A DNA stretch of 64,000 nt from Streptomyces sp. SPB162 (GTDB taxonomy: Bacteria > Actinomycetota > Actinomycetes > Streptomycetales > Streptomycetaceae). The stretch spans positions 3,045,001 through 3,109,000 of the forward strand of contig NZ_JAQFII010000001.1 in the NCBI RefSeq assembly GCF_029504575.1, in the 5' to 3' direction. Position numbers and translations under genes: made by a program. This document shows positions 1 through 64,000 of the stretch, piece by piece (position 1 is the first letter of the stretch; each line of letters starts with the position of its first letter). The notes below the pieces were generated by a model, which saw only the letters and a list, made by a program, of their open reading frames with translations, did not search any database and was not told where the DNA came from.

Positions 1-186
1 GGGCTGCTGCTCCTGGCGGAAGAGGGCCGGAACGGTGGCGCCGGGCAGTGCGCTCGAACCGCGAAAAGACCCCGTTGGTGGGAGGCTCCAGCTTGGCAGA
101 CCGGGCAGACTGTCGGGGCAGGGGTTCGGGCACGAGTTCGGACAGCGGGTACGTGTACGTACGTGCCGGAAAGTAGGGGTACGGGC
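1..186. other. Upstream intergenic segment
   Basis: No convincing reading frame crosses this stretch on either strand. The last bases before the RDD gene hold an alternating GTACGT run (about 150-166) and a purine-rich AGTAGGGGT stretch that can serve as the ribosome binding site for the GTG at 187. The gene left of the window cannot be identified from here. Confidence 0.5.
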
Positions 187-1122
187 GTGAGTGGACTGGT
201 GACAGGCGAGGCGGTGGCGCTGGGGATGGACCCGGCCAAGCTGCCCAGCCGGGCGCTCGCGACGACGATCGACCTCGTCGTCTACTGGACGGGCTTCGTC
301 GGGCTCATGTTCGTTCTCGCCGCGGCGACCTCGTCGCTCGATGACGCGGCGATCGCGGCGGTGTCGGTCGGCGCGATGCTGCTCATCCTGGTCGGCGTAC
401 CGATAGCCGTCGAGACCCTCACCCGCGGGCGGTCGCTCGGGAAGATGGCGTGCGGGCTGCGCGTGGTACGGGACGACGGCGGGCCTATCCGCTTCCGGCA
501 CGCGCTGGTACGCGGGGCCGTGGGCGTCATCGAGATCCAGCTGTCCCTGGGCGTCATCGCCTGCATCGCGTCCTTGGTGTCGGCGCGCGGTCGCCGGCTC
601 GGGGATGTCTTCGGCGGCGCCCTCGTCGTACGCGAACGCGTCCCGCGGCAGCACACGCAGCTGATGCCGCCCGCCCCGCCGTGGCTGGCGGCGCAGCTCA
701 CCGGGGTGGACCTCTCAGGTGTGCCGGAAGGGTTGTGGCTCGCCGTACGGCAGTACCTCTCCCGCATGTGGCAGCTGGATCCGCAGGTCGGCTGGTCGAT
801 GGCGGAGCGGCTGGCGACGGACGTCGCCAACTGCACGGGAGCGCGGGTGCCGCAGGGAGCCCCGCCCGCGGCGTTCCTCGCCGCGGTGGTGGCCGAGCGG
901 CAGTCGCGGGACGCCCGGCGGATGTTCGGCGCGGGCGGCGCCCCGGGCGGCCCTGTCGGTCCCTCGACCGGTTCTCCGGCCGGCCCCTTCAGCGGCCCGC
1001 AGCCGCCTGTCATGCCGTCGCCCGCCCCGCTGCCGCCCACGGCGACCCCCACCCTGCCGCCTGTTCAGCAGGTGCGGCCCGCCCCCGAGCCGCCGCGTAC
1101 CGGGTTCGCCCCTCCGGCGTAG
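187..1122 (+). CDS. RDD family membrane protein
   Basis: A 311-residue membrane protein of the RDD family, whose biochemical role is generally unknown. An RDD-type domain fills roughly residues 10-150, with the characteristic LPSRALATTIDLVV start and three hydrophobic segments (about 20-40, 55-75 and 110-130). The second half is soluble, and after about residue 255 it becomes a proline/glycine-rich low-complexity tail. A GTG at 163 is also in frame, but the GTG at 187 gives the usual VSGLVTGEAVAL start and has AGGGG 7-11 bases upstream. It converges on the hypothetical gene at 1144-1758. Family call is firm; function is not. Confidence 0.85.
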   Translation: MSGLVTGEAVALGMDPAKLPSRALATTIDLVVYWTGFVGLMFVLAAATSSLDDAAIAAVSVGAMLLILVGVPIAVETLTRGRSLGKMACGLRVVRDDGGPIRFRHALVRGAVGVIEIQLSLGVIACIASLVSARGRRLGDVFGGALVVRERVPRQHTQLMPPAPPWLAAQLTGVDLSGVPEGLWLAVRQYLSRMWQLDPQVGWSMAERLATDVANCTGARVPQGAPPAAFLAAVVAERQSRDARRMFGAGGAPGGPVGPSTGSPAGPFSGPQPPVMPSPAPLPPTATPTLPPVQQVRPAPEPPRTGFAPPA

Positions 1123-1143
1123 GTCCAGGCGCCGCGCATGCCG

Positions 1144-1758
1144 TCAGGCGAACATCGAGGGCGGTGATTCGAGCTCTTCGAGTTCGATGCCCGGGGCAGA
1201 GAGGACAACGTCGCCCGCGATGTGGACCTGGTGCTGTTCACCGGTGTCGAGCTCGGTCACCTGGTAGTTATCCACAGGCAAAAAGCCGCTGTCGGTTTCG
1301 TGTGTTGTCCTGTTGAGCAAAGCCCACGACTGGTCGAGGGTGCGGGGCGCGAGGACGGGGGGTGCGAAGGCGACGAGACGTACGCGGGTGGCGGGGGCAC
1401 CCGGCTCGAGGCGCAGCAATCGTGCGGTGGCGATCAAGAACGCGGGCGAGGCACCGGTGAAGGCGTGGGCGGGGGCGTTGCCCTCTTGTGCCTGCTCGCC
1501 CGCGGGGTCGGTACGGACCCAGGTGACGCCGTCGATGGCCGCGCCGCGGACCTGCCAGCTGGACGCGTTCAGTTCGAGGCGGATGGGGCGGCCGAGGTCG
1601 TCCACGGTGAGGTCGACGGAGCCGGAGTGGTCGCCCGAGGGGGCGGTGAGCTGGGAGACGTAGCGCCAACCGGAGGGGCCGGTGGCGCAGTGGAAGTGTT
1701 CAGCACCGAGGGGGGTGTGGTCATGCGTGTCGTGGAACGAGTAACGGCCTCTTGGCAT
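1144..1758 (-). CDS. Conserved hypothetical protein downstream of ahcY
   Basis: A 204-residue soluble protein that I cannot assign to a named family. It has no signal peptide or membrane segment. The N-terminal half is His/Thr-rich (FHDTHDHTPLGAEHFHC), and the rest alternates hydrophobic and polar residues as in a beta-rich protein; a lipid- or ligand-binding barrel is possible but is only a guess. AAGGA lies 7-11 bases before the ATG. It follows ahcY in the same direction, but a strong hairpin at 1780-1808 separates them, so co-transcription is probably partial at best. GC-skewed codon use supports a real gene. Confidence 0.75.
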   Translation of the reverse strand: MPRGRYSFHDTHDHTPLGAEHFHCATGPSGWRYVSQLTAPSGDHSGSVDLTVDDLGRPIRLELNASSWQVRGAAIDGVTWVRTDPAGEQAQEGNAPAHAFTGASPAFLIATARLLRLEPGAPATRVRLVAFAPPVLAPRTLDQSWALLNRTTHETDSGFLPVDNYQVTELDTGEQHQVHIAGDVVLSAPGIELEELESPPSMFA

Positions 1759-1779
1759 GGTGGAGTCCTTGAACGGCGA

Positions 1780-1808
1780 CGCCCCCGCCGTGGAGAACGG
1801 CGGGGGCG
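1780..1808 (-). terminator. Hairpin terminator downstream of ahcY
   Basis: A perfect 12-bp inverted repeat (1780-1791 with 1797-1808, core GCCCCCGCCGT) with a 5-base loop lies 56 bases after the ahcY stop in the leftward direction. There is no long T tract, as is usual for high-GC actinobacteria. Confidence 0.7.
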
Positions 1809-1863
1809 ACGCTCGACGCTCGGTCGATCAGCGCGTCAGTGGTGGATCAACGCGTCAGGTCGA

Positions 1864-3315
<1,452 letters not shown>

Positions 3316-3359
3316 ACGTGCTGCTCCTCGCGTAATGCGTCGAGGTGGACGGGGATAGA

Positions 3360-3432
3360 CGCAGCCGCAGGCCGACGAGACAGCGCCCATGAGCGGACAC
3401 ACCCGTCCCCTTGCAGCAGCGCATTCCGTCGG
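3360..3432 (-). promoter_or_regulatory. Possible SAH-type riboswitch in the ahcY leader
   Basis: On the minus strand a 6-bp stem (CCGACG at 3432-3427 with CGTCGG at 3377-3372) encloses GCGCTGCTGCAAGG. The GCGCUGC block is the most conserved stretch of SAH riboswitches, and the element sits at the expected distance upstream of an SAH hydrolase gene. The usual AGGCU block before the 3' strand is not well matched (TGTCT is seen), and the pseudoknot partner downstream is only loosely present. This is a candidate only. Confidence 0.35.
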
Positions 3433-3532
3433 AGGCCCTCTCTCCCTCGCGCGGCGACCGCTTCCGCGGTGCCGCCCGACCGCCATCAGCAGCGACGTCT
3501 GGCTACAGACGAAGGTACACCGGACGACGGCC

Positions 3533-4504
3533 TCAGTGGGCGTGCGGGTCGCCACCCGGCGTCTGCATCGGGTCGGGGCCCGCCGCCGCGGCGGCGGCGC
3601 TGTAGATGTCGGGTTCGAGGTAGATCACGCGGGCGATCGGCACGGCCTCCCGGATCCGGGCCTCCGCGGCGTCGATCGCGCGGGCGATCTCGGCGGCGGT
3701 GTCGTCGTGCCGTACGGCGATCTTCGCGGCGACCAGGAGTTCCTCGGGGCCGAGGTGCAGGGTGCGCATGTGGATGACGCCGGTGACGGTGTCCCCGTCG
3801 ACGATGGCCTCGCGGATCAGGGTCACCGATTCGGCGGCCGCGCCCTCACCCAGGAGCAGCGACTTGGTCTCGGCGGCGAGCACGAGGGCGATCACGATGA
3901 GGAGGATGCCGATGCAGAGGGTGCCGATGCCGTCCCAGACGCCGTCGCCGGTGGCCAGCGCGATACCGACACCGCCCAGGGCGAGGACGAGGCCGACCAG
4001 CGCGCCGAAGTCCTCCAGCAAGACGACGGGCAGCTCCGGGGCCTTGGCGCGGCGGATGAAGTCCGTCCAGGAGTGCTGACCGCGGGTCTGGTTGGACTCC
4101 TTGATCGCGGTGCGGAAGGAGAAGCCCTCCGCGATGATCGCGAAGATCAGGACGCCGACCGGCCAGTACCAGTGCTCGATCGCGTGCGGGTGCTTGATCT
4201 TCTCGTAGCCCTCGTAGAGCGCGAACATGCCACCGACGCTGAAGAGCACGATCGACACCAGGAAGGCGTAGATGTAGCGCTCACGCCCGTAGCCGAACGG
4301 GTGCTCCTCGTTCGCCTCGCGCTTGGCCTTCTTGCCCCCGACCAGGAGCAGTGCCTGGTTGCCCGAGTCCGCGAGGGAGTGCACGCCTTCGGCGAGCATG
4401 GACGACGATCCACTGAACGCGAATGCCACGAACTTCGCCACGGCGATGGCGAGGTTGGCGCTCAATGCGGCGACGATCGCCTTGGTTCCGCCTGACGCGC
4501 TCAT
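3533..4504 (-). CDS. Cation diffusion facilitator family transporter
   Basis: A 323-residue inner-membrane metal/proton antiporter of the CDF family; Zn2+, Co2+, Fe2+ or Mn2+ efflux is typical of the family. About six hydrophobic segments are visible. The second carries the metal-site motif HSLAD ([15 protein letters not shown]). The expected second HxxxD of helix 5 is replaced by [10 protein letters not shown], as in ZnT9-like members, so the transported ion is uncertain. A Gly/Ala-rich C-terminus ends with a His-containing GDPHAH tail. Translation may begin at 4549, but ATG 4504 ([17 protein letters not shown]) directly precedes the first helix. It lies between manA and ahcY without obvious functional linkage. 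Confidence 0.9.
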
Positions 4505-4588
4505 AGGTGTTGGTTCGTCCCTTCGGTCCTCGGGTCCGGCCCCGGCCACTGGCCGGTCATTCTTGCAGGCTGCCCCGCGGACGGCTCG

Positions 4589-5812
4589 TCAGGCCACCAC
4601 TGTGGCGCGGAAAACGGTGGCTCCCGCTTCCGGAGCGCCCGCCGCTCCTGCACACGTCAGCTCGACCTCTTCGCCGGCCGGGACGAAGGCTGACTCACCG
4701 GGGGCCAGCGTCAGCTCGCCCTGAGCGGAGCGCAGCCGTGCGGCGCCGTCGGTGCAGAGCAGGATCTGCGGGGTGCGGGCGTCGGGGGTGCGGGCCTCGC
4801 CGCCGGGGGCGAGTACGTAGCGCGAGAGCCGGAACTCGTCGATGGGCGTCTCGTAGACCTCTTCGCCGTTCGAGGAGACCTCCGGGCGCAGGACGCCCGG
4901 GTCGGTGGCCTCGAAGCGGACGACGCGGAGCAGTTCCGGCACGTCCACGTGCTTGGGGGTCAGGCCGCAGCGCAGCACGTTGTCGGAGTTGGCCATGATC
5001 TCGACGCCGAGGCCGTCGAGGTAGGCGTGCGGCACGCCGGCGCCGAGGTAGAGGGCTTCGCCGGGTTGCAGCGTCACGTGGTTGAGGAGCATGGCCGCGA
5101 TGACGCCCGGGTCGCCGGGGAAGCTGTGGGCCGTGGCGGCGTAGGCGGCGAAGGCCGCCGCGTGCGGTCCGTCCTGGCCGGCGAGCCGGCCGGCGGACTG
5201 GGCGGCCTCCTCGACCGTCTGCGCCATCGCGTCACGGTCGGCGCTCAGTACGGCGGCGAGGACCTCGCGCAGCGCGCCGGTCTCGGGCTGGGCGCGCAGG
5301 ATGTCCACGTACGGCTTGAGCGAGTCCACACCGAGCGCTTCGAGGAGTTCCGCGGCCTCGGCGGGGTGCCGGAAGCCGCACAGCCCGTCGAATAGCGTGA
5401 GCGCGACGATGGCCTCGGGCTTGTGGTTGGCGTCCTTGTAGTTGCGGTGCGGTGCGTCGACGGGGATGCCGCGCGCCTCCTCATCCGCGAAGCCCGCCTG
5501 CGCCTGGGCGAGGTCGGGGTGGACCTGGAGGGACAGGGGTGCGCCGGCCGCGAGGATCTTGAACAGGAACGGCAGCCGGGGGCCGAAGCGCAGTACGGCC
5601 GGCTCGCCGAGCTCCGCTGCCGGATCGGCGTCGATCGCCTCGTTGAGCGCGACGGGACCCGCGCCCCGGTCGATCCGGGAGGGTGCTCCCGGGTGCGCGC
5701 CCATCCACAGTTCGGCCTGCGGTTCGCCGGTGGGGGCGGTGCCGAGCAGCGCGGGGATGGCCGTCGTGGAGCCCCAGGCGTAGGGACGCACGGTGTTGGT
5801 CAGGCGGTCCAT
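4589..5812 (-). CDS. manA: Mannose-6-phosphate isomerase, class I
   Basis: Zn2+-dependent type I phosphomannose isomerase interconverting fructose-6-phosphate and mannose-6-phosphate, the entry to GDP-mannose. The 407 residues carry the metal-site motif QVHPD, the following HRNYKDANHKPE segment (conserved His/Glu), and the substrate-loop region GAGVPHAYLDGLGVEIMANS with the downstream NVLRCGLTPKHVD. The start is 4 bases after the stop of the SIS-domain gene, so the two are almost certainly translationally coupled. manB lies about 1.7 kb upstream in the same direction and a guanylyltransferase at 20.6 kb. Mannose donors in streptomycetes feed protein O-mannosylation and wall glycans. Confidence 0.95.
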   Translation of the reverse strand: MDRLTNTVRPYAWGSTTAIPALLGTAPTGEPQAELWMGAHPGAPSRIDRGAGPVALNEAIDADPAAELGEPAVLRFGPRLPFLFKILAAGAPLSLQVHPDLAQAQAGFADEEARGIPVDAPHRNYKDANHKPEAIVALTLFDGLCGFRHPAEAAELLEALGVDSLKPYVDILRAQPETGALREVLAAVLSADRDAMAQTVEEAAQSAGRLAGQDGPHAAAFAAYAATAHSFPGDPGVIAAMLLNHVTLQPGEALYLGAGVPHAYLDGLGVEIMANSDNVLRCGLTPKHVDVPELLRVVRFEATDPGVLRPEVSSNGEEVYETPIDEFRLSRYVLAPGGEARTPDARTPQILLCTDGAARLRSAQGELTLAPGESAFVPAGEEVELTCAGAAGAPEAGATVFRATVVA

Positions 5813-5816
5813 GGCG

Positions 5817-6953
5817 TCATGATCTTTCGGCAGAGGCCACGGCGAGGTAGACCGAGGCGAAGTCCGTCAGGGCGAGCAGCTCGGCGATGGTCTCCAGGAT
5901 GCCGCCGTCGGCCGCGGCGATCTCACTGAGCGGTGTGTCGTGGGCGTAGGCCAGCTCACGCGCGGCGGGCGCCGACGCGGCCTGCTGTCCGGCGGCCTCC
6001 CGCAGCAGGACGACGCGCAGCCGCAGCGCCTGCTGGTCCTCGACGCGGTCGCGGAAGAAGTCGTCGGGGTCGTCTCCGGTCGAGAGGGTCCCGCCGAGCA
6101 GGGGGCCGTGGGCCGCGAGCGCCTCGGGCAGCTCCGCGGCGAGGGCGGGTCGGCCGGTTCTGGTGGCGAGGACGGCCGCGAAGCGGCGGGCGGCCGGGGC
6201 CGCGGTCGGGCCGGTGCTCCACAGCAGCGGCAGGGCGTCGGCCAGTTCGGTGGCCAGCGTTTTGGCGGGGTTGTTGTACGTCGCGATGGCCGGTCCGCAG
6301 CGGGCGGCGACCTCGTCGAGCCGGTCGGCCACGGCCTGCACCGCGGTCGGCGGGGCGGTGAAGAGCCCGATGCGGTCGGCGAGCGTGAGCAGCGGGGTGA
6401 GCAGCGCCCACAGTGCGCCGGGATCCTCGGCGGGGGTGCCCGACGGTCCCTCGGGCAGCGGCGACGCGGGCCCGGCGTACGGGATCGTCATACCGCGTGC
6501 TTGTTCGAGTGCCTCGGCGAGGGGCGATGTGGCGGGCGCCACGGCGGCGACGGTGCAGCCGCGCCGATAGGCCTGCTCGACGAGGCCGACGAGGCCGGCC
6601 TCCCGGCCGCTCGCGGTCGTGAGCAGCACCAGGTCGAGCGGGCCGGTCCAGCCGGGGAGCGTCCACCGCGGTTCGTACGGGGTCGGTCCGGCCGACCGCA
6701 GGGGTATGACGGGGCAGCTGCCGGCGCCGAGTGCCCCGAGCACGTCGGCGACGGTCGCGGCTTCGGGGCCGGAGCCGGCGACGAGCACAGTGCGCGGCCG
6801 GCCGTCGGGGCGCAGGTCCTGGACGCCCGCCTCCTGCGTGAGCCGCGCCGCGGTCCGCACGCGGGCGCCCGCGGCGGCCGCGCCGAGCAGCAGCCCGCGG
6901 GTGTCGGCGCGGGCGAGGGCGTGGGGGTCGTCAAGCAGCGACTCGTCGAGCAT
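5817..6953 (-). CDS. SIS-domain phosphosugar isomerase-like protein
   Basis: A 378-residue soluble protein of the bacterial bifunctional phosphoglucose/phosphomannose isomerase type. A SIS (sugar isomerase) fold is suggested by the N-terminal VLVAGSGPEAATVADVLGAL nucleotide-like loop and the later LVLLTTASGREAG segment, followed by a C-terminal PGI/PMI-like region. It is sandwiched between the Trm112-like gene and manA, overlapping manA's ribosome binding region, which supports a role in mannose-6-phosphate supply or its control. ATG 6953 is preferred over 6989 because GGAGGT precedes it. Catalytic residues cannot be confirmed by eye, so it could be a degenerate regulatory paralogue. Confidence 0.8.
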   Translation of the reverse strand: MLDESLLDDPHALARADTRGLLLGAAAAGARVRTAARLTQEAGVQDLRPDGRPRTVLVAGSGPEAATVADVLGALGAGSCPVIPLRSAGPTPYEPRWTLPGWTGPLDLVLLTTASGREAGLVGLVEQAYRRGCTVAAVAPATSPLAEALEQARGMTIPYAGPASPLPEGPSGTPAEDPGALWALLTPLLTLADRIGLFTAPPTAVQAVADRLDEVAARCGPAIATYNNPAKTLATELADALPLLWSTGPTAAPAARRFAAVLATRTGRPALAAELPEALAAHGPLLGGTLSTGDDPDDFFRDRVEDQQALRLRVVLLREAAGQQAASAPAARELAYAHDTPLSEIAAADGGILETIAELLALTDFASVYLAVASAERS

Positions 6954-7007
6954 CGGGACCTCCGGGTCCTGGTCCGTCACCCCGGGCACGTCCTGCCCGG
7001 GAGGTCA

Positions 7008-7030
7008 CGGGCCCCCGTCCCGGGGGCCCG
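7008..7030 (-). terminator. Short GC hairpin after the Trm112-like gene
   Basis: Perfect 10-bp arms (CGGGCCCCCG at 7008-7017, CGGGGGCCCG at 7021-7030) with a 3-base loop, 19 bases beyond the Trm112-like stop and upstream of the SIS gene. It could attenuate rather than fully stop leftward transcription. Confidence 0.55.
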
Positions 7031-7049
7031 CTCAGGCCGTGGCCGCCGG

Positions 7050-7229
7050 TCAGGCGGGGCGGCGGGCCTCGTCGATGAGCAGGACGGGGATGTCGTCGCG
7101 TACCGGGTAGGCGAGGCCGCAGCTGTCCGACGTGCACACGAGTTCGTTCGCTTCGGTGTCCTCGCGGAGCGGGGCGTGGCACGCCGGGCAGGCGAGGATC
7201 TCCAGGAGACTGGCTTCGACGAGCGACAT
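7050..7229 (-). CDS. Trm112 family small zinc-ribbon protein
   Basis: A 59-residue protein of the Trm112 (formerly UPF0434) family. In bacteria its role is not settled; in other domains Trm112 is an activating partner of methyltransferases. Two cysteine pairs, CPAC at 14-17 and a second pair at 32 and 37 (CTSDSC), would bind zinc, and the family C-terminus [11 protein letters not shown] is intact. ATG 7229 gives the standard N-terminus [17 protein letters not shown], with GGACTCGCCCC upstream. It sits between manB and the SIS gene in the same direction. Confidence 0.93.
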
Positions 7230-7341
7230 GGGGCGAGTCCTTCGGACGGTGTGGTTCGGGCGGGGTGCTGGGGAGGTTCGGCTGCCGCGTTCGACCCGGT
7301 CGGCAGACCGGGTCGCGGCAGCGGGGTACCGCGTGATCAGC

Positions 7342-7508
7342 CTAGTGCTCTGGCCGGAAAGGTTCACCGGTTCGCGACGCCCGGCACGGCACTTCGCTGC
7401 GTTGTCGCAGTCGTCCGAGTACGCCCCGGTACGAGGACGATCCTCCGCCGTGCGACGCACCGCGCCGGACACCGCCAACCAGGAACACCTTTCCGGCCAG
7501 AGCACTAG
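7342..7508. repeat. Dispersed palindromic repeat, copy 1 (MITE-like)
   Basis: A 167-bp element with perfect 22-bp terminal inverted repeats: CTAGTGCTCTGGCCGGAAAG plus GT at 7342-7363, and its reverse complement at 7487-7508. The interior carries CTGCGTTGTCG and GGTACGAGGACGA, which recur in inverted orientation in the element at 34199-34390. It fills most of the 308-bp gap between manB and the Trm112-like gene and has no coding capacity of its own, although an open frame runs through it from the broken manB. Confidence 0.8.
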
Positions 7509-7537
7509 CTGTATTGACACGTGAGGTTGGGGCCGCG

Positions 7538-8898
7538 TCAGGCCCGGATGACGGCGAGGGCTTCGTCGCGGACGCGCGCCACGGTGGCCGCGTCGCGGGC
7601 CTCCACGTTGAGGCGGAGCAGCGGCTCGGTGTTGGAGGCGCGGACGTTGAACCACCAGTCGGCCGTCGTGACCGTGAGGCCGTCGAGTTCGTCGAGTTCG
7701 ACGCCCGGCCGGCTCTCGTACGCGCTGCGGATCGCGGCCACCCGGCCCGCCTGGTCGGCGACGGTGCTGTTGATCTCGCCGGCGAGGCGGCGTAGCGGTC
7801 GTACTCGGCGACCAGCTCGGACAGGGTGCCGTCCTGGGCGCCGAGCGCGGCCAGCACGTGCAGGGCGGCGAGCATGCCGGTGTCGGCGTTCCAGAACTCG
7901 CGGAAGTAGTAGTGCGCGGAGTGCTCGCCGCCGAAGATCGCGCCGGTGCGGGCCATCTCCTGCTTGATGAAGGAGTGCCCGACGCGGGTGCGCACCGTCT
8001 TGCCGCCGTGCTCGGCGACGACCTCGGGCACGGACCAGGACGTGATCAGGTTGTGGATGATCGTGCCGCCGGGGTGCTTGGCCAGCTCACGGGCGGCGAC
8101 CAGGGCGGTGATCGCCGAGGGCGACACCGGCTCGCCGCGCTCGTCGACGGCGAAGCAGCGGTCGGCGTCCCCGTCGAAGGCCAGCCCCAGGTCGGCGCCG
8201 GTCTCCAGAACCTTCGCCTGCAGGTCGACCAGGTTCTTCGGGTCGAGCGGGTTCGCCTCGTGGTTGGGGAACGTGCCGTCCAGCTCGAAGTAGAGCGGTA
8301 CCAGGTCCAGCGGCAGCCCGGCGAAGACGGTGGGGACGGTGTGGCCGCCCATCCCGTTGCCCGCGTCCACCACGACCTTCAGACGGCGGATGCCGCCGAG
8401 GTCGACAAGGCCCCGCAGGTAGCCGGCGTAGTCGGCCAGCACGTCCCGCTGGGTGATCACCCCGGCGGTGGCGGCGGGATCCGGCGCCCCGTTCCCGCTC
8501 CACTGCTCGGCCAGCGCGCGGATGTCGGCGAGGCCGGTGTCCTGGCCCACGGGGGCCGCGCCCTTGTGGCACATCTTGATGCCGTTGTACTGCGCGGGGT
8601 TGTGGCTGGCGGTGAACATCGCGCCCGGCAGGTCCAGTTGCCCGCTGGCGAAGTACAGCTCGTCCGTCGAGCACAGGCCGATCTCGGTGACGGAGGCGCC
8701 ACGGGCGGCCGCGCCGCGCGCGAAGGCGCGGGACAGTCCGGGCGAGGAGGGGCGCATGTCATGGCCGACGACGATCGCGTCGGCCGCGGTGACGGTGACG
8801 AAGGCGGCGCCGAAGAGTTCGGCGACCGACTCGTCCCACTGGTCGGGTACCACGCCGCGAATGTCGTAGGCCTTGACGATCTGCGACAAGTCGGACAC
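7538..8898 (-). pseudogene. manB: Phosphomannomutase/phosphoglucomutase, frameshifted (possibly assembly error)
   Basis: Interconverts mannose-6-phosphate and mannose-1-phosphate (alpha-D-phosphohexomutase family). Present are the N-terminal AYDIRGVVPDQ, the phosphoserine loop FTASHNPAQYNG, the metal loop AFDGDADRC, the sugar-binding [11 protein letters not shown], and the C-terminal phosphate loop [15 protein letters not shown]. The frame breaks near 7778-7786, where TCG GGC GAG-type coding reads TCGCCGGCGAG. One missing base would restore a 453-residue protein of normal length. Without it, translation runs out of frame through the repeat to 7342 and lacks the last functional motif. GTG start with AGGGGTG upstream. 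Confidence 0.88.
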
Positions 8899-8980
8899 AG
8901 CACACCCCTGTTGGCCAGCGCCGGACGGCGGCGCGCGGAAAACTCCCGCTCAACCTACCCCGGCGGGGTGATCGGTCCGG

Positions 8981-9352
8981 TCAGGGCTCCGGTGAGCGCA
9001 GCACCCTCAGGTGGCCCCTGCGGGCGACCTCTCTGGGGTCCGCCTCCCGGCCACGGGAGGCGCCGGCGGGGCGCTCCGGCGGCCGGGCCGCCTCGCGCAC
9101 CGCGTTGGCGAGCGCTTCGAGGTCGTCACCGCTGGGGAGGACGGGGCCGCTGTCCACGGCGAGACGGACGACTTCCCAGCCGCGCGGGGCGGTGAGGCGC
9201 TCGGAGTGCTCGTGGCAGAGGTCGTAGCAATGCGGCTCGGCGTAGGTCGCGAGCGGGCCGAGTACGGCGGTCGAGTCCGCGTAGACGTACGTCAGCGTCG
9301 CGACGGCGGGTCGGCCGCAAGCGGTCCGCGAACAGCGACGTACAGGGCTCAC
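8981..9352 (-). CDS. DUF3499 family protein
   Basis: A 123-residue actinobacterial protein of unknown function (DUF3499). The N-terminal two-thirds is compact and carries four cysteines, C7, C12, C42 and C46 (RRCSRTACG and HCYDLCHEH), which suggests a structural zinc site; the C-terminal third is charged and Arg-rich. The GTG at 9352 (VSPVRRCSRTACG) gives the family N-terminus. There is no clear ribosome binding site before it, so translation may be leaderless or begin a little upstream. Divergent from the zincin-like gene at 9772, the usual neighbour of this family. Confidence 0.85.
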   Translation of the reverse strand: MSPVRRCSRTACGRPAVATLTYVYADSTAVLGPLATYAEPHCYDLCHEHSERLTAPRGWEVVRLAVDSGPVLPSGDDLEALANAVREAARPPERPAGASRGREADPREVARRGHLRVLRSPEP

Positions 9353-9771
9353 GACGTTGGACGCTACCGCACTCTTGAGCGGGCCGCGACGACTCTCCCC
9401 GACCTCACCCTGTCGTGTCGTCCCGGTTCGCCGGGAACGCCGGAAAATCGCGATCACGGGCTGACCTGCGAGGAGGCTGGGGCGGCGGAGATTCCGCCGG
9501 GTGATCAGGGTCAGGGGTCGGGCTGGGCCAGGCCTTGGGTCCGGCCCCGGCTCGGCCCAGGTTCGGCCCTGACTCGGCGTCGGCTCGGCTGCGACTCGAC
9601 GGTTGCTCGGCCCTTGCTCGGCACTCGCTCGGTACCGGCTCGATGCCGGCTCGGGCCGTGGGGTGCTCCCGGACCGCGTGTCCCGCGGCGCCCCACGACA
9701 GCTCCGGCGGATGGCGCGCCACCCGGCGTCCGCGGTGTACGGGGGCCCCGGGAGGACTAGGCTCAAAGGCG
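9353..9771. other. Divergent intergenic region carrying an 11-bp periodic array
   Basis: This 419-bp gap separates two divergent genes. Apart from the tandem array listed separately (9544-9653), it is GC-rich with no ORF that has family features. Promoters for both genes must lie here, but I could not pick out confident -10/-35 pairs. Confidence 0.5.
9544..9653. repeat. Ten-copy degenerate 11-bp tandem array
   Basis: Ten consecutive 11-base units, each ending in CTCG (TTCG in one), such as GCCCCGGCTCG, GCCCAGGTTCG, GCCCTGACTCG, GCGTCGGCTCG, GCTGCGACTCG and ATGCCGGCTCG. The phase is exact over 110 bp with no slip, while the middle bases vary. Eleven bases is about one helical turn, so the CTCG faces would be stacked on one side of the DNA. 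Confidence 0.85.
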
Positions 9772-10233
9772 ATGGACAGCCCCGTACCTCCCTCTGTAGA
9801 TCCTCGTCCGCGTCGTCGCGACCGCCATGGCCGCGGGATGCGCGGACCCATCGCGCCTCCGCAGGTGCCGCTCGCGCTCACGCGCGCCGACGCCTTCGAC
9901 GATCTCGTACGGGACGCCGCCGACCGGCTGGAACGGCGCTGGCCGCAGCTGGCCGACGTCGAGTTCGCCGTTCAGGAGGTGCCGCTCGTCTCCGACGCGG
10001 GGCAACCGGCGACGCCGGACGACTCCGCCGACGGCAGTGTGCCGCTCGGTCGGCTGATCAGCGGCCGCAAGGACGCCCCCAACCGCATCGTGGTCTACCG
10101 CCGCCCGGTGGAAATCCGGGCCAAGAGCCACGACGAGCGGGCGATGCTCGTGCACGAGGTCGTCGTCGAGCAGGTGGCGGAGCTGCTGGGGCTCTCCCCG
10201 GAGAACGTCGACCCCAAGTACGGGCAGGAGTAG
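9772..10233 (+). CDS. Metallopeptidase-like (zincin_1) family protein, probably non-catalytic
   Basis: A 153-residue protein of the small zincin-like family (PF06262 type) that neighbours DUF3499 genes in actinobacteria. The helix that should hold HExxH reads LVHEVVVEQVAELLG (H128, E129, V132), so the second zinc-binding His is replaced by Val and peptidase activity is doubtful. The N-terminus is basic (PRPRRRDRHGRG). ATG 9772 is the only start that excludes the repeat-derived upstream frame; AAAGGC lies just before it. It converges on the secreted protein gene at 10285-11760. Confidence 0.82.
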   Translation: MDSPVPPSVDPRPRRRDRHGRGMRGPIAPPQVPLALTRADAFDDLVRDAADRLERRWPQLADVEFAVQEVPLVSDAGQPATPDDSADGSVPLGRLISGRKDAPNRIVVYRRPVEIRAKSHDERAMLVHEVVVEQVAELLGLSPENVDPKYGQE

Positions 10234-10284
10234 GCGCGAGCGCGGCCGGCTGGGTCGCGCCGGGCCGCGCACCGCCCCTGACCG

Positions 10285-11760
10285 TCAGTGGTCCAGGATC
10301 GTCAGGTCCGGCGCGGCCTTCGGGACCACGACCGTGCCCCGGTCGTCCGGCATCGACTGGATGGTGAACATGGGGATGCCGTTGGAGGGCAGCGACAGCG
10401 TGCGCGAGGCGTAGACCGGTCCGCCGGAGACCGGCTCCACGGTCACCGCGAAGGCGCCCTTGCCCGACGACGGCGCGGGCGGCTCGAACGCCAGGGTGGT
10501 GCCGGCCTTGACGGTGACTTCCTTGCTGACCGGTGCCCCGCCGTCGGTGGCCGCCGACGTGGTGACCTTCACGACGGCCTCCTTGCCCGGAGCGACCAGG
10601 GAGAGCGTCGACGCCTTGGCACGGTTGTCGGCGACGGTGGCCCGCTCGTCGATCTTCGGGGTGGCCGGCAGGAAGGCGGTCTCCTGCTTGGCGCCGGTGC
10701 CCCGGGTGATCCGCAGGGCGCCGACGACCGGGACGGCCGCATGCGAGCCGCTCGCGGTCAACAGCAGGGAGCCCGCCTCGCCCTTCGTGACGTCCCCGAG
10801 GTCGACGCTGGTGGTCATACTGCTCTTGACGTGCAGCGTCTCGTGGCCCGCCGGGGTGATGGAGCCGGTCGGCGAGGCCAGGCGCACCGACAGGTCGGCG
10901 TCGTCCTGGCCGGGGGCGAACACGACGAGCTGCACGGAGGTCGCGTCCTTCGGAATGCCCGGGAAGACCAGCCCCGCGGCGGGGTCGGCGGCGGCGGGCA
11001 GCCAGTCCGCGCCGAGCTTGGCGTCCACGGCCTGGACGGCCGCGCCGACCCGGCCGCTGCGGACGGTGACGTGCACGGCCAGGTCCGAGGCCTTCTCCGT
11101 GACGAGGGTGGAGAGCAGGATCGACGCGCTGCCCTGCGACGGGACGGAGACGCTGTCGCTGGACGTGGGCTTCAGCCCGCCGTCCTTGCCGAACAGTTCG
11201 ATGTCGACGACGGCGTCCAGGCCGTCGGGGTTCACCAGGTTCAGGAAGTCCTGGCGGTCGGCGGCGGTGCTCGCGGCCGGGAACCAGAACTCGCTGTCCG
11301 GAGCGACGCAGGACGTGCCGAGCACGCCGCGGCCGGGACCGGCGCTCACCACGGTCGTCTGCTGGACGCTCCAGCCGGGCGCCAGGCCGCCTTCGGCGGA
11401 GCCGATCAGCGCCGGGCTGTCGGCCTTCTCCACCTTGGCGGTGACCGGCACCCCCGGCTCGTTCAGCGGCGCGAGCGGTTTGGCCTTCGCGCCCGCGGCG
11501 CCGGTGGCGGGCAGCAGCTGGGCGGTGCCCTGCTTGGCCGCCGCCTGGGCACCCTTGGGCGTGAACGAGGTGTACGTGGTGGACGCCAGCTCGGAGGCCG
11601 ACGGCGCCGGGCAGACGAGCGCCGACCGCTGCACGGGCTGCCGGGCGGCGGAGAGGGCGGGCGCGTCGGCCGGGTCGCCGGCTCCGGTGAGCACGGCCGC
11701 GCCGGTGAGGGCGGCGAGTGCTGCGGTCGCTCCCGCCAGGGAGATGATGCTGCGGTTCAC
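10285..11760 (-). CDS. Secreted/anchored DUF5719-like protein
   Basis: A 491-residue exported protein of unknown function, apparently the DUF5719 type found beside the adjacent glycosyltransferase in actinobacteria. Residues 1-30 form a signal sequence (basic MNRS, then an Ala/Leu core); there is no second clear membrane span. The body is rich in Thr, Val, Ala and Asp with short beta-type stretches, suggesting repeated all-beta domains outside the cell. GTG start with GAGGTGA upstream. It lies 127 bases after the glycosyltransferase in the same direction, so the pair probably acts in the envelope together. Family name is from memory of context; export is well supported. Confidence 0.75.
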   Translation of the reverse strand: MNRSIISLAGATAALAALTGAAVLTGAGDPADAPALSAARQPVQRSALVCPAPSASELASTTYTSFTPKGAQAAAKQGTAQLLPATGAAGAKAKPLAPLNEPGVPVTAKVEKADSPALIGSAEGGLAPGWSVQQTTVVSAGPGRGVLGTSCVAPDSEFWFPAASTAADRQDFLNLVNPDGLDAVVDIELFGKDGGLKPTSSDSVSVPSQGSASILLSTLVTEKASDLAVHVTVRSGRVGAAVQAVDAKLGADWLPAAADPAAGLVFPGIPKDATSVQLVVFAPGQDDADLSVRLASPTGSITPAGHETLHVKSSMTTSVDLGDVTKGEAGSLLLTASGSHAAVPVVGALRITRGTGAKQETAFLPATPKIDERATVADNRAKASTLSLVAPGKEAVVKVTTSAATDGGAPVSKEVTVKAGTTLAFEPPAPSSGKGAFAVTVEPVSGGPVYASRTLSLPSNGIPMFTIQSMPDDRGTVVVPKAAPDLTILDH

Positions 11761-11887
11761 TGACTTTCACCTCGCGGTGTTGCCCGGGGCCGGCCGGTCG
11801 GCCTGGCCACGGCCGGCGTGACGTGCGTACGTACCTGATGTGGGTGACCCGGCGGACGGGTCGCGGTGTGCCGCCGGGTCGCGGTGC

Positions 11888-14800
11888 TCAGGGCTGGCGG
11901 TCGCCCCCGTCGCGGTGCTGCTGGTCGCCGTCGGTGTAGTACCCGTTGCCGTCGTCTTCCTGCCGGTACGGGTCGTAGGTCGGCTGCGGCTGCTGACCGT
12001 AGGTGTACGGGTCGGCGTAGCCGCCGCTGTTCTGGTCGTAGCCGCTGTTCCGGTTCTGCTGCGGGTCGTAGCCGGTGTTCTGGTTCTGGCCGTAGCCGGC
12101 GTTCTGCTGCTGGTCGTAACCGGCGTTCTGGTGCTGGTCGTAGCCGTTCGGATCCGCGGGCGCGGCGTACTGGTAGCCGTCCCACTGCTGACCGTACGGA
12201 TCCTGTTGCGGGACGGCGGCGTACGGGTCGCTGCCCGGCTCGGCCGGTTCGGCCGCCGCGTACGGGTCGTACTGGTCCGGGACCGCCGCGGCCGGGGATT
12301 CGGCCGGGGCCGGCCGGTCGGGGTCGGGGCCGTCGTCGGGATCCGCCTCGTCGGCCTCGGCGTCCGCGGCCGCCTGGAGGCGGCGGGCGCGCCGGCCCTC
12401 GCCGGACGCCTGCGCCGGGATGCCGGAGGCGGACATGTCGGCGGCGACCGCTTCGGGTTCCGGCAGGTCGTCGTCGACCTGGCGGCGGCGGCCGGGCAGT
12501 GCCAGGACCACCACGACGAGCAGCAGGAAGCCCTGCACCAGCAGCCAGCCGGTGTGCGTGACCGGGTCCTCGTAGGTGACGTCGAGCCGGCCGCCTTCGG
12601 TGGGCAGTTCGAAGCCCTGCGCCCACTCGTCGACCTTGGTGGCCTTCAGCGGCCGGCCGTCGAGGGTCGCGTGCCAGCCGGCGGAGGCGGCGTCCGCGAG
12701 GCGCAGGACACGTCCCGCACCGCCCGCCGGGATCTTGGCGTGCGCCTCGACACGCCAGGCGGGGACGGGCACCGGCGGTGCGTCCTTGCTGACGACGGCG
12801 ATCCGGGAGACGGCGGTGTCGACGCGCCACAGGGCGCTGCCGTCGGCCTGGCTGACGCGGGTCAGGCCCGGGGTGCTGTCGAGCACCCGGCCCATCTCGC
12901 GCGGGGCGCCGGGCTGCACGAGGACGTAGCGGACGGCGTAGCCGGACAGGCGGGTCGCCTGGTCGGCGCCGGAGCCCGCCACGAGGTTGGCGACCGTGTC
13001 GTCCAGACGGCTGTCGCGGCCCGCCTCGGCGGCGAGTTCCGCGTCGCCCAGCCGCGCGCCGGCACCGCGGACCAGGACGTAGGAAACGCCCCCCGGTTGA
13101 CCGTCGAGCACCAGCGTGCGGGCCTGGTCGGTGCTGCTGCTCTCCTCCGCGACGAACGCGGGGACCTGCACCGGGTCGTGCCGCTTGAGCGGCCCGTTGG
13201 CGCCGTCCTGGACCCACGTGAAGGCGGCCAGCAGCGGAGCCGCGGCGGCCGCCAGGGCGATCAGCGCGGCGACGGGCTGCCGCCAGCCGAAGCCCATGGC
13301 GGCGATGCGGTCCTTGGCGCCCTCGGCGCCGACCGCGGCGGCCGACAGCAGCGCGAGGCCGTAGACGAGGGTGGCGGGGCCCGCCCACGCCTCGCCGTTC
13401 TCCAGGATGGCGAAGAGCAGCCCGGTCAGCGCGACCGCCCAGGCGGTGACGACCGCGAGCCGGCGCTCCGAGCGCATCAGGGCGGCGAGCGCGGCGAAGA
13501 CCAGGCCGACGAGCAGCAGTCCGCCCGAGCCGTTCGGCCCGCCGGGGCTGATCATCAGCAGGTCGACGGCCGAGGCCGCCTTGACGCCGTAGGGCAGACC
13601 GGCCTCGTGCAGGAACCTTCCGGGGTGCGTGAGCAGGGAGAGCGACCAGGGCGCGAGGAGCACGACCGGGGTGACGAGCAGCGCCGCGGAGCGCAGCAGG
13701 TGCGGGACGAGCAACCGTCGCTGACCGCGCACCAGGCGCAGCGCGAGCACGCCCGCGCACAACACCAGGGCGATCGGCCAGATCAGCGGGGTGAACGCCG
13801 CCGTGAACGTCAGCGTCAGCGCGAGCGCCCAGGTGGCACGCCAACTGGGCCGCGCTCCGCGCTCGATGGCGCCGTCGGTCAGTTGCAGTCCCGCGGTGGC
13901 GATCGCGGCGCGCGCCATGAGGGGCAGCAGGATCGCGAGGACGGCGGTGCCGAGGCGGCCGCCGGCCAGCGCTCCGGTGGCGGCGGGCAGGAACGCGTAG
14001 GCGACGCTGGCCCAGGCGCGCAGCAGGCGGGACTCGACCAGGGGCCGGGAGGCGAAGTACGCGGTGACGCCGGCCAGCGGCACGGAGGCGACCAGCAGCA
14101 CCGTCAGGGTGAGCCCGGTGCTGCCGAACAGGACGGTCGAGAAGAGCGCCAGGACCGCGAGGTAGGGCGGGGCCGGCTGGGTGCCGCCGGTGCCCAAGGC
14201 ATGCCAGGCACCGCTGTACGAGGCCCAGAGGTCGGAGGCGCCGGGGGCGGCGGGCAGTAGCGCGCCGCCCATCAGCGAGCCGCCGCCGAGCAGCCCGCGG
14301 CAGGCGGCGAGCGAGACGACCAGCAGCACGGCGAAGAGCATCGGTCCCGGTTTGCGGGCGATGCGCTTGAGCCGGGCGAACTGCTCGACCTCGATGTAGT
14401 CGCCGTCCTCGTCGCCGGGGCCGGACTCGATGCCGCCGCCATGGCGGCCGGCCGCCGCGGCGGCGGCCTCGGAGCGCCCGGAGAAGTTGCTGACGACCTG
14501 GTCGACGGTGGCCCGTACGGTCGCGCCCGGCGGCGGGAAGAGCGGCCGCAGTTCGGACGGCGGGACGGTGCCCTGGCCGCGGCGGCGGCGCGCGCCGAGC
14601 ACCCGGCCGGGGCGCAGCAGGACGCGCAGCAGCCCGACGATCTCGTCGACGGCCTGCACCGGCACCTTGCCGACGAGGTAGGCGAGTGTGCGCAGCAGGG
14701 TGCCGAGGACGATCCGCAGCATCACGTACGGCAGCAGCGGGCCGCGGGTGTTGGCCAGCAGCGTGTAGACGGCGCCGGCCTTGTCGACCCGGTGCGGGTT

Positions 14801-15667
14801 GACGGCGGAGCGGCCCGCGCAGTCCACCGGGCGGCGTTCCCGGGAGGCGGCCTCGGCGTGCCGCATCACGGCGTCCGGGGCGACCAGGACCGTGTGGCCC
14901 GCGGCCTGGGCGCGCCAGCAGAAGTCGACGTCGTCACGCATGAGCGGCACGTGGCGGTCGAAGCCGCCCAGCTCGTCCCACACGTCACGGCGGACCAGCA
15001 TGCCGGCGCTGGACACGGACAGGACCTGGCGGATCTGGTCGTGCTGACCCTGGTCCTGCTCGCGGCGTTCAAGACCGGTCCAGCGGCGGCCGCTGCGGGC
15101 GATGCTGACGCCGACCTCCAGCAGCTGCCGGGCGTCGTACCAGCTGAGCAGCTTGGGGCCGATGATCGCCGCGGAGGGCGAGGAGTCGGCGGTGCGCAGC
15201 AGGGCTGCCAGGGCGCCGGGTTCCGGTTCGCAGTCGTCGTGCAGCAGCCACAGCCACTCGACGGGCTCGCCGTGCGGGTGGTCGGGCTCGTCGTACGCGT
15301 CATCGTTCCAGCTGCGGCTGACGGGATCCCATCCGCTGGCCCGCTGGAGGTAGGGCAACTGCTCGGCGGTGAGCCGGCCGGCGGCGCGGGCCGCCTCGTC
15401 CACGGCCGCGCCGAAGCTCGTGCGGCGGGCGAGGTGGAGCACCCGCTGGGCGCCGATGGATCCGGCGAGGAGCTGGGCGGAGTCGTCGGCGCTGCCGGTG
15501 TCGGCGGCGATCACGTCCTGGACCGGGCGGTCCTGGGCGAGGAGGCCCGAGAGCGCGTTGGGCAGCCACCGGGCACCGTCGTGCGCGACGAGCACGGCGG
15601 TGACGACATGGCGCGGCAACTCTGGGGCGGCCGGGAAGAAGGCCGACGCTTGGCTGTTCACGGACAT
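11888..15667 (-). CDS. Large membrane-bound family 2 glycosyltransferase
   Basis: A 1259-residue polytopic glycosyltransferase. The N-terminal about 300 residues form a GT-A domain: the start VTAVLVAHDGARWLP, the nucleotide-sugar/metal motif LLHDDCEPEPGA, and the acceptor-side MRDDVDFCWRAQAAGH. About a dozen hydrophobic segments follow (roughly residues 460-890), then an extracellular-type domain, a final transmembrane helix (about 1045-1065), and a Gln/Asn/Tyr/Gly-rich tail with repeated GYDQ and GYG units. It probably polymerises or exports a wall glycan; donor and acceptor are unknown. ATG 15667 is preferred over 15748 because it directly precedes the family N-terminus. Transcribed after whiB, but a hairpin intervenes. 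Confidence 0.88.
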   Translation of the reverse strand: MSVNSQASAFFPAAPELPRHVVTAVLVAHDGARWLPNALSGLLAQDRPVQDVIAADTGSADDSAQLLAGSIGAQRVLHLARRTSFGAAVDEAARAAGRLTAEQLPYLQRASGWDPVSRSWNDDAYDEPDHPHGEPVEWLWLLHDDCEPEPGALAALLRTADSSPSAAIIGPKLLSWYDARQLLEVGVSIARSGRRWTGLERREQDQGQHDQIRQVLSVSSAGMLVRRDVWDELGGFDRHVPLMRDDVDFCWRAQAAGHTVLVAPDAVMRHAEAASRERRPVDCAGRSAVNPHRVDKAGAVYTLLANTRGPLLPYVMLRIVLGTLLRTLAYLVGKVPVQAVDEIVGLLRVLLRPGRVLGARRRRGQGTVPPSELRPLFPPPGATVRATVDQVVSNFSGRSEAAAAAAGRHGGGIESGPGDEDGDYIEVEQFARLKRIARKPGPMLFAVLLVVSLAACRGLLGGGSLMGGALLPAAPGASDLWASYSGAWHALGTGGTQPAPPYLAVLALFSTVLFGSTGLTLTVLLVASVPLAGVTAYFASRPLVESRLLRAWASVAYAFLPAATGALAGGRLGTAVLAILLPLMARAAIATAGLQLTDGAIERGARPSWRATWALALTLTFTAAFTPLIWPIALVLCAGVLALRLVRGQRRLLVPHLLRSAALLVTPVVLLAPWSLSLLTHPGRFLHEAGLPYGVKAASAVDLLMISPGGPNGSGGLLLVGLVFAALAALMRSERRLAVVTAWAVALTGLLFAILENGEAWAGPATLVYGLALLSAAAVGAEGAKDRIAAMGFGWRQPVAALIALAAAAAPLLAAFTWVQDGANGPLKRHDPVQVPAFVAEESSSTDQARTLVLDGQPGGVSYVLVRGAGARLGDAELAAEAGRDSRLDDTVANLVAGSGADQATRLSGYAVRYVLVQPGAPREMGRVLDSTPGLTRVSQADGSALWRVDTAVSRIAVVSKDAPPVPVPAWRVEAHAKIPAGGAGRVLRLADAASAGWHATLDGRPLKATKVDEWAQGFELPTEGGRLDVTYEDPVTHTGWLLVQGFLLLVVVVLALPGRRRQVDDDLPEPEAVAADMSASGIPAQASGEGRRARRLQAAADAEADEADPDDGPDPDRPAPAESPAAAVPDQYDPYAAAEPAEPGSDPYAAVPQQDPYGQQWDGYQYAAPADPNGYDQHQNAGYDQQQNAGYGQNQNTGYDPQQNRNSGYDQNSGGYADPYTYGQQPQPTYDPYRQEDDGNGYYTDGDQQHRDGGDRQP

Positions 15668-15815
15668 CCGGTTCAAGCCCCGGTTCGCTGGACTGCGGTG
15701 GACGCCGTGACCACTGGGGTCGACGGCGCGCCTCGGACGGGCCCCCACACTAACGGCTTACGCCCGCGCCCCCTCCCGGAGCCTGTGGATAACCCTCCGG
15801 CAGTGGACACAACAA

Positions 15816-15854
15816 CGGCCCGCCTCCCTGCGGATGGGACCGGGAGGCGGGCCG
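15816..15854 (-). terminator. Terminator downstream of whiB
   Basis: Perfect 13-bp arms (CGGCCCGCCTCCC at 15816-15828 with GGGAGGCGGGCCG at 15842-15854), 39 bases beyond the whiB stop and well before the glycosyltransferase start. It separates whiB from the downstream operon. Confidence 0.8.
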
Positions 15855-15892
15855 TGCGAACCCTGTGGAGCGGACGGGCCCGGGGGCTCGTC

Positions 15893-16156
15893 CTAGACGA
15901 CGCCCTTTTTGAGCCGTCGCCGTTCGCGTTCGGACAGACCGCCCCAGATACCGAAGCGTTCGTCGTTGGCGAGTGCGTAGTCGAGGCAGTCGGAACGGAC
16001 TTCGCAGGCGAGGCAGACCTTTTTCGCCTCGCGAGTGGATCCGCCCTTTTCGGGGAAGAACGATTCGGGATCGGTCTGCGCACAGAGCGCGCGCTCCTGC
16101 CACCCGAGTTCCTCGTCGGCCTCCTCGGCCAGCAGAAGCTGGAACTGCTCGGTCAT
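15893..16156 (-). CDS. whiB: WhiB, iron-sulfur developmental regulator
   Basis: An 87-residue Wbl-family protein that binds a 4Fe-4S cluster and, in Streptomyces, works with WhiA to control the switch to sporulation septation. The four cluster cysteines are C25, C48, C51 and C57 (ALCAQTDPE, KVCLACEVRSDC), followed by the GIWGG turn at 69-73 and the basic C-terminus ERERRRLKKG that contacts DNA. Length and N-terminus (MTEQFQLLLAEEADEE) fit WhiB itself rather than other Wbl paralogues. GAGGGG lies 6-11 bases before ATG 16156. The long upstream region (over 600 bp) is consistent with complex developmental regulation. Confidence 0.95.
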   Translation of the reverse strand: MTEQFQLLLAEEADEELGWQERALCAQTDPESFFPEKGGSTREAKKVCLACEVRSDCLDYALANDERFGIWGGLSERERRRLKKGVV

Positions 16157-16228
16157 GCGCGCCCCTCGTCTGTCTTTGCTTCCCCGTGATGTTGCCGTCA
16201 CCAGTAGCGGCAGAACGACACGAGTGAA

Positions 16229-16258
16229 ATTACAAGTGTGCCGATACGGGCCAGTCAA
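16229..16258 (-). promoter_or_regulatory. Candidate whiB promoter
   Basis: On the minus strand TTGACT (16258-16253) and TGTAAT (16234-16229) are spaced by 18 bases, giving a vegetative-type promoter with a start near 16222 and a leader of about 65 bases. Just after the -10 lies TCACTCGTGT, reminiscent of a BldD site, but its spacer is one base shorter than the usual box, so BldD control is not shown. Confidence 0.5.
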
Positions 16259-16825
16259 GCCGAGATCTGCTATTGGGTCCGTTATTCACTCCGCTGAACC
16301 AAGGGTTGGCAGAAAGTGTGGAAATCATCCCAAACGCCAGCATCTGTCAACCCCGCTCCAGTGGATCCACCGTGATCCACTGCCACAACTCGTCAGACGT
16401 CGCAGCGCCTGGCCACGTTCCGCCTCGCGGGACGAAGCGTCGTGGATCACAGTCCGGCCACGGGGTCGCGGCGGCGCCCGAAAGAACGACGCTCCCATGT
16501 GCGGTTGCTGCGCCACCTATCCGCACATCTCTCCGCACAAACCTTTCACCACCTCGGGCCACCGCTTTTGGTGAAAGATTTGCGACATAACGGACAAGAG
16601 GTTGACAAGCCGTCCAAGGGACCGGTCTCCTATACCCATGCCAGCAGTGACCCATGCGCCCGTTCGGACTCGCCGTCGCGAGTCCCACCGCGCTGTGCCG
16701 GTCCGCTGTCGTTGTTCCTGTTGTTGCCGCTGAGTCCTGTATCTCCGGACCGCCGAGCGCTCTCCCCTCCTCGCCCGGTGTCGTGTCCGCCGCCCTCCGC
16801 AGCTTCCGACAAGGAACCTCCGCAC
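16259..16825. other. Long divergent intergenic region upstream of whiB
   Basis: About 570 bp between the whiB promoter and the cysteine-dioxygenase-like gene. It contains AT-richer stretches (16260-16340 and 16540-16620), but no frame has convincing family features or a good ribosome binding site. A TTGACA at about 16600 lacks a well-spaced -10. Additional whiB promoters or a small RNA could be here; none is visible with confidence. Confidence 0.5.
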
Positions 16826-17347
16826 ATGTACAGCGATGTCTCGATCGCCGGCGACCCGCTCGCCCTCCCGCATCTGCTCCCGCCGGTGCCCCGGCACCCC
16901 AGCACCGTCGCCGAGTTCGCCGGCCTGGCCCGTTCCATCGCGGGCGACCGCGACCGGTGGGCGCCGCTGGTCCGCTACGACGCCACCACGCGCTGGTACG
17001 CGCGGCTGCAGACCGGCCCCGGCTACGAGGTGTGGCTGCTCAGCTGGGTCCCCGGGCAGACCAGCGGGCTGCACGACCACGGCGGCTCCTCCGGTGTGCT
17101 CACCGTCCTGCAGGGCGAGCTGACCGAGCGCGCGCTGTCCGCCGGCGCGGGCGAGGTCCGGCGCACCCTGGTGCCGGGCGGCCAGCGCGCCTTCGCGCCC
17201 GGCTACCTGCACGAGGTCGTCAACGACTCCCTGGAGCCGGCCGTCAGCCTGCACGTCTACTTCCCGGGCCTCACCGCGATGACCCCCTACGCCGCCTGCA
17301 CCGCGCCCTCCGCGCAGGAGCCGGCGCAGGAGTCCGTGCGGGGCTGA
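16826..17347 (+). CDS. Cysteine dioxygenase family protein
   Basis: A 173-residue cupin of the cysteine dioxygenase family, which oxidises cysteine or a related thiol to the sulfinic acid with non-haem Fe(II). The first cupin motif has GLHDHGGSSGV (two iron His ligands) and the second has the third His in GYLHEVVNDS. The length is close to other bacterial thiol dioxygenases. ATG 16826 is chosen because AAGGAAC lies 10-16 bases before it, whereas further-upstream frames lack a binding site. 25 bases before fbiA, in the same direction. The actual thiol substrate cannot be told from sequence. Confidence 0.87.
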   Translation: MYSDVSIAGDPLALPHLLPPVPRHPSTVAEFAGLARSIAGDRDRWAPLVRYDATTRWYARLQTGPGYEVWLLSWVPGQTSGLHDHGGSSGVLTVLQGELTERALSAGAGEVRRTLVPGGQRAFAPGYLHEVVNDSLEPAVSLHVYFPGLTAMTPYAACTAPSAQEPAQESVRG

Positions 17348-17372
17348 CGGACCGGGCTGACAGACTGTGCCC

Positions 17373-18330
17373 ATGCGAATCGTGGTATTGGCCGGAGGCA
17401 TCGGGGGGGCCCGTTTTCTGCGCGGCCTCAAAGCAGCGGCTCCGGATGCGGAGATCACCGTCATCGGCAACACCGGTGACGACATCCACCTGTTCGGACT
17501 CAAGGTCTGCCCCGACCTCGACACCGTCATGTACACCCTCGGCGGCGGCATCCACGAGGAGCAGGGCTGGGGCCGGTCCGACGAGACCTTCACCGTCAAG
17601 GCCGAGCTCGCGGCGTACGGCGTGGGCCCCGAGTGGTTCGGGCTCGGTGACCGGGACTTCGCGACCCATATCGTGCGGACGCAGATGATCGGCGCGGGGT
17701 ACCCGCTCAGCGCCGTCACGGAGGCGCTGTGCGAGCGCTGGCAGCCGGGCGTCCGGCTCATCCCCATGTCGGACGACCGCGTAGGAGACGCACGTCCTCG
17801 TGGATGTCGAGGGCGAGCGCAAGGCCGTGCACTTCCAGGAGTACTGGGTGCGGCTGCACGCCTCCGTCGAGGCGCACGCCGTGGTGCCGGTCGGCGCGGA
17901 CCAGGCGAAGCCGGCCCCCGGTGTCCTGGAGGCCATCGCGGAGGCGGACGTCATCGTCTTCCCGCCGTCCAACCCCGTCGTCAGCGTCGGCACCATCCTG
18001 GCCGTGCCCGGCATCCGCGAGGCGATCGCGGAAGCGGGGGTCCCGGTCGTCGGGCTGTCGCCCATCGTCGGTGACGCTCCGGTGCGCGGTATGGCGGACA
18101 AGGTCCTGCAGGCCGTCGGGGTCGAGACGACCGCCGCCGCCGTCGCCGCGCACTACGGGTCCGGACTGCTCGACGGCTGGCTCGTGGACACGGTCGACGC
18201 CGCGGCGGTCGAGGGCATCGAGTCGGCGGGCATCCGCTGCCGGGCCGTTCCGCTGATGATGACCGACCTCGAGGCCACCACCACCATGGCGCGCGAGGCG
18301 CTGGCGCTCGCGGAGGAGGTCCGCACGTGA
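17373..18330 (+). pseudogene. fbiA: F420 biosynthesis transferase FbiA/CofD, frameshifted (possibly assembly error)
   Basis: Transfers the phospho-lactate or phosphoenolpyruvate moiety to Fo in coenzyme F420 synthesis. The N-terminal VVLAGGIGGARFLRGL nucleotide-phosphate loop, IGNTGDDIHLFGLKVCPDLD and the GRSDETF region are clear, and the C-terminal half ([32 protein letters not shown]) is equally conserved. The two halves are in different frames: around 17778-17784 coding for DDRVETHV reads GTAGGAG instead of GTGGAG, one extra base. Removing it gives 318 residues, the family norm. The stop overlaps the fbiB start by 4 bases, so the operon structure is intact. GTG at 17367 is an alternative start. 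Confidence 0.9.
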
Positions 18331-19655
18331 CGGCCCCGTCCCTCCCCGCGGACGCGACCGCCCCGTCCTTCCGGGTGCTGGCCGTCTCCGGGATCCCCGA
18401 GGTGCAGGCGGGTGACGACCTCGCCAAGCTGATCGCCGCCGCCGACCCCGCGCTCGCGGACGGTGACGTGCTGCTGGTGACGTCGAAGATCGTCAGCAAG
18501 GCCGAGGGCCGGATCGTCCGCGCGGACGACCGCGAGGCCGCGATCGACGCCGAGATGGTGCGGCTGGTCGCGCGGCGCGGACCCACCCGGATCGTCGAGA
18601 CCCGGCACGGCTTCGTCATGGCCGCGGCCGGTGTCGACGCGTCCAACACCGCGCCCGGGACCGTGCTGCTGTTGCCCGAGGACCCGGACGCGTCCGCCCG
18701 CGAGATCCGGGCGGGGCTGCGCGCGGCGCTCGGGCTGGACGTCGCGGTCGTCGTCACGGACACCTTCGGACGGCCGTGGCGCGAGGGGCTCACCGACGTC
18801 GCCATCGGCGCCGCCGGGCTGCGGGTCCTGGATGACCTGCGCGGGGGCACCGACTCGCACGGCAACGCCCTGAGCATGACGGTGACCGCCACCGCGGACG
18901 AGCTCGCCGCGGCCGGGGACCTCGTCAAGGGCAAGGCGGCCGGGCTCCCGGTCGCCGTCGTCCGCGGCCTCGGCCACCTGGTGACGGCGGACGACGGGCC
19001 GGGCGCCCGCGCCCTCGTCCGGGACGCGGGCGCGGACATGTTCCGGCTCGGCACGTCGGAGGCCGTCCGCGAGGCCGTCGCCGCGCGCCGCACGGTCCGG
19101 GACTTCACCCCGGAGCCGGTGGACGGGGCCGCGGTCCGCCGGGCCGTCGCGATGGCCGTCACCGCGCCCGCCCCGCACCACACGACGCCCTGGCGGTTCG
19201 TCCTGCTGGAGTCCGAGGAGTCGAGGACCCGGCTGCTCGACGCCATGCGGGACGCCTGGGAGGCGGACCTGCGGGCCGACGGCTTCCCCGAGGAGAGCAT
19301 CACCCGCCGGCTCCGGCGCGGTGACGTGCTGCGGCGCGCCCCCTACCTGATCGTTCCGTGCCTGGTCGCCGACGGCGCGCACGCGTATCCGGACGCGCGG
19401 CGGGCGGCCGCGGAACGCGAGATGTTCGTCGTCGCCGTCGGCGCCGCGGTGCAGAACCTGCTGGTCGCGCTGGCGGGTGAGCAGCTCGGCTCGGCGTGGG
19501 TCTCGTCGACGATGTTCTGCCGCGATGTGGTGCGGGACGTTCTCGGACTGCCGGTCGAGTGGGACCCGATGGGCGCGGTCGCCGTCGGCCACGCGGCGGC
19601 GCCGCCGAAGGCACGGCCGGAGCGGACCGCGGAGGAGTTCCTCACCGTCCGCTGA
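18327..19655 (+). CDS. fbiB: Coenzyme F420 gamma-glutamyl ligase FbiB (CofE-nitroreductase fusion)
   Basis: A 442-residue bifunctional enzyme that extends F420-0 with gamma-linked glutamates. The N-terminal part (about 10-245) is the CofE GTP-dependent ligase ([41 protein letters not shown]). The C-terminal part (about 250-442) is an FMN-binding nitroreductase-like domain ([26 protein letters not shown]) that in mycobacteria reduces dehydro-F420-0. This fusion is the usual actinobacterial form. GTG start overlaps the fbiA stop as GTGA, which argues for translational coupling. fbiC and fbiD are not in the window. Confidence 0.95.
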
Positions 19656-19669
19656 CGGCCGGGCGTCGC

Positions 19670-20593
19670 TCAGATCTTGCTGAAGTTCCTCGGGGAGAAG
19701 CGCGGCGCGCGCCGGGGCGGGACCCGGCCGCTGAGCAGGATCAGGCGGGCCGCCCGGTGGCGCTGGCCCTCGTAGGGGGCCAGCAGCTCGCACATCGTGG
19801 CGTCGTCGGTGCGGTGCGCTCCGGTGAGGGCGAAGCCGACGATGTTCGGCAGGTGCAGGTCACCGACGGTCAGCGCGTCCGGCGCTCCGTTGCTGCGCTG
19901 CAGCGTCTCGGCGGCCGTCCAGGGGCCGATGCCGGGGATCACCGTCAGCCGGGCGGTGGCCGCCGCCAGGTCCATCGCGGCGGCCTCCTCCATCCGCGCG
20001 GCCACCCGGACCGCGCGCAGGATGGTCGCGGAACGCTTGCTGTCGACCCCGGCGCCGTGCCACTCCCAGGACGGGATCAGGGACCACTGGCGCGGAGTGG
20101 GCATGACGCACATCCCGCCGGCGGGGCCGCCGGTGGCCGGGCCGGGGGCCGGCTCACCGTGCCGCCGCAGCAGCAGCCGCCAGGCGCGATACGCCTCGTC
20201 GGAGGTGACCTTCTGCTCCAGGATCGCGGGGATCAGCGATTCGAGGACGAGACCGGTCCTGGTCAGCCGCAGGCCCGGATTCCGCCGGTGCGCCTCGTGC
20301 ACGACGCGGTGGCGCGGCGTGAACGGCGTCGGGTCGTCATCGGCGCCGAGCAGTCCGGGGAGCGCCTCCAGCAGCCACTCCGCGCCATCGCCCCAGGCCT
20401 GCGCCTGGACGACGCCGTCGGCCGCGGTGATCCGCGCGGTGCCGGGGCCCTGCGGGGTGCGGGCCGCCCGCCAGATCGCGCCGTCGGGCGTCACCCGGTA
20501 CGCCGGATCCCCCGGACCGCGGCCCAGCGGGCCCAGCGTCCGGCGGAGGTCGGGGCGGCCCTCGGGGGTCCAGCTGCGGAAACTCGTGCGCAC
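19670..20593 (-). CDS. AlkA-like DNA-3-methyladenine glycosylase
   Basis: A 307-residue DNA-repair glycosylase of the HhH-GPD superfamily that should excise alkylated purines. The C-terminal half shows the helix-hairpin-helix LTVIPGIGPWTAAETLQ followed by VGDLHLPN, whose Asp is the catalytic residue. The N-terminal part (RTLGPLGRGPGDPAYR, VQAQAWGDGAEWLLE) resembles the AlkA beta domain. GTG 20593 is preferred; TACCCT stands 7 bases before it, as expected for the -10 box of a leaderless message. It converges with fbiB, with only 14 bases between stops and no obvious terminator. No Ada-type domain is fused. Confidence 0.85.
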   Translation of the reverse strand: MRTSFRSWTPEGRPDLRRTLGPLGRGPGDPAYRVTPDGAIWRAARTPQGPGTARITAADGVVQAQAWGDGAEWLLEALPGLLGADDDPTPFTPRHRVVHEAHRRNPGLRLTRTGLVLESLIPAILEQKVTSDEAYRAWRLLLRRHGEPAPGPATGGPAGGMCVMPTPRQWSLIPSWEWHGAGVDSKRSATILRAVRVAARMEEAAAMDLAAATARLTVIPGIGPWTAAETLQRSNGAPDALTVGDLHLPNIVGFALTGAHRTDDATMCELLAPYEGQRHRAARLILLSGRVPPRRAPRFSPRNFSKI

Positions 20594-20648
20594 CCGTCCG
20601 AGGGTAGCCGCCCCCTCGGACAGCACCACCCGCCGCTACTGGTCCCCG

Positions 20649-21731
20649 CTACTGGTCGGAGGAGAAGCGGAGCGAGGCCGCCGGGATACGGGCGGAGCAC
20701 CAGACGCGGGCGCCGTGCAGCAGCTCGTTGTCCGCCCCGACGGTGGCGCCGTCCCCGATGACCGCGCCGTCCAGCACGGTGCGGGCGCCGATGGTGGCCC
20801 CGGTGCCGATGAGGGAGTCGCGGATGACCGCGCCGTCCTCGACGACCGCGCCCGCCAGCACGAGGCTGCCGTCGATGGCGGCGTCGGCACCGATCCGGGC
20901 CCCGGCGCCGACGCAGGTGCCGCCGGTGAGCTTGGTGCCCTCACCGACGACGGCGCCCTCCAGGACGAGCCGCTCGCCCCGGCGGCCCGGGACGGCCGGC
21001 GAGGGCGCGCGGCCGAGGACGAGGTCGGCGGAACCGCGGACGAACGCCTGCGGGGTGCCGAGGTCGAGCCAGTACGTGGAGTCGACCATGCCCTGCAGGT
21101 GCGCGCCGGCGGCCAGGAGGCCGGGGAACGTCTCCCGTTCCACCGAGACCGGGCGCCCGGCCGGGATGCTGTCGATCACCGAGCGGTTGAACACGTAAGC
21201 GCCCGCGTTGATCTGGTCCGTCACGATCTCCTCGGGGGTCTGCGGCTTCTCGAGGAAGGCCGTGACGCGCCCGGAGGGATCGGTGGGGACGAGGCCGAAG
21301 GCGCGCGGGTCGGCGACCTTGGTGAGGTGCAGCGAGACGTCGGCGCCGGTCGTGCGGTGGTTGTCGACGAGGGCGCGGATGTCGAGGCCGGTGAGGATGT
21401 CGCCGTTGAAGATGAGGACGGGCTCGCCGGGGGCGGACGTCAGCCGGGAGGCGACGTTGCGGATGGCACCGCCCGTGCCGAGCGGCTCGTCCTCGGTGAC
21501 GTACTCCAGGTGCAGGCCGAGCGCGGAGCCGTCGCCGAAGTGCGGTTCGAAGACCTCAGCGAGGTAGGACGTGGCGAGCACGATGTGCTCGACCCCGGCC
21601 GCGCGGGCGCGGGCGAGCTGGTGGGTCAGGAACGGCACACCGGCCGCCGGGACCATGGGCTTGGGCGTGTGCACCGTCAGCGGGCGCAGTCTCGTGCCCT
21701 TTCCGCCGACCAAGAGGATCGCTTCAGTCAC
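20649..21731 (-). CDS. Mannose-1-phosphate guanylyltransferase-like nucleotidyltransferase
   Basis: A 360-residue sugar-phosphate nucleotidyltransferase. The N-terminal domain has the pyrophosphorylase signature LVGGKGTRLRPLTVHTPKPM, the metal-binding FNGDILTG and the lysine-bearing FLEKPQTPEE; the C-terminal domain (about 240-345) is a left-handed beta-helix with many hexapeptide repeats (GAVVGEG, GAGARIG, GTGATIG). With manA and manB in the same window it most likely makes GDP-mannose (manC function), although glucose-1-phosphate specificity cannot be excluded by eye. GTG 21731 gives the family start VTEAILLVGGKG. It lies 55 bases upstream of the AlkA-like gene in the same direction. Confidence 0.87.
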   Translation of the reverse strand: MTEAILLVGGKGTRLRPLTVHTPKPMVPAAGVPFLTHQLARARAAGVEHIVLATSYLAEVFEPHFGDGSALGLHLEYVTEDEPLGTGGAIRNVASRLTSAPGEPVLIFNGDILTGLDIRALVDNHRTTGADVSLHLTKVADPRAFGLVPTDPSGRVTAFLEKPQTPEEIVTDQINAGAYVFNRSVIDSIPAGRPVSVERETFPGLLAAGAHLQGMVDSTYWLDLGTPQAFVRGSADLVLGRAPSPAVPGRRGERLVLEGAVVGEGTKLTGGTCVGAGARIGADAAIDGSLVLAGAVVEDGAVIRDSLIGTGATIGARTVLDGAVIGDGATVGADNELLHGARVWCSARIPAASLRFSSDQ

Positions 21732-21864
21732 CTGGGTTCTTCTCTGCTTCCTGGTGGGCGGGCCGGTGGGCGGCAATCTTAGGCAGATGAAGCGATGAGC
21801 TGACCACTCGCACCGCTGAGCGCCCCGTCACGCGCGCTCCGCACGGCCTCGGGGCACACGCACT

Positions 21865-21900
21865 CCGCGGCCCCGGGACGCAGTGTCGCCGGGGCCGCGG
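21865..21900 (-). terminator. Terminator downstream of the amidase
   Basis: Perfect 12-bp arms (CCGCGGCCCCGG at 21865-21876 with CCGGGGCCGCGG at 21889-21900) and a 12-base loop, 19 bases after the amidase stop in the leftward direction. Confidence 0.75.
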
Positions 21901-21918
21901 ATCGGGGTTGGCGGTGGA

Positions 21919-23535
21919 TCAGCGGCCCTGCAGACCGGCGGCCGTCTTCCGGGCGCCGCCGAGCTGGCTGTAGAGCTTGTCGCCGGGGCACTCGGTGGCG
22001 AAGCCGTCACGGTGCCCGGAAAGGGTGTTGAGCTTCACGCTGGAACCCTTCTTGTAGAGGTTCCCGCCACCGGACACCAGGTGGGTGGTGCCGGCCGGGT
22101 TGCCCGCGTACAGACCGAGCTTCCATGCGGCGAGCTGCGCCACCGCCTTCACGGCCGCGGCCGGAGGCGAGGCGGAGGTGAAGGTGCCGAGCACCGCGAC
22201 GCCCGAGCTGTCGGTGTTGAAGCCGAGGGTGTGAGCGCCGAAGACGGCCTTGGCGACGCCGCCCGCCCGGCCCTCGTAGATGTTTCCGCACTTGTCGATG
22301 AGGAAGTTGTAGCCGATGTCCCGCCAGCCGCTGCTCTCCACGTGGTAGCGGTAGATGCTGCGGATGAGGGCGGGCGCTTCGGCGCAGGTGTAGTTGTTCC
22401 CGGTGGCGGTGTGGTGGACGAAGACCACCTTCACCGAGTTGGTGTAGACGAAGCCCGCCTCGCGCAGCTTCTCGTCGGCGCCCCAGCCGGCCCGGGTGAC
22501 GATGCGGGGACGCGGGCCGACGTGGCTCGTACTGCCCGCCTCGACCAGGGTCTGCGCCTGGGTCTGCGCCTGGGTGAGCGCGGGGAGCTCGGTGGCCGCG
22601 GGCGCGTCCGGGACGCTGCCCGGCTCCACTCCGTGGTCGTCCAGGACCGGAGTGACGGGTGGGGTGACGGGCGTGGTGCCCGGCACGGTGCCGGGAGTGA
22701 CGCCGGGCGTCGTGACGGGTGGGGTGACGGGCGTGGTGCCCGGCACGGTGCCGGGGATGACGCCTGGCGTCGTGACGGGCGTGGCGCCAGGGTCGGCGCC
22801 AGGGGTGACCCCGGGCGTCGACGTCGCCGGCGCGGTGCCGGGCGGGGCGCTCGGAACCGTGATCGGCACGCTCGGCGTGATCGGGGCGGGCAGGATGCTC
22901 GGAGGTACGGCCGGAGCGGCGGGGGTGGCCGGAGCGGCGGGCGCCGGAGCCGTCGGGGTCGCCGGGCCGTCGTCGCCCGGGTCGACCATCTCCAGGCGCA
23001 GCCCGGCGGGCAGCGGCAGCGCCTCGGTGCCGGAACCGGCGCGGGGTGCGGCTGCCGTGCCGGGCCGGACGCGGACCTGGACGCCGTCCGCGGCCCCCAC
23101 CCACAGCGGGGCGGTGGCTCCGCGGCCGACCCGGTCACCCGGGTCGGGGGCGTCGTCGGTGTGCGCCTGGATGTCCTGCCAGCCCGACCAGGTGCCAGTG
23201 CCGGCCGCCCGGGTGCGGGCCTGGACGGTGCCGTCGAGGTGGGCCGCCGGGTCGTTCCAGGTGACGCCGAGCAGCGAGAACGGGTCGACCTGACGGGCGG
23301 ACAGGCCCTGCTCGGCGGGGGCGCCGGGCGCACGGTCGGTTTCGTGGTCGGTGGTGGGGGCGACGAGCGACACCAGGGGAAGGGTGCGGGTGCTGCCCGG
23401 TAGTTGGGAGGCCGTCGTTTGGGCCGGCCGCGCGGGACGGCCGCTGTGTGCGGCGGCGGCCGAGGGTACGGCGAACGGAAGCGCCAGCGCGGCCGTGCAC
23501 GCGACGCCGATGGTGGTGGCTAGGAATGCACGCAT
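21919..23535 (-). CDS. Secreted peptidoglycan-recognition N-acetylmuramoyl-L-alanine amidase
   Basis: A 538-residue exported peptidoglycan hydrolase. Residues 1-29 are a signal peptide (MRAFLATTIGVACTAALALP, then an ASAAAA-type cleavage region). A roughly 150-residue N-terminal beta-type domain (GTGTWSGWQDIQAHTDD) is followed by a Pro/Thr/Val/Gly linker (about 225-330) with near-identical repeats. The C-terminal PGRP/amidase_2 domain (about 345-520) has VVFVHHTAT and SGHRDGFATECPG holding the zinc ligands and the catalytic region, plus DIGYNFLIDKCGNIYEGR. It cleaves the lactyl-amide bond in peptidoglycan. A downstream hairpin ends the transcript. Confidence 0.93.
   Translation of the reverse strand: MRAFLATTIGVACTAALALPFAVPSAAAAHSGRPARPAQTTASQLPGSTRTLPLVSLVAPTTDHETDRAPGAPAEQGLSARQVDPFSLLGVTWNDPAAHLDGTVQARTRAAGTGTWSGWQDIQAHTDDAPDPGDRVGRGATAPLWVGAADGVQVRVRPGTAAAPRAGSGTEALPLPAGLRLEMVDPGDDGPATPTAPAPAAPATPAAPAVPPSILPAPITPSVPITVPSAPPGTAPATSTPGVTPGADPGATPVTTPGVIPGTVPGTTPVTPPVTTPGVTPGTVPGTTPVTPPVTPVLDDHGVEPGSVPDAPAATELPALTQAQTQAQTLVEAGSTSHVGPRPRIVTRAGWGADEKLREAGFVYTNSVKVVFVHHTATGNNYTCAEAPALIRSIYRYHVESSGWRDIGYNFLIDKCGNIYEGRAGGVAKAVFGAHTLGFNTDSSGVAVLGTFTSASPPAAAVKAVAQLAAWKLGLYAGNPAGTTHLVSGGGNLYKKGSSVKLNTLSGHRDGFATECPGDKLYSQLGGARKTAAGLQGR
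22652..22771. repeat. 60-bp direct repeat in the amidase linker
   Basis: A 44-base block beginning GTGACGGGTGGGGTGACGGG occurs identically at 22652 and 22712, a period of 60 bp (20 codons), followed by a decayed third copy. It encodes the repeated linker motif PGTVPGTTPVTPPVT. The near identity at DNA level suggests recent duplication and copy-number variability. Confidence 0.85.
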
Positions 23536-23663
23536 AGGACAGATCGTGACATAAGCCTCATGTATGTCCAGTCGACATCTGACGCGCAGTCCGCCCGAAC
23601 GACCCCTCGTCCTCGCCCGTACGGGCGAGGGCCGCCAACCGGGCGGCGGGTAGCCTGAGCCGG

Positions 23664-24420
23664 GTGACCGCTACCGCCAACACCCCCGCCGGCCTGCTGG
23701 ATTACGCCCTCAGGACCGAGCCCGCCCGTCCACTGGTGACCTTCTACGACGACGCCACCGGCGAACGCGTCGAACTCTCCGTGGACCACGTTCGGCAATT
23801 GGGTGGCGAAGACCGCCAACCTGATCCAGGACGACCTCGGCGCGCAGCCCGGTGACCGGCTCGCGCTGCTGCTGCCCGCGCACTGGCAGACGGCGGTCTG
23901 GGTGCTCGCCTGCTTCTCCACCGGCGTGGTCGTCGTCCCGGGCGGTGATCCGGCCGCCGCCGACCTGGTGGTCAGCGGCCCGGAGACGCTCGACGCCGCC
24001 CTCGCCTGCGACGGCGAGCGGGTCGCGCTCGCGCTGCGCCCGCTCGGCGGCCGCTTCCCGCAGCCGCCGGCCGGCTTCGCCGACTACGCGGTGGAGGTGC
24101 CCAGCCAGGGCGACCGCTTCGCGCCGTACGCCCCCGTCGGCCCGGACGCACCGGCGCTGCAGCTCCCGGACGGCTCGGTGCTGACCGCCGCCCAGGTCGT
24201 CGAAAGAGCCCGCGGGACCGCCGCGGAACTGGGTCTGGCCCCTGGCTCCCGGCTGCTCTCCGGACGGTCCTTCGACGACTGGGACGGCCTGGCCGCGGGC
24301 CTGCTGGCACCGCTGGCCGCGGACGGCTCGATCGTCCTGTGCCGGCACCTCGACCGGCTTCCCGCCGACCAGCTGGCGAAGCGCGAGGAGAGCGAACGCG
24401 TCACCCATATGGCCCAGTAA
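23664..24420 (+). pseudogene. TIGR03089 family protein, frameshifted (possibly assembly error)
   Basis: A conserved actinobacterial protein (TIGR03089 type) resembling the N-terminal part of AMP-forming acyl-CoA synthetases (LLDYALRTEPARPLVTFYDD, GDRLALLLPAHWQTAVW), without the full adenylation motifs; its role is unknown. The frame breaks near 23781-23785: coding for VTTFGNWVAKTANLI reads GTGGACC instead of GTGACC, one extra G. Without it the gene is 251 residues with normal ends. GTG start at 23664, stop at 24418-24420. It commonly precedes LCP genes, as here. Confidence 0.82.
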
Positions 24421-24572
24421 CGGACCGCTCCCCCGGGCCCTCCGTCGCGTCCTGGGGGATGCTGGGTTGATCACCGGACGAGTGGAAGAACGATGTCACG
24501 CAACCATGTACGGGAATCGGCTGTCTGAACGGGTGCCGGTCGGGCTTTTCCGCCTGAGGAGTCCGGCACCGA

Positions 24573-25958
24573 GTGACTCACCGAGGGATGGGCGCAGACG
24601 TGACCACGCAAGGAGGCACGCCCGCCCCGCCGCCGGAACCGGAGGACGTGTCTTCCGCCGGGAAAGGCGCCGAGGGCGCTGACACCCCGCCCGCCGCACC
24701 CGCGGCGCGCAAGGGGCGTCGCTGGCTGCGCGTGCTCTGTGGCTGCACCGCCGGGGTGCTGATCGTCGGCACCGGCACCGCCTGGTTCCTCTACAAGCAG
24801 CTCGACGGGAACATCAAGACCGACTTCGCGACCGCCAACGAGCTGGAGCGCATCCAGGCGGAGCGGCCCGACCCGGGCCCGACCTCCACCGAGAACATCC
24901 TGCTCATCGGGTCCGACACCCGCGGCAACGGCAACGACGAGTACGGCAAGGACAGCGGCACCCAGCGCTCCGACACCACGATCCTGCTCCACCTGTCCGC
25001 CGACCGCAGCAGCGCCACCGCCGTCAGCATCCCGCGGGACCTGATGGCCCATGTGCCCAGTTGCACGCAGCCGAACGGAACCATGACCCAGGAGAAGTAC
25101 GTCCAGTTCAACTGGGCGTTCGAGTCCGGTGGGGCGGCCTGCACGATCCGCACGGTCGAGCGGATGACCGGTATCCGCGTCGACCACCACCTGATCGTGG
25201 ATTTCAACGGCTTCAAGAAGATGGTCGACGCGGTGGACGGAGTCGAGGTGTGCGTGCCGAAGGCGATCAACGACCCGGAAGCGCGGCTGAACCTCCCGGC
25301 CGGGAAGCAGACGCTGCGCGGGGAGAGCGCCCTGGGCTACGTGCGGGCCAGGTACACCATCGGCGACGGCAGCGACACCCAGCGGATGAACCGCCAGCAG
25401 GACTTCATGGCCTCGCTGGTGAACAAGATCCGCAGCGACGGCGTGCTGCTCAACCCGACCAAGCTGTATCCGCTGCTCTCGGCGGCGACGTCGTCGCTGA
25501 CGGCGGACCCGGGGTTGGACTCGCTGGCCGAGCTGTACGAACTCGTCCGCGGCCTGGAGAACACTCCGACCAGCGCGGTGCGCTTCCTGACCGCGCCGCG
25601 CCAGCCGTACATGAACAACACCGACCGGGACGAACTCGTCCAGCCCGAGGCCGGCCAGCTCTTCGCCGCGCTCCGCGCGGACAAGCCGGTCGTGGTCTCG
25701 GGGAAGGTCGACGTGAAGGCGAGGCCCTCGGCGTCGGCGACGACAGCGCCGGCGACCGCGCCGGTGACAGTGCCGACGACCGCACCGGCGACCGCGGCGA
25801 CGACCGCCGAGCCGGCCGACGGCGGATCCTCGGGCGCCGCCGGGACCGGGGAGGACGGCAAGTCGGGGCGGGTGGCGGCGACTCCGGTCCCGCCCGGCGG
25901 CCAACCGACGTTTCCGGGCACGACCGCCGCCCGAGACATCTGTGGTAAAGCGCAATAA
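24573..25958 (+). CDS. LCP (LytR-CpsA-Psr) family wall-polymer ligase 1
   Basis: A 461-residue membrane-anchored LCP protein. This family transfers lipid-linked glycopolymers to peptidoglycan; the older name transcriptional attenuator is misleading. A cytoplasmic tail of about 50 residues precedes one helix (VLCGCTAGVLIVGTGTAWFL). The LCP core has NILLIGSDTRG, RSDTTILLHLS, SIPRDLMAHVP, IRVDHHLIVDFNGF and the RMNRQQDFM segment. The C-terminus is a Thr/Ala/Pro linker with no LytR_C domain. First of four consecutive LCP genes. The start is ambiguous: GTG 24573 has GAGGAG 11 bases upstream; ATG 24588 or GTG 24600 are possible. Confidence 0.9.
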   Translation: MTHRGMGADVTTQGGTPAPPPEPEDVSSAGKGAEGADTPPAAPAARKGRRWLRVLCGCTAGVLIVGTGTAWFLYKQLDGNIKTDFATANELERIQAERPDPGPTSTENILLIGSDTRGNGNDEYGKDSGTQRSDTTILLHLSADRSSATAVSIPRDLMAHVPSCTQPNGTMTQEKYVQFNWAFESGGAACTIRTVERMTGIRVDHHLIVDFNGFKKMVDAVDGVEVCVPKAINDPEARLNLPAGKQTLRGESALGYVRARYTIGDGSDTQRMNRQQDFMASLVNKIRSDGVLLNPTKLYPLLSAATSSLTADPGLDSLAELYELVRGLENTPTSAVRFLTAPRQPYMNNTDRDELVQPEAGQLFAALRADKPVVVSGKVDVKARPSASATTAPATAPVTVPTTAPATAATTAEPADGGSSGAAGTGEDGKSGRVAATPVPPGGQPTFPGTTAARDICGKAQ

Positions 25959-26058
25959 AAGGTATGACCAACGGGCCGGTTGGATTGGATGGTTTGTCCA
26001 GTTGTAGGGGAGTGGAATTTGTCACGCACGTGACTAGACGCTGAAGTGGGGGGCTAGT

Positions 26059-27882
26059 GTGAGCGATCCGGCCGGACCGGCGGATGGCCGAACCGGCCCG
26101 CACGCAGACGGAAGAACCAGAAGATCGAGCGCCCAGGGGGCAGGCGCCGCGTGGCACCGACGGAGGGCCCGAGCAACCGTGGACACGCAAGGCCACAGGA
26201 ACATCGACCCGGCAGACCAGTGGGTCCTTGATCCGGAAACGGGCAGCTACGTGCTGCGGATGGACCCCGGGGAAGCTCCGTCACCCAGCGTGCCCGCACA
26301 GGGCGGCAGGCGTGAGCGCCGCGAGCAGCAGAGCGCCCGCACCGCCCCGGCAGCCACCCCCGCCGACACTTCTCCGAGCTCCTCGGACGCGCCGAACCGT
26401 GCCAGCCGCCGCAAGGCCAAGCCCCGGAAGTCCCGCAAGAAGAAGGTCCTCATCTGGACCGCGGCCTCGCTCGGCTTCGTCCTGGTCGCCGGTTCCGTCG
26501 GCGGCTACCTGGTCTACCAGCACTTCAACAACAACATCTCCACCGTCGACGTCGGGGACGCGGGCAACAAGGACGTCACTGCCGACGGTCCGGTGAACAT
26601 CCTCGTGATCGGCACCGACAGCCGTGAGGGGCTCGGCAAGGAGTACGGCGACGCGGGCAGCGTCGGCCACGCCGACACCACGATCCTGTTCCACGTCTCC
26701 AAGGACCGCACCAACGCGACCGCGTTGAGCATCCCGCGCGACCTGATGACCGACATCCCGGACTGCCCGACGAAGCAGAAGGACGGTTCGACGAAGGTCG
26801 TCGCCGCCGAGAAGAACGTCCGCTTCAACACCAGCCTCGGCCAGGAGGGCCGCGACCCGGGGTGCACGATGCGCGCCGTGAAGGCACTGACCGGAGTGAG
26901 CGTGGACCACTTCATGATGGCCAACTTCACCGCGGTCAAGGACCTGTCGAGCGCGGTCGGCGGTGTCGACATCTGCCTGGCCAAGCCGATCAACGACCCC
27001 AAGTCGCACCTCAACCTCAGCGAGGGCCACCACACGGTCGCGGGTGACGACGCGCTCGCGTTCGTACGGACCCGGCACGCGGTCGGCTTCGGCGGCGACC
27101 TGGACCGCATCAAGCTCCAGCAGCAGTTCCTCGGCTCGATGATCCGCCAGATGAAATCCGGTGACACCCTCACCAGTCCCGGCAAGCTGTGGAAGCTGGC
27201 GAACGCGGCAACCAAGGCGCTCACCGTCGACAGCGCCATCGGCAGCATCTCGAAGCTGTCGGACCTGGCGAAGGACCTCAGTTCGGTCGACACCAAGAAC
27301 ATCACTTTCGCCACCGTCCCGGTCATCGACAACCCGGCGGACGGCAAGATCCACAAGACCGTCATCCTCGATCCGACCAAGGCCCCGCAGGTCTTCTCCA
27401 TGGTGAAGAGCGACATCTCCCTCACCAAGGTGACGAAGAAGCCGGGCTCGCCGACCGAGTCGGGGACCCCGGCGCCGGACAAGCTGTCGGGCACGAAGGC
27501 GCCCGCGTCACAGGTTCGCGTCAAGGTGTTCAACGGGAGTGGCGTGACGGGGGCCGCGCAGGCCACCATCAACTGGTTGCAGAACAACAAGGCCGTCAAC
27601 CGCTCCACCAACGGCGGCAACGCCCCGGCCGGAACGGTCGCGAAGACCTCACTCGTCTACGCGCCCAACCAGGCCGACCAGGCGCGTGCCCTGGCCGCGA
27701 TGATGGGGCTGCCGGCGTCGGCGCTGCAGCCGGGGACCGTGGACGCGGCGGCCAAGGCGAACATGACGCTCACCCTTGGCAAGGACTTCAAGGAAGCGGG
27801 CACACCGATAGCCGCGCCGACCACGGCGCCTGAGGGAATTCAGAAGGTCGTGGCGGACGACAAGAGCGTCTGCGCGAAATGA
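26059..27882 (+). CDS. LCP family wall-polymer ligase 2 with LytR_C domain
   Basis: A 607-residue LCP protein, the longest of the cluster. A roughly 125-residue charged cytoplasmic region leads to a helix (IWTAASLGFVLVAGSVGGYL). LCP core: NILVIGTDSREG, HADTTILFHVS, LSIPRDLMTDIPD, VSVDHFMMANFTAV, and RTRHAVGFGGDLDR with its downstream KLQQQF. After about residue 475 comes a LytR_C domain (VRVKVFNGSGVTGAAQ) and a C-terminal cysteine (SVCAK). GTG 26059 has GGGGGG upstream. The 100-bp AT-richer gap after LCP 1 holds GTCACGCACGTGAC, a small inverted repeat, so a separate promoter is possible. Overlap of 4 bases with an in-frame ATG of LCP 3. Confidence 0.9.
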   Translation: MSDPAGPADGRTGPHADGRTRRSSAQGAGAAWHRRRARATVDTQGHRNIDPADQWVLDPETGSYVLRMDPGEAPSPSVPAQGGRRERREQQSARTAPAATPADTSPSSSDAPNRASRRKAKPRKSRKKKVLIWTAASLGFVLVAGSVGGYLVYQHFNNNISTVDVGDAGNKDVTADGPVNILVIGTDSREGLGKEYGDAGSVGHADTTILFHVSKDRTNATALSIPRDLMTDIPDCPTKQKDGSTKVVAAEKNVRFNTSLGQEGRDPGCTMRAVKALTGVSVDHFMMANFTAVKDLSSAVGGVDICLAKPINDPKSHLNLSEGHHTVAGDDALAFVRTRHAVGFGGDLDRIKLQQQFLGSMIRQMKSGDTLTSPGKLWKLANAATKALTVDSAIGSISKLSDLAKDLSSVDTKNITFATVPVIDNPADGKIHKTVILDPTKAPQVFSMVKSDISLTKVTKKPGSPTESGTPAPDKLSGTKAPASQVRVKVFNGSGVTGAAQATINWLQNNKAVNRSTNGGNAPAGTVAKTSLVYAPNQADQARALAAMMGLPASALQPGTVDAAAKANMTLTLGKDFKEAGTPIAAPTTAPEGIQKVVADDKSVCAK

Positions 27883-27899
27883 CGTATCCAGGGGGGGCC

Positions 27900-29723
27900 A
27901 TGCGGGACAACGGCGTACGGGGCGGTGGGGCCCGAGATGCCTCAGGGTCGGGAGACCCCGGTTGGGACGAGAGCTTGTACCAGGACCGTGAGCAGGGCGG
28001 GGGCCCGCACACGGGCCACGAGGGGGACGGATCCGGCGACGGCACCGCCTCCCGCACGGGCTCCCATCCGAGCCCCGGGGCGGGCACCGTCACCGGCGCG
28101 GTCACCGACGCCTCGCTGGTCGGCGGCGGCACGCCCTCGGTACCCAGGCAACGGGACGGCGGTGCCCGGGGGGGCGGCGGCCACCGCCGCGCCGGCGGCC
28201 GGCGACAGCCCCGCAGCCGGAAGAGCCGGATATTCCGCTGGGTGGCGGGCACGCTCTCGCTGCTCATCCTGGCCGGCGCCGGCGCGGGGTACGCGTACTA
28301 CGAGTACCTCGCCGGGAAGATCCGCACCGGTGACCTGAACAGCGGCAAGAGCGACGTGGCGCCGTCCAAGGCGAACGCGAACGGCGACACGCCGCTCAAC
28401 GTCCTGGTGCTCGGTTCCGACGCCCGCAACTCCGAGGCCAACAAGGAGCTGGGCGGCGCCCGTGACACGGCGGGCGAGCCGCCGCGTGCCGACGTCATCA
28501 TGCTGATGCACATATCCGCGGACCGCAGCAACATGTCCGTGGTCAGCATCCCCCGCGACACCCGGATGTCCATCCCGGAGTGCACGGACTCCGCGACCGG
28601 CAAGGTGTACAAGGCGACCGACAAGGACATCGTCAACGAGTCGCTGGGCCGCGGCGGCGCGGGCTGCACCCGCGCGGCGATCCAGAACCTGACCGGCGTC
28701 TACATCGACCACTGGATGACCGTCGACTTCGCCGGCGTGGTGAAGATGGCCGACGCCGTGGGCGATGTCGAGGTCTGCGTCAACCAGAACATCTGGGACC
28801 GCTCGACCAAGGCGCAGAAGGGCGGCTCCGGTCTCAAGCTGAAGGCGGGCACCTGGCCGATCAAGGGCGAGGTGGCGTTGCAGTGGCTGCGCACCCGGCA
28901 CGCGTTCGGCGACGACGCGGGGCGCGCCAAGGCGCAGCACATGTACCTCAACTCGATGATGCGCAGACTGCAGAGCCAGAGCCTGTTCACCAACCCGGGC
29001 AAGCTGAACAACCTGGCGACGAAGGCGATGGAGGCGTTCCGGGTCTCGAAGGAGATCGGAACGCCGAAGAAGCTCTACGACCTCGGCATGGAGCTCAAGA
29101 GCGTGCCGGCGAACCGGATCACGATGATGACGATGCCGCACCTCGCCGACCCGCTCAACCGCGACGCCCACTACATCCCGTCCCCGGCGGACGCGGCGAA
29201 GGTCTGGACGCTGCTGCGCAACGACGTCGCCATGGACGCCAACGGCACGGCGGCGAACACGCCGAAGCCCACGCCGACCAAGTCCGGGCCGCCCGCCGCG
29301 GCTCCGGCGAGCATCGCGGTCAGCGTCGTGAACGGCACCGCGGGCGACAAGAACGGCACGTCCGTGCAGAGCCGGGCGTCCACCGTCTCCAAGGCGCTGA
29401 ACAGCGCCGGTTTCACCAAGGCGAAGGCCAATCAGACCCCGAAGCCCAGCAAGGGTACGCTCGTCAACTACCCGACGAGCGCCGGTGAACAGGGCAGGGC
29501 CGACGCCCTGGCCGTCGCCACCGCACTGAAGATCCCGGCGGGCTCGGTGAAGGCGGCGGGCGACGTGTCCGGCGTCTCCGTGATCATCGGTGCCGACTGG
29601 ACCACGGGCACCGACTACGCCAAGACGGCTCCGGGCGCCGGTTCCGTGCCGACCACGGCGGACGCGCTGAACGGCACCGACAAGCGCTGCATGGACGTCT
29701 ACAAGCCCTACCAGTGGAAGTAG
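27900..29723 (+). CDS. LCP family wall-polymer ligase 3 with LytR_C domain
   Basis: A 607-residue LCP protein. The long hydrophilic N-terminus is Gly/Arg/Asp-rich; the helix is WVAGTLSLLILAGAGAGYAY. LCP core: NVLVLGSDARNSE, RADVIMLMHIS, VSIPRDTRMSIPEC, VYIDHWMTVDFAGV, and RTRHAFGDDAGRAKAQ. LytR_C follows (IAVSVVNGTAGDKNG), ending with a cysteine near the C-terminus (KRCMDVYKP). ATG 27900 is preferred because AGGGGGGG lies directly before it; an in-frame ATG at 27879 overlaps the LCP 2 stop as ATGA and may also be used. Closely related to LCP 4, suggesting tandem duplication. Confidence 0.9.
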   Translation: MRDNGVRGGGARDASGSGDPGWDESLYQDREQGGGPHTGHEGDGSGDGTASRTGSHPSPGAGTVTGAVTDASLVGGGTPSVPRQRDGGARGGGGHRRAGGRRQPRSRKSRIFRWVAGTLSLLILAGAGAGYAYYEYLAGKIRTGDLNSGKSDVAPSKANANGDTPLNVLVLGSDARNSEANKELGGARDTAGEPPRADVIMLMHISADRSNMSVVSIPRDTRMSIPECTDSATGKVYKATDKDIVNESLGRGGAGCTRAAIQNLTGVYIDHWMTVDFAGVVKMADAVGDVEVCVNQNIWDRSTKAQKGGSGLKLKAGTWPIKGEVALQWLRTRHAFGDDAGRAKAQHMYLNSMMRRLQSQSLFTNPGKLNNLATKAMEAFRVSKEIGTPKKLYDLGMELKSVPANRITMMTMPHLADPLNRDAHYIPSPADAAKVWTLLRNDVAMDANGTAANTPKPTPTKSGPPAAAPASIAVSVVNGTAGDKNGTSVQSRASTVSKALNSAGFTKAKANQTPKPSKGTLVNYPTSAGEQGRADALAVATALKIPAGSVKAAGDVSGVSVIIGADWTTGTDYAKTAPGAGSVPTTADALNGTDKRCMDVYKPYQWK

Positions 29724-29728
29724 AGGAC

Positions 29729-31450
29729 GTGGAGCACCGTCGAAGCAGAGGCACGGCGACGCGGGGGGTTCCCCCGCGGAACAACCCCTCCGAGCACGGC
29801 TGGGACGACAGCCTGTACGAGTCGGACTCGGCCGCGGAACCCGGCACGACCTCTGCAGAAACGTCTCGGCAGGCGGCGCCGCCGGCCGCCGGCCACCGCC
29901 GGGGCACCTCCCGGTCCCGCAAGGCACCGAAGAGCCGCAGGCGGCGGACGCTGCGCTGGATCGGGATCGGCACCGCCGTGGCGGTCCTCGGCACGGCCGG
30001 CGCGGGGTGGGCGTACTACGAGCACCTCAACGCGAACATCAAGAAGGACGAGCTCAACCTCAGCGACGCCAAGCTCTCCAAGTCGCAGGCCAACGCCGAG
30101 GGCCAGACGCCGCTCAACATCCTGCTGATGGGCTCCGACAGCCGGAACTCCGACGAGAACGTCAAGCTCGGCGGCGCCAAGGACACCCGCGGTGAGAAGC
30201 CCCGCGCCGACGTCCAGATGCTGCTGCACCTGTCGGCCGATCGCACCAACATGACGGTCATCAGCATCCCGCGCGACACCCGGGTGACCATCCCCAAGTG
30301 CACCGACCCGCACGACGGCACGGTCTACAAGAAGTCCGAGGACATCATCAACGCCAGCCTCACGCACGGCGGTCCCGGCTGCACGGTCGCCACGTGGGAG
30401 GAGATGACCGGCATCTCCATCGACCACTTCATGATGGTCGACTTCGCCGGTGTGGTGAACATGGCCGATGCCATCGGCGGGGTCCCGGTCTGCGTCGACA
30501 AGAACATCTACGACAAGCAGTCGGGCCTCAAGCTCAAGGCCGGTACCACGACCATCAAGGACGAGCAGGCCCTGCAGTGGCTGCGCACCCGGCACGGCTT
30601 CGAGGACGGCACCGACCTCGGCCGTACGCACGCGCAGCACATGTACATGAACTCGATGATCCGCGAGTTGAAGAAGGGGGCGAAGCTCACCGACCCGGGG
30701 CAGCTCACCGGCCTGGCCGAAGCGGCGACCAAGTCGGTCACCGTCGACAAGGGGCTCGGCACCGTCAAGAAGCTGTACGACCTGGGCAACGAGCTGAAGA
30801 AGGTGCCCGCCAACCGGATCACCATGACCACGATGCCGTGGAACTGGGACCCGCAGAACAAGGCGCACGTCATCCCGAAGCCCGGTGACGCCGACAAGCT
30901 CTTCGCGCTCGTGCGTGCGGACAACCCGGTCGACGGCAAGGCCAAGGCACCAAAGCCCGGAGCGGCCACCACCACGAGCGCCGCGCCCGCCGACGTGACG
31001 GCGCCCAAGGGCGAGATCGCCGTCACCGTGCGGAACGGCACCGCCACCGCGTCCCAGGCAGCGGTGAGCGGCCGCGCCAAGGCGGTCGTGAGCCGGCTCG
31101 GCGCCCTCGGCTTCGCCAAGGCCACGCCCGACACCACCCCGCAGCCGCAGGCCGACACCACGGTCAGCTACCCGAGCGACTCCCTCAAGGGCGACGCCCA
31201 GGCCGTGGCCAAGGCACTGGGCCTGCCGGACAGCGCGGTGCGGAGCTCCAAGAGCGTGACCAACGTGACGGTGGTCGTCGGCTCCGACTGGCGCTCGGGC
31301 ACCACCTACCCGAAGTCCGCGGGCAGTTCGGGCGGTTCGGGTTCGGGAGCGCCCGACAAGGCGCCGTCCAGCTCGTCCGCGCTCAACGGCGCCGACGAGT
31401 CGGCGTGCATGAAGGTGAACACGTACCCGGGCGCCCACTACGTGTGGTGA
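29729..31450 (+). CDS. LCP family wall-polymer ligase 4 with LytR_C domain
   Basis: A 573-residue LCP protein, the closest paralogue of LCP 3: both have LNxGK/AKLSKSQANA-type spacers, NILLMGSDSRNSDE, RADVQMLLHLS, ISIPRDTRVTIPKC, ISIDHFMMVDFAGV, and RTRHGFEDGTDLGRTHAQ. One membrane helix (IGIGTAVAVLGTAGAGWAYY) anchors it, and the LytR_C region reads IAVTVRNGTATASQAA. The C-terminus has a Ser/Gly linker and a cysteine (DESACMKVN). GTG 29729 has GGAAG about 8 bases upstream; GTG 29714 would overlap LCP 3. Ends four consecutive LCP genes before a bidirectional terminator. Confidence 0.9.
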   Translation: MEHRRSRGTATRGVPPRNNPSEHGWDDSLYESDSAAEPGTTSAETSRQAAPPAAGHRRGTSRSRKAPKSRRRRTLRWIGIGTAVAVLGTAGAGWAYYEHLNANIKKDELNLSDAKLSKSQANAEGQTPLNILLMGSDSRNSDENVKLGGAKDTRGEKPRADVQMLLHLSADRTNMTVISIPRDTRVTIPKCTDPHDGTVYKKSEDIINASLTHGGPGCTVATWEEMTGISIDHFMMVDFAGVVNMADAIGGVPVCVDKNIYDKQSGLKLKAGTTTIKDEQALQWLRTRHGFEDGTDLGRTHAQHMYMNSMIRELKKGAKLTDPGQLTGLAEAATKSVTVDKGLGTVKKLYDLGNELKKVPANRITMTTMPWNWDPQNKAHVIPKPGDADKLFALVRADNPVDGKAKAPKPGAATTTSAAPADVTAPKGEIAVTVRNGTATASQAAVSGRAKAVVSRLGALGFAKATPDTTPQPQADTTVSYPSDSLKGDAQAVAKALGLPDSAVRSSKSVTNVTVVVGSDWRSGTTYPKSAGSSGGSGSGAPDKAPSSSSALNGADESACMKVNTYPGAHYVW

Positions 31451-31457
31451 CCCCGGG

Positions 31458-31495
31458 TCCGCCGGCCGGGACCCGAAGCGGGCCCGGCCGGCGGA
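31458..31495. terminator. Bidirectional terminator between LCP 4 and a glycosyltransferase
   Basis: Perfect 13-bp arms (TCCGCCGGCCGGG at 31458-31470 with CCCGGCCGGCGGA at 31483-31495) with a 12-base loop, placed between convergent genes. Confidence 0.8.
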
Positions 31496-31501
31496 GCGGG
31501 A

Positions 31502-32533
31502 TCAGACGGCGGCCGTCGTCACGCTGGGGCGGCGGCTGGCGATGACCTTGTTCGCGAGGGAGCGCGGGCTGGTGAGGAAGCCCCAGCCCCAGCACATGTG
31601 CATGGTCGCGAGCGCGACCGGGATCCGTACCCGGGCGGCGAACGGCAGGCCCTTGCCCGCCGGGACCGACCCGAGCCCGATGGCGGCGAGGTACCCGGCC
31701 GGGACCACGAAGCCGAACGGGGTGACGGCCGCGCCGACGACGATGCCCGCCGCGATGGCGATGACGGCCGCCGGGGGCGCGAGGTAGCGCACGTTGACCG
31801 AGCCGCGGTGGTAGCGGGCGACGACATGGCGCCAGCGGCCGTAGTTCTTGTACTGCTTCGCCAGCTCGCGCACGTTCGGCCGGGGGCGGTAGGAGACGCG
31901 CAGCTCGGGCGAGAACCAGATGAGGTGGCCGGCCTCGCGGATTCGGTAGTTCAGTTCCCAGTCCTGGGCGCGGATGAACTCCTCGTTGTAGCCGCCCTGC
32001 TGCTCCAGCACCTCGCGGCGGAAGACGCCGAGGTAGACGGTGTCGGCCGGGGCCGCGACACCGCCGGTGTGGAAGGCCGCGTTGCCGACGCCGACCTTGG
32101 ACGTCATGGCGGCGGCCACCGCGTCCTCCCAGGCGTTCTCGCCCTCGGCGTGCATGATGCCGCCGACGTTGGCCGCGCCGGTCTCGGCCAGCAGCCGGAC
32201 GGCGGTGGCGATGTAGTCCGGCGAGAGCATCCCGTGCCCGTCGACGCGGACCACGATCGGATGGCGGGACGCCTTGATCGCGGCGTTCAGCGCGGCGGGG
32301 GTGCGGCCGGTCGGGTTGGGCACGGTATGGACCCGGGGGTCCTCCGCGACCAGTTCGGCGGCGATCTCGTCCGTGCGGTCCGCGGAGGGGCCGAGCGCGA
32401 TGACGACCTCCAGCTCACCTGGGTAGTCCTGCTCCAGGATGTGCCGCACGGAGTCGCGCAGATGACGTTCCTCGTTGAGCACCGGCATGATCACGGAGAC
32501 AGCGGGGGCGGTGGGGTCGTTGGCAGCGTTCAT
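31502..32533 (-). CDS. Family 2 glycosyltransferase, membrane-associated
   Basis: A 343-residue GT-A glycosyltransferase. The nucleotide-sugar domain starts VSVIMPVLNEERHLRDS and carries RVDGHGML (DxD-like), TVYLGVFRREVLEQQGG and the catalytic-type IRAQDWELNYRIREAGH. Two or three hydrophobic segments at about 255-310 place it at the membrane, where it may act on lipid-linked intermediates for the neighbouring LCP ligases. ATG 32533 follows a GTAACGTTTCCCGCG leader. Divergent from LCP 5 with 113 bp between them. Sugar specificity is not readable. Confidence 0.88.
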   Translation of the reverse strand: MNAANDPTAPAVSVIMPVLNEERHLRDSVRHILEQDYPGELEVVIALGPSADRTDEIAAELVAEDPRVHTVPNPTGRTPAALNAAIKASRHPIVVRVDGHGMLSPDYIATAVRLLAETGAANVGGIMHAEGENAWEDAVAAAMTSKVGVGNAAFHTGGVAAPADTVYLGVFRREVLEQQGGYNEEFIRAQDWELNYRIREAGHLIWFSPELRVSYRPRPNVRELAKQYKNYGRWRHVVARYHRGSVNVRYLAPPAAVIAIAAGIVVGAAVTPFGFVVPAGYLAAIGLGSVPAGKGLPFAARVRIPVALATMHMCWGWGFLTSPRSLANKVIASRRPSVTTAAV

Positions 32534-32646
32534 CGCGGGAAACGTTACCGCGAATGGGGGACACCGGCGTGTACGCAGCTTTGAATACTGTCCTATTTGT
32601 CTAGTCTGATCGGGTCCTTTGTCTCCCCTCGCGGAGGTGCGCCCCG

Positions 32647-34197
32647 ATGACGGTCCCGCCCGCTCGCCCGCCCGCCACTCCGCCCCGCAGGCCCCGGCCG
32701 CCGCTGAACTCCGCCCGGCGGCCGGACCGGCGGCCCGGTCCGCACGGAAGCCGGCCCGGTGGGCAGGACGGCCGGCGGCCGGTGCGCTGGACCCTGCGGA
32801 TCGCCGGGGGCCTGGCCCTGGCGATCATCACGACCAGCGGCATCGGCCACGCCGTGGTCAGCGGGGTGGGCGACGACATCGGCCGGGTGGACGCGTTCGG
32901 CGGGATGCGGAACCGCCCCGGCCCCACCAGCGGCGTCAACTTCCTGCTCGTCGGCACCGACGGACGCGACGGGCTGGATCCGGACGACCGGGAGCGCTAC
33001 CACCTCGGCGGAGCGCCCTGCCACTGCACCGACACGATCATGCTGGTGCACCTGTCGGCGGACCGCTCCCGGGTGAGCGTCGTCAGCATCCCGCGCGACA
33101 GCTACGTCATGCTGCCACCGCACGACGAGGCGTTCAGCGGCGCCCGGCACGTCAGCCACCCCGCGAAGATCAACGCGGCCTACGCGGACGGCGGCCCCCG
33201 GCTCACCGTCGCCACCGTCGAGAAGCTGACCGGGGTGCACATCGACCACTACCTGGAGGTCGACTTCACCAGCTTCATGAAGACGGTCGACGTCGTCGGC
33301 GGCATCCGGATCTGCACGGTCCGCCCGCTGAAGGATTCGTACAGCGGCCTCGACCTGCCGGTCGGCGCCTCCACGCTGAACGGCGGCGAAGCGCTGCAGT
33401 ACGTGCGCTCCCGGCACCTCGACGGCGCCTCCGACCTGGGCCGGATGCAGCGCCAGCAGCGATTCCTCGCCGAGCTCATCCACAAGATCACCAGTGGCGG
33501 CCTGCTCACCGACCCGGTGAAGCTCGGCCGGATCGCCAACACCGTGCTCGGGTCCGTCCGCGCCGACCAGGACCTCAAGCCGCGGGACCTGATCGCGCTG
33601 GCCCAGGGCCTGCGCGGCTTCTCCCCCGGCTCGTCGGAGTTCACCTCGGTGCCGATCGACGACGTGGGCTACCAGGTCAAGGGCATCGGCTCGACGGTGA
33701 AATGGGACGACGCCAAGGCCGGCAAACTCTGGGCGGCGATCCGCGCGGACCAGCCGCTGGCCGTCCACACCCCGGCCGGGGCCACCGCCAAGCGCCGGCA
33801 CGCGCAGGTCCAGGTGGACGTCGACCCGCAGTCGGTACGGGTCCAGGTCGACAACGGGACGACCGTCACCGGGCTCGGCGACCGGGTGGACAAGGCGCTG
33901 CACGCCACCGGCTTCGCCACCACCGGCGCCGCCGCCAACGCGACCGTGCACAACGCGTCGCACACCGTCATCCGTTTCGACCCGCGGTGGGACCGCTCGG
34001 CGCAGTCCCTGGCGGCGGCGCTGCCGGGCGCGGAGCTGGTGCCGGTGACCGGGCAGGGGCCGCTGATGCGGGTGACCGTCGGCGGCGCGTTCAAGGGGGT
34101 GACGCCGATCCGGGCGCAGGATCCGGCGCCGGCCACGAGCGACGGACCGGCGACCGCGGTCACCGCGGTGACCGGCGACGAGGTGGTGTGCCCCTAA
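32647..34197 (+). CDS. LCP family wall-polymer ligase 5 with LytR_C domain
   Basis: A 516-residue LCP protein. A Pro/Arg-rich cytoplasmic tail leads into a helix (LRIAGGLALAIITTSGIG). LCP core: NFLLVGTDGRDGLD, CTDTIMLVHLS, SIPRDSYVMLPPH, INAAYADGGPRLT, VHIDHYLEVDFTSF, and RSRHLDGASDLGRMQRQQ. A C-terminal LytR_C-like domain (VRVQVDNGTTVTGLGDR) and an extracellular cysteine at the end (VVCP). ATG 32647 has GGAGG 10 bases before it. It is more divergent from LCP 2-4 than those are from each other. The stop lies one base before a dispersed repeat element. Confidence 0.9.
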   Translation: MTVPPARPPATPPRRPRPPLNSARRPDRRPGPHGSRPGGQDGRRPVRWTLRIAGGLALAIITTSGIGHAVVSGVGDDIGRVDAFGGMRNRPGPTSGVNFLLVGTDGRDGLDPDDRERYHLGGAPCHCTDTIMLVHLSADRSRVSVVSIPRDSYVMLPPHDEAFSGARHVSHPAKINAAYADGGPRLTVATVEKLTGVHIDHYLEVDFTSFMKTVDVVGGIRICTVRPLKDSYSGLDLPVGASTLNGGEALQYVRSRHLDGASDLGRMQRQQRFLAELIHKITSGGLLTDPVKLGRIANTVLGSVRADQDLKPRDLIALAQGLRGFSPGSSEFTSVPIDDVGYQVKGIGSTVKWDDAKAGKLWAAIRADQPLAVHTPAGATAKRRHAQVQVDVDPQSVRVQVDNGTTVTGLGDRVDKALHATGFATTGAAANATVHNASHTVIRFDPRWDRSAQSLAAALPGAELVPVTGQGPLMRVTVGGAFKGVTPIRAQDPAPATSDGPATAVTAVTGDEVVCP

Positions 34198-34198
34198 A

Positions 34199-34390
34199 GG
34201 GTTTTGCGAAAGGAGCGCCGTTCGCCCGTCAGGGCGGGGTCCGCGGCGTCCGGTGCGGGCGACCGCACGGCGGAGGGTCGTCCTCGTACCGGACGTACTG
34301 GGACGAGGACGACAACGCAGCAAGGCGTGCGTGCCAGGCCTCGCGGACCAGGCGGGACTTTCGCAACACCCGGGACTTTCGCAACACCCC
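34199..34390. repeat. Dispersed palindromic repeat, copy 2
   Basis: About 192 bp between two convergent genes. The left end GGGTTTTGCGAAAG pairs imperfectly with CTTTCGCAACACCC at the right end, which is itself tandemly duplicated (18-bp unit CGGGACTTTCGCAACACC at 34353 and 34371). The interior matches copy 1 (7342-7508) in reverse orientation, including CGTCCTCGTACC, GACAACGCAGCAAGG-type and CGCACGGCGGAGG blocks. Confidence 0.75.
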
Positions 34391-34411
34391 GGAGGGCGTG
34401 TCAGATCCCGA

Positions 34412-34966
34412 TCAGTCGTCGAAGCCCTCGGCGGCGCGCTTCTCGCGGAGCTCCTTGATGGCCTCGCGCCGGGCGAGCCGGTGCATCCGGCGGATCTGGG
34501 CCTCCTGGTAGCGCCGCTTGTCCGTCTCGGTCTCCGGGATCACCGGCGGGACCGGCCGGGTCCTGCCGTTCTCGTCGACCGCGGCGAACACCAGGTAGGC
34601 GCTGCCGACCTGCGTCGCGGGGGTGGACTCGTTCCACCGCTCGGCCATGACGCGCACGCCGATCTCCATCGACGAGCGCCCGGTCCAGTTGCACTGGGCG
34701 CGCACGTGGACGAGGTCACCGACCCGCACCGGCTCCAGGAAGACCATCTCGTCCATCGACGCGGTGACCGCCGGGCCGCCCGAGTGCCGGCCGGCGACGG
34801 CGCCCGCCGCGTCGTCGACGAGTTTCATGATCACGCCACCGTGGACGGTGCCGAGCAGATTGGTGTCGTGCGCCGTCATGATGTGCGACAGCGTGGTGCG
34901 GGCTGCCGCCGTCGGCTTGCCCGGAAGCTCGGCCTCCGGGGTACTGCCGGCAAGATCGGTGGTCAT
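34412..34966 (-). CDS. Acyl-CoA thioesterase, hotdog fold
   Basis: A 184-residue cytosolic acyl-CoA hydrolase of the hotdog superfamily (YciA/BFIT-like). The single hotdog domain (about 20-150) has NLLGTVHGGVIMKLVDDAAG, which contains the helix with the catalytic Asp, and FLEPVRVGDLVHVRAQ. The C-terminal 35 residues are a charged helix (KRRYQEAQIRRMHRLARREA), possibly for oligomerisation. The ATG at 34966 starts with MTTDLAGSTPEAE. Downstream is dispersed repeat copy 2; upstream is the P450 gene, 51 bases away in the same direction. Substrate is unknown. Confidence 0.9.
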   Translation of the reverse strand: MTTDLAGSTPEAELPGKPTAAARTTLSHIMTAHDTNLLGTVHGGVIMKLVDDAAGAVAGRHSGGPAVTASMDEMVFLEPVRVGDLVHVRAQCNWTGRSSMEIGVRVMAERWNESTPATQVGSAYLVFAAVDENGRTRPVPPVIPETETDKRRYQEAQIRRMHRLARREAIKELREKRAAEGFDD

Positions 34967-35017
34967 GCGTCCACCATAAGCCGGGCCCGGCGCACCCTTC
35001 TCCCCGGCACCGTCCGC

Positions 35018-36260
35018 TCAGTCGCGCGGAGCCGTCAGTCGCACGGGGAGCTCGCGCAGGCTGTTGACCAGGATCGACGGGGTGTTCGCCAGCTGGTCCT
35101 CGGGCACGGCCAGGGTGAGGTCCGGGAAACGGTCGAAGAGCGCGGGCAGCGCGACCAGGGCCTCGAGACGGCCCAGGGGCGCGCCGGGGCAGACGTGCGG
35201 ACCGTAGCCGAACGAAAGGTGCCGGCCGGCGTCGCGGGTGATGTCGAACTCCTCGGCCGTCGGCCCGTGCTGCGCCTCGTCCCGGCCGATGGCGCCGTAG
35301 GAGATCATCACCGCGTCGCCCTCCTTGATGACCACGTCGCCCGTGGGGATGTCTTCGGTGGCGTAGCGGAAGAGGAAGTTGGTGGTCGGCGGCGACCAGC
35401 GCAGCGTCTCCTCGACCACCGCCGACCAGGAGGCGGCTCCCGAGCGGACGAGCGCCAGCTGGTCGGGGTGGGTGAGCAGCCCGCGGACGGCGCTGACCAT
35501 CAGGTTGATGGTGGTCTCGTGACCTGCGGCGATCATCACCAGCAGGGTGCCGATCAGCTCCTCGTCGGACAGCCGGTCGCCGCCCTCGGTGGCGGCGAGC
35601 AGTGCGCTGGTGAGGTCGTCGCCCGGCCGTCGCTTCTTCTCCGCGACGACGCCCGCGAAGAACGCGAACAACTCGCCCATCGCCGCCCGCACCTCGTCGG
35701 CGCGGCTGACGCTGCTGAAGAAGGTGTCGTACAGCGCGCGCAGCCGGGTGTCCTCGGCGGCCTCGACGCCCATCAGCTCGCTGATGACGCGCATCGGCAG
35801 TTTGAACGCGAACACGGACTTGAAGTCGACGACGGCCCCCGCCCGCGCCCGCCTCCTCCAGCTCGTCCAGGATCGCGCGGGTGATCTCCTCGATGCGCGG
35901 TCGCAGCCGCTCCATGCGGCGCGGGGTCAGCGCCTGCGCGGTGAGCAGGCGCTGCCGCTTGTGCTCGTCGCCGTCGGCGGTGACCATGCTCGTGCCGGGG
36001 GCGACCAGGCCGATCAGCGGCCACGTCGAGGGGATCTCCCCACGCGTCCAGGCACCCCAGCGGTTGATGTCCTTCACCAGGCGCGTGTCGGTGAGCAGCC
36101 GGCGGGCCTCGGCGTGGCGCGTGACGGCCCAGCACGCGACGCCGCCAGGGACCTCGATCTCGACCACCGGGCCGGCCTGCCGCAGCCGGGCGCCCTCCCC
36201 CACGAGGTCGCGTACGAGCGGGTCGAGAGCGATGCGACCGTGGTCGACTGGGCAGGTCAT
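35018..36260 (-). pseudogene. Cytochrome P450, frameshifted (possibly assembly error)
   Basis: A class I bacterial P450 of about 413 residues when the frame is restored. The N-terminus MTCPVDHGRIALDPLV is typical of streptomycete P450s. The I-helix VMIAAGHETT, the K-helix EETLRW (ExxR) and the haem loop FGYGPHVCPGAPLGRLE with the Cys ligand are all intact. The frame breaks at a C5 run (35836-35840 on the plus strand), where a C4 would give GAGAVVDFKSVFAF. Homopolymer position and otherwise perfect conservation favour an assembly error. It is divergent from the HTH regulator; no ferredoxin gene is adjacent and no substrate can be inferred. Confidence 0.88.
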
Positions 36261-36531
36261 GGTGGCCTCCAAGGGGTAACAGAAGCTGACCGTTCCGGCC
36301 GCCTCCTTGTCAATGACCATTCGCCGCACGGCATTTGGAGTCATCGACTCGTGATGCTCCCAGTCCCGCGACTGCCGGGAGCCGGTATCCGGATCATGGC
36401 CCCGCGACGCGCCCACCACACCCGTGTTGCTTCGCCGTAGTCCCACCGCGCCAACGAATGTTCACAGTCGGTCATTTGGCGGCGCTACAGTGCGGCAACC
36501 GAAAGCCGAGGACCAGGAGGGGGACGGCAAC

Positions 36532-38094
36532 ATGCCGCGGAACCGCGCGCTGACCGACGGGGAGCAGCCCCTGGGCCACCCGTTGGGCTGGATTCGCGCG
36601 GAGCGCGGCTGGACGTACCAGGACGTGGTCGACATCGTCGCCCGCCGGGTCGGCAACATGTCCGCGCGCCGGGAGAAGGCGTGGCGCTGGGAGCACCGGG
36701 GCGTCGTCCCCGACCTGGAGACCCAGCAGGCCCTCGCGAGCGAACTCGGCGTTCCGCACGCCCTGTTGTCCTCCTCCCCGTGGCCCGGCTGGCTGCCGGT
36801 GGGCGACCGTACGACGGCGCGCGTCGCCTGGACGCCGCAGGACTGCGTGGCCGCGCTCGACGCGACGGCGGGCGCCGCGCTGCACGACCGGCGCGGGTTC
36901 GTGGTCGCGGGCCCGGGCAGCGCCGCGGCGGCGGCCCAGCGGTGGCTCGCGCTCGCACCGCTGGCGTGGCCCCCACCCGCGACGGTGCCGACGCCGGTGA
37001 GCACGCCCGCACCCTTGCTCGTACCCGTGGCCGGGCCCCTGTCCGGGCCCCTGTCCGGACCCGTTCCAGTGCCGGTCTCCGTGCCGTCGCAGCGCACGGG
37101 TCCGTCCGCGGGACCCGGCGCCGCCGTCCCGCCCACCGTGCTGACCGCTCTCGAGGAGCGGGTGCCGGCGCTGCACCGGATGGAGGCCGCGCTCGGCGGC
37201 GGACCGGTCCGCGCGGTGGCCGACGCCGAGCTGCGCCTCGTCACCGATCTGCTGGCCAGGGGGCCCGCCGCGCGGCCGGGTCCGGCCGCGGCCGATCCCT
37301 GGGCGCGGCGGCTGTTCGCCGTCGCCGGCGAGCTGGCCTGCCTCGCGGGACGCGCCTGTTTCGACACCCGGCACGAGGCCGCCGCGGAGCGGTATCTCAG
37401 CGCCGCGCTCTCGGCCGCGCACGCGGCCGGGGACCGGCCGCTCGGAGCGCGGGTCCTCGCCGCCATGAGTCTGCAGTACCTGAGTGCCGGGCGCCCGCAG
37501 GAGGCGCTGGCCGTCGCCAGGGCGGCCCGCGCCGGCCTCGCCAGGGAAGCGGCGGGTGACGGCCTCGTCACCGATCCGGCCAGGACCGCTCCCGGCGGCG
37601 ACGTACCCGCCTCCGTACGCCATTCCTCGGCGCTGCTCATGGCCCGGCAGGCACGGGCCCACGCCGTACTGGGGCAGGCCGACGTGAGCCGGCGGCTGCT
37701 CGCCGCGGCGGGCGCCATCCTGACGCCCGACGCGCGCGGCAACGCGGACCACCGGGCCGACTACTGCGCGGAGGCGGCTGCCTGCGAGCTGGCGCTGGGT
37801 CGGGCCGCCGCGGCCGACCACTGGCTCCGGCGGTCCCTCGCGGCGCTGCCCGAGGACCGGGCCCGCGACCGGGCCGGCACCTCGGTCCTGCGGGCCGTGG
37901 CCGCACTCGACCTGGGAGCCGCCGAACGCGCCCGCGAGCTGGCCTCCGAGGCTGGGCGGGCCGTCGAGGGCGTCGACTCCCCCCGGGTGCGCCGAGCCCT
38001 GGAAGCCTTGTGGGAGCGGCTCCACGGCCGTTCCGAGCGGCACGGCGGGGGCGGTGGGGCCGCCGGCCGGGACCTCGCGATGACCGCCCTGTGA
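36532..38094 (+). CDS. HTH transcriptional regulator with TPR-like helical domain
   Basis: A 520-residue probable regulator. Residues 15-70 look like a Cro/CI-type helix-turn-helix (GWIRAERGWTYQDVVDIV, AWRWEHRGVVPDLETQQAL). A Pro/Val-rich linker (about 145-200, with repeated GPLSGP units) connects to an Ala-rich, all-helical C-terminal half (about 240-515) with TPR-like spacing (ERYLSAALSAAHAAGDRPLG). Such architecture occurs in streptomycete developmental or metabolic regulators; the target is unknown. AGGAGGGGG is 10 bases before ATG 36532. The 271-bp region divergent from the P450 gene may hold its operator. LCP 6 follows 82 bases later. Confidence 0.8.
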   Translation: MPRNRALTDGEQPLGHPLGWIRAERGWTYQDVVDIVARRVGNMSARREKAWRWEHRGVVPDLETQQALASELGVPHALLSSSPWPGWLPVGDRTTARVAWTPQDCVAALDATAGAALHDRRGFVVAGPGSAAAAAQRWLALAPLAWPPPATVPTPVSTPAPLLVPVAGPLSGPLSGPVPVPVSVPSQRTGPSAGPGAAVPPTVLTALEERVPALHRMEAALGGGPVRAVADAELRLVTDLLARGPAARPGPAAADPWARRLFAVAGELACLAGRACFDTRHEAAAERYLSAALSAAHAAGDRPLGARVLAAMSLQYLSAGRPQEALAVARAARAGLAREAAGDGLVTDPARTAPGGDVPASVRHSSALLMARQARAHAVLGQADVSRRLLAAAGAILTPDARGNADHRADYCAEAAACELALGRAAAADHWLRRSLAALPEDRARDRAGTSVLRAVAALDLGAAERARELASEAGRAVEGVDSPRVRRALEALWERLHGRSERHGGGGGAAGRDLAMTAL

Positions 38095-38176
38095 CACCCG
38101 CGGGGAAATGCATCGGGTCTGCCACAGAACCGCCTGGGATTGCCGGTACGCGGTCTCCAGCGGGCACACTTTGCCT

Positions 38177-39361
38177 ATGAGCGGATGGACCAACGAAGCA
38201 GAGCAGCGGCGCGGCGCCGAGCCGCCGCTGCCCCCCGAGCTGTCGCCGCGCCGCGCAGCGGCCGCCACGGGCGGGGTTCCCCCGCAGGCCTCGCACGGCG
38301 GCGGACCCGGCGGCGGCTACGGGCCGCCCAGCACCGGCGGCGGCCGCGGCCGCGGTCCCGGCCGACGGCCCGGCAGCCGGGCCCGCATCGTGAAGTTCAC
38401 GGCGCTGGGCCTCCTTGTGGCGCTGCTGGTCGTCTCCGTCAGCACCTACTTCTGGGCCGACAGCAAGGTGCGCCGCGAGGTGGACCTCAGCAAGGTCGAG
38501 GACCGGCCGGCGGGCGGCAAGGGCACGAACTACCTCATCGTCGGCTCCGACAGCCGTGAGGGCCTGTCCAAGGAGCAGGAACAGGACCTGCACACCGGCG
38601 CCGCCGAGGGTAAGCGCACCGACTCGATGATGGTGCTGCACGTCGGTGACAACGGGAACACCATGCTCAGCTTCCCGCGTGACTCGTACGTCACCATCCC
38701 GGCCTTCACCGGCCAGAAGTCCGGCAAGCGCTACCCCGCGGCCACCCACAAGCTCAACCGCGCCTACGCGGACGGCGGCCCCGAGCTGCTCACGCGGACC
38801 ATCGAGTACAACACCGGTCTGCACATCGACCACTACGCCGAGATCGGCTTCTCCGGCTTCGTGAACCTGGTGGACGCGCTCGGCGGGGTCGACATGTGCC
38901 TCGACAAGCCGCTCAAGGACAAGGCGTCGGGCGCGGACTTCCCGGCCGGCTGCCAGACGCTCGACGGCAAGCAGGGCCTCGCCTTCGTCCGGCAGCGCCA
39001 CCAGGAGGCCGACCAGGACCTCGGCCGGATGCGCAACCAGCAGAAGTTCCTGTCGTCGCTCGCCCACCAGGCGGCCTCGCCGGCCACCGTGCTGAACCCG
39101 TTCACGCTCTACCCGGTGATCGGCTCCGGCCTCGACACCCTCATCGTCGACAAGGACATGAGCCTGTGGAACATCACCTCGATGTTCTGGGCGATGAAGG
39201 GCGTGACCGGCGGCGACGGCAAGTCGATGACCGTCCCGATCTCCACCGCGAACCTGCCGACGCGCAGTGACGGTGTCGCGGTGAAGTGGGACTCGACGAA
39301 GTCGAAGCAGCTGTTCGGCCAGCTGAAGAACGACGAGACGGTCACCGTCACCAGTAAGTAG
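38177..39361 (+). CDS. LCP family wall-polymer ligase 6
   Basis: A 394-residue LCP protein without LytR_C. Cytoplasmic Gly/Arg/Pro-rich tail, helix (ALGLLVALLVVSVSTYFW), and LCP core: NYLIVGSDSREGLS, RTDSMMVLHVG, SFPRDSYVTIPAF, LNRAYADGGPELLT, LHIDHYAEIGFSGF, and RQRHQEADQDLGRMRNQQ. ATG 38177 is chosen over an in-frame start at 38108, since the intervening residues are atypical and CACACT lies 6 bases before the ATG, compatible with a leaderless message. It ends before a very strong bidirectional terminator shared with the acyl-CoA dehydrogenase gene. Confidence 0.9.
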   Translation: MSGWTNEAEQRRGAEPPLPPELSPRRAAAATGGVPPQASHGGGPGGGYGPPSTGGGRGRGPGRRPGSRARIVKFTALGLLVALLVVSVSTYFWADSKVRREVDLSKVEDRPAGGKGTNYLIVGSDSREGLSKEQEQDLHTGAAEGKRTDSMMVLHVGDNGNTMLSFPRDSYVTIPAFTGQKSGKRYPAATHKLNRAYADGGPELLTRTIEYNTGLHIDHYAEIGFSGFVNLVDALGGVDMCLDKPLKDKASGADFPAGCQTLDGKQGLAFVRQRHQEADQDLGRMRNQQKFLSSLAHQAASPATVLNPFTLYPVIGSGLDTLIVDKDMSLWNITSMFWAMKGVTGGDGKSMTVPISTANLPTRSDGVAVKWDSTKSKQLFGQLKNDETVTVTSK

Positions 39362-39376
39362 CGACGTGGGCAGCAC

Positions 39377-39426
39377 ACGCACGGGAAAGCCCCGGACGGA
39401 ATTCCGTCCGGGGCTTTCCCGTGCGT
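39377..39426. terminator. Perfect 25-bp bidirectional terminator
   Basis: An uninterrupted 50-base palindrome centred between 39401 and 39402 (core CCCCGGACGGAATTCCGTCC) sits between convergent LCP 6 and the acyl-CoA dehydrogenase, 16 bases from each stop. It contains GGAAAG/CTTTCC flanks, so one strand ends in a short pyrimidine tract. Confidence 0.92.
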
Positions 39427-39441
39427 CGTGCGCCGTGCGGG

Positions 39442-40617
39442 TTACTTCGGCAGGTTGCGCGCCATCACGATGCGCTGGACCTGGTTCGTGCCCTCGTAGA
39501 TCTGGGTGATCTTGGCGTCGCGCATCATGCGCTCGACCGGGTAGTCACGCGTGTAGCCGTAGCCGCCGAGCAGCTGGATGGCGTCGAGGGTGACCTCCAT
39601 CGCGACGTCCGAGGCGTAGCACTTGGCTGCGGCGCCGAAGAACGTCAGGTCCTCGTCCTTGGCTCCGCCGGAGGTGCGCTCGGACTTGGCGGCGGCCGCG
39701 TACGTCAGCTGGCGGGCGGCCTCCAGCTTCATGGCCATGTCGGCCAGCATGAACTGCACGCCCTGGAACTCGGCGATGGCCTTGCCGAACTGCTTGCGCT
39801 CCTGGACGTAGCCCTTGGCGTAGTCCAGGGCGCCTTGCGCGATACCGATCGCCTGGGCGGCGATGGTGACGCGGGTGTGGTCGAGGGTCTGCATCGCGGT
39901 GGCGAATCCGGTGCCCTCGGCGCCGATCATGCGGTCGGCGGGGATGCGCACGTTGTCGAGGTAGACCTCGCGGGTCGGCGAGCCCTTGATGCCGAGCTTC
40001 TTCTCCGGGGCGCCGAAGGAGACGCCCTCGTCGGACTTCTCGACGACGAAGGCGCTGATGCCCTTGGAGCGCTTCTCGGGGTCGGTGACGGCCATCACCG
40101 TGTAGTACTCGCTGACGCCCGCGTTGGTGATCCAGCGCTTCACGCCGTTGAGGACGTAGAAGTCGCCGTCACGCACCGCGCGGGTCTTCATGCCCGCCGC
40201 GTCGGAGCCCGCCTCGGGCTCGGACAGCGCGTACGAGAACATCGCGTCGCCCTTGGCCAGCGGGCCGAGGTACTTCGCCTTGAGCTCCTCGGAGCCGGAG
40301 AGGATCACCGGGAGCGAGCCGAGCTTGTTCACGGCCGGGATCAGGGAGGACGACGCGCAGACGCGGGCCACCTCCTCGATCACGATCACGGTGGCCAGGG
40401 CGTCCGCGCCCGCGCCGCCGTACTCCTCGGGGACGTGGACAGCGTGCAGGTCCGCCGCGATGAGCGCGTCGAGGGCCTCCTGCGGGAAGCGGCCCTCTTC
40501 GTCGACCTCGGTCGCGAATGGAGCGATCTTCGCCTCGGCGAGCGAACGGACCGAGTCGCGGAGCATGTCGTGCTCCTCGGACGTCCGGTAGAGGTCGAAA
40601 TCGGAAGAACCGGCCAA
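39442..40617 (-). CDS. Acyl-CoA dehydrogenase
   Basis: A 391-residue FAD-dependent acyl-CoA dehydrogenase, which introduces the alpha-beta double bond in fatty or branched-chain acyl-CoAs. Landmarks: FAD/substrate region FSYALSEPEAGSDAAGM, the WITNAGVSEYYTVMA strand, RVTIAAQAIGIAQGAL and the C-terminal QLLGGYGYTRDYPVERMMRD with YEGTNQVQRIVMAR. The conserved Glu base and FAD contacts appear in place. Start ATG 40617 gives MAGSSDFDLYRTSEEH. Oriented toward the LCP 6 terminator. Nothing in the neighbours defines a pathway; branched-chain or short-chain acyl-CoA oxidation is plausible. Confidence 0.95.
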   Translation of the reverse strand: MAGSSDFDLYRTSEEHDMLRDSVRSLAEAKIAPFATEVDEEGRFPQEALDALIAADLHAVHVPEEYGGAGADALATVIVIEEVARVCASSSLIPAVNKLGSLPVILSGSEELKAKYLGPLAKGDAMFSYALSEPEAGSDAAGMKTRAVRDGDFYVLNGVKRWITNAGVSEYYTVMAVTDPEKRSKGISAFVVEKSDEGVSFGAPEKKLGIKGSPTREVYLDNVRIPADRMIGAEGTGFATAMQTLDHTRVTIAAQAIGIAQGALDYAKGYVQERKQFGKAIAEFQGVQFMLADMAMKLEAARQLTYAAAAKSERTSGGAKDEDLTFFGAAAKCYASDVAMEVTLDAIQLLGGYGYTRDYPVERMMRDAKITQIYEGTNQVQRIVMARNLPK

Positions 40618-40710
40618 GGCTGTCTCACTCCCCGAGTGCTAACTACCGTTAAGTAACCCTACGATCGTAGGCCGGATCAGGCCGATCGGCCCGTCCGGCG
40701 TACGTGAGCT

Positions 40711-41856
40711 TCATGACACCTTGCTGCCGAGCCTGTCCAGGGTGTTCGACGCGACGTAGTCCGCCATCGTGTCGTTGCGCAGGGCCTCCCACAGGGCCGC
40801 CGTGCCGTTGCCGTCGAGCAGGACCACGGACTGCCTCTTGATCATGTCGAAGCCGGCGACCGGCGCGTTCATGAACGCCATGTCCGAGGACCTGACGTCC
40901 CGCATGCCCCAGATCAGATCCCGCAGCTGACCGTTGGAAAGGGAGTCGTCGACGCTGACCGAGTTCGTCACCTCGTCCAGCATCCGCTTCGCCTTGAGCG
41001 GGTTGCTGAGGGTGTCCCCCGACAGCACCTTGTTCAGCACCGCGCGCAGGAAGTTCTGCTGCCGGTGGGTGCGGTCCAGGTCGCCGCGCGGCAGGCCGTA
41101 CCGCTCGCGTACGTAGTCCAGCGCCTCGTCGCCGTCCATGTGGTGGGTGCCCGCGTCCCACATACCCGCGCCGTTGCGACGCGAGACGGTCTTGTCGACG
41201 GTGATGTCCACCCCGCCGACGGCGTCGGTGAGCTTCTTGAAGCCGCTCCAGTCGACGACCGCGAGGTGGTCGATCTTCACCTTGGAGAGCCGCTGCACCG
41301 TGTCGATCAGCAGCGGAGGCCCGCCCCACGAGAAGGCCGCGTTCAGCTTGGCGCTGCCGTGGCCCGGAACCGGCACCCAGGAGTCACGCGGCAGCGAGAC
41401 CACGTACGCGTGCTTCCCGTCGGCGGGCAGGTGCACCAGCATCATCGTGTCGCTGCGCTGCGCCCCGGGCTGCCACTCCGGCGCCTTCGCGCCCTTGCCG
41501 GTGGTCGGCAGGTCCGAGCGGGCGTCGATACCCACCAGCAGAAACGTTTGTCCTCCCTTGCTCGGCGCGGGCTGCGCCTCGGCCGGCACGTTCGTCGGGA
41601 ACGCGTTCGGGATCCGGTCGACGCGGCCCGTGTAGTGCTCGTACGCGTACCAGCCCGTGCCGACGATCAGCAGCGCGCCCGTACACAGCAGCACCACGGC
41701 GCCGAGCAGCACCCGGCGGGTCCTGCGCCGCCGCCGGGCCCTGCGGGCCTGTGCCTCGCGCGGATCCTCCGCCCCGCCGGGGACCAGGCCCCCGGCCTCC
41801 TCCGGTTCGGCCCCCTCGGCCTCCTGATCCGCCCTCTCGTCCTGCTCACCCGTCAT
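40711..41856 (-). CDS. LCP family wall-polymer ligase 7
   Basis: A 381-residue LCP protein without LytR_C. The N-terminal tail is acidic, then Arg-rich (ARRARRRRRTRRV), followed by a helix (LLGAVVLLCTGALLIVGTGW). LCP core: FLLVGIDARSDLP, QRSDTMMLVHLP, SLPRDSWVPVPGH, LNAAFSWGGPPLL, VKIDHLAVVDWSGF, and RERYGLPRGDLDRTHRQQ. The frame extends far upstream but ATG 41856 has GGAGGG at the right distance and begins a normal cytoplasmic tail. Divergent from the UDP-glucose dehydrogenase gene, with 174 bp shared regulatory DNA, suggesting coordinated envelope functions. Confidence 0.9.
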   Translation of the reverse strand: MTGEQDERADQEAEGAEPEEAGGLVPGGAEDPREAQARRARRRRRTRRVLLGAVVLLCTGALLIVGTGWYAYEHYTGRVDRIPNAFPTNVPAEAQPAPSKGGQTFLLVGIDARSDLPTTGKGAKAPEWQPGAQRSDTMMLVHLPADGKHAYVVSLPRDSWVPVPGHGSAKLNAAFSWGGPPLLIDTVQRLSKVKIDHLAVVDWSGFKKLTDAVGGVDITVDKTVSRRNGAGMWDAGTHHMDGDEALDYVRERYGLPRGDLDRTHRQQNFLRAVLNKVLSGDTLSNPLKAKRMLDEVTNSVSVDDSLSNGQLRDLIWGMRDVRSSDMAFMNAPVAGFDMIKRQSVVLLDGNGTAALWEALRNDTMADYVASNTLDRLGSKVS

Positions 41857-42012
41857 GGGTCCCTCCGCCTTGGAGAGCCCTTCCTCGGGTCTCGGTACCG
41901 CGTCCCCCTGGCCGGCTCGATCCACGGCCACCACCCCCTCACACTGTCTACGCATTCTGTCCTTACGGTGTGGACGTTGGCCATGGGCCGCCCTGCATTT
42001 CGCGCCGAGGGC

Positions 42013-42030
42013 GGCGACTATGCTCTCCGC
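42013..42030 (+). promoter_or_regulatory. Candidate leaderless -10 box of the UDP-glucose dehydrogenase gene
   Basis: TATGCT at 42019-42024 ends 6 bases before ATG 42031, the distance expected when transcription begins at or next to the start codon. No purine-rich ribosome binding site is present in the preceding 15 bases (GGCGGCGACTATGCTCTCCGC has none well placed). The -35 is unclear. Confidence 0.45.
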
Positions 42031-43374
42031 ATGCCTCTGAAGCTCACCGTCATCGGCACCGGTTACCTCGGCGCCACCCACGCTGCCGCCATGGCGGAGC
42101 TCGGCTTCGAGGTGCTGGGGCTGGACATCGACCCCCGCAAGATCGAGCTGCTGTCCGCCGGCAAGGTCCCGATGTACGAGCCCGGCCTCGAAGACCTGCT
42201 CGCCCGGCACGTGGCTGGTATCGAGGGGTCCACCGGCCGGCTGAGGTTCACCTCCTCCTGGGAGGAGGTCGCCGAGTTCGGCGACGTCCACTTCGTCTGC
42301 GTCAACACCCCGCAGAAGCACGGCGAGTACGCCTGCGACATGTCCTACGTCGACAGCGCCTTCGAGCTGCTCGCGCCGCACCTGCGGCGGCCCGCCCTCG
42401 TCGTCGGCAAGTCCACCGTGCCGGTGGGCAGCGCCGCCCGGCTGGCCGCCCGGCTGGCCGAACTGGCCCCGGTCGGCGCCGACGCCGAGGTGGCCTGGAA
42501 CCCCGAGTTCCTGCGCGAGGGCTTCGCCGTCCAGGACACCCTGCACCCCGACCGCGTCGTCGTCGGCGTCGCGAGCGCGCACGCCGAGAAGCTGCTGCGC
42601 GAGGTCTACGCGACGCCGGTGGCGGAGGGCACGCCGTTCGTCGTCGCCGACTACCCCACCGCCGAACTCGTCAAGACGGCCGCCAACGCCTTCCTCGCGA
42701 CGAAGATCTCCTTCATCAACGCCATGGCCGAGGTGTGCGAGGCGGGCGACGGCGACGTCGTGAAGCTCGCCGAGGCGATCGGCCACGACGACCGCATCGG
42801 CCACAAGTTCCTGCGGGCCGGCATCGGCTTCGGCGGCGGCTGCCTGCCCAAGGACATCCGCGCGTTCATGGCCCGCGCCGGCGAACTCGGTGCCGACCAG
42901 GCCCTGACGTTCCTGCGCGAGGTCGACTCGATCAACATGCGGCGCCGCGGCCACATGGTCGAGCTGGCCCGCGAAGCGGTCGGCGGCAGCAGCTTCCTCG
43001 GCAAGCGGATCGCGGTACTGGGCGCGGCCTTCAAGCCGGACTCCGACGACGTGCGGGATTCTCCGGCTCTCAACGTGGCGGGACAGATCCACCTGCAGGG
43101 CGGCCAGGTCACCGTCTACGACCCCAAGGGCATGGACAACGCCCGGCTCCTCTTCCCCACCCTCGGCTACGCGCCGACCGCGCTGGACGCGGTGCGCGGG
43201 GCGGACGTGGTCCTGCACCTCACCGAGTGGCGCGAGTTCCAAGAACTGGACGCGGCGGCGCTGGGCGAGGTGGCGGCGACGCGCCACATCATCGACGGCC
43301 GCAACGCTCTTTCGCCTTCGCTCTGGCGTTCGGCGGGGTGGACGTTCAGGGCGATGGGCCGGCCGTCTGCCTGA
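42031..43374 (+). CDS. UDP-glucose 6-dehydrogenase
   Basis: A 447-residue NAD-dependent enzyme of the UDP-glucose/GDP-mannose dehydrogenase family, converting UDP-glucose to UDP-glucuronate. N-terminal Rossmann domain (LTVIGTGYLGATHAAAM), then VCVNTPQKHGEYACD, the conserved KSTVPVGS loop, central FLATKISFINAMAEVCE and the catalytic cysteine region GFGGGCLPKDIRAF; the C-terminal UDP-binding domain has VAGQIHLQGGQVTVYDPKG. The missing MANR-type specificity cannot be read, so a related nucleotide-sugar dehydrogenase is possible. Placed beside LCP genes, it may supply uronic acid to wall polymers. ATG 42031 gives the exact family start. Confidence 0.92.
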   Translation: MPLKLTVIGTGYLGATHAAAMAELGFEVLGLDIDPRKIELLSAGKVPMYEPGLEDLLARHVAGIEGSTGRLRFTSSWEEVAEFGDVHFVCVNTPQKHGEYACDMSYVDSAFELLAPHLRRPALVVGKSTVPVGSAARLAARLAELAPVGADAEVAWNPEFLREGFAVQDTLHPDRVVVGVASAHAEKLLREVYATPVAEGTPFVVADYPTAELVKTAANAFLATKISFINAMAEVCEAGDGDVVKLAEAIGHDDRIGHKFLRAGIGFGGGCLPKDIRAFMARAGELGADQALTFLREVDSINMRRRGHMVELAREAVGGSSFLGKRIAVLGAAFKPDSDDVRDSPALNVAGQIHLQGGQVTVYDPKGMDNARLLFPTLGYAPTALDAVRGADVVLHLTEWREFQELDAAALGEVAATRHIIDGRNALSPSLWRSAGWTFRAMGRPSA

Positions 43375-43486
43375 TGGGCTGCCCGCAGGCTTTGTGGGTG
43401 ACCGGCGCAACCTGCGTGGGTCGGAGGGCCGTGCGGGTAGGCGGTAGCCGTCTCCGTCGACGGCGGGTCGGGGTATCCCTCGCGCG

Positions 43487-44065
43487 TCACCCGCTGCCTG
43501 GCTGGCTGGTACGGCTTCGATAGGCGCGCATTTTGGCTCGGCTGCCGCAGATGGACATCGTGCACCAGCGGCTGCGGCCGGCCGGGCTGCGGTCGTAGTA
43601 GACCCAGCGGCAGTCGTGGGCCGCGCAGGCCTTGAGGCGAGGCCAGGTGTTGTCGGTGACGGCGGCGGCTATGCCGGCCGCGATGTGGGCCGTGAGGGCG
43701 GCGGTGCCGGTCAGACCGTCGGTGGGACGCACCGCGGCGCCGCCTTCCGCGTCTATCGCGAGCATCAGCGGGGCCGCGCCCAGGAGTTGCTCCAGTTTCG
43801 AGGCCGCGGCGTCGGGCAGCCGGGTACCCGTGTGGGCTTGGCACGCGTCGCGCAGGGCCTCGCGGAGCAGGAGAGCGGCGGCGAGGTCGTCGGCGTCGAA
43901 GGTCAGTGGCGGCAGGGCATGCCGCCGGACCCAGGCGTCGAGGTCGGCGGGAGTGCGCAGCTGGTCCTCGGCCGACTCCAGGTCGACGGTGTTCGCCAGG
44001 TCCTGGACCAGGAGGAGGGATCCAGGAGCGGGGGCGCGTTCTCCGGGCTGCTCCACCCTTGCCAC
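43487..44065 (-). CDS. CGNR zinc-finger/ABATE domain protein
   Basis: A 192-residue putative DNA-binding regulator. An N-terminal ABATE-type helical domain (about 20-140; LLLVQDLANTVDLES, LREALRDACQAHTG) is followed by a C-terminal CGNR zinc finger (about 140-185) with cysteines 147, 152, 168 and 173. The name-giving CGNR reads CGSR (CGSRAKMRAYR), Asn replaced by Ser. GTG start 44065; the start is ambiguous because the upstream GCGGGTAAC is a poor ribosome site. Divergent from the VOC gene, with GTTAC half-sites between them, so it could regulate both. Confidence 0.87.
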   Translation of the reverse strand: MARVEQPGERAPAPGSLLLVQDLANTVDLESAEDQLRTPADLDAWVRRHALPPLTFDADDLAAALLLREALRDACQAHTGTRLPDAAASKLEQLLGAAPLMLAIDAEGGAAVRPTDGLTGTAALTAHIAAGIAAAVTDNTWPRLKACAAHDCRWVYYDRSPAGRSRWCTMSICGSRAKMRAYRSRTSQPGSG

Positions 44066-44125
44066 GTTACCCGCAGTGGGCCATCATGAAGTAACGGTTA
44101 CCCGTTGAACGGGCATAGCGGTAAC
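44066..44125. promoter_or_regulatory. Symmetric GTTAC/GTAAC half-sites between divergent genes
   Basis: GTTAC at 44066-44070, GTAAC at 44091-44095, GTTAC at 44097-44101 and GTAAC at 44121-44125, arranged almost symmetrically about 44096. In the middle, GTAACGGTTAC is an 11-base near palindrome and CCCGTTGAACGGG (44101-44113) is a second one. This is an operator-like layout for one or both flanking genes. Confidence 0.5.
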
Positions 44126-44147
44126 GGCTTCGAGAGAGGTGGATTCC

Positions 44148-44510
44148 ATGATCGGCAAGCTGGCTTCCGTGGTTCTGGACTGTCCCGACCCCAAGGCGCT
44201 CGCCGCCTTCTACGCGGCGGTGCTGGGCGGTGACCTGGAGGATGTCGAGGACGACTGGGTCACGCTGCGCGCGCCCGACGGCGTCAGGCTGTCGTTCCAG
44301 CTGGCGCCGGAGCTGCGTGAGCCGCAGTGGCCCGACCCGGAGCGGCCCCAGCAGTTCCACATCGACGTGACCGTGCAGGACCTCGACGCCGCCCAGGAGG
44401 CGGTCCTCGCCCTCGGCGCCCAACTCCTCGAGGACGACCACGGCGGCAAGCGCAGCTGGCGGGTCTTCACCGACCCCGCCAACCACCCCTTCTGCCTCTG
44501 CGCCGGCTGA
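44148..44510 (+). CDS. VOC/glyoxalase superfamily protein
   Basis: A 120-residue single-domain VOC protein (glyoxalase/bleomycin-resistance/dioxygenase fold). It starts MIGKLASVVLDCPDPKALAAF and ends HPFCLCAG; the two beta-alpha-beta modules are visible and FHIDVTVQDLDAA has a potential metal-binding His. The substrate is unknown; small single-domain members serve as antibiotic-binding, glyoxalase-like or uncharacterised proteins. ATG 44148 with GAGAGAGGTGG upstream is better than 44139. Ends at a bidirectional hairpin. Confidence 0.87.
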   Translation: MIGKLASVVLDCPDPKALAAFYAAVLGGDLEDVEDDWVTLRAPDGVRLSFQLAPELREPQWPDPERPQQFHIDVTVQDLDAAQEAVLALGAQLLEDDHGGKRSWRVFTDPANHPFCLCAG

Positions 44511-44523
44511 AAGTCAGAACTCC

Positions 44524-44557
44524 GCGGCGGCGCCGGGCTCCGCTCCGGCGCCGCCGC
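44524..44557. terminator. Bidirectional terminator after the VOC and dipeptidase genes
   Basis: Perfect 13-bp arms (GCGGCGGCGCCGG at 44524-44536 with CCGGCGCCGCCGC at 44545-44557) and an 8-base loop between convergent genes. Confidence 0.78.
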
Positions 44558-44590
44558 CCGGCGCGACACGCGCCGCGCAAAAACCCGGCG

Positions 44591-45775
44591 TCAGCCGTCC
44601 AGCTCAGCGATCGTCGCCAGCGAAGCACCCCGCTCGGCCTGCGCCACCACGGCCACAGACTCCGCTTCGCGCAGGACCCGCACCGCGTTCTCCCACGTCA
44701 GCTTCGCGAGGTCCGCGTCCGACCACCCCCTGTCGAGGAGTTCGGCGATCAGGTTCGGGTAGCCGGAGACGTCGTCCAGGCCCGTCGGGGTGAACGCGGT
44801 GCCGTCGTAGTCGCCGCCCAGGCCGAGGTGGTCGACGCCGGCCACCTCGCGCATGTGGTCGAGGTGGTCCGCGACCGTGGACGGGGTGGCGACGGGGCGG
44901 GGGTGAGTCGCCTCGTAGGCGCGCTGGACGGCCATCCCGGCCGGCGTGGTGTCGAGGTGATGCAGGCCGTTGGCGCGCATGTTCTCGTCGGCGGCCTGGG
45001 TCCAGGCGACCGCCTCGGTGAGGATGAACTTCGGGACGAAGGTCGCCATCGCGACGCCGCCGTTGGCGGGCAGCAGGGCCAGCACGTCGTCCGGGATGTT
45101 GCGCACGTGGTCGCAGACGGCGCGCGAGGACGAGTGCGAGAAGATCACCGGTGCCTCGCTGACGCGGATCGCGTCCCGCATGGTGTCGGCGGAGACGTGC
45201 GAGAGGTCGACGAGCATCCCGCAGCGGTTCATCTCCCGGACGACCTCCTCGCCGAAGGCGGTGAGACCGCCCGCGCGGCGCTCGTCGGTCGCCGAGTCCG
45301 CCCACGGGAGGTTGTCGTTGTGGGTGAGCGTCAGGTAGCGGACGCCGAGCCGGTGCAGGGCGCGCAGCGTGGCGAGGGAGCAGTTGATGCTGTGGCCGCC
45401 CTCGGCGCCCATGAGGGAGGCGATCCGGCCCTCGGCGCGCGCCTTCTCCATGTCGTCGGCGGTGAGGGCGGGCATCAGGTCGTCGGAGTAGCGCTCGGCC
45501 ATCCGGCGCACCACGTCGATCTGCTCGAGCGTCGCGGAGACCGCGTCGTCGCCGGCCAGGTCGCTGCGCACGTAGACCGACCAGAACTGCGCGCCGACGC
45601 CGCCCGCGCGCAGCCGCGGGATGTCAGTGTGCAGCGAGGCGCTCTGGTCGGTGGCGATGTCGAGCCGGTCGAGGTCGTAGCCGACCTGCTCGCGCAGCGC
45701 CCACGGAAGGTCGTTGTGTCCGTCCACGACGGGGTGGACGGCGAGCAGTTCCGTGGCGCGGGCGATCAGGTCCAT
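44591..45775 (-). CDS. Membrane dipeptidase (M19, renal dipeptidase family)
   Basis: A 394-residue zinc dipeptidase of the amidohydrolase superfamily, hydrolysing a broad range of dipeptides. The HxD metal motif is in [15 protein letters not shown], the bridging Glu in MGAEGGHSI, and the later ligands in [10 protein letters not shown] and [20 protein letters not shown]; the C-terminal [16 protein letters not shown] is the characteristic loop. No signal peptide, so it is cytoplasmic here. It follows purE by 15 bases in the same direction, so it is probably transcribed with purK-purE although functionally separate. Confidence 0.95.
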
Positions 45776-45789
45776 CGGGTCTCCTTTGG

Positions 45790-46317
45790 TTACTTGCCGA
45801 ACCCGAAGCCTGCCGCACCCTGGACCTTGGCGCGCAGCCGCTTCCCCTTGTCGGTGGCCTGCTCGTTGAGTTCTTCCATGAAGTGCCGCATCTTCTCCAG
45901 CAGTTCGGGGTCGTGCGCGGCGAGGATCCGGACCGCGAGCAGTCCGGCGTTGCGCGCGCCCGCGACGGACACCGTGGCGACCGGCACGCCGGCCGGCATC
46001 TGGACGATGGACAGCAGCGAGTCCATCCCGTCGAGGTACTTCAGCGGCACGGGCACGCCGATGACCGGCAGCGGGGTGACGGAGGCGAGCATGCCGGGGA
46101 GGGCGGCGGCGCCGCCGGCGCCCGCGATGACCGCCTTGAGACCGCGGCCGTCGGCCTGCTCGCCGTAGGTGATCATCTCGCGCGGCATGCGGTGCGCGGA
46201 GATGACGTCGACTTCGTACGGGACCTCGAACTCGTCCAGCGCCTGGGCGGCGGCTTCCATGACGGACCAGTCGGAGTCGGAGCCCATGACGATGCCGACG
46301 AGAGGGGACAGGGTCAT
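45790..46317 (-). CDS. purE: 5-(carboxyamino)imidazole ribonucleotide mutase
   Basis: A 175-residue class I PurE that converts N5-CAIR to CAIR in purine biosynthesis. The N-terminal [19 protein letters not shown], the loop [12 protein letters not shown] with the catalytic His, and [16 protein letters not shown] are the family hallmarks. The N5-CAIR partner purK is immediately upstream, so the substrate supply is local. The purE start overlaps the purK stop as ATGA. Overlap order purK-purE is the typical actinobacterial arrangement. Confidence 0.97.
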
Positions 46318-47453
46318 TCGGTGATCGTTCCTCGCAGGTAGTCGGCCGCGTGCCGGGCGCGCTCGCGCACGTCCGCCAGGTCGTCGCCGTAGGTGTTGAC
46401 GTGGCCGACCTTACGGCCGGGCTTCACGTCCTTTCCGTACATGTGGATCTTGAGCTGCGGGTCCCGTGCCATGCAGTGCAGGTACGCGGAGTACATGTCG
46501 GGGAAGTCGCCGCCCAGGACGTTGCTCATGACGGTCCACTTCGCCCGCGGGCGCGGGTCGCCGAGCGGCAGGTCCAGGACGGCGCGGACGTGGTTGGCGA
46601 ACTGGGAGGTGATCGCGCCGTCCTGCGTCCAGTGGCCGCTGTTGTGCGGGCGCATCGCCAGCTCGTTGACGAGGATCCGGCCGTCCCTGGTCTCGAACAG
46701 CTCGACCGCGAGGTGCCCGACGACGCCCAGCTCGGCGGCGATGGTCAGCGCGAGCTGCTGGGCCTGCGCGGACAGCGCGTCGCCGAGGTTCGGCGCGGGG
46801 GCGATGACGGTGTCGCACACCCCGTTGACCTGCACGGATTCCACGACCGGGTAGGCGACGGCCTGGCCGTGCGGCGAACGCACCACGTTGGCCGCCAGCT
46901 CCCGTACGAAGTCGACCTTCTCCTCGGCGAGCACCGGGACGCCGGCCAGGAACGGGTCCGCGGCCCCGTCCTCGTCGCGCACGACCCAGACGCCCTTGCC
47001 GTCGTACCCGCCGACCACGGTCTTGAGGACGACCGGGAAACCGTCACCCTCCGCAGCGAAGCGCGCGACGTCCGCGGGGTCCGTGACGAGCCGGTGCCGC
47101 GGGCAGGGCACACCGATCTCGCTGAGCTTCGCCCGCATGACGCCCTTGTCGTGGGCGTGCTGCAGGGCGTCGGGGCCCGGGCGGACGGCGATGCCGTCCG
47201 CCTCCAGGGCCCGCAGGTGCTCGGTGGGGACGTGCTCGTGATCGAACGTGATCACATCGCAGCCCTGCGCGAAGGCCCGGAGGGTCTCCAGGTCGCGGTA
47301 GTCGCCGACGACGACGTCGCCCACCACCTGCGCCGCGGAGTCCCGCGCGGTGTCGCTGAGGAGTTTGAACCTGATGCCGAGCGGGATGCCCGCTTCGTGG
47401 GTCATACGGGCGAGCTGGCCGCCGCCGACCATGCCGACTACCGGGAATGTCAC
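46314..47453 (-). CDS. purK: 5-(carboxyamino)imidazole ribonucleotide synthase
   Basis: A 379-residue ATP-grasp enzyme making N5-CAIR from AIR, bicarbonate and ATP. Starts [20 protein letters not shown]-grasp features are [46 protein letters not shown], and the metal-binding [18 protein letters not shown] 47453 with GGGGAAC upstream is chosen over earlier in-frame starts to fit the family N-terminus. First gene of the purK-purE operon; divergent from gtrA-like gene. Essential in minimal medium by analogy. Confidence 0.96.
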
Positions 47454-47634
47454 GTTCCCCAGGATATCGGCCGTGCGGACCCCCGAATGACGCCCACCCA
47501 CGGGCAGGGCCCGCACCCGTGCGGTTAGCATGAAGAAGCCAGTACGACTGGAGCACCAGCGACACCACACCCCCCGGCAGGTCACAGGCGGGTCGTGGCG
47601 AGCCAGACCGACAGACAGGGCCGAGCGGATCATC

Positions 47635-48153
47635 ATGAGCGGACGCCAGACCGTGCAGTCGCGTTTGGGCCTGCTCTACCGCGAGATCGCCAAGTTCGGC
47701 GCGGTCGGCGGCGCGGGTGTCCTGGTGAACGTCGGAGTCTTCAACCTGGTCCGGCACAGCACCGGTCTGCAGACGGTCCGGGCGAGCATCATCGCCACCG
47801 CCGTATCGATTCTCTTCAACTACGTCGGCTTCCGTTACTTCACTTACCGTGACCGCGACCGGAGCAGCCGCTCGAAGGAACTGGGGCTCTTCCTGGGCTT
47901 CAGCGCCGTCGGTCTCGTCATCGAGAACGCGGTGCTCTACGTGGCGACGTACGGGTTCGGCTGGGACAGCTCCCTGCAGAGCAACTTCTTCAAGTTCGCC
48001 GGCATCGGCGTGGCCACCCTCTTCCGCTTCTGGTCCTACCGGACCTGGGTCTTCAAGGCGCTGCCCGCCCGTGAGCTGGCCGAACAGGCGGAGTCGATCC
48101 TGGCCGCGGAGCCGGACCCCGATTCCGCGCCGCACAGCCGCACCGCCCCGTAG
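47635..48153 (+). CDS. GtrA family membrane protein
   Basis: A 172-residue polytopic protein of the GtrA (PF04138) family, thought to flip or help flip polyprenyl-linked sugars across the membrane. Four hydrophobic segments: EIAKFGAVGGAGVLVNVGVF, ASIIATAVSILFNYVGF, LGLFLGFSAVGLVIENAVLY, and FFKFAGIGVATLFRFWSY, with the conserved SILFNYVGFRYFTY. ATG 47635 precedes MSGRQTVQSRL; a more upstream start is possible but unsupported. The acidic C-terminus is cytoplasmic. It converges with the histidine kinase gene. Fits with the wall-polymer theme. Confidence 0.9.
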   Translation: MSGRQTVQSRLGLLYREIAKFGAVGGAGVLVNVGVFNLVRHSTGLQTVRASIIATAVSILFNYVGFRYFTYRDRDRSSRSKELGLFLGFSAVGLVIENAVLYVATYGFGWDSSLQSNFFKFAGIGVATLFRFWSYRTWVFKALPARELAEQAESILAAEPDPDSAPHSRTAP

Positions 48154-48167
48154 GTCCGGGCCCCGGG

Positions 48168-49454
48168 CTACTGGGGAGAGGGGTCGGCGTCTCCGCGGGG
48201 CCGCCGTGGCTCCCCTGACCGGTCCTCCTGGGCCAGGAACAGCGCGAAGACCGGCGGCCGCTGCTGGAGCAGCTCCAGCCGTCCGCCGTCCGCCTCGGCC
48301 AGGTCACGGGCGACGGCCAGCCCCAGCCCGGTGGAGTTACGGCCGCTGACCGTCCGCTCGAAGACCCGCGCGCCCAGGTCGGGCGGTACACCCGGCCCGT
48401 CGTCCGTGACCTCCACGACCGCCTGGTTGCCGGTCACCCGGGTGTGCAGGCCGACCGTGCCCGCGCCGTGCATGAGCGAGTTCTCGATGAGGGTGGCCAG
48501 CACCTGGGAGACCGCGCCGGGGGTGCCGACGGCCCGCAGGCCCAGGGTCCCGGAGCGGACGATGGTGCGCCCCTCGCTCTGCGAGGCGGGGCGCCACTCC
48601 TCCATCTGCTGCTTGATCACGTCGTCGAGGTCGAAGTCGACCGCCGAGCCGGAGCGCGGGTCCCGGGCGTTGGTCAGCAGCCGCTGCACCACGTCGGTGA
48701 GCCGCTCGACCTGGCCCAGCGCGATCGTCGCCTCCTCCTTGACGGCGTCCTCGTCGTCCGCGGTGGCGACGATCTCCTCCAGCCGCATGGAGAGCGCGGT
48801 CAGGGGCGTGCGCAACTGGTGCGAGGCGTCGGCGGCGAGCCGCCGCTCGGCGGTGAGCATACGGCCGATCCGCTCGGCGCTCGCGTCCAGCACGTCGGCG
48901 ATCCGGTCCAGCTCCGGCACCCCGTAGCGGCGGTGCCGCGGGCGCGGGTCGCCCGAGCCGAGCCGCTCGGCGGTCTCCGCGAGGTCGGTGAGCGGGCTGC
49001 CGAGCCGGCGCGCCTGCCGCACCGCGAGGATCACGGCCGCGAGCACCGCGAGGAGGGCGACGGCCAGGATGACCAGCAGGGTCCTGCCGATCTCCTGGCT
49101 GATCTTGGAACGGGACTCCTCGACGAGCACGGTCGTGCCGTCGTCGCCCCGCTGGGTGGAGCTGATCACCTTGCCCGAGGGCCGGGTCCCGATCTCGATG
49201 GGCGCGCTGCCCGGGATCCGCACGACGGCGAACCGGTCGGCCGCCACCTGCTGGGCCAGCGAGCCGGTGTCGACCTTCTCACCGCCGGCTCGCCGGCTGT
49301 CGACGCTGCCGGCGAGCCGGACCGCCTCGGAGTCGACGCTCTCCTGCGCGCTGCTCTCGATCGTGCGCGTCTCGACGATGACGAGCGAGATCCCGAAGAC
49401 CGCGATGACGACGAGGACGACGGCGAGCGTGGAGGAGATCAGTCGGCGGCGCAT
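48168..49454 (-). CDS. Sensor histidine kinase
   Basis: A 428-residue membrane histidine kinase. Two transmembrane helices (about 7-27 and 125-145) frame a roughly 95-residue extracellular sensor region; a HAMP domain (about 145-200) follows. Catalytic motifs: H-box ADASHQLRTPLTALS, N-box TLIENSLMHG, G1 VTDDGPGVPPD and G2 STGLGLAVARDLAEADGG. It is 23 bases downstream of its response regulator in the same direction. The signal is not apparent. The C-terminal extension is Arg/Pro-rich. Converges on gtrA with just 14 bases between stops. Confidence 0.94.
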   Translation of the reverse strand: MRRRLISSTLAVVLVVIAVFGISLVIVETRTIESSAQESVDSEAVRLAGSVDSRRAGGEKVDTGSLAQQVAADRFAVVRIPGSAPIEIGTRPSGKVISSTQRGDDGTTVLVEESRSKISQEIGRTLLVILAVALLAVLAAVILAVRQARRLGSPLTDLAETAERLGSGDPRPRHRRYGVPELDRIADVLDASAERIGRMLTAERRLAADASHQLRTPLTALSMRLEEIVATADDEDAVKEEATIALGQVERLTDVVQRLLTNARDPRSGSAVDFDLDDVIKQQMEEWRPASQSEGRTIVRSGTLGLRAVGTPGAVSQVLATLIENSLMHGAGTVGLHTRVTGNQAVVEVTDDGPGVPPDLGARVFERTVSGRNSTGLGLAVARDLAEADGGRLELLQQRPPVFALFLAQEDRSGEPRRPRGDADPSPQ

Positions 49455-49477
49455 GGAGGAAGCGTGTCAGTTCCGGG

Positions 49478-50152
<675 letters not shown>

Positions 50153-50495
50153 GGGCTTGATGGTAGTCCGCATGGGCAGGGGCCGACGTAGCGGTGCCAA
50201 CGCCCTTGTGAGGTAGGTCTCAAGACCCCCTATACCACGCGTCGCACTGCCATAAAGTAATGAATCGCCCTTAGCAGCACTCGGGGCCCGTACGCGCGCA
50301 ACACGCGCTGAAGGCCGCTTCTGTGACGGGTCCGGTATAAACCGGCATCGAGTGATTGACCTGACGGCCGGGTCCGCCGCGCGTACGCGCGGCGGGCGTG
50401 GATCCCGGCGCGCCCCCATCGCGCGCCGGTGCCGGCCACCCCCACCGGGCGCGCGGTCTGTTCCGTCGCGCGTCCCGAGCGAACAAGGATCGACC
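50153..50495. other. Divergent region between the response regulator and the peptide transporter
   Basis: A 343-bp gap. It holds a small hairpin CCGGTATAAACCGG near 50330 and a 22-base perfect palindrome CCGCCGCGCGTACGCGCGGCGG split as two 11-bp halves (50374-50395) in the transporter leader. Promoter elements were not clear enough to list. No coding frame is convincing. Confidence 0.5.
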
Positions 50496-52025
50496 ATGGC
50501 GTCCAGCCTGACGAAGGACGCCGCCCCGCAGGGGACCCCTGCTCCGGGCGGCAAGACCTTCTTCGGCCACCCCCGCGGCCTGGCCACTCTCTTCATGACC
50601 GAGATGTGGGAGCGGTTCAGCTTCTACGGCATGCGGGCCCTGCTCCCCCTCTACCTGATCGCCGGCGGACCCGGCGCGGAGAAGGGGTCCCAGGGCGGCG
50701 GCCTCGCGATGAACGCGGCCACGGCCACGGCCATCTACTCCATCTACCTCGCGATGGTGTACCTGCTCGCCATGCCGGGGGGCTGGTTCGGTGACCGGGT
50801 CTGGGGGCCGCGCAAGACGGTCGCCATCGCCTCCGGCATCATCATGGTGGGCCACCTGACGCTGGCCGTTCCCGGCCAGGCGACGTTCTTCGTCGGCCTG
50901 GGACTGGTCGCGCTCGGCTCCGGGCTGCTCAAGGCGAACATCTCGACGATGGTCGGCCACCTCTACGACGGTCCGAACGACCCTCGTCGCGACGGCGGCT
51001 TCACCGTCTTCTACATGGGCATCAACATCGGTGCCTTCGCCGCCCCGCTCATCATCGGCACCGTCGGCCAGAACTACAGCTGGCACCTGGGCTTCGCCCT
51101 CGCCGCCGTCGGCATGGCGCTGGGCCTGGTCCAGTTCCTGCTCGGCACCCGGCACCTGAGCGAGCGCAGCAGCGTCGTCCCGAAGCCGCTGTCGGTCGAG
51201 GAGCGCAACTCCACCCTGCGCAAGGGCCTGATGTGGCTGATCGCCGCCACCGTCTTCTACGGCGTGGTCGGCTTCACCGGGCACTACACGCTCAACTGGG
51301 CACTGGTGCCGATCACCGTGATCGGCCTGGTCATCCCGATCGGCGTCCTGGTGCGGATCAAGAAGGACAAGGAGCTGTCGGCCGGCGAGCAGTCCAAGAT
51401 GAGCGGCTACATCTGGTTCTTCGTGGCCGCCGCCGTCTTCTGGATGATCTACGACCAGGGCGGGTCGACGATGTCGATCTTCGGCGAGACGAAGACGCGC
51501 GGCTCGGTGTTCGGCGTCGACTTCCCGTCCTCGTGGTTCCAGTCCGTGAACCCGCTGTTCGTCATGGCACTGGCCCCCGTCATCGCCTGGGGCTGGCTGT
51601 GGCTGGCGAAGAAGAACCGCGAACCGAGCACCACGGTGAAGTTCGCCATGGGCCTGTTCCTCATCGGTGCCTCGTTCGTCGTCTTCGTGATCCCGATGGG
51701 CCTGGCCTCGGACGGTACGAAGGTCAGCCCGATGTGGCTGGTCATGATCTACATGATTCAGACCATCGGCGAGCTCTGCCTCTCGCCGGTCGGGCTCTCG
51801 GTCACCACGAAGATGGCCCCCGCCAAGTACGGCAGCCAGATGATGGGTGTCTGGTTCCTCGCGGTCACCGCGGGCGACTGCACCACCAGTCTGCTGTCCA
51901 TCGCGGGTGTGGATCTGAACGGCAGCGGCATGGTGGGCCTCGAAGCGGTCCTCGCCATCCTCGCCGGCTTCGCGGTCTGGATGTACCGCAAGAAGGTCGT
52001 CGCGCTGATGGGCGACGTCCGCTGA
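50496..52025 (+). CDS. POT family di/tripeptide transporter
   Basis: A 509-residue proton-coupled oligopeptide transporter (PTR2/POT family). The family signature ERFSFYGMRALLPLYL, the downstream GGWFGDRVWGPRKTV and FTVFYMGINIGAFAAP, with about 14 hydrophobic segments. The Glu of EMWERFSFYGM corresponds to the ExxER proton-coupling motif. ATG 50496 has AAGGATCG upstream. It imports small peptides, so may supply the neighbouring dipeptidase, though the two are 5 kb apart. Ends in a strong bidirectional hairpin. Confidence 0.95.
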   Translation: MASSLTKDAAPQGTPAPGGKTFFGHPRGLATLFMTEMWERFSFYGMRALLPLYLIAGGPGAEKGSQGGGLAMNAATATAIYSIYLAMVYLLAMPGGWFGDRVWGPRKTVAIASGIIMVGHLTLAVPGQATFFVGLGLVALGSGLLKANISTMVGHLYDGPNDPRRDGGFTVFYMGINIGAFAAPLIIGTVGQNYSWHLGFALAAVGMALGLVQFLLGTRHLSERSSVVPKPLSVEERNSTLRKGLMWLIAATVFYGVVGFTGHYTLNWALVPITVIGLVIPIGVLVRIKKDKELSAGEQSKMSGYIWFFVAAAVFWMIYDQGGSTMSIFGETKTRGSVFGVDFPSSWFQSVNPLFVMALAPVIAWGWLWLAKKNREPSTTVKFAMGLFLIGASFVVFVIPMGLASDGTKVSPMWLVMIYMIQTIGELCLSPVGLSVTTKMAPAKYGSQMMGVWFLAVTAGDCTTSLLSIAGVDLNGSGMVGLEAVLAILAGFAVWMYRKKVVALMGDVR

Positions 52026-52037
52026 CGTAATCTCCCG

Positions 52038-52102
52038 CGCACGACACGACGAGGCCCCGGGTGACCGTACGAACGGTCGCCGGGGCCTCGTCGTGTCGTG
52101 CG
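52038..52102. terminator. Long bidirectional terminator hairpin
   Basis: Arms of 22 perfect base pairs (52038-52059 with 52081-52102; core CGACGAGGCCCCG) enclose an inner short stem (GACCGT with ACGGTC). It lies 13 bases after the POT transporter stop and 11 before the surface-protein stop at 52113. Confidence 0.9.
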
Positions 52103-52112
52103 TGTCACGCGG

Positions 52113-53480
52113 TCAGCGGCGCAGTCTGCGCCACGGTGTGAAGGTGAAGACGGCGCCGCCGAGGAGGAGGACGGTGCCGGCGACGAGGCCGAGGGCGCGC
52201 AGCGAACCGTTGTTGTCGGCGCCGGTCTGGGCGAGGCCCCCGCTGGTGGTGGTCGCGCTGTTGGCGGTCCCGCCGTCGGTACCGCCGCCGGCGGTGCCCT
52301 TCTCCGCGATGACGAGCGTCAGCGACGCGGCGACCGCGTTGGTCGGCGTGCAGGTCGCAACGGGCGTGCCGCCCTGGGCGAGCTGGACGGCCAGGACGCC
52401 CGGGTGGAGCGTGACCTTTCCGGTCTTGCGCGGGGAGTAGACGCCGGTCAGGGGGTCGAGGGTGACCGGGTCGTCCTGGGCGAACGCCTTGGTGTTGGGC
52501 GGCGCCTTGACCTGGGCCGTGCCGCTGTCCGCGCCCGCCACCTTGACGGCCATGGTCGCGGTGATGAAGCCCTTGGGGAGGGGAGCGGGGGTCTTCATGA
52601 CCGAGCCGAGGAACCGCACCGAAAGGGCGTAGCCGGCACTGTTCTTGGTGGCGTCGACCACCGCCTGGCCGGTCGGTTTGCCGAACGTCCCGCAGTCGAA
52701 GGTCACGGAGACCGCCGTGCCCTTGTGCACGGTCCCGTTGGGCTCACCGCCGCCGCCCGTCGTACCCCCGGAGGTCGTACCCCCGGACGTGGTGCCACCC
52801 GACGTCGTACCACCGGAGTTGGTGCCACCCGACGTCGTACCGCCGGAGGTCGTACCGCCGGAGGTCGTGCCCCCGGAGGTGGTGCCGCCGGAGGTCGTGC
52901 CGCCCGACGACGTGCCGCCCGTCACCTTGATCGTGACCGCGACCGGAACGGTGCCGGTCGGCGCGCACGCGGTGTCGGTCGACATGATGTAGTTCGCGTT
53001 GATGTTGTACGCGCCGGGCGAGAGGGTCACATCGCCCGCGGCGGTCAGTTTGACCTTGCCCTTCATGTCGGACAGCACCATCGGGCTGTTCTTCGGGATC
53101 GCGGGATTCGTCCGGGTCCCCGCGACGTCCAGCGAGCCGGTCTGCGCGCCGCCGATCGTCACCTTGCCGGTGGGCAGCACCGAGTTGGCGGGGAGGTCCG
53201 CGACGCCCGGGTTCTCCGACGCGGCCTGCACCGTCTTCCACGTCACGTCGATCGTGTCGCCGACCTTGGCGGTCGCGGGCGCGGTGATGTCCGCCTTGGT
53301 CGTCCCGTTGACGTCCGGCAGGTTGGCGATCTTCGGTGGTATGCACTTGGTCGCGAAAGAGGACACGGCGGCCTGCGCGGGTGCCGCGATCAGCAGCACC
53401 GAGCCGCCGCCGAGCATGAGCGCGACCCCGGCCGCGGTGGCGGCCCCGCTCCGCCGCCGTCGCGATAGTCGATTCGTCAC
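52113..53480 (-). CDS. Secreted repeat surface protein with LAQTG sorting signal
   Basis: A 455-residue exported, probably cell-wall-anchored protein. Residues 1-38 form a long Arg-rich signal peptide. An N-terminal module (about 45-185) with CIPPKIANLPDVNG and KVTIGGAQTG is homologous to that of the WxL-like protein. Residues about 187-243 are 10-11 GGTTS repeats. A second module (about 250-390) matches the LPQTG-tailed protein (KTGKVTLHPGVLAV). The C-terminus has LAQTG (416-420), a hydrophobic helix and WRRLRR, a classic sortase signal; LAxTG is used by class E sortases in Streptomyces. GTG start overlaps the preceding gene by 4 bases. No sortase gene is in this window. Confidence 0.85.
   Translation of the reverse strand: MTNRLSRRRRSGAATAAGVALMLGGGSVLLIAAPAQAAVSSFATKCIPPKIANLPDVNGTTKADITAPATAKVGDTIDVTWKTVQAASENPGVADLPANSVLPTGKVTIGGAQTGSLDVAGTRTNPAIPKNSPMVLSDMKGKVKLTAAGDVTLSPGAYNINANYIMSTDTACAPTGTVPVAVTIKVTGGTSSGGTTSGGTTSGGTTSGGTTSGGTTSGGTNSGGTTSGGTTSGGTTSGGTTGGGGEPNGTVHKGTAVSVTFDCGTFGKPTGQAVVDATKNSAGYALSVRFLGSVMKTPAPLPKGFITATMAVKVAGADSGTAQVKAPPNTKAFAQDDPVTLDPLTGVYSPRKTGKVTLHPGVLAVQLAQGGTPVATCTPTNAVAASLTLVIAEKGTAGGGTDGGTANSATTTSGGLAQTGADNNGSLRALGLVAGTVLLLGGAVFTFTPWRRLRR
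52754..52920. repeat. 15-bp tandem repeats encoding (GGTTS)n
   Basis: About eleven near-identical 15-base units encode repeated GGTTS (one unit GGTNS) in the surface protein. Units vary mostly at third positions (GAGGTCGT, GACGTCGT, GACGTGGT on the plus strand), implying selection for the peptide plus slippage expansion. Confidence 0.88.
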
Positions 53481-54706
53481 GTGCTTCCCTTCGAAGATGG
53501 ACGGTCGGTACTCGGTGCGGAAGTCGGTGGCGGTTCCTCGGCGGCGGCCGGGGCCGGCAGGGTGCCCTGACTGAACCAGGGCAGCGTGCCGGTCTCGTCC
53601 GGGGCCCGGGAGCCCGCTGGGCGCACGCCGTCAGGCGGTGGCAGCGGCCGGCTCGGCGTGGAGCGCCGGGGCGGTGGCAGGTGGAGCAGCGCGGCGGGCC
53701 GCCAGGGGGCCTTGCGGCGGCGGCCGGAGGCGTAGATCGTGCCGGGCAGCCGCGGTCGCGCCCGCTCCACGACGGCCATCCCGATCCGGAAGACCGCGGC
53801 CGGCACGACGACGCAGAGCAGGATCCAGAAGAGCGTGACGCCCCAGGGGCGGCCGACGTCCCAGGGCTCCGTGACGAGCACCTTGCCGCCGTACCTGAGC
53901 TGCACCCGGTAGTCGCCGTGCGCTCCCGACGCCAGTTCGACGGGCAGCTTGATCTGCTGCTTCATCCCCGGCGCCACGCTGCCGCTCCACTGCTGCTCCT
54001 CCCACTGCGGGGCGAAGACGCCGTGCGAGACACCGATCTGGAAGACCGGGTCCTTGACCGGTCCCGAGCCGAGGTTGCCGACGGTGAAGACCAGCCGGCG
54101 CTGGGGCGGTGAGCCGAACCAGGTGAGCAGCCCGCCGCCGCCCTCCAGCCGGGCGGTGAGCACCGCGAGCCGCCCGGCACCGGACTGCTGCGGCAGCTCG
54201 GCGACCGGATGCCCGGTGACGGTGAAGGGGGCGTCGACGGTGACGGAGTCGCCCATCACCGTCGCGACGTGCACGACGCAGGGGCAGGGTTTGGGCGGTG
54301 CGGCGGTCGGCAGCTTCTGGGTGAAGCCGCCCTTGGCGTCGGTGGTGACGGCGCGGCCCGACGCGTTGGAGCAGGAGTTGGTGCCGCCGATCGCGTTCTG
54401 CCCGCAGACCAGGAGGGTGAGCAGCGTGGCCGGCTTCCAGCCCCGGCCGGTGACCGTGATCTCCGTACCGGGCTTGGCCTCCCGCGGCGACAGCGCCACC
54501 GCGGGTTTCTCGTCGGCGGCGGCCGCCCGCACGGCCGCGGGGTTCGGCACCGCCACCGGGTTCAGCACCGCCACCCCGCTCGGCACCGCAGCCGACTCCG
54601 GGGCCGCCTGCGACGGCTGCGCGGTGAGCGCGGAGAGGACGAGCAGCACCGTGGCGAGCACGGCGGCCGCCACCGCCCGGAGTAGGTCCCTGTGCATGGT
54701 GCTCAC
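53477..54706 (-). CDS. Membrane-anchored secreted protein with Ig-like domain
   Basis: A 409-residue protein, not assigned to a named family. Signal sequence at 1-37. A first module (about 70-160) has SPREAKPGTEITVTGRGWKP, two cysteine pairs and a beta pattern resembling neocarzinostatin or Ig-like folds. A second all-beta module (about 190-300) leads to a transmembrane helix (LFWILLCVVVPAAVF, near 310) and a Pro-rich tail of about 90 residues that would be cytoplasmic. GTG 54706 overlaps the stop of the DUF916-type gene as GTGA, and its own stop overlaps the LAQTG gene start, so all three are translationally coupled. Probably a scaffold of the same surface complex. Confidence 0.75.
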   Translation of the reverse strand: MSTMHRDLLRAVAAAVLATVLLVLSALTAQPSQAAPESAAVPSGVAVLNPVAVPNPAAVRAAAADEKPAVALSPREAKPGTEITVTGRGWKPATLLTLLVCGQNAIGGTNSCSNASGRAVTTDAKGGFTQKLPTAAPPKPCPCVVHVATVMGDSVTVDAPFTVTGHPVAELPQQSGAGRLAVLTARLEGGGGLLTWFGSPPQRRLVFTVGNLGSGPVKDPVFQIGVSHGVFAPQWEEQQWSGSVAPGMKQQIKLPVELASGAHGDYRVQLRYGGKVLVTEPWDVGRPWGVTLFWILLCVVVPAAVFRIGMAVVERARPRLPGTIYASGRRRKAPWRPAALLHLPPPRRSTPSRPLPPPDGVRPAGSRAPDETGTLPWFSQGTLPAPAAAEEPPPTSAPSTDRPSSKGST

Positions 54707-55788
54707 GCCTGTCCGCCCCTGCTTCCCACGCTCGTCACGCCGATCGCCGCCGCTGCCGTCCCGCCCTCGGGATCGGGATCGGAATCCTCTTCCGCCGGCC
54801 GCGGCGGACGGTTCCTGCGGCGCCTGACGACGAACCAGGCGATGAGCAGCGCCAGTCCGGCGAGCAGCACCCCGGCGGCGAGCCAGGGGACGGCGAAGAA
54901 CGAAACGTGGGCGGTCTCGTTCAGTTCGCCCCGGTCGGTGGTGACGGTCAGCCGCACGCTCACCCGATCGAACTGCGGCGCCCCGGCCCACTTCTCGGTC
55001 AGCTCGACCTGCTGCCCCGGCAGGAGTTCCAGCGGCAGGCCCTTGGCCTGCCGGTCCAGCAGGGTGTTGCCGAACAGCCCGGTGGCCTTGAGCCGCAGGC
55101 GCGGCAGCAGGGAGACGTTCCCCCGGTTGACGAGGGTGTAGTGGATGGCCGCGCTGCTGCTGCCGGTGCCGGGCAGCCAGGGCTGGCCGTGGTCGACGCG
55201 GACGTTCTCCACGGAGAGCGCGGGGAGGCTGGGGCCGCTCACCCGCAGGTAGATCCGGGCTCCGACGGCCCGCCGTACGCCGACCGCCACGCTCCCCTTG
55301 CTCTTGTCGGTCTCGGTGTTGAGCGCGACGATCGCGCCGGGGTGGTCGCCGGGAGTGGCGGTGTCGGGGACGGTGAGGGTGAACGGGATGTCGGCGCGGG
55401 TCCTGGGCGGGACGGTGAGGCTGCCCTGCGCGAGCTTCACCCAGGTGCCGACGTCCTTGCTGGTTTCCTCCGGGCCGCGCACGGCGAAGCCGCCGTCGCG
55501 CGGGGTGTTGTAGGCGTCGGCGCCGTAGATCTTGAACTGCATCGGCGCGTCGGAGAGGTTGGAGACCGAGACCTTGTCCTTGACGGTGGTGCCCGGCCCC
55601 GCCTCCAACGTGAAGAACTGGCGTTCCTGGCTGGTGCTCGTCCTGTCCTTGGCTCCGCCCGCCGGGGCGGGGAAGACCGACCAGCGCCCGTTGTCCGCGG
55701 CGCCGGCCGGTCCTGCCGCGGGACCGAGGCCGATGCCGAGCAACGCGGCGACCGTCAGCAGCACTGCGCACGCCTTGGCCCTCGACAT
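54703..55788 (-). CDS. DUF916-type (WxL-interacting) membrane protein
   Basis: A 361-residue exported protein with a C-terminal membrane anchor. Signal peptide at 1-31; then a WxL-interacting-protein/DUF916-like module (about 32-165; GRWSVFPAP, GTTVKDKVSVSNLSDAPM, DIPFTLTVPDTATPGDH) and a second module (about 170-290; GARIYLRVSGPSLP, NRGNVSLLPRLRLK). One helix (VPWLAAGVLLAGLALLIAW) ends in a basic, acidic-tailed cytoplasmic segment. In Firmicutes, such proteins bind peptidoglycan and WxL proteins at the surface. ATG 55788 fits the AGGGAG position better than ATG 55797. Next to the WxL-like gene, 39 bases downstream. Confidence 0.8.
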   Translation of the reverse strand: MSRAKACAVLLTVAALLGIGLGPAAGPAGAADNGRWSVFPAPAGGAKDRTSTSQERQFFTLEAGPGTTVKDKVSVSNLSDAPMQFKIYGADAYNTPRDGGFAVRGPEETSKDVGTWVKLAQGSLTVPPRTRADIPFTLTVPDTATPGDHPGAIVALNTETDKSKGSVAVGVRRAVGARIYLRVSGPSLPALSVENVRVDHGQPWLPGTGSSSAAIHYTLVNRGNVSLLPRLRLKATGLFGNTLLDRQAKGLPLELLPGQQVELTEKWAGAPQFDRVSVRLTVTTDRGELNETAHVSFFAVPWLAAGVLLAGLALLIAWFVVRRRRNRPPRPAEEDSDPDPEGGTAAAAIGVTSVGSRGGQA

Positions 55789-55827
55789 GTCTGGCATCTC
55801 CCTCGGTCCGGGTTAACTGACTGTGCG

Positions 55828-57162
55828 TCAGGTAAGGGTCAGGGTCAAGACTCCGGAGTAGGTTCCTGGCGAGGAGAAGGCCGGAACGTCCAGCGACAGA
55901 CCCGCGTCGGCGGTGAACTCACCACCGGTCACGGTGCCGTTGGGCGTCGTGGCCAGCGTGGCGCCCGCCGTGCCCACGGCGCCGGGCGAGCCCGCCGCGC
56001 AGGCACTGAGGCTGCCGGCCTTGGCGGTGCAGGCCGGGGTCCAGCTGAGCTTGTCGGCGCCGATGACGGTGCCACCGGGGCCCTTGAAGTCGGTGACCGC
56101 GCCGGTCAGGGACCAGCCCGCGGCGCCGCCGCGGAAGTCCTTGACGGTGACCGTCTGCAGCGCGCCGGTCGAGGCGCCGCCGTCACCGAAGTTCACCGGG
56201 GTCATCTCCACGGTGTCGCCGGCCTGGGTCATGGAGAGCGTCCCGGCGGTGACCGAGGCGTTGAGCTTCTGGCTCCCCGGCGGAATGGGGGTGTTGTCGT
56301 TGACCTTGTACGCGACCGGGCCCGCCGCGGTGGCCGGGTCGTAGCTCGCGCCCTCGAAGGCCACGATGCCGGTGGTCGCGGGGTCGTTGACGACGAGCGA
56401 GGCGGTGAAACCGCCCTGCGCGTCGGCGGTCGCGGAGGCCATGTCCGCCGTCGGGTTGGACCCGGCGATGGCCAGGACCGTGACGGTGGCGCCCGCGGTG
56501 AAGTGGCCGCCGGTGACGGCGACCGCGGTGCCCGGGTCGCCCTGGGCCGAGCCCAGCGCCAGGGTGCGCGGGTTGGGGTTGGTCGCCGGGCTCGCGGTGA
56601 CGGTCTCGGAGACCGGCGCGGGCGGGGTGATCACCGTGCAGACGGTGTCCAGTTCCAGGATGTAGCTGGTGTGGATGGTGTAGTCGCCGGGCGACAGGGT
56701 GATGGCGCCGGGAGCGGTGACCACGAAGGTGCCGGTCATGACCAGCGCCGGGAAGGCGCCCTTGCCCGGGATCGGCGGGTTGCTCTTGGGGCCGGTCACG
56801 GCGACCGCGCCGGTCTGGGCGCCGCCGAGCACGACGGTGGCGCGGGGGGTGACGACATCGGCGGGCAGCGCGATGTCCGTCGGGTTGCTCGCGGCCGCCT
56901 TGGTGAGCGTGTAGGTGACGGTGACCGTGTCACCGACCTTCGGGTTCGACGGCGCGACCGTCACGGTCGCGTTGGACACGCCGTCGATGGGCGGCAGCCC
57001 GGCCACGGCGGGCGGGATGCAGTGCGTGTCGAAGTTCACGGCCGTCGCCGCCTGGGCGGGCGCCGCGAGGACCGCGCCGCCCCCCACCATGAGTGCGGCG
57101 GCCCCGAGCACGGCGGCCAGTCTCCGTCCGCGCATGACGGATCTTCGCGCGTGAGCGATCAT
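55828..57162 (-). CDS. WxL-like domain secreted protein
   Basis: A 444-residue exported protein. Signal peptide at 1-38 (ARR, then an Ala/Val/Gly core and AQA). N-terminal module (about 40-190; DTHCIPPAVAGLPPIDG, LGGAQTGAVAV, DYTIHTSYILELDTVC) is shared with the LAQTG protein. A central all-beta module (about 200-290; DPGTAVAVTGGHFTAGATV) is IPT/Ig-like. The C-terminal module has DFRGGAAGWSLTG and ends in GTYSGVLTLTLT, matching the layout of WxL surface domains; the first Trp-x-Leu is present but the second is LTLT. AAGGGGA precedes ATG 57162. First gene of the four-gene coupled operon. Confidence 0.78.
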   Translation of the reverse strand: MIAHARRSVMRGRRLAAVLGAAALMVGGGAVLAAPAQAATAVNFDTHCIPPAVAGLPPIDGVSNATVTVAPSNPKVGDTVTVTYTLTKAAASNPTDIALPADVVTPRATVVLGGAQTGAVAVTGPKSNPPIPGKGAFPALVMTGTFVVTAPGAITLSPGDYTIHTSYILELDTVCTVITPPAPVSETVTASPATNPNPRTLALGSAQGDPGTAVAVTGGHFTAGATVTVLAIAGSNPTADMASATADAQGGFTASLVVNDPATTGIVAFEGASYDPATAAGPVAYKVNDNTPIPPGSQKLNASVTAGTLSMTQAGDTVEMTPVNFGDGGASTGALQTVTVKDFRGGAAGWSLTGAVTDFKGPGGTVIGADKLSWTPACTAKAGSLSACAAGSPGAVGTAGATLATTPNGTVTGGEFTADAGLSLDVPAFSSPGTYSGVLTLTLT

Positions 57163-57333
57163 CTTGTCCCCTTGATCACGGTCCGGGCGCAGCGTCCCTT
57201 TTCCTCTGCGCCGACGCTGGACATTGAGACGGCGTGACCGAAAGAAGTCAATGGAGCCGGGCGCCCAGATTTGACTGACCGTCAGATCGGCTATCCACCC
57301 TGGTCAGGGCGGATGAACAGCGGACATGCCGAG

Positions 57334-57365
57334 CCGTGGCACCGACGCCGGCGTCGGTGCCACGG
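57334..57365 (-). terminator. Palindromic terminator after the LPQTG gene
   Basis: A perfect 16-bp-arm palindrome with no loop (core GGCACCGACGCCGGCGTCGG) lies 7 bases after the stop at 57373 in the leftward direction. It should end the LPQTG transcript and leave the WxL-like operon with its own promoter. Confidence 0.8.
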
Positions 57366-57372
57366 GTCCGGG

Positions 57373-58077
57373 TCAACGGGTCCGAGCGGCCCTGCGGGTG
57401 AGCCAGAGCACGCCGGCGACACCGGCGAGCAGCACCGTGCCGCCGAAGGTGCCCAGCGCCACGGCGCTGTCGGCCGGACCGGTCTGCGGCAGCGTGGCGG
57501 ACTCGTCCGGCGCGGTCGTGGCGCCGCCGCTGCCACCACCCGCCGCCTTGACGTCCAGCGACAGCGAGGGCTTGGGGCTGTTGGTGGCGTTGCAGGTCGT
57601 CACCGTGCCGAGGGCCTTGATGGTGAGCACACCTGCCGTGAAGGTGACCTTGCCCGACTTCTTGGGCGTGTAGGTGCCCGTCAGATCGTTGATCTTGATG
57701 GGGGAGTTCGCGGGGATCGCCGCGTCGTTCGGGGTCCCCACCACCGACACGGTGCCCGGGTCCGCTCCACCGACCTTGATCGTCGCACTCGGGTTCATCG
57801 CCCCCTTGCCGAGTTCGATCGGGCTGGAGGAGACACCCTTCTTGAAGGTCATCGTGAGTCTGTAGCCGGAGCCGGACGCGACGCTCGTGATGTCGATGGG
57901 CGACACCGCGTCCTTCTTCCCGATCGGCGACTGACAGCTGTAGGCGACGTCCACCGTCTCCGCGTGTGCGGCCGGGGCGGCCAGCAGCGCCGCACCCGCC
58001 GCCGTCGCCGTCGCGAGTGCCAGCACTCCACCGCGGGCGGCCGCTCTGCCGCGGACGCTGTTCATGACGTGTTGCAT
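57373..58077 (-). CDS. Secreted protein with LPQTG sorting signal
   Basis: A 234-residue exported, probably cell-wall-anchored protein. Signal peptide at 1-39 (Arg-rich, then LALATATAAGAALLAAP). The mature part is one module (about 40-170; KAMNPSATIKVGGADPG-like, TPKKSGKVTFTAGVLTI) matching the second module of the LAQTG protein. C-terminal LPQTG (196-200), a hydrophobic helix and RRAARTR form a canonical sortase signal. GGAGAAGA before ATG 58077. A terminator separates it from the WxL-like operon. The substrate sequence differs from LAxTG, so a different sortase may handle it. Confidence 0.85.
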   Translation of the reverse strand: MQHVMNSVRGRAAARGGVLALATATAAGAALLAAPAAHAETVDVAYSCQSPIGKKDAVSPIDITSVASGSGYRLTMTFKKGVSSSPIELGKGAMNPSATIKVGGADPGTVSVVGTPNDAAIPANSPIKINDLTGTYTPKKSGKVTFTAGVLTIKALGTVTTCNATNSPKPSLSLDVKAAGGGSGGATTAPDESATLPQTGPADSAVALGTFGGTVLLAGVAGVLWLTRRAARTR

Positions 58078-58367
58078 GGGCTCTTCTCCCTTCCGCCACC
58101 AGTTACTGACGGCACATCAGATTCGGCGGCCGACAGTACGCCCGTGACCTTGGAGAGGGAAGAGACAATGCCTGCCCGGCGGGTCACCGGTACATCAGGG
58201 ACGGGCGGGGCCCGGGGCCCGGGGCCGTGAGAAGCCCTCCGACGGGGCATGAAGAAACGCCGGAACACCGTACGGGGGGGTGGTCCGACGTTGCGGTGAC
58301 GCAGCGGCCGTGGTGCGGCTTCGGGGCTCGAAGGCCAGGCGTTCGGCTCGGGCGCCGGGCGCTCCGG

Positions 58368-58853
58368 TCAGGCTCCGGCGGGCGCCGTCAGCTCGGCCCA
58401 GACCGTCTTGCCCGGCCGCTCGGAGTGCCGTGCGACGCCCCAGTCCGAACAGAGCCGCTGCACGATGAACATGCCGTGCCCGCCGGGCCGGCCCGCCCGG
58501 TGCGGGACGCGGGGCGTCGGCTCTCCGTCGCCACTGTCGGCGACCTCCAGGCGCAGCACCTTGGGGCTGTGGATCAGCCGCAGCTCATCGGGGCCGTCCG
58601 CGTGCAGGCACGCGTTGGTGACCAGTTCCGAGACGACGAGCAGGACGTCCTCGGCCGCCGCCCGGGCCTCCGGCGTGGAGGCGGGCAGCCATCCCCAGGC
58701 CTGCAGCGCCTCGCGAGTGAAGTCGCGGGCGCGCGGAACGATGGCACTCTCACCCAAGAGCCGCAGAACGCGCGCGGATCCGGCCTCGGGTGCGACAGAG
58801 TCGCCCGGGTCCGAACCGCGGTCGTCCGCCGCGGGGGGCCGAGTGGTGCTCAT
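58368..58853 (-). CDS. Anti-sigma factor ATPase/kinase (PrsI/RsbW-like)
   Basis: A 161-residue GHKL ATP-binding protein of the RsbW/SpoIIAB type that would hold a SigB-family sigma factor inactive and phosphorylate its anti-anti-sigma partner. ATPase motifs: N-box LVVSELVTNACLHA and G1 LEVADSGDGEP with the G2-like GGHGMFIVQRLC. The N-terminus is acidic/Pro-rich. Forms a module with the STAS protein and the sigma factor, matching the S. coelicolor SigI-PrsI-ArsI arrangement as remembered. GAGGTGAGGCG precedes the ATG at 58853. Could also act on other sigma factors. Confidence 0.85.
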   Translation of the reverse strand: MSTTRPPAADDRGSDPGDSVAPEAGSARVLRLLGESAIVPRARDFTREALQAWGWLPASTPEARAAAEDVLLVVSELVTNACLHADGPDELRLIHSPKVLRLEVADSGDGEPTPRVPHRAGRPGGHGMFIVQRLCSDWGVARHSERPGKTVWAELTAPAGA

Positions 58854-58976
58854 CGACGCCTCACCTCACCGATGTCCGACAGTTTCAGGAGTCTCCTGCC
58901 CGACGAATTCCCGAGGACACCTCGGAAGCTCTACCAAACAGGGTGGAGTGGGAGATCGCCACCGGCGACGCTTCCG

Positions 58977-59345
58977 TCACTCCTGCAATGCCTCGTCCAA
59001 TGTCGCGTGGACGGTGAACACGGCTTCGGCGCCCGTGATCTCGAACACACGCGCGACTACCGGCAGCATACCCGCCAGATGGACCTTCCCACCCGCCGCC
59101 TCGGCCTTCAGCCGGGCACCCAGCAGGACGTTCAGTCCGGTGGAGTCACAGAAATCCAACTCGGAGCAGTCCACCACGAGCTTGGTGCAGCCCGCGTCGA
59201 CGCATGCTTCGAGCGGCTCGCTGAGCAGCTCCGCCGTGTGGTGGTCCAGTTCGCCCGCAGGCGTGACGACGGCGCACGTGCCGTGCTGTCGCACAGCCAC
59301 GTGCAACCGGTCCCGGCCGGCCGTCCCGACCATCCCGCGGTCCAT
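58977..59345 (-). CDS. Anti-anti-sigma factor, STAS domain (ArsI-like)
   Basis: A 122-residue STAS protein of the SpoIIAA/RsbV type. The phosphorylatable Ser is in LDFCDSTGLNVLLGA, preceded by LVVDCSELD; dephosphorylated protein would bind the anti-sigma factor and release sigma. ATG 59345 has GAGGAG 6 bases before it and is preferred to further-upstream ATGs. Divergent from the sigma gene with 292 bp between them, and 123 bases upstream of the anti-sigma gene in the same direction. Confidence 0.86.
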   Translation of the reverse strand: MDRGMVGTAGRDRLHVAVRQHGTCAVVTPAGELDHHTAELLSEPLEACVDAGCTKLVVDCSELDFCDSTGLNVLLGARLKAEAAGGKVHLAGMLPVVARVFEITGAEAVFTVHATLDEALQE

Positions 59346-59514
59346 GTGCGCTCCTCTGGAATCTTGGGTCATGCGCACACCGAACCCTACGCGCATCACG
59401 AATCACGCGGAAGCCGTGGCCCGGCTACCCGGTGAGCGCCCCTCGAGCGCCTTCCGCCTGCCCCTTCCGGGGCACGGTAATCGTCCTACGGACCGAAGAC
59501 CGAAAATTTGCGCC

Positions 59515-59545
59515 AGTGGCGTGAAACGGGGTAGGGGTTGAACAA
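59515..59545 (+). promoter_or_regulatory. Possible stress-type promoter of the sigma gene
   Basis: GGGGTAGG near 59526-59534 resembles the GGGTA -10 box of SigB-family promoters about 105 bases before the start codon. The matching GTTT -35 is not clear at 14-16 bases upstream, so autoregulation is only a possibility. Confidence 0.25.
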
Positions 59546-59637
59546 CACTTGTCGATAAACGGCCGCCTCGGAGGCGCAGCACACCGTACAAGAGGCATGG
59601 CACCGGCAGCCTGATGCCGCAACCGAGGGAGGAGAGC

Positions 59638-60528
59638 ATGACACCCCGGCCTGACGCGATCACCGCGACGAAGACCCACCCGTCCATAGGCTCGGACCAG
59701 GAAGAACTGGACGAGCCGGAGGGCTTGGAGGGCCTCCCCGAGATACCCCCGTTCCAGACGGTGGGGCCGGTGGACGCACGCGCCCTGTCCAAGACTCTGT
59801 TCCTGCGCCTCGAGACGCTGGACGAGGGCACGTACGAGTACTCCTACGTCCGCAACACGCTCGTGGAACTCAATCTCGCCCTGGTGAGATTCGCCGCTGC
59901 CCGGTTCCGTACCCGCAGTGAGCCGATGGAGGACATCGTCCAGGTCGGCACGGTCGGCCTGATCAAGGCGATCGACCGCTTCGAACTGAGTCGCGGAGTG
60001 GAGTTCCCCACGTTCGCGATGCCGACGATCATCGGCGAGATCAAGCGCTTCTTCCGTGACACCAGCTGGTCGGTGCGGGTCCCGCGCCGTCTGCAGGAGC
60101 TGCGGCTCGACCTGGCCAAGGCCGGCGACGAGCTCGCCCAGCAGCTGGACCGCGCGCCGAACGTGGCGGAGCTGGCCGCCAAGCTGCGGATCAGCGAGGA
60201 AGAGGTCATCGAGGGCATGGCCGCGAGCAACGCGTACACCGCGAGCTCGCTGGACGCCCAGGCCGACGAGGACGACTCCGAGGGCGCGCTGACCGACCGC
60301 ATCGGTTACGAGGACAGCGATCTCGAGGGCATCGAGTACATCGAGTCGCTGCGCCCGCTGATCGCGGAGCTCCCGGCGCGCGATCGCAAGATCCTCTCGC
60401 TGCGCTTCACCGGCAACCTCACCCAGTCGGAGATCGGCGAGGAGCTCGGCATCTCGCAGATGCACGTCTCGCGACTGCTCTCCCGGACGTTGGCGCGGTT
60501 GCGACGCGGGCTCCTCGTCGAGGAGTGA
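59638..60528 (+). CDS. RNA polymerase sigma factor, SigB/SigF/SigG family (SigI-like)
   Basis: A 296-residue stress/development sigma factor. Region 2: RNTLVELNLALVRFAAARF, VQVGTVGLIKAIDRFELS and FPTFAMPTIIGEIKRFFR; region 3: RVPRRLQELRLDLAKAG; region 4.2: LTQSEIGEELGISQMHVSRL. The length fits the group. ATG 59638 has GAGGGAGGAG before it. Adjacent to STAS and anti-sigma genes, so activity is most likely controlled by partner switching, as for SigI of S. coelicolor. The N-terminal 40 residues are Glu/Pro-rich. Confidence 0.92.
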   Translation: MTPRPDAITATKTHPSIGSDQEELDEPEGLEGLPEIPPFQTVGPVDARALSKTLFLRLETLDEGTYEYSYVRNTLVELNLALVRFAAARFRTRSEPMEDIVQVGTVGLIKAIDRFELSRGVEFPTFAMPTIIGEIKRFFRDTSWSVRVPRRLQELRLDLAKAGDELAQQLDRAPNVAELAAKLRISEEEVIEGMAASNAYTASSLDAQADEDDSEGALTDRIGYEDSDLEGIEYIESLRPLIAELPARDRKILSLRFTGNLTQSEIGEELGISQMHVSRLLSRTLARLRRGLLVEE

Positions 60529-60549
60529 CCACACCGGTCGTGCCGCAGG

Positions 60550-61725
60550 TCAGAGCGCGGGTACCCCGCCCTGCCAGACGCGGCTGACCAGCGGCACACC
60601 CGGCCGGTAGGCCAGATGTACGTGGCTGGGGGCGTCGAGCAGCATCAGATCCGCTCGCGCCCCCGCCGCGACCCTTCCCACGTCATCCCTGCGCAGGGCC
60701 CGCGCTCCCCCGAGCGTCGCGGCCGCGACCGCCTCGTCCGGCGTCATCCGCATGTCCCGCACGGCGACGGCGATGCAGAACGGCATCGAGCTGGTGAAGC
60801 TCGACCCCGGATTGCAGTCCGTCGACAGCGCCACCGCCGCGCCCGCGTCGATCAGCCTGCGGGCGTCGGGGTACTGCGCGCGCGTCGAGAACTCGGCCCC
60901 CGGCAGCAGCGTCGCGACGGTCGCGCCACCGCATGACGCGAGGGCGTCGACGTCCGCGTCCGTCAGATGGGTGCAGTGGTCGGCGGAGGCCGCCCCCAGC
61001 TCGACCGCCAGTCGCACCCCGGGCCCGTAGGTCAGCTGGTTGGCGTGGACCCGGGGGATCAGCCCGGCCCGGACGCCCGCGGTGAGGATCGCCCGTGCCT
61101 GGTCGCCGTCGAACGCCCCCTTCTCGCAGAACACGTCCACCCAGCGGGCGTGCGGTGCGCAGGCCTCCAGCATCGGCCCGGTGACCAGGTCGACGTAGCC
61201 GGCCGGGTCGTCCGCGTACTCCGGCGCGACGATGTGCGCGCCCAGGTACGTGGTCTCCGGGGTGTGCGCGGCGGCGATGCGCAGGCTGCGCGCCTCGTCG
61301 TGCGGGGTCAGCCCGTACCCGGACTTCGTCTCGATGGTCGTGGTGCCCTGCCGCCGCGCCTCGGCCACGTAGCGGGCCACGTTCGCGTCCAGCTCGGCAT
61401 CGGTGGCGGCCCGGGTCGCGGCGACGGTGGTCCTGATGCCACCGGCCGTGTACGGCGTGCCGGACATCCTCGCGTTGAACTCCTGGGTCCGGTCGCCGCC
61501 GAAGACCAGGTGCGAGTGCGAGTCGACGAACCCGGGCAGCGCCGCCCGGCCCTCCGCGTCGAAGACCCGGTCCGCGGCGGGCGCCCGGCCCGCCGGGCCG
61601 ACCCAGGCGATACGGCCCTCCGCCATGACCACCGCCGCGTCCGTGATCAGGCCGAGCGGGCCGGTACCGAGGGACGGGTCATTGGTGACCAGGCTGCCGA
61701 TGTTGGTGATGACGGTCGCGGGCAT
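60550..61725 (-). CDS. hutI: Imidazolonepropionase
   Basis: A 391-residue metal-dependent amidohydrolase hydrolysing imidazolone-5-propionate to N-formimidoyl-L-glutamate, the third step of histidine utilisation. The HxH metal motif is in [14 protein letters not shown], with [23 protein letters not shown], the metal ligands of IPRVHANQL and [10 protein letters not shown], and the Asp in [13 protein letters not shown] 61725 gives [16 protein letters not shown] with AAGGA upstream. Last gene of the leftward hut operon, 28 bases after hutF. Converges on the sigma gene. Confidence 0.95.
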
Positions 61726-61753
61726 CGCGGTCCTTCTTCTGGTGCGGAGAGGG

Positions 61754-63092
61754 TCAGGAACGCCGCAGGCGGGCCACGGCCTCGGCCATCGCCGCCGGGA
61801 CGTCCGGCACCAACTGGTGCACACCGTCCCGGACGATGTGCCGGCCGCCCACCACCGTGTGCCGCACGTCCGCGGCGGTGGCGGCGAACACGGCCGTCTC
61901 CGCGCCGAGGCGCGGCAGCGTACCGGCGGTGCGGACCGAGTCCAGGGCGACGGTGGTGAAGTCGGCGAGCGCGCCGGTCTCGATCTCGCCGGCGTCGGTC
62001 CAGCCCAGTGAGGCGTGGCCGTCGGCGGTGGCGGCCCGCAGCAGCTGGGCCGCGGTCCAGTGCCCGCGGGTACGGGTGCGCAGCCGCTCGTCGAGCTCCA
62101 GGGCGCGGGCCTCTTCGAGCAGGTCGATGACGGCGTGGCTGTCGCTGCCGAGCGACAACGGACTCCCGGCCCGCTGGACGTCGCGCGCCGGACCGATACC
62201 GTCCGCGAGGTCGCGTTCGGTGGTGGGGCACATGCAGACGACGGTGCCGCTGCCGCCGAGTAGCCGGATGTCGTCGCCGGTGAGGTGCGTGGCGTGCACG
62301 GCGGAGGTCCGCGGGCCCAGCGCCCCGTGGTCCGCGAGAAGCCGCGTGGGCGTCACGCCGTGGGTGCGCAGACAGGCCTCGTTCTCGGCCGGCTGCTCCG
62401 ACAGGTGGACGTGCAGCGGCGCCCGGCGCGCCGCCGCCCACTCGGCGGCCCTGGCGATCCCGGCCGGCGGCACGGCGCGCACCGAGTGGATCGCCGCGCC
62501 GATCTTGGCGTGGTCGTGGTCCTTGAGCGCGTCTGCGCGCTCCGCCCAGGCGTCGGGGGCCCGCGTCGGCGAAGCGCAACTGGTGCCGGTCGGGGGGCGC
62601 GCCGAATCCGGACGAGAAGTACGCCGTGTCGAGCAGCGTGATGCGGATGCCCGCCTCGCCCGCGGCGGCGATCAGGGCCTCGCCCATGGCGTTGGGATCG
62701 TCGTACGGCGTGCCGCCGGGAGCGTGGTGCAGGTAGTGGAACTCACCGACGCAGGTGACGCCGGCCAGCGCCATCTCCGCGTACACCGCCCGCGCGAGCG
62801 CGTAGTAGGTGTCGGGGTCGAGCTCCGCCGCGACCGAGTACATGATCTCGCGCCAGGTCCAGAAGGTGCCGGACCCGACCTGGACGGTGCCGCGCAGGGC
62901 CCGGTGGAAGGCGTGCGAGTGCGCGTTGGCCAGCCCCGGCAGGGTGAATCCGCGCAGCGCGACGGCGCCGGGCGGCGGTGTGCCGACGCCCGTCCTGACG
63001 CCGGTGATGCGGCCGTCGGCCGTGTCGACGGCCACGCCGGGCTCGACGACCCCGTTGAGCCAGACGTGTTCCGTCCAGTACGTCAGCTGCAC
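61754..63092 (-). pseudogene. hutF: Formimidoylglutamate deiminase HutF, frameshifted (possibly assembly error)
   Basis: Converts N-formimidoyl-L-glutamate to N-formyl-L-glutamate and ammonia. The N-terminal metal motif region GLANAHSHAFHRALRG, the WTWREIMYSVA segment and the C-terminal PLHVHLSEQPAENEAC with [15 protein letters not shown] are all conserved. The frame breaks at a G5 run (62555-62559 on the plus strand): a G4 would read FADAGPDAWAERADAL. Corrected length is 445 residues, the family norm. GTG start 63092 overlaps the M20 gene end by 10 bases. Homopolymer position suggests an assembly error. Confidence 0.9.
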
Positions 63093-64000
63093 GCGAGACC
63101 TTCCAGTACGTCGGCGAGCGCGGTCACCCCGGCGAGGCAGTCGTCCTCGGCCGCCGTCTCGGCGGGTGAGTGCGAGACGCCGGTGGGGTTGCGTACGAAC
63201 AGCATGGCGGTCGGGGCGCTCGCCGACAGGATCCCGGCGTCGTGTCCCGCGCCGGTCGGCAGCACCGGCACGCCGCCGCCGAGCAGTTTCGCGACCTCGT
63301 CGCGCAGCGCGTGCTCGAACTCGACGACCGGGGTGAACGACTCGCGGGTGACGCGGACGTCGATGCCGTCGCGGGCCGCGCGCTCCGAAGCGGCGGCCTC
63401 GATACCGGCCACCACCCGGTCCAGGGTCTCCTGGTCGGCGGCCCGTGAGTCGAGCCAGCCGCGCACCAGCGAGGCGATGGCGTTGACGCCGTTGGGCTCG
63501 ACGCTCACCTTGCCGAAGGTCGCCAGCGCCCCGGCGGCCCTGGCCTCCCGGCGGGCGGCCAGCACCGTGTCGGCGTAGCTGAGCATCGGGTCGCGGCGGT
63601 CCTCCAGGCGGGTGGTGCCCGCGTGGTTGGCCTCGCCGTGGAAGTCGAACCGCCAGCGGCCGTGCGGCCAGATGGCGGACGCGATACCGACGGCGTCGCC
63701 GCTCAGGTCCAGCGCCCGGCCCTGCTCGACGTGGAGTTCCACGAACGCGCCGATGCGGGCGAGCCGCTCGGGGTCCGGGCCGATGGCGGCCGGGTCGTAG
63801 CCGGCCCGCTCCATGGCCTGCGGCAGGCTGACGCCGTCCGCGTCCCGCAGTTCGTGCGCCTTGTCCTTCGTGAGTTGTCCGGCGGCCAGCCGGGAGCCGA
63901 CGCAGGCGAGACCGAAGCGGGCGCCCTCCTCGTCACCGAAGTTGACGATGGCCAGCGGCTTGTCGAGCGCGGCGCCGCGCTCGCGCAGTTCGTCGAGGGC
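63083..64000 (-). CDS. M20-family amidohydrolase (allantoate amidohydrolase type), partial at the window end
   Basis: The 5' end lies beyond the window; 305 residues plus stop are seen. Zinc-binding and catalytic features: NFGDEEGARFGLACVGS (with the Asp-Glu-Glu region of M20 enzymes), FVELHVEQGRALD, and DAGILSASAPTAML. Annotated relatives are called allantoate amidohydrolase or N-carbamoyl-L-amino-acid hydrolase. Here it overlaps hutF by 10 bases in a histidine-utilisation operon, so it is a candidate for the following hydrolysis of N-formylglutamate rather than allantoate breakdown. No purine-degradation gene is visible. The catalytic substrate is untested. Confidence 0.88.
   Translation of the reverse strand, partial: ALDELRERGAALDKPLAIVNFGDEEGARFGLACVGSRLAAGQLTKDKAHELRDADGVSLPQAMERAGYDPAAIGPDPERLARIGAFVELHVEQGRALDLSGDAVGIASAIWPHGRWRFDFHGEANHAGTTRLEDRRDPMLSYADTVLAARREARAAGALATFGKVSVEPNGVNAIASLVRGWLDSRAADQETLDRVVAGIEAAASERAARDGIDVRVTRESFTPVVEFEHALRDEVAKLLGGGVPVLPTGAGHDAGILSASAPTAMLFVRNPTGVSHSPAETAAEDDCLAGVTALADVLEGLACS

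Follow-up and report, generated by a model that had tools for sequence, protein, structure and literature searches.

A five-gene WxL-type surface operon

Five minus-strand genes of the window (the whole stretch of DNA analyzed here, 64,000 nucleotides) form one WxL-type surface operon, which is headed by the gene for an LPQTG protein and continues through the genes for a WxL-like protein, a DUF916/WxLIP protein, an Ig-like third protein and a LAQTG protein:

57373-58077, minus strand: gene 1, LPQTG sortase substrate, 234 aa
55828-57162, minus strand: WxL-like protein, 444 aa
54703-55797, minus strand: WxLIP (DUF916) protein, 364 aa
53477-54706, minus strand: third protein, neocarzinostatin-like and Ig-like, membrane, 409 aa
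52113-53480, minus strand: LAQTG sortase substrate, 455 aa

The preliminary description had reported four linked leftward genes, all of which lie where it placed them, and its motifs, sorting signal and hydrophobic segments were all found, as were the GTGA overlaps of the third-protein gene with the DUF916 gene (54703-54706) and of the LAQTG gene with the third-protein gene (53477-53480); the LPQTG gene at the head of the operon had been missed. The 39-base gap it gave between the WxL and DUF916 genes holds when counted to the second ATG and is 30 nt when counted to the first. The complete set of five genes is also present in five other genomes of the host's genus, and in a sixth the set was found with the third gene not recovered there.

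Adjacency of WxL and WxLIP genes was found repeatedly across Actinobacteria. A gene for a secreted WxL-like protein (recognized by the WxL1 motif and/or a Y..LTLTL-type end) stands immediately before the WxLIP gene in all 20 fetched neighborhoods of PF06030 hits, indicating that the pairing is not due to chance; the survey that had been suggested thus agrees with the earlier reading of the locus as a WxL/WxLIP-type surface operon with sortase substrates, whose genes are conserved and adjacent. Full-length WxL orthologues (>400 bits) occur in 66 of the 298 genomes of the family. The operon itself contains one WxL-like gene, and a second WxL gene of the same genome lies ~144 kb away.

The WxL-like protein and its partners

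The WxL-like protein is built from a signal peptide (a hydrophobic signal-like segment at the N-terminus), an N-terminal beta domain, a neocarzinostatin-fold domain and a C-terminal WxL-like domain, with the WxL motifs at aa 342-443 of 444:

56293..56574, minus strand: neocarzinostatin-fold domain, aa 197-290
56101..56139, minus strand: aa 342-354, first WxL motif DFRGGAAGWSLTG, in which W-8 is Asp and W-6 is Arg
55834..55860, minus strand: second motif position YSGVLTLTL, aa 435-443, with Leu replacing the second Trp

In Firmicutes, the first WxL motif has Asp eight residues and Arg six residues before the Trp, together with a G..xAG turn (PMC9772566). These features are all present in DFRGGAAGWSL, a textbook first motif, of which the Asp, Arg, Gly, Trp, Ser and Leu are invariant in an alignment of 10 WxL-like orthologues, a 33%-identical relative included. 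The YSGVLTLTL-type end is found in 10/10 of the aligned orthologues (Y435, L439, T440, L441, T442 and L443 being invariant), and the place of the second Trp is taken by Leu or Ile in other actinobacterial WxLIP partners as well, distant relatives included. PF13731 matches the protein weakly (0.0028, 18.1 bits, cut-off 25), as it does nine of the 10 orthologues (best 2.7e-4). Since the protein is without the second Trp and falls below the PF13731 cut-off, we describe it as WxL-like and not as a strict member.

AlphaFold pLDDT, by block, is 33-65 in the C-terminal WxL-like domain and about 70-94 in the middle domain. When the modeled middle domain was compared with VIA-align, it matched 1nco_A at Z 12.2 (rmsd 2.2, 88 residues, 28% identity), and the top rows are seven neocarzinostatin/macromomycin entries (Z 11.5-12.2), followed by the next row at 9.1; the middle domain is thus predicted to have the neocarzinostatin fold. 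The same fold also serves generically as an Ig-like scaffold, and the version borne by the WxL-like protein is a shorter one that lacks the cysteines, for which reasons we treat a ligand pocket in it as putative. Sequence searches returned no significant solved-structure relatives of the WxL-like protein, the WxLIP or the third protein.

On profile evidence, the 364-aa membrane protein can be assigned firmly to the WxLIP family, in accordance with the DUF916 identity proposed before: it matches PF06030 (1.2e-8, 35.5 bits, cut-off 27.3), is the sole protein of the genome to do so, and has relatives that match in 13 of 14 aligned cases. A C-terminal membrane helix is indicated by its hydrophobic stretch starting at aa 295, after which basic residues come. 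A second Ig-like stretch stands, judged by position, where DUF3324 (HBD) would be; no Pfam match to DUF3324 was obtained for the window WxLIP at E up to 1, and this family is absent among those listed for the 14 WxLIP relatives.

The third protein consists of a neocarzinostatin-like domain with paired Cys, an Ig-like domain, a membrane helix and a Pro-rich tail. It comes just under the cut-off of PF00960 (3e-5, 24.4 bits, cut-off 25) and matches chromo_anti at 6.9e-8 and 32.4 bits, without reaching the cut-off of 86. Its relatives adjoin WxLIP in L036/L077, L050, L054 and L163, and the order of a WxLIP followed by a neocarzinostatin-like membrane protein recurs in distant Actinobacteria. For the third protein, the AlphaFold model had a pLDDT averaging 47.5 and was left unused, and homology to WxLIP was considered and set aside, as profile comparison, with a shallow third-protein alignment, found none.

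With respect to the sortase substrates, the secreted first-gene protein scores 19.3 bits against NCBIfam LPXTG_anchor (cut-off 15.9), and the LAQTG protein had no family match in family-library profile searches. The latter combines a WxL-like-type N-domain (45% identical to the N-domain of the WxL-like protein, 3e-32), a (TSGG)n-type linker and a first-gene-type C-domain, the C-terminal half being 37% identical to the first-gene protein (4e-22). Neither the domains that the sortase substrates have in common with the WxL-like protein nor the neocarzinostatin-type domains had been noticed in the preliminary description.

A conserved palindrome at the operon and upstream of WxL genes

Three copies of a palindrome, exact or degenerate, accompany the operon:

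58106..58120, no strand: palindrome CTGAYGNNNCRTCAG, reading CTGATGTGCCGTCAG on the minus strand, 28 bp ahead of the first-gene start codon
57271..57285, no strand: degenerate copy CTGACGGTCAGTCAA, 2 mismatches, 19 bp before TTGACT (57246-57251)
55817..55831, no strand: one-mismatch copy, overlapping the WxL stop codon

The first of these is the only exact copy within the window. It is found upstream of the same first gene at five other loci, and with one mismatch at a sixth; in the Streptomyces genome G057, the palindrome lies 36 bp upstream of the first gene. The degenerate copy occupies the position where orthologous loci have the palindrome, and the one-mismatch copy is kept in the clade, yet is partly coding.

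Upstream of WxL, the palindrome with at most one mismatch is present in 60 of 64 relatives, namely, at all 24 loci of a first set (22 exact) and at 36 of the 40 loci of a second (22 exact), where shuffled palindromes gave on average 0 exact matches and 0.2 with one mismatch. Four lower-scoring WxL relatives in two other genera are without the site, and no exact site lies near WxLIPs of other classes, whose partner has 650 aa; the second WxL locus of the genome also bears a site. The palindrome forms a conserved island within variable flanks, and its distance to TTGAC is constant (18-19 bp) in 51 of 55 orthologous loci.

The palindrome joins the operon to a proposed catabolic regulon

Copies of CTGAYGNNNCRTCAG number 27 in the window genome versus 1 for the reversed control, and 23 versus 0 in one Streptomyces genome; across the host's genus, there are 5-42 per genome, with controls at 0-4. 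WxL-positive genomes of the genus have 24-41 sites and the others 5-42, with a median of 18 (Mann-Whitney, P = 2e-4; P = 0.0015 with near-identical genomes collapsed). In two genera, the sites lie at promoters of genes for CoA-linked monooxygenase/thiolase/acyl-CoA-dehydrogenase catabolism. Site-flanking orthologues common to both genera include the first gene, WxL, a luciferase-like oxygenase and two amidohydrolases, as well as a flavin reductase, acyl-CoA ligase, SDR, SRPBCC and P450, and the conserved enzymes of the regulon are monooxygenases, P450, thiolases, ChsH2-like proteins, acyl-CoA dehydrogenases and acyl-CoA ligases. What is new here is this conserved palindrome joining the WxL operon to catabolic genes, and the distribution of sites argues strongly for the operon being a member of the CTGAYGNNNCRTCAG regulon.

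The catabolic cluster contains a FadD3-family ligase and a conserved TetR (L102:6698-7351), which has an 84% identical counterpart in G057 and which we consider the best candidate for the regulator. A search of the window genome, which is 91% complete, did not find KshA, a hydroxylase of the steroid ring, and sterol catabolism is for this reason not claimed. An Mce importer was considered as a regulon member and rejected, its operon at 4.12 Mb lying away from any site. Among the open-access papers searched, nothing was found on WxL in Streptomyces or on the palindrome.

Relation to known systems

The csc/WxL clusters known from Lactobacillus plantarum, Enterococcus and Listeria (PMC1534035, PMC9772566, PMC10599100) usually include an LPxTG protein, CscD (PMC1534035, PMC9772566), and the combination of WxL with sortase anchoring, which had been presented as special, is therefore not new. 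In L. plantarum, these clusters are under catabolite control, and carbon acquisition has been proposed as their role (PMC1534035). The operon resembles them in uniting a secreted WxL protein, a WxLIP with a C-terminal membrane helix and an LPxTG partner, and also in its catabolic-type regulation. It differs in its single WxL protein (two or more in csc), the change of the second Trp to Leu, the lack of a Pfam DUF3324 match, a different control site, the extra neocarzinostatin-like membrane protein and a large LAQTG partner with WxL-protein domains.

Likeness to the neocarzinostatin family (enediyne apoproteins, PF00960) lies in the fold of the WxL middle domain and, for the third protein, in its spaced pairs of Cys and a sequence match close to the threshold, whereas the domains described here miss the curated cut-offs and form part of large proteins attached to the wall or membrane. 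The regulon recalls the TetR sterol regulons of KstR and KstR2 (PMC1995591), with dispersed palindromes at thiolase, ChsH2-like, acyl-CoA dehydrogenase and P450 promoters and with a FadD3-family ligase and conserved TetR inside the cluster. It departs from them in that KshA was not found and a WxL surface operon is included. We also take CTGAYGNNNCRTCAG to be unlike the KstR and KstR2 boxes. Chaplins are class E sortase substrates. The anchored proteins share with this class, in Streptomyces and Actinoplanes (CwpA/CwpB, PMC13251363), an LAxTG/LPxTG signal, membrane helix and basic tail, but their outer domains are unrelated as far as known, and they occur here with WxL and WxLIP.

Proposed function

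We propose, with a probability of roughly 50%, that the operon encodes a csc-like complex of actinobacteria and belongs to a catabolic regulon, the complex most likely binding a hydrophobic substrate at the wall. The conserved adjacency and the domains common to the operon proteins suggest complex formation, in which the membrane-held WxLIP would hold the 444-aa protein to the cell wall by its C-terminal WxL-like domain, and the neocarzinostatin-like membrane protein and the two sortase-anchored proteins of the same beta domains would complete the assembly. Neocarzinostatin-fold domains are known as carriers of hydrophobic molecules. The CTGAYGNNNCRTCAG regulon would pair the operon with CoA-linked degradation of a hydrophobic compound, and the neocarzinostatin-type domains would bind this substrate, or particles bearing it, when the pathway is on; both substrate capture and the sign of control are what we infer. 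As the operon and the dispersed catabolic genes carry the same control site, a role in the uptake of hydrophobic compounds is probable, and the complex probably aids the uptake of fatty or cyclic hydrophobic food and not hyphal shaping.

The function in hyphal surface or development put forward earlier found no support, since regulatory evidence ties the operon to the CoA-linked catabolic regulon. In a broader form, this idea would make the operon a surface-architecture or developmental complex, serving hyphal or spore coat, adhesion or morphogenesis, for which the site only times expression to nutrition. Such roles are possible for actinomycete sortase-anchored proteins, as with CwpA/CwpB of Actinoplanes (PMC13251363), and sortase-domain matches number 11 in the genome. 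Judged by eye, the operon also adjoins genes of the anti-sigma ATPase, STAS and sigma-B types, both in G057 and in the window, and this neighborhood is kept by gene 1, by WxLIP' and by the third gene; in Streptomyces, however, the WxL-WxLIP pair is located outside it and yet retains the site, which in two genera groups the operon with degradation enzymes, and we hold the developmental role to be rather unlikely.

HtaA is a heme-binding module, and it occurs in one aligned WxL relative (5e-42). By elimination, this relative is the L077 protein (33% identical), which differs from the other aligned orthologues in its N-terminal half; the Streptomyces version has the neocarzinostatin fold in place of HtaA. 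This would suit a general binding of heme or small hydrophobic ligands, with WxL as a mere wall anchor for N-terminal modules that differ in ligand by lineage, but HtaA was seen in one genome only, and we think this improbable. Less credible still is that the palindrome before WxL acts not as an operator but as a terminator hairpin for the upstream gene, its catabolic link being coincidental: at several Streptomyces loci it does lie within a longer perfect inverted repeat in the interval between the upstream gene and WxL, but the longer stem is missing at many loci, the core is identical to the catabolic-promoter sites, the TTGAC distance is fixed despite the variable flanks, and the control pattern is nearly absent from genomes.

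In published work, WxL complexes figure as Firmicutes systems, found chiefly in gut commensals and linked to virulence or polysaccharides, and their function is unsettled. The WxL core is also widespread in soil actinomycetes, in a form without the second Trp, and neocarzinostatin-fold domains are thereby placed on a wall-attached complex. For the csc-like complex proposed here, the control site gives the WxL system a metabolic context and makes its function testable via growth on defined substrates. More tentatively, the WxL-like neocarzinostatin-fold complex of actinomycetes could be dedicated to capturing a hydrophobic substrate, whether sterol-, terpenoid- or fatty-acyl-like, and be switched on along with its degradation by a hitherto undescribed regulator; if true, this would extend WxL systems to a role in substrate acquisition beyond Firmicutes and beyond polysaccharides.

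Operon composition and protein families

The four genes of the preliminary description, which had claimed a WxL-type surface operon with a sortase substrate, were recovered at the positions given there, with the expected order, two GTGA overlaps, LAQTG sorting signal and membrane segments, but the operon opens one gene further upstream, with an LPQTG protein. The order on the minus strand is first gene, WxL-like protein, WxL-interacting protein (WxLIP), Ig-like membrane protein (the third protein) and LAQTG protein.

57373-58077, minus strand: first gene, LPQTG protein of 234 aa, LPXTG_anchor above its cut-off
58106-58120: exact palindrome CTGAYGNNNCRTCAG upstream of the LPQTG gene, 28 bp before its start
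57271-57285: palindrome copy upstream of the WxL gene, with two mismatches, 19 bp before TTGACT

Anti-sigma-type ATPase, STAS-type and sigma-B-type genes (58368-60528, read by eye) adjoin the operon, a synteny kept in the clade and in G057 (L163), a Streptomyces genome of the other genus compared.

The WxLIP gene is the sole PF06030 match in the genome (35.5 bits, cut-off 27.3), which bears out its assignment to DUF916. Beyond this domain (PGBD), the protein continues with an Ig-like stretch and a C-terminal membrane helix, and it is 90-94% identical to its nearest named relatives, from Streptomyces fildesensis INACH3013 and two Streptomyces sp.; DUF3324 was not recognized here by Pfam, nor was it among the families listed for 14 relatives. 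In the WxL-like protein (444 aa), the first WxL motif has the Asp and Arg to which a structural role is ascribed (PMC9772566). Where a second WxL stands in Firmicutes, all ten aligned orthologues, one of them at 33% identity, have a Y...LTLTL end, and PF13731 matches weakly in 9 of the 10, with a score of 18.1 against a cut-off of 25 for the protein itself. We therefore regard the protein as WxL-like by motif, position and partner, as first proposed, and not as a formal PF13731 member. The operon would work like the cell-surface complex (csc)/WxL clusters of Firmicutes but departs from them in two criteria, namely, two WxL motifs and two WxL proteins per cluster.

Between its N-terminal beta domain and its WxL end, the WxL-like protein has a middle domain (aa 197-290), which is its best-modelled part (block pLDDT about 70-94). 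The top seven structural matches of this domain are all entries for neocarzinostatin or macromomycin, with Z of 11.5-12.2 and rmsd of 1.8-2.4; the next match is at Z 9.1. The third protein, which has two Cys pairs in a neocarzinostatin-like part followed by an Ig-like domain, a helix and a Pro-rich tail, scores just under the cut-off of the neocarzinostatin family sequence model (24.4 versus 25), with a chromo_anti match at 6.9e-8, and its domain resembles the WxL middle domain (35%, 4e-5). The LAQTG protein is a composite of the N-domain found in the WxL protein (45% identity, 3e-32) and a first-gene-type domain (37% identity to the first gene, 4e-22). The WxL protein and the sortase substrates thus draw on one set of domains.

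Conservation across genomes

Of 35 genomes sampled from the streptomycete genus of the source genome, 23 have WxLIP, as do 28 of 296 drawn across the phylum, and a WxL-like secreted protein precedes it in all 20 actinobacterial neighbourhoods fetched. These neighbourhoods fall into several classes. All five genes of the window's class are present at L031, L032, L033, L073 and L076, whereas at L075 four were recovered, all but the third gene; the third protein also follows WxLIP in distant Actinobacteria (L036/L077, L050 and L054). In G057, counterparts of the first and third genes (64% each) lie beside the ATPase/STAS/sigma genes together with a diverged WxLIP (36%), and the WxL-WxLIP pair is located elsewhere.

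In a more distant actinomycete (L077:7633-9141), a WxL-like protein with an HtaA (heme-binding-type) domain before its WxL end (5e-42; assigned to this locus by elimination among aligned relatives) precedes WxLIP and a homologue of the third protein. A second widespread class (L066, L067, L070-L072, L074, L079 and similar) pairs WxLIP with a ~650-aa protein ending in YxATLTITALSS, with a ~400-aa multi-helix membrane protein upstream; no exact palindrome was found near these loci. An in-frame TGA interrupts the WxL orthologue of G014 (C152:14291-15233), a genome with 21 sites, through either gene decay or assembly error. The source genome has 11 sortase matches, including three domains clustered within ~3.5 kb (C1:4001476-4005010; L084-L086, L112).

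A palindromic site and a probable catabolic regulon

The palindrome CTGAYGNNNCRTCAG has 27 copies in this genome (versus 1 for the reversed pattern), 23 in G057 (versus 0 for the control) and 5-42 per genome across the genus (controls, 0-4). It lies upstream of WxL in 24/24 orthologous loci of one set (22 exact) and within 300 bp upstream in 36/40 of another (22 exact; in first-order shuffles the averages are 0 exact copies and 0.2 copies with one mismatch), the four loci lacking it within 300 bp being lower-scoring relatives (217-243 bits) that belong to two other genera. In a set of 55 loci, many from one genus and thus not independent samples, the palindrome is near-completely conserved, its Y/R positions and flanks vary, and TTGAC follows after 18-19 bp in 51. 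Conservation amid varying flanks argues that the site upstream of WxL is under selection. At L138, L141, L143, L144, L146 and L151, a longer inverted repeat (best case, GATGCCGCAGAAA...TTTCTGCGGCATC) encloses the palindrome and could form a hairpin between WxL and the gene upstream.

Genes at the sites in this genome are mostly catabolic. A gene starts within 400 bp downstream of 19 of the 26 sites examined, and 10 of the 27 cluster in one 60-kb stretch at 3.274-3.334 Mb (C1:3273860-3334036; L101, L102, L103, L108). Pfam places thiolases, ChsH2-like zinc ribbon/OB proteins, MaoC/MFE-2 hydratase, acyl-CoA dehydrogenase, acyl-CoA ligases (one, in the 60-kb stretch, passing the FadD3-family cut-off), P450, FMO-type and luciferase-type monooxygenases, flavin reductase, amidohydrolases and SRPBCC proteins in the site neighbourhoods. 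A luciferase-like oxygenase, two amidohydrolases, a flavin reductase, an acyl-CoA ligase, an SDR, an SRPBCC protein, a P450 and a 279-aa unknown adjoin sites in both genera (68-93% identity), as do the first gene (64%) and WxL (65%) of the operon. The TetR protein of the 60-kb cluster (L102:6698-7351), conserved at 84%, would be the obvious candidate regulator. KshA was not found in this genome. Within the genus, site counts are 24-41 in the genomes that have this WxL class and 5-42 in the others (median, 18; P = 2e-4, or 0.0015 after near-identical genomes were collapsed, with shared ancestry not fully removed). We consider it likely (probability roughly 0.85) that the operon belongs to this palindrome-marked catabolic regulon. 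An activator would fit the position of the palindrome ahead of a -35-like box, and a repressor its position 28 bp from the start of the first gene.

The 60-kb stretch combines its palindromes with ChsH2-like proteins, thiolases, monooxygenases and the TetR, and the regulon is present in two genera. Just after a sigma-B-type gene, the source genome and G057 each have a further palindrome copy (L118:4614, L166:3202). The second WxL locus of the source genome (C1:2956976-2958049) has an exact palindrome 104 bp before the adjoining surface-protein gene. The surrounding region (C1:2954772-2959553; L104:4772-9553) encodes a WxL-like protein of 545 aa, a protein of 663 aa in which IPT/neocarzinostatin-like segments recur (as judged by eye) and a small secreted protein, the palindrome lying between the first two genes; no WxLIP was found beside this locus.

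Proposed function

In Firmicutes, WxLIP is predicted to complete and stabilize WxL (PMC10599100), and csc clusters are catabolite controlled, with a proposed role in carbon acquisition (PMC1534035). By analogy with both, the likeliest reading is that a wall-held complex would present neocarzinostatin-type and related beta domains while a hydrophobic carbon source is degraded. The proteins probably assemble as a WxL/WxLIP complex; that this complex captures a hydrophobic substrate we suggest only tentatively.

The combination of WxL and sortase anchoring is indeed present, but such mixtures are already known. What is new are the WxL form with a single Trp, the presence of neocarzinostatin domains, the sharing of domains between WxL protein and sortase substrates, and the catabolic regulon, on none of which a search of open papers returned anything, including any description of a regulon marked by this palindrome. 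The function of this WxL system is now testable.
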